DNA of 5,678 bases. Source: JBFLYE01 sp040756715 [NCBI: bacterium] (GTDB lineage Bacteria > UBA9089 > UBA9088). The position numbers and the translations under genes were made by a program. Position 1 is the first letter of the stretch. The number at the start of each line of letters is the position of its first letter. The notes below the pieces were generated by a model. That model did no database searches. It saw only the letters and a program-made list of their open reading frames with translations, and was not told where the DNA came from. The stretch lies in NCBI GenBank assembly GCA_040756715.1, contig JBFLYE010000101.1, positions 1 to 5,678 of the forward strand, in the 5' to 3' direction. Shown here piece after piece: positions 1 to 5,678 of this stretch.

Positions 1-21
1 GAAAGAGAAATGTTAAATTTT

Positions 22-148
22 GAGGGAGATTTTTTAATCACGAATGAAACGAATAACAGAAAGCGAATGGCAGCGAATGATTCGAATATTCGCTTAAATT
101 CGCTATCATTTAAGCAATTCGTTTTTATAAACAATTCGTTTCTCCCTC
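22..148. repeat. Large imperfect palindrome rich in CGAAT/ATTCG words
   Basis: The outer arms GAGGGAGA (22-29) and TCTCCCTC (141-148) are perfect complements. Between them CGAAT recurs on the left (near 41, 50, 64, 74, 83) and ATTCG on the right (near 88, 97, 118, 135), so the interior can fold as a long, interrupted hairpin. AGCGAAT (72-78) pairs with ATTCGCT (97-103), and CGAATATTCG (83-92) is a perfect palindrome at the centre. No convincing reading frame crosses it. It looks like a non-coding dispersed repeat of the kind common between genes in AT-rich uncultured bacteria, or the interior of a MITE-like element. It lies just upstream of the FIST gene and could affect its transcription or terminate an upstream gene; this last part is inference. 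Confidence 0.6.
115..141. repeat. 10-bp direct repeat CAATTCGTTT, two copies
   Basis: CAATTCGTTT occurs at 115-124 and again at 132-141, a 17-base period. Both copies lie in the right arm of the larger palindrome, so they may simply reflect its internal repetition. The spacing would also allow tandem binding of a regulator upstream of the FIST-kinase operon, but nothing else supports that. Confidence 0.4.
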
Positions 149-159
149 TTTAATGAGGA

Positions 160-194
160 AGCTTAAACACATATTAAGGAGACTAAACACATAC
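160..194 (+). repeat. Two direct copies of the TAAACACATA motif (MITE-end-like)
   Basis: AGCTTAAACACATAT (160-174) and GACTAAACACATAC (181-194) closely resemble the right terminal repeat of the 230-bp element further on (AGCTAAACACATAC, 2740-2753). The second copy ends only ten bases before the ATG of the FIST gene. If it is the right end of a related element, the left end lies outside the window, because no matching inverted copy is visible in 1-160. Nothing beyond the motif match proves mobility here. Confidence 0.5.
176..181 (+). promoter_or_regulatory. Shine-Dalgarno-like AAGGAG set too far from the FIST start
   Basis: AAGGAG is the only good Shine-Dalgarno match upstream of the ATG at 205, but 23 bases separate them, far more than the usual 5-10. 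In the FIST frame a stop (TAA, 184-186) lies between the two, with no ATG, GTG or TTG start after it until 205, so no better-placed start rescues the spacing. The motif copy at 181-194 fills this gap, so an insertion may have pushed the site away. Alternatively the gene may be translated without it. Confidence 0.3.
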
Positions 195-204
195 ATTATT
201 TTAT

Positions 205-1362
205 ATGGAAATTGCAATTGGAATAGGAGAGGAAAAACAGGGATTTGAGGCAGGAAAAGAGGCAGCGAAACAGGCTTTTAAGAAAATAGCAAAGCCAAAT
301 CTTGTTATCCTTTTTTCCTCAGTCTCGCTTAATATTCCTGATGTTTTAAGGGGAGTAAGGGAAATATTTAAAGATTGTCAAATTATTGGCTGTTCATCTT
401 CAAAGGAGATAGCATTTGACAGGGTTTTGGATAACTCTTGCGTTTTAATGGCTATTTCCTCTTCCCTTACCATAAAAACTGGGGTAGGAAGGGATTTTTC
501 AAAGGATGCAAGAAAAGCAGGGGAGGAATTGGCAAATAGCCTTATAGAAGGAGTTAAGGAGCCAAGAGGGACACTTTTTCTTTTTTCTGATGGTGTATCG
601 GGAAATGGAACCCAGATGGTTAAAGGCATCTATAATGTTTTAGGGCCTTATGTTCATCTACTTGGTGGTGCAGCAGGTGATAACTGCCAATTTCTTAAAA
701 CCTATCAAATTATAAATGATGAGGTATTGACAGATTCTATTGTAGCAGCCTTGCTTCTTTCAGATACCCCAATAGCTGGTGTTGGAATAAAGCATGGATT
801 TACTCCTTATGGAGATCCTATGGTAATAACAAAGGCGGAAGGAAATAGAATTTATCAGTTAGATGGAAAGCCTGCTTTTGATGCCTATATTTCCCATTTT
901 AAGTTTAAGGAGAAAATAGAGCCAATAGATTTTAGAAAAATTGAGGAAACGCATACCCATCCATTGGGTTCGCCACAGATGGGTGAGGAATACCTAATAA
1001 GACACTTTGTTTGTGCAAACCCTGATAGGTCAATTGTCTGTTCAGCAGAGCTTCCAGAAAATTCTGTGGTCAGGGTAATGAAGGCAACAAAGAATTCCTT
1101 AATTTCCTCTGCATCTTTTGCTTCCAAAGAAGCCCTTGCTTCTTTAAAGGGTAAAAAGGCAAAGGCTGTCCTTATATTTAATTGCATCTCAAGGGTTTGG
1201 ATATTAAATGATGAAGCAGGGAAAGAAATAGATGAAGTAAAAAAGGTCTTTGGAGAAGATGTCCCCCTTTTTGGCTTCTATACCTTTGGAGAGATAGGCC
1301 AATTAAAAGAGGGCCCACCTTTATTTCACAATAAAAGCATTGTTGTTTGTGCCATTATTTAA
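205..1362 (+). CDS. FIST-domain sensory protein (FIST_N + FIST_C)
   Basis: A 385-residue cytoplasmic protein with no signal peptide or membrane segment. It shows the FIST layout. The N-terminal FIST domain spans roughly residues 28-225 and includes IIGCSSSKEIA (60-70), LFLFSDG (124-130), LLGGAAGDN (152-160) and GVGIKHGFTPYGDP (192-205). The C-terminal FIST_C domain spans about 226-370 and includes HPLGSP (252-257), an RSIVCSAELPEN stretch (275-286), AVLIFNCISR (320-329) and PLFGFYTFGEIG (354-365). FIST proteins are thought to bind small ligands, possibly amino acids, and often work beside kinases or methyl-accepting proteins; the ligand here cannot be read from sequence. The stop codon overlaps the next gene's ATG (TAATG), so the two are almost certainly co-translated, and this protein probably feeds a signal to the kinase. 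The ATG at 205 is the only sensible start, although its ribosome site is poorly placed. Confidence 0.9.
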   Translation: MEIAIGIGEEKQGFEAGKEAAKQAFKKIAKPNLVILFSSVSLNIPDVLRGVREIFKDCQIIGCSSSKEIAFDRVLDNSCVLMAISSSLTIKTGVGRDFSKDARKAGEELANSLIEGVKEPRGTLFLFSDGVSGNGTQMVKGIYNVLGPYVHLLGGAAGDNCQFLKTYQIINDEVLTDSIVAALLLSDTPIAGVGIKHGFTPYGDPMVITKAEGNRIYQLDGKPAFDAYISHFKFKEKIEPIDFRKIEETHTHPLGSPQMGEEYLIRHFVCANPDRSIVCSAELPENSVVRVMKATKNSLISSASFASKEALASLKGKKAKAVLIFNCISRVWILNDEAGKEIDEVKKVFGEDVPLFGFYTFGEIGQLKEGPPLFHNKSIVVCAII

Positions 1363-2546
1363 TGAAAAGCCTTGAGGAAAAGCTAAAACATCTTTCAATT
1401 CTATATTCAGTTGCCGCAAGTATAGGTGCTACAACCTCATCTAATGAGGTTTTAAAGGTTGTTCTGGATGAGGCAATTGAGTTTTTAAGGGCAGAAATAG
1501 GGGTTATTTTGCTGCTAAATGAGGAAAAAAATATATTTTTTATTAAGGAAAAAATAGGCTTAAAAATGGAGGGTGAAATAAGCAATGATGAATGGCTGAT
1601 AAAAGAGATAGTAAATAAAGAGGAGCCCATAATTACATCAAAAGAAACCCCTATTTTCTTACCATACAAACCAAAAACAATAATTGCCTTTCCTGTAAGG
1701 GTAAAGAATGATATAAAGGCTATTCTTTTATTGGGAAAGATCAGTTCCTCAAAAATCAGCAGGGAGGAGAAATGGATTTTAACCATTATGGTCAACAGGC
1801 TGGGCGTTGCCTTAGAAACATCAGGGCTTTATAAAGAGCTTAAAGAGGTAAGGGATGAGCTTATTGAAAAGGAGCGTCTTGCTACCCTTGCCCAGATTGC
1901 CCAGGAAGCCGCACATGAGATAAGAAATCCCCTGAATGTAATAAAGGCTGGGATGTATCTTTTAGACAAAAGGTTTAAAAGCGATGCCTGGTTTAAAGAA
2001 AAGATCAATCGGATGGAGGAGGCGGCAAATAGGGTAGAAAAATATATTGAAGAGCTTTTAGGCCTCTCAAGGCTCCCTATATTTGAAATAAAGGATGTAG
2101 ACATAAACAAGATAGTTAATGAGGCTTTGATAGAATTTGGTATAGATAGGCTTTTTGAAATAGAGGTAGTAAAAAATTTAGAAAATATTCCTATTATAAA
2201 GGGAGACCCTGATAGATTAAGGGATGCCTTTGTTAATGTGATTAGAAATTCCTACGAGGCAATAGACCACAGGGGAAAAATAGAATTTACCACAAAACCC
2301 CTTGATTTTGGGGTTGAAATAGAGGTCTCTGATACAGGGTGTGGAATAAACGAAGAACATATAAAAGATGTATTTAATCCATTCTTTACCACAAAGAGAA
2401 AGGGAACAGGGTTGGGTCTTGCTATTGTAAAGAGGATAATCGATGCACATAAGGGAGAAATAAGAATAGAGAGCAAAAAAGGGGTTGGAACAAGATTTAT
2501 TATCTTTCTTCCCTACAATAGTCGTACGTGTTTAGCTAATGCTTAA
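1362..2546 (+). CDS. Soluble GAF-domain sensor histidine kinase
   Basis: A 394-residue cytoplasmic kinase without membrane segments. Residues about 8-155 form a GAF-like sensor domain, followed by a coiled-coil linker (about 156-180). The HisKA dimerization helix has the H-box AAHEIRNPL with the phospho-acceptor at His185. The HATPase_c domain follows with the N-box around NVIRNSYEAI (Asn296), the G1 box DTGCGI (324-329), the F-box NPFFTTK (339-345) and the G2 box GTGLGLAIVKRI (348-359). It should autophosphorylate and pass phosphate to a response regulator, but none is encoded in the window. The ATG at 1362 overlaps the FIST stop (TAATG), has no Shine-Dalgarno of its own and probably relies on translational coupling. 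A TTG at 1347 in the same frame is less likely. The last seven residues and the stop are encoded by an inserted MITE, just after the catalytic domain ends, so activity is probably intact. Confidence 0.92.
   Translation: MKSLEEKLKHLSILYSVAASIGATTSSNEVLKVVLDEAIEFLRAEIGVILLLNEEKNIFFIKEKIGLKMEGEISNDEWLIKEIVNKEEPIITSKETPIFLPYKPKTIIAFPVRVKNDIKAILLLGKISSSKISREEKWILTIMVNRLGVALETSGLYKELKEVRDELIEKERLATLAQIAQEAAHEIRNPLNVIKAGMYLLDKRFKSDAWFKEKINRMEEAANRVEKYIEELLGLSRLPIFEIKDVDINKIVNEALIEFGIDRLFEIEVVKNLENIPIIKGDPDRLRDAFVNVIRNSYEAIDHRGKIEFTTKPLDFGVEIEVSDTGCGINEEHIKDVFNPFFTTKRKGTGLGLAIVKRIIDAHKGEIRIESKKGVGTRFIIFLPYNSRTCLANA
2516..2523. repeat. Left target-site duplication CAATAGTC
   Basis: Eight bases directly abutting the left terminal repeat of the element at 2524-2753, identical to the eight bases directly abutting its right end. 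In the kinase frame they cover the Tyr-Asn-Ser codons near the C-terminus, so the insertion target was inside the coding sequence. Confidence 0.85.
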
Positions 2547-2753
2547 TCTATCCTAAACTTAGGAAAGAAGATATGGAAAATTCTAAATACATAAGCACGA
2601 AATTCTAAACAAATTCAAAGCACAAAATCCAAATGACCAAAACAATGGCCGATGTTTTTGGATTTTGAACATTTGGATTTTGATATTGTTTAGGATTTTG
2701 AATTTAGAATTTATTAAAGATTGATACTTTTTATGTTGGAGCTAAACACATAC
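2524..2753. mobile_element. 230-bp MITE with 14-bp terminal inverted repeats
   Basis: The left end GTACGTGTTTAGCT (2524-2537) and the right end AGCTAAACACATAC (2740-2753) are inverted copies matching at 13 of 14 positions. Perfect 8-bp direct repeats CAATAGTC adjoin both ends, as left by transposition. The element has no coding capacity and carries a nested palindrome inside, the classic build of a MITE moved by a transposase encoded elsewhere. The 8-bp duplication and GTA-start fit several insertion-sequence families (IS66-like is one possibility), but I cannot assign a parent. It interrupts the last codons of the histidine kinase gene and now supplies its stop codon. It separates the convergent kinase and aspS genes. 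Confidence 0.85.
2578..2712. terminator. Nested palindrome inside the MITE; possible two-way terminator
   Basis: Several complementary arm pairs share roughly one centre near 2649. AAATTCTAAATAC (2578-2590) pairs with 2700-2712 at 12 of 13 positions. ATTCTAAACAA (2602-2612) pairs with 2686-2696 at 10 of 11. CAAAATCCAAATG (2623-2635) pairs perfectly with CATTTGGATTTTG (2670-2682). CCAAAAC (2637-2643) pairs with GTTTTTGG (2654-2661) with one bulge. RNA from either strand could fold into a long AT-rich hairpin. Because it lies between convergent genes, it may stop transcription from both sides. There is no clean G+C stem followed by a T-run, so termination is a guess while the palindrome itself is plain. 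Confidence 0.5.
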
Positions 2754-2761
2754 CAATAGTC
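2754..2761. repeat. Right target-site duplication CAATAGTC
   Basis: Identical in all eight positions to 2516-2523 and directly adjacent to the right terminal repeat of the MITE. Together the two copies define the insertion boundaries exactly. Confidence 0.85.
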
Positions 2762-2766
2762 TAACC

Positions 2767-2779
2767 GCTAAACATATAC
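2767..2779 (+). repeat. Extra MITE-end-like motif at the aspS stop
   Basis: GCTAAACATATAC differs by one base from the corresponding part of the MITE right end (GCTAAACACATAC, 2741-2753) and lies in the same orientation 26 bases further on, outside the duplicated target. It ends directly at the aspS stop codon. It may be a remnant of an older insertion, since no partner inverted copy is visible. It would have formed part of the kinase tail before the MITE arrived. Confidence 0.45.
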
Positions 2780-4495
2780 CTAAATCCTAATCCCCAATTC
2801 CTTTAATTGCTCCTTTGATACCTTAAATGGTGCATCGGTTAATGGGCAAACACCAGCCTGGGTCTTTGGAAAGGCAATAACATCGCGGATTGACCCTGCA
2901 TTTACCATAAGCATAAGAAGCCTATCAAGGCCAAGGGCAATACCACCGTGTGGCGGTGCACCATAGGATAAAGCCTCTAAAAGGAATGAGAATTCCTTTT
3001 CTGCCTCTTCTTTTATCCCAAGGCTTTTAAATGCCATCCTTTGAATATCTGGTTTATGGATTCTTAAAGAGCCGCCACCTATCTCGCATCCATTCAAGAC
3101 AAGGTCATAAGCCCTTGCCCTTATTTTTTCACAATTGGATGAAAACAGGGGAAAATCAGCCTCAAAGGGTAAGGTAAATGGGTGATGGGAGGGTTTAAGA
3201 TTGCCATCCTTATCCTTTTCAAAAAGGGGTGGCTCAATTATCCATAAAAAATTAAAGCCTGGCTCTGGCTTTCCAAATTTAAGCCTTAAAGCTGCTAAAG
3301 TATCGCAAACAACCCTTTCTTTATCTGCTACAATAAGGATGAAAGAAGAATCCTTTGCTTGAAATACCTCTCCTACCCTTTTAAGCTCATCCTCCTTAAA
3401 AAACTTGGCAATTGGCGAGGATAAAGAATCCCCTTCTACCTTAAACCAGCAAAGGCCAGATGCTCCAAATCCCTTTGCAAATTCAATAAGCTCGTCAATC
3501 TCTTTCCTTGAAAGATTATATCCAGCTACATTTATCCCCCTTATTGCCTCTTTTTCTTTAAATATTTTAAAATCCGAGGATGAAAGGAAAGAAAGGTCTT
3601 TTATTTTAAGCTCAAACCTTGTGTCTGGCTTATCGCTTCCGTATTCAAGCATTGCATCCCTATATTTTAGCCTGGGAAATGGTGTTTTTATAGGCTTTTT
3701 TAAAACATTCTCAAATATGTCCTTTATCAAGCCCTCAATTACATTATAAATATCCTCCTCGCTAATAAAAGATGCCTCAAGATCAAGCTGGGTGAATTCT
3801 GGTTGCCTATCTGCCCTTAAATCCTCATCCCTAAAGCACCTTGCAATTTGAAAATATTTCTCAAATCCAGCCACCATAAGGATTTGCTTGAATAATTGGG
3901 GAGATTGTGGCAAGGCATAGAATGAACCCAGAGAGAGCCTTGATGGAACAAGGAAATCCCTTGCTCCCTCGGGTGTGCTTTTTATAAGGTGTGGTGTCTC
4001 TATTTCAAAAAAGCCGTTCTTGCTCAAAAAATCCCTTATCCTTTGATAAACCTCAGATTTTAAAATGATATTCTTTTGCATAAAATCCCTCCTTAGGTCA
4101 AGGTATCTATACTTTAGCCTTAATTCCTCCTTTACCTCAGAATATTCAGCAATTTCAAAGGGAGGGGTCTTTGCTTCATTAAGGATTTCAAGGCCTAAGA
4201 CAATTACCTCTATTTCTCCTGTTTTTAAATGGGGGTTTTCAGAGCCTTTTGGCCTCCTGGAAACCCTTCCGCTTACCTTAATTACCCATTCATTCCTTAA
4301 GCTATGGGCTTTAATATGGGAGGCTCCATCTATTTCTGGATTAAAGACAAGCTGGATAATTCCAGAGATATCCCTTAGGTCTATAAAGATTAAGCCACCG
4401 TGATCCCTCCTTTTATTCACCCAGCCACAAAGGGTAACATCCAAGCCTACATCCTCAAGGCTTAATTCTGTATTTTTATGTGTTCGGTAAATCAT
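2780..4495 (-). CDS. aspS: Aspartyl-tRNA synthetase, bacterial type, probably non-discriminating
   Basis: A 571-residue class II synthetase that charges tRNA with aspartate in the cytoplasm, close to the usual bacterial length of about 590. The N-terminal OB-fold anticodon domain carries GWVNKRRDHGGLIFIDLRD (residues 24-42). Motif 1 lies around 154-170, and the flipping loop TPEGARDFLVPSR at 174-186. Motif 2 includes FRDEDLRADRQPEFTQLD (221-238). The GAD insertion domain typical of bacteria spans about 275-410. GGGSLRIH (473-480) and motif 3 HGGIALGLDRLLMLM (516-530) complete the active site. His32 followed by Gly-Gly matches enzymes that also charge tRNA(Asn), which would need GatCAB to finish Asn-tRNA. 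I chose the ATG at 4495 because it aligns with the E. coli N-terminus; an in-frame TTG at 4522 would add nine residues. No clear Shine-Dalgarno precedes either. The gene follows hemA on the same strand after a 135-base gap and converges on the histidine kinase. Confidence 0.97.
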   Translation of the reverse strand: MIYRTHKNTELSLEDVGLDVTLCGWVNKRRDHGGLIFIDLRDISGIIQLVFNPEIDGASHIKAHSLRNEWVIKVSGRVSRRPKGSENPHLKTGEIEVIVLGLEILNEAKTPPFEIAEYSEVKEELRLKYRYLDLRRDFMQKNIILKSEVYQRIRDFLSKNGFFEIETPHLIKSTPEGARDFLVPSRLSLGSFYALPQSPQLFKQILMVAGFEKYFQIARCFRDEDLRADRQPEFTQLDLEASFISEEDIYNVIEGLIKDIFENVLKKPIKTPFPRLKYRDAMLEYGSDKPDTRFELKIKDLSFLSSSDFKIFKEKEAIRGINVAGYNLSRKEIDELIEFAKGFGASGLCWFKVEGDSLSSPIAKFFKEDELKRVGEVFQAKDSSFILIVADKERVVCDTLAALRLKFGKPEPGFNFLWIIEPPLFEKDKDGNLKPSHHPFTLPFEADFPLFSSNCEKIRARAYDLVLNGCEIGGGSLRIHKPDIQRMAFKSLGIKEEAEKEFSFLLEALSYGAPPHGGIALGLDRLLMLMVNAGSIRDVIAFPKTQAGVCPLTDAPFKVSKEQLKELGIRI

Positions 4496-4630
4496 TTTTA
4501 TAGTATGCCTAGAGCTTGGCAAAAAGTAAACAATGGCTTCGCTTTCCCTTATGATTTAAGATTTATGATTTATTTAACATTTTTTAGTTTATTAGTTCTC
4601 TTGTCATAAGGTGCGTAGATTACATAAATT
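4496..4630 (-). other. hemA-aspS intergenic spacer with short direct repeat
   Basis: These 135 bases hold no gene. TTATGATTTA occurs twice (4549-4558 and 4563-4572) with a 14-base period. On the minus strand TTTACT, a 17-base spacer and CATACT (about 4504-4532), followed by TATAAAA next to the aspS ATG, loosely resemble a promoter. If real it would give a nearly leaderless aspS message, which would fit the missing Shine-Dalgarno. The match is weak. No hairpin-plus-T-run terminator for hemA is evident, so aspS may also be read from hemA. Confidence 0.3.
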
Positions 4631-4651
4631 CTAACCCCTAAACCCTAAATT
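4628..4651. repeat. CCCTAAA-like tract at the end of hemA
   Basis: The plus strand reads as near-repeats of CTAACCC/CTAAACCC/CTAAATTC and overlaps the last six codons and the stop of hemA. It resembles the ATTCTAAA words in the palindrome between the kinase and aspS (for example at 2579 and 2602), so it may be a fragment of the same type of dispersed intergenic repeat. It is too short to be a true tandem array. Confidence 0.35.
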
Positions 4652-5623
4652 CATAATGGATTGTATTTCTTGTTTAATTATTGCCTCTGCCTTTTTTCTT
4701 CCGTATTCTCTTGTTTTAAGGGTCTTATTTATAACCTCTTGAAAAGAGTCAAGATTATAAAGAAAAACACCTGGAGCCCTTCCTATATTTGGCTCGATAT
4801 CCCTTGGAATAGCAAGGTCAATTAAAACCAAAGGGTTTTTCCTTTTCTCTGGAATATCTTTTATGATATAATGGGGTGATGATGTTTGCGAAATAAGAAG
4901 ATCACATTCAGACAGTTTTTCAAAGCAATCCTTAAGATGTAGGGCAATTCCATTAAATCTTTTTGCTAATTCATCTGCCCTTTTAAAGGTTCTACTTCCC
5001 ACAAAAATGGTTTTTACACCCTTATCAACCAGGTGCTTTAGGGTTACTGAAGATATTTTTCCTGCTCCAATGACGATTGTTGTTTTATCCCTTAAATCCC
5101 CTAATTTCTCAGAGGCTATGCGGCAGGCAATAGATGGGATTGAGTAATTCCCCTTTGCAATATCTGTCTCTGTCCTTATCCTTTTTGCTACTCTGAATGA
5201 ATGTTGAAATATGGTATTTATTGTTTTGCCTGTTGTTTTATTTTCACAAGCAATCCTGTAGGCACTTTTAAGCTGACCAAGGACTTCCACCTCGCCAATC
5301 ACCATTGAATCCAACGATCCTGCAACCCTAAAGAGATGCTTTAATGCCTCTGCTTGGGAAAAAAAATAAAATCGCTCTAAAAGGCTTAAGTCTATTTTAA
5401 AGAAGCCTTTTATATAATCCGTAAGCCTCTCCCTTAAGCTATTCCTTGAATCTGCTACATAAACCTCTGTCCTGTTACAGGTTGAAAGAAGGACAATTTC
5501 CTCAAATGCCCTTTTTGCAAATCTTAAGCCATCTTTAAGGGAAGAAGAATTTAGGGCTACCATTTCCCTTAATTCCCCTTTGGCTACTTTATGATTTATT
5601 CCCAAAACAGCAAAGATTTTCAT
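4631..5623 (-). CDS. hemA: Glutamyl-tRNA reductase, short form lacking the dimerization domain
   Basis: A 330-residue cytoplasmic enzyme that reduces Glu-tRNA(Glu) with NADPH to glutamate-1-semialdehyde, the first step of C5 tetrapyrrole synthesis. The catalytic domain begins LGINHK (7-12) and holds the nucleophile Cys49 in STCNRTE (47-53); GEVEVLGQLKSAY (110-122) matches the family's GExxxLGQxK block. The NADPH-binding domain has VIGAGKIS (184-191), GSRTFKRADELA (209-220), SQTSSP (245-250) and DLAIPRD (269-275). The start of the spinal helix follows LYNLDSFQEV (288-297). The protein then stops: the C-terminal dimerization domain of about 80-90 residues seen in the 418-residue E. coli enzyme is absent, and no frame in the spacer downstream encodes it. 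As I recall, Chlamydia has a similarly short HemA, so this may be natural. The ATG at 5623 gives the family N-terminus; a TTG at 5641 is possible. The partner hemL is not in the window. Confidence 0.95.
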   Translation of the reverse strand: MKIFAVLGINHKVAKGELREMVALNSSSLKDGLRFAKRAFEEIVLLSTCNRTEVYVADSRNSLRERLTDYIKGFFKIDLSLLERFYFFSQAEALKHLFRVAGSLDSMVIGEVEVLGQLKSAYRIACENKTTGKTINTIFQHSFRVAKRIRTETDIAKGNYSIPSIACRIASEKLGDLRDKTTIVIGAGKISSVTLKHLVDKGVKTIFVGSRTFKRADELAKRFNGIALHLKDCFEKLSECDLLISQTSSPHYIIKDIPEKRKNPLVLIDLAIPRDIEPNIGRAPGVFLYNLDSFQEVINKTLKTREYGRKKAEAIIKQEIQSIMNLGFRG

Positions 5624-5624
5624 C

Positions 5625-5678
5625 CTAAAATCTAAACTCAAGGGTTCTCACAAAAACCATAGTCAATATCAGAGATTC
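5625..5678 (-). other. Possible 3' end of a gene upstream of hemA
   Basis: Two minus-strand frames stay open from the window edge towards hemA. One ends with TAG at 5627-5625, a single base before the hemA ATG (TAGGATG). The other ends with TGA at 5640-5638, overlapping the alternative TTG start. Tight spacing of this kind is typical of an operon, but at most 17 codons are visible. I cannot choose between the frames or name a product. Confidence 0.2.

Follow-up and report, generated by a model that had tools for sequence, protein, structure and literature searches.

The closest described relatives of the element considered here are insertion sequences of the IS66 family, in particular ISH10B of Halobacterium salinarum and ISNpe8 of Natrinema pellirubrum, which have the left end GTACGTGTTTAGC, the right end GTACGTGTTTACC and 8-bp target duplications. 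All eight annotated IS66 elements that we fetched show inverted ends starting GTA and abutted by exact 8-bp repeats, the members other than ISH10B and ISNpe8 having GTAACTG, GTAACCG, GTAGTTG, GTACTTG or GTAATTG ends. In the available parts of the two papers, 8-bp duplications are likewise given for two IS66 entries in a table of PMC3281130 and for one IS66 entry in PMC12898284. Among single-ORF IS66 elements, ISAs21 has an 8-bp duplication and a similar end layout starting GTA, and ISDge4 (ISBst12 group) is given in the accessible part of PMC12898284 with the ends GTGACTACTCAGCA and GTAACTGCTCAGCA and an 8-bp repeat. The MITEs with which a comparison can be made, MITECca01, MITEHsal1, MITEHsal2 and those of Thiomargarita, are short and have no transposase gene, most have inverted ends and duplications, and in the available parts of the reports their parents are other elements or are not given (PMC9769881, PMC10264941, PMC4853749). 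MITEHsal2, for which duplications of 8 and 6 bp are listed in the part available, is likened by description and not by its ends. A MITE of IS66 or ISH10 type is not described in the available portions of the literature searched, which was mainly openly accessible and included work on candidate-phyla and Methanosaeta MITEs (PMC10264941, PMC3189936, PMC4853749, PMC8024623, PMC12898284, PMC9769881, PMC3281130, PMC6713103).

The window, which is the whole stretch of 5,678 nucleotides that was analysed, comes from a genome (G000) of 1,552,737 bp in 218 contigs that is 96% complete, and it was compared with relatives that include a congener, G001 (contigs of all genomes are numbered C). The features of the window that the argument needs are as follows.

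1-194, plus strand: right part of a further MITE-like family that shares the end (ACTAAACACATAC, at 182-194), truncated where the contig starts; G000:C206:1492-1725 is a relative that has both ends
2516-2523: left 8-bp target-site duplication, CAATAGTC, within the final codons of the histidine-kinase ORF (from sequence)
2524-2753, plus strand: complete MITE of 230 bp (from sequence and from other copies in G000 and G001)
2524-2537, plus strand: left terminal inverted repeat, GTACGTGTTTAGCT, the first 13 bases of which are the left end of ISH10B and ISNpe8
2524-2556, plus strand: left 33 bp, matching at 32 of 33 positions the left end of an IS66 remnant on G000:C198
2544-2546, plus strand: TAA ending the histidine-kinase ORF, inside the MITE (from the ORF list and comparison with the congener)
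2578-2712: fold-back core, a long imperfect palindrome (from repeat search, folding z and copy searches)
2737-2753, plus strand: right 17 bp, identical to the end beside an IS66 C-terminal remnant on G000:C122
2740-2753, minus strand: right terminal inverted repeat, AGCTAAACACATAC (from sequence)
2754-2761: right 8-bp target-site duplication, CAATAGTC (from sequence)
2767-2779, plus strand: end-like sequence GCTAAACATATAC, directly next to the stop codon of aspS (from sequence)

The 230-bp segment is a genuine MITE, a fresh example of an already known kind. When rechecked on the sequence, the coordinates, the 14-bp inverted ends and the flanking duplication given in a preliminary description of this DNA proved exact; the ends pair with each other at 13 of 14 positions, as the terminal inverted repeats of a MITE should be, and CAATAGTC abuts both of them with a gap of 0. 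The segment lies well within the size of a MITE (below about 600 bp, with no transposase gene) and, as had also been claimed, is non-coding, the ORF list of the window containing no ORF of 50 or more residues wholly inside 2524-2753. In particular, it does not encode a transposase with the zf-IS66 and DDE_Tnp_IS66 domains that define an autonomous IS66 element, and since it encodes no transposase at all it is an IS66 derivative rather than an IS66 itself. Its ends start GTA and are of the ISH10 type, identical at 13 of 13 positions to the left end of ISH10B and ISNpe8, and its family shares the 8-bp target duplication of IS66. Unlike it, ISH10B and ISNpe8 measure 1629 and 1650 bp, carry a full-length transposase gene and live in archaeal hosts, while ISAs21 and ISDge4 differ in having a transposase and GTAACTG-type ends instead of GTAYGTGTTTAGC. 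We therefore regard it as very probable that the segment is a miniature, non-autonomous element bounded by the terminal inverted repeats of an ISH10-type insertion sequence of the IS66 family, on the basis of the ends, the 8-bp duplications, the further copies and the occurrence of the same ends around IS66 remnants and around full-length haloarchaeal elements of the ISH10 type.

The further copies are found in both genomes. A second full copy in G000 (C193:736-965) is 97% identical and has ATTTCAAG on both flanks, and G001 holds four full copies that are 92-94% identical to the window element, one of which (C19) has the exact duplication TAAAATTT while those on C149, C136 and C45 are without one. 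The preliminary description had proposed to search for other copies and, beside each, for an 8-bp repeat of its own; copies do exist (one more in G000, four in G001), but the duplication is exact in only three of the six full-length ones, CAATAGTC, ATTTCAAG and TAAAATTT. These three differ from copy to copy, as expected of a MITE, and the presence of several copies per genome or lineage is equally typical, with two full copies in G000, four in G001 and partial copies in both. When 41 genomes were searched with the element, 15 gave matches, those beyond G000 and G001 being short and mostly over the fold-back core, which turns up in other genomes without the remainder of the element. The same description had dated the insertion as fairly recent; the intact duplication points faintly that way, but the nearest copy, at 97% identity, does not.

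The window contains many short repeats, and one might thus suppose that a chance inverted repeat has met a chance direct repeat. Against this stand the second full copy, the copies in G001 and the abundance of the end motif. The right-end 13-mer GCTAAACACATAC has 211 matches with at most one mismatch in the 1,552,737 bp of G000, as opposed to one for the reversed pattern, although 211 is an upper bound for true ends because part of the matches, those carrying TCTAAACACATAC, lie within a second, different repeat. A more cautious count gives 59 exact occurrences of GCTAAACACATAC and 21 of GCTAAACACGTAC in 1.55 Mb. The pairing of ends leads to the same answer: 206 distinct pairs of ends 60-800 bp apart, with at most five mismatches over both ends together and with pairs sharing an end counted separately (loci L001-L216), include 17 that are abutted by exact 8-bp repeats and 19 by repeats with at most one mismatch. 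When the right flank was slid by 1, 2, 3, 5, 7, 9, 12, 15, 20 or 25 bases, nine of the slides left no exact match and the tenth left a single one; when one mismatch was allowed, seven slides left none and three left one each. Coincidence is hereby refuted and keeps practically no probability, in line with the preliminary description, which had held ends and duplication to be beyond chance.

A further motif, HCTAAACACATAC (96 matches), was at first read as additional ends of the window class and was rejected when the TCTAAACACATAC rows proved internal to another repeat; in the loci examined, all but one of these rows lie about 30 bp inside the repeat TATAGTTAATTCC...ACTATA. The remaining ends border several unrelated inner sequences, and wherever two or more copies share an inner sequence the similarity breaks off sharply at the end of the motif (64 rows). 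At the start of the window, the truncated copy of another MITE-like family at positions 1-194 is 87% identical over 194 bp to the relative on G000:C206, which has both ends and no duplication. Among 12 relatives tested, five have the exact end motif (G001 69 times, G003 15, G004 12, G017 8 and G018 7) and seven do not, including G002 of the same family.

As a separate observation, G000 has many copies of a second repeat, about 240 bp long (TATAGTTAATTCCATAACGC...ACTATA), frequently at contig ends (for example C15:4260, C59:3938 and C174:14065, loci L092, L107 and L003), which holds GTATGTGTTTAG and a degenerate partner internally. This arrangement could have arisen by insertion of an IS66-type MITE into a TATA-ended one, possibly IS630-like, with subsequent spread of the composite.

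The ends of the window family are tied to IS66 by transposase remnants that lie beside them. On G000:C198 a structure of 524 bp is bounded by both ends, without a duplication, and contains an N-terminal IS66 ORF of 103 aa that begins 200 bp from the left end; on G000:C122 a C-terminal IS66 piece adjoins a right end. The 103-aa fragment is identified as IS66 through its alignment with ISH10B (37% over 84 positions), its matches to PF20042 and other Pfam profiles being below cut-off; a pattern scan for named relatives of the fragment matched 45 stretches, none of which was confirmed. Used as a query against the 19 genomes of the phylum, it gave six matches in three genomes, and all of them except G001:C186 have an end without mismatch within about 200 bp upstream and in the right orientation. 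The clearest of the structures, G001:C76:517-1014, is 498 bp long, has both ends (the right with one mismatch), an N-terminal IS66 ORF inside and the exact duplication CTTCCTTT; its history is not simple, since two further end-like sequences lie within it. C-terminal remnants stand beside an end on G000:C122, G003:C8 and G001:C44 (one mismatch) and twice in a Bacteroidetes MAG, which makes five of the 43 PF03050 matches listed; the other 38 are not beside an end on the C-terminal side, some of them being cut by contig ends. Pfam assigns PF03050 to the G003:C8 fragment and PF13005 (zf-IS66) to a sequence on G001:C139. Aligned with the ISH10B transposase, the C-terminal fragments beside the ends show identities of 50% over 68 positions and 62% over 34, and a tblastn search of plasmids with the G003:C8 piece returned 33 records, mostly haloarchaeal, which included ISH10B and ISNpe8. 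Both in the Bacteroidetes remnant on C748 (L246 1316-1328) and in ISH10B (L262 2826-2838), the stop codon TAA of the transposase lies inside the right terminal repeat. The preliminary description had also proposed to look for a full insertion sequence sharing the ends. An element of this description exists in IS66 (ISH10 group), a known type, but G000 holds remnants only: the ISH10B protein found two fragments there, at C198 and C122, and the PF03050 profile one, below cut-off. The ends are thus common to an autonomous element by way of the IS66 remnants and the full-length haloarchaeal ISH10B and ISNpe8.

The same end also occurs beyond the lineage. A scan of a named genome collection for an end, a spacer of 140 to 170 bases and a second end, with duplications as internal control, gave 25 stretches in 16 genomes, one of which is G017. 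By record title the hosts are Methanosarcinales, Methanotrichaceae (including Methanothrix), Verrucomicrobia, Phycisphaerales, Sedimentisphaerales, a Bacteroidetes, a Bathyarchaeote, a Nitrosotalea and an Aenigmatarchaeote. Both flanks are available for 24 stretches, L237 being situated at a contig end; the 8-bp duplication is exact in 12 of them, has at most one mismatch in 14 and at most two in 17, and the remaining seven show more than two mismatches. A PF03050 match is present in six of the 15 genomes other than G017 and absent from the other nine, so that the parent is missing or unsampled there.

It is at this point that another transposase family has to be considered. Duplications of 8 bp are not unique to IS66 and are also made by IS1, IS256, ISAs1, ISL3, IS1595 and others, so that the element could be a MITE of one of these, with the IS66 fragments as bystanders. 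Such an origin would suit the nine hosts with no PF03050 match and the window's phylum, in which the search gave no intact transposase that has both ends and a duplication; for the long IS66 genes of G009 and G012, the flanks fetched contain no such end at up to two mismatches. It would leave unexplained the 13-of-13 identity with the end of ISH10B and ISNpe8, the 32-of-33 match to the left end of an IS66 remnant and the IS66 ORF inside the duplication-flanked structure on G001:C76. Moreover, inspection by eye of 93 ORFs near ends in the loci examined for this, over their first 100 residues, showed no transposase-like ones other than IS66. We consider a parent outside IS66 very unlikely.

The fold-back core raises the question of a different kind of role. 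On single-strand folding it gives z of -6.2 and -6.4, it sits between convergent genes and there is one weak terminator-like match to 0.3 in shuffles, all of which would be in keeping with a regulatory or structural repeat (a terminator, a small RNA or a nucleoid site) that is no transposon and has inverted ends incidentally. The exact 8-bp duplications vary from copy to copy, and on account of them a regulatory repeat is excluded as the main account; we give it a minute probability. An RNA element was rejected for the same segment: Rfam at gathering scores has no match, none of the 81 predicted pairs shows a compensatory change among the six near-identical copies, a comparison that has little power and gives no sign of selection on RNA structure, and a strong fold is also expected of a fold-back MITE.

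Returning to the IS66-derived MITE, we propose the following course of events. Internal deletion or an exchange of ends would probably have left IS66 end sequence around an unrelated, captured fold-back core. A DDE transposase of the IS66 family, supplied from another place in the cell, would bind both ends and move the element, which would be joined to a staggered 8-bp cut, repair of which would yield CAATAGTC on either side. The dependence on a transposase from elsewhere, already drawn in the preliminary description, follows from the MITE nature and the target duplication, both of which are borne out by the ends, the duplications and the further copies.

At the present site the element entered between two genes (named from their translations) that are convergent, as aspS (ORF 2780-4522) lies downstream and runs in the direction opposite to the histidine kinase. 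The histidine-kinase ORF extends 23 bases into the MITE, and its C-terminus reads ...LPYNSRTCLANA in the window versus ...LPANA in G001; there, the homologues of the two genes are on separate contigs (C75 for the kinase, C88 for aspS), so that G001 offers no filled/empty pair of sites for comparison, and another gene is apparently next to the kinase ending in LPANA. The MITE supplies the last codons and the stop of the kinase, probably with little consequence. The end-like GCTAAACATATAC that abuts the aspS stop codon is possibly the remains of an older element that the MITE entered. On G001:C88 (L209 2121-2397) a different element of 277 bp, with the same kind of ends and the exact duplication AACTTTAC, lies about 45 bp downstream of aspS, which together with GCTAAACATATAC suggests a history of repeated insertions of this class next to aspS.

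Since only fragments of the parent were found in G000, the window family is probably no longer moving there, unless the assembly has missed an intact copy or one is brought in from elsewhere; the family looks orphaned, and multi-copy elements assemble badly. We would advance, as a tentative idea that is rather less probable than not, that the ISH10-type end GTAYGTGTTTAGC is a cross-domain currency, in which the same end surrounds unrelated, locally captured cores in archaeal hosts and in several phyla of bacteria, an IS66 transposase frequently not being found there, and the swarms are kept by occasional passing transposases and not by a resident parent.

For the histidine kinase the outcome is an altered C-terminus and a stop codon taken from the MITE, the effect of which is probably small. 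For the lineage, the element accounts for a large repeat class, of which at least 80 exact ends are present in 1.55 Mb. Several of these ends lie near those of contigs, and repeats of this kind may interrupt the assembly there. Recoverable remnants link the class with a named transposase family, and the load of such elements is high in a genome that yielded the parent only as fragments. Archaea and bacteria alike have the same end on elements of MITE size, so that one short sequence, the GTAYGTGTTTAGC-type motif, could serve to find IS66-type MITEs widely.
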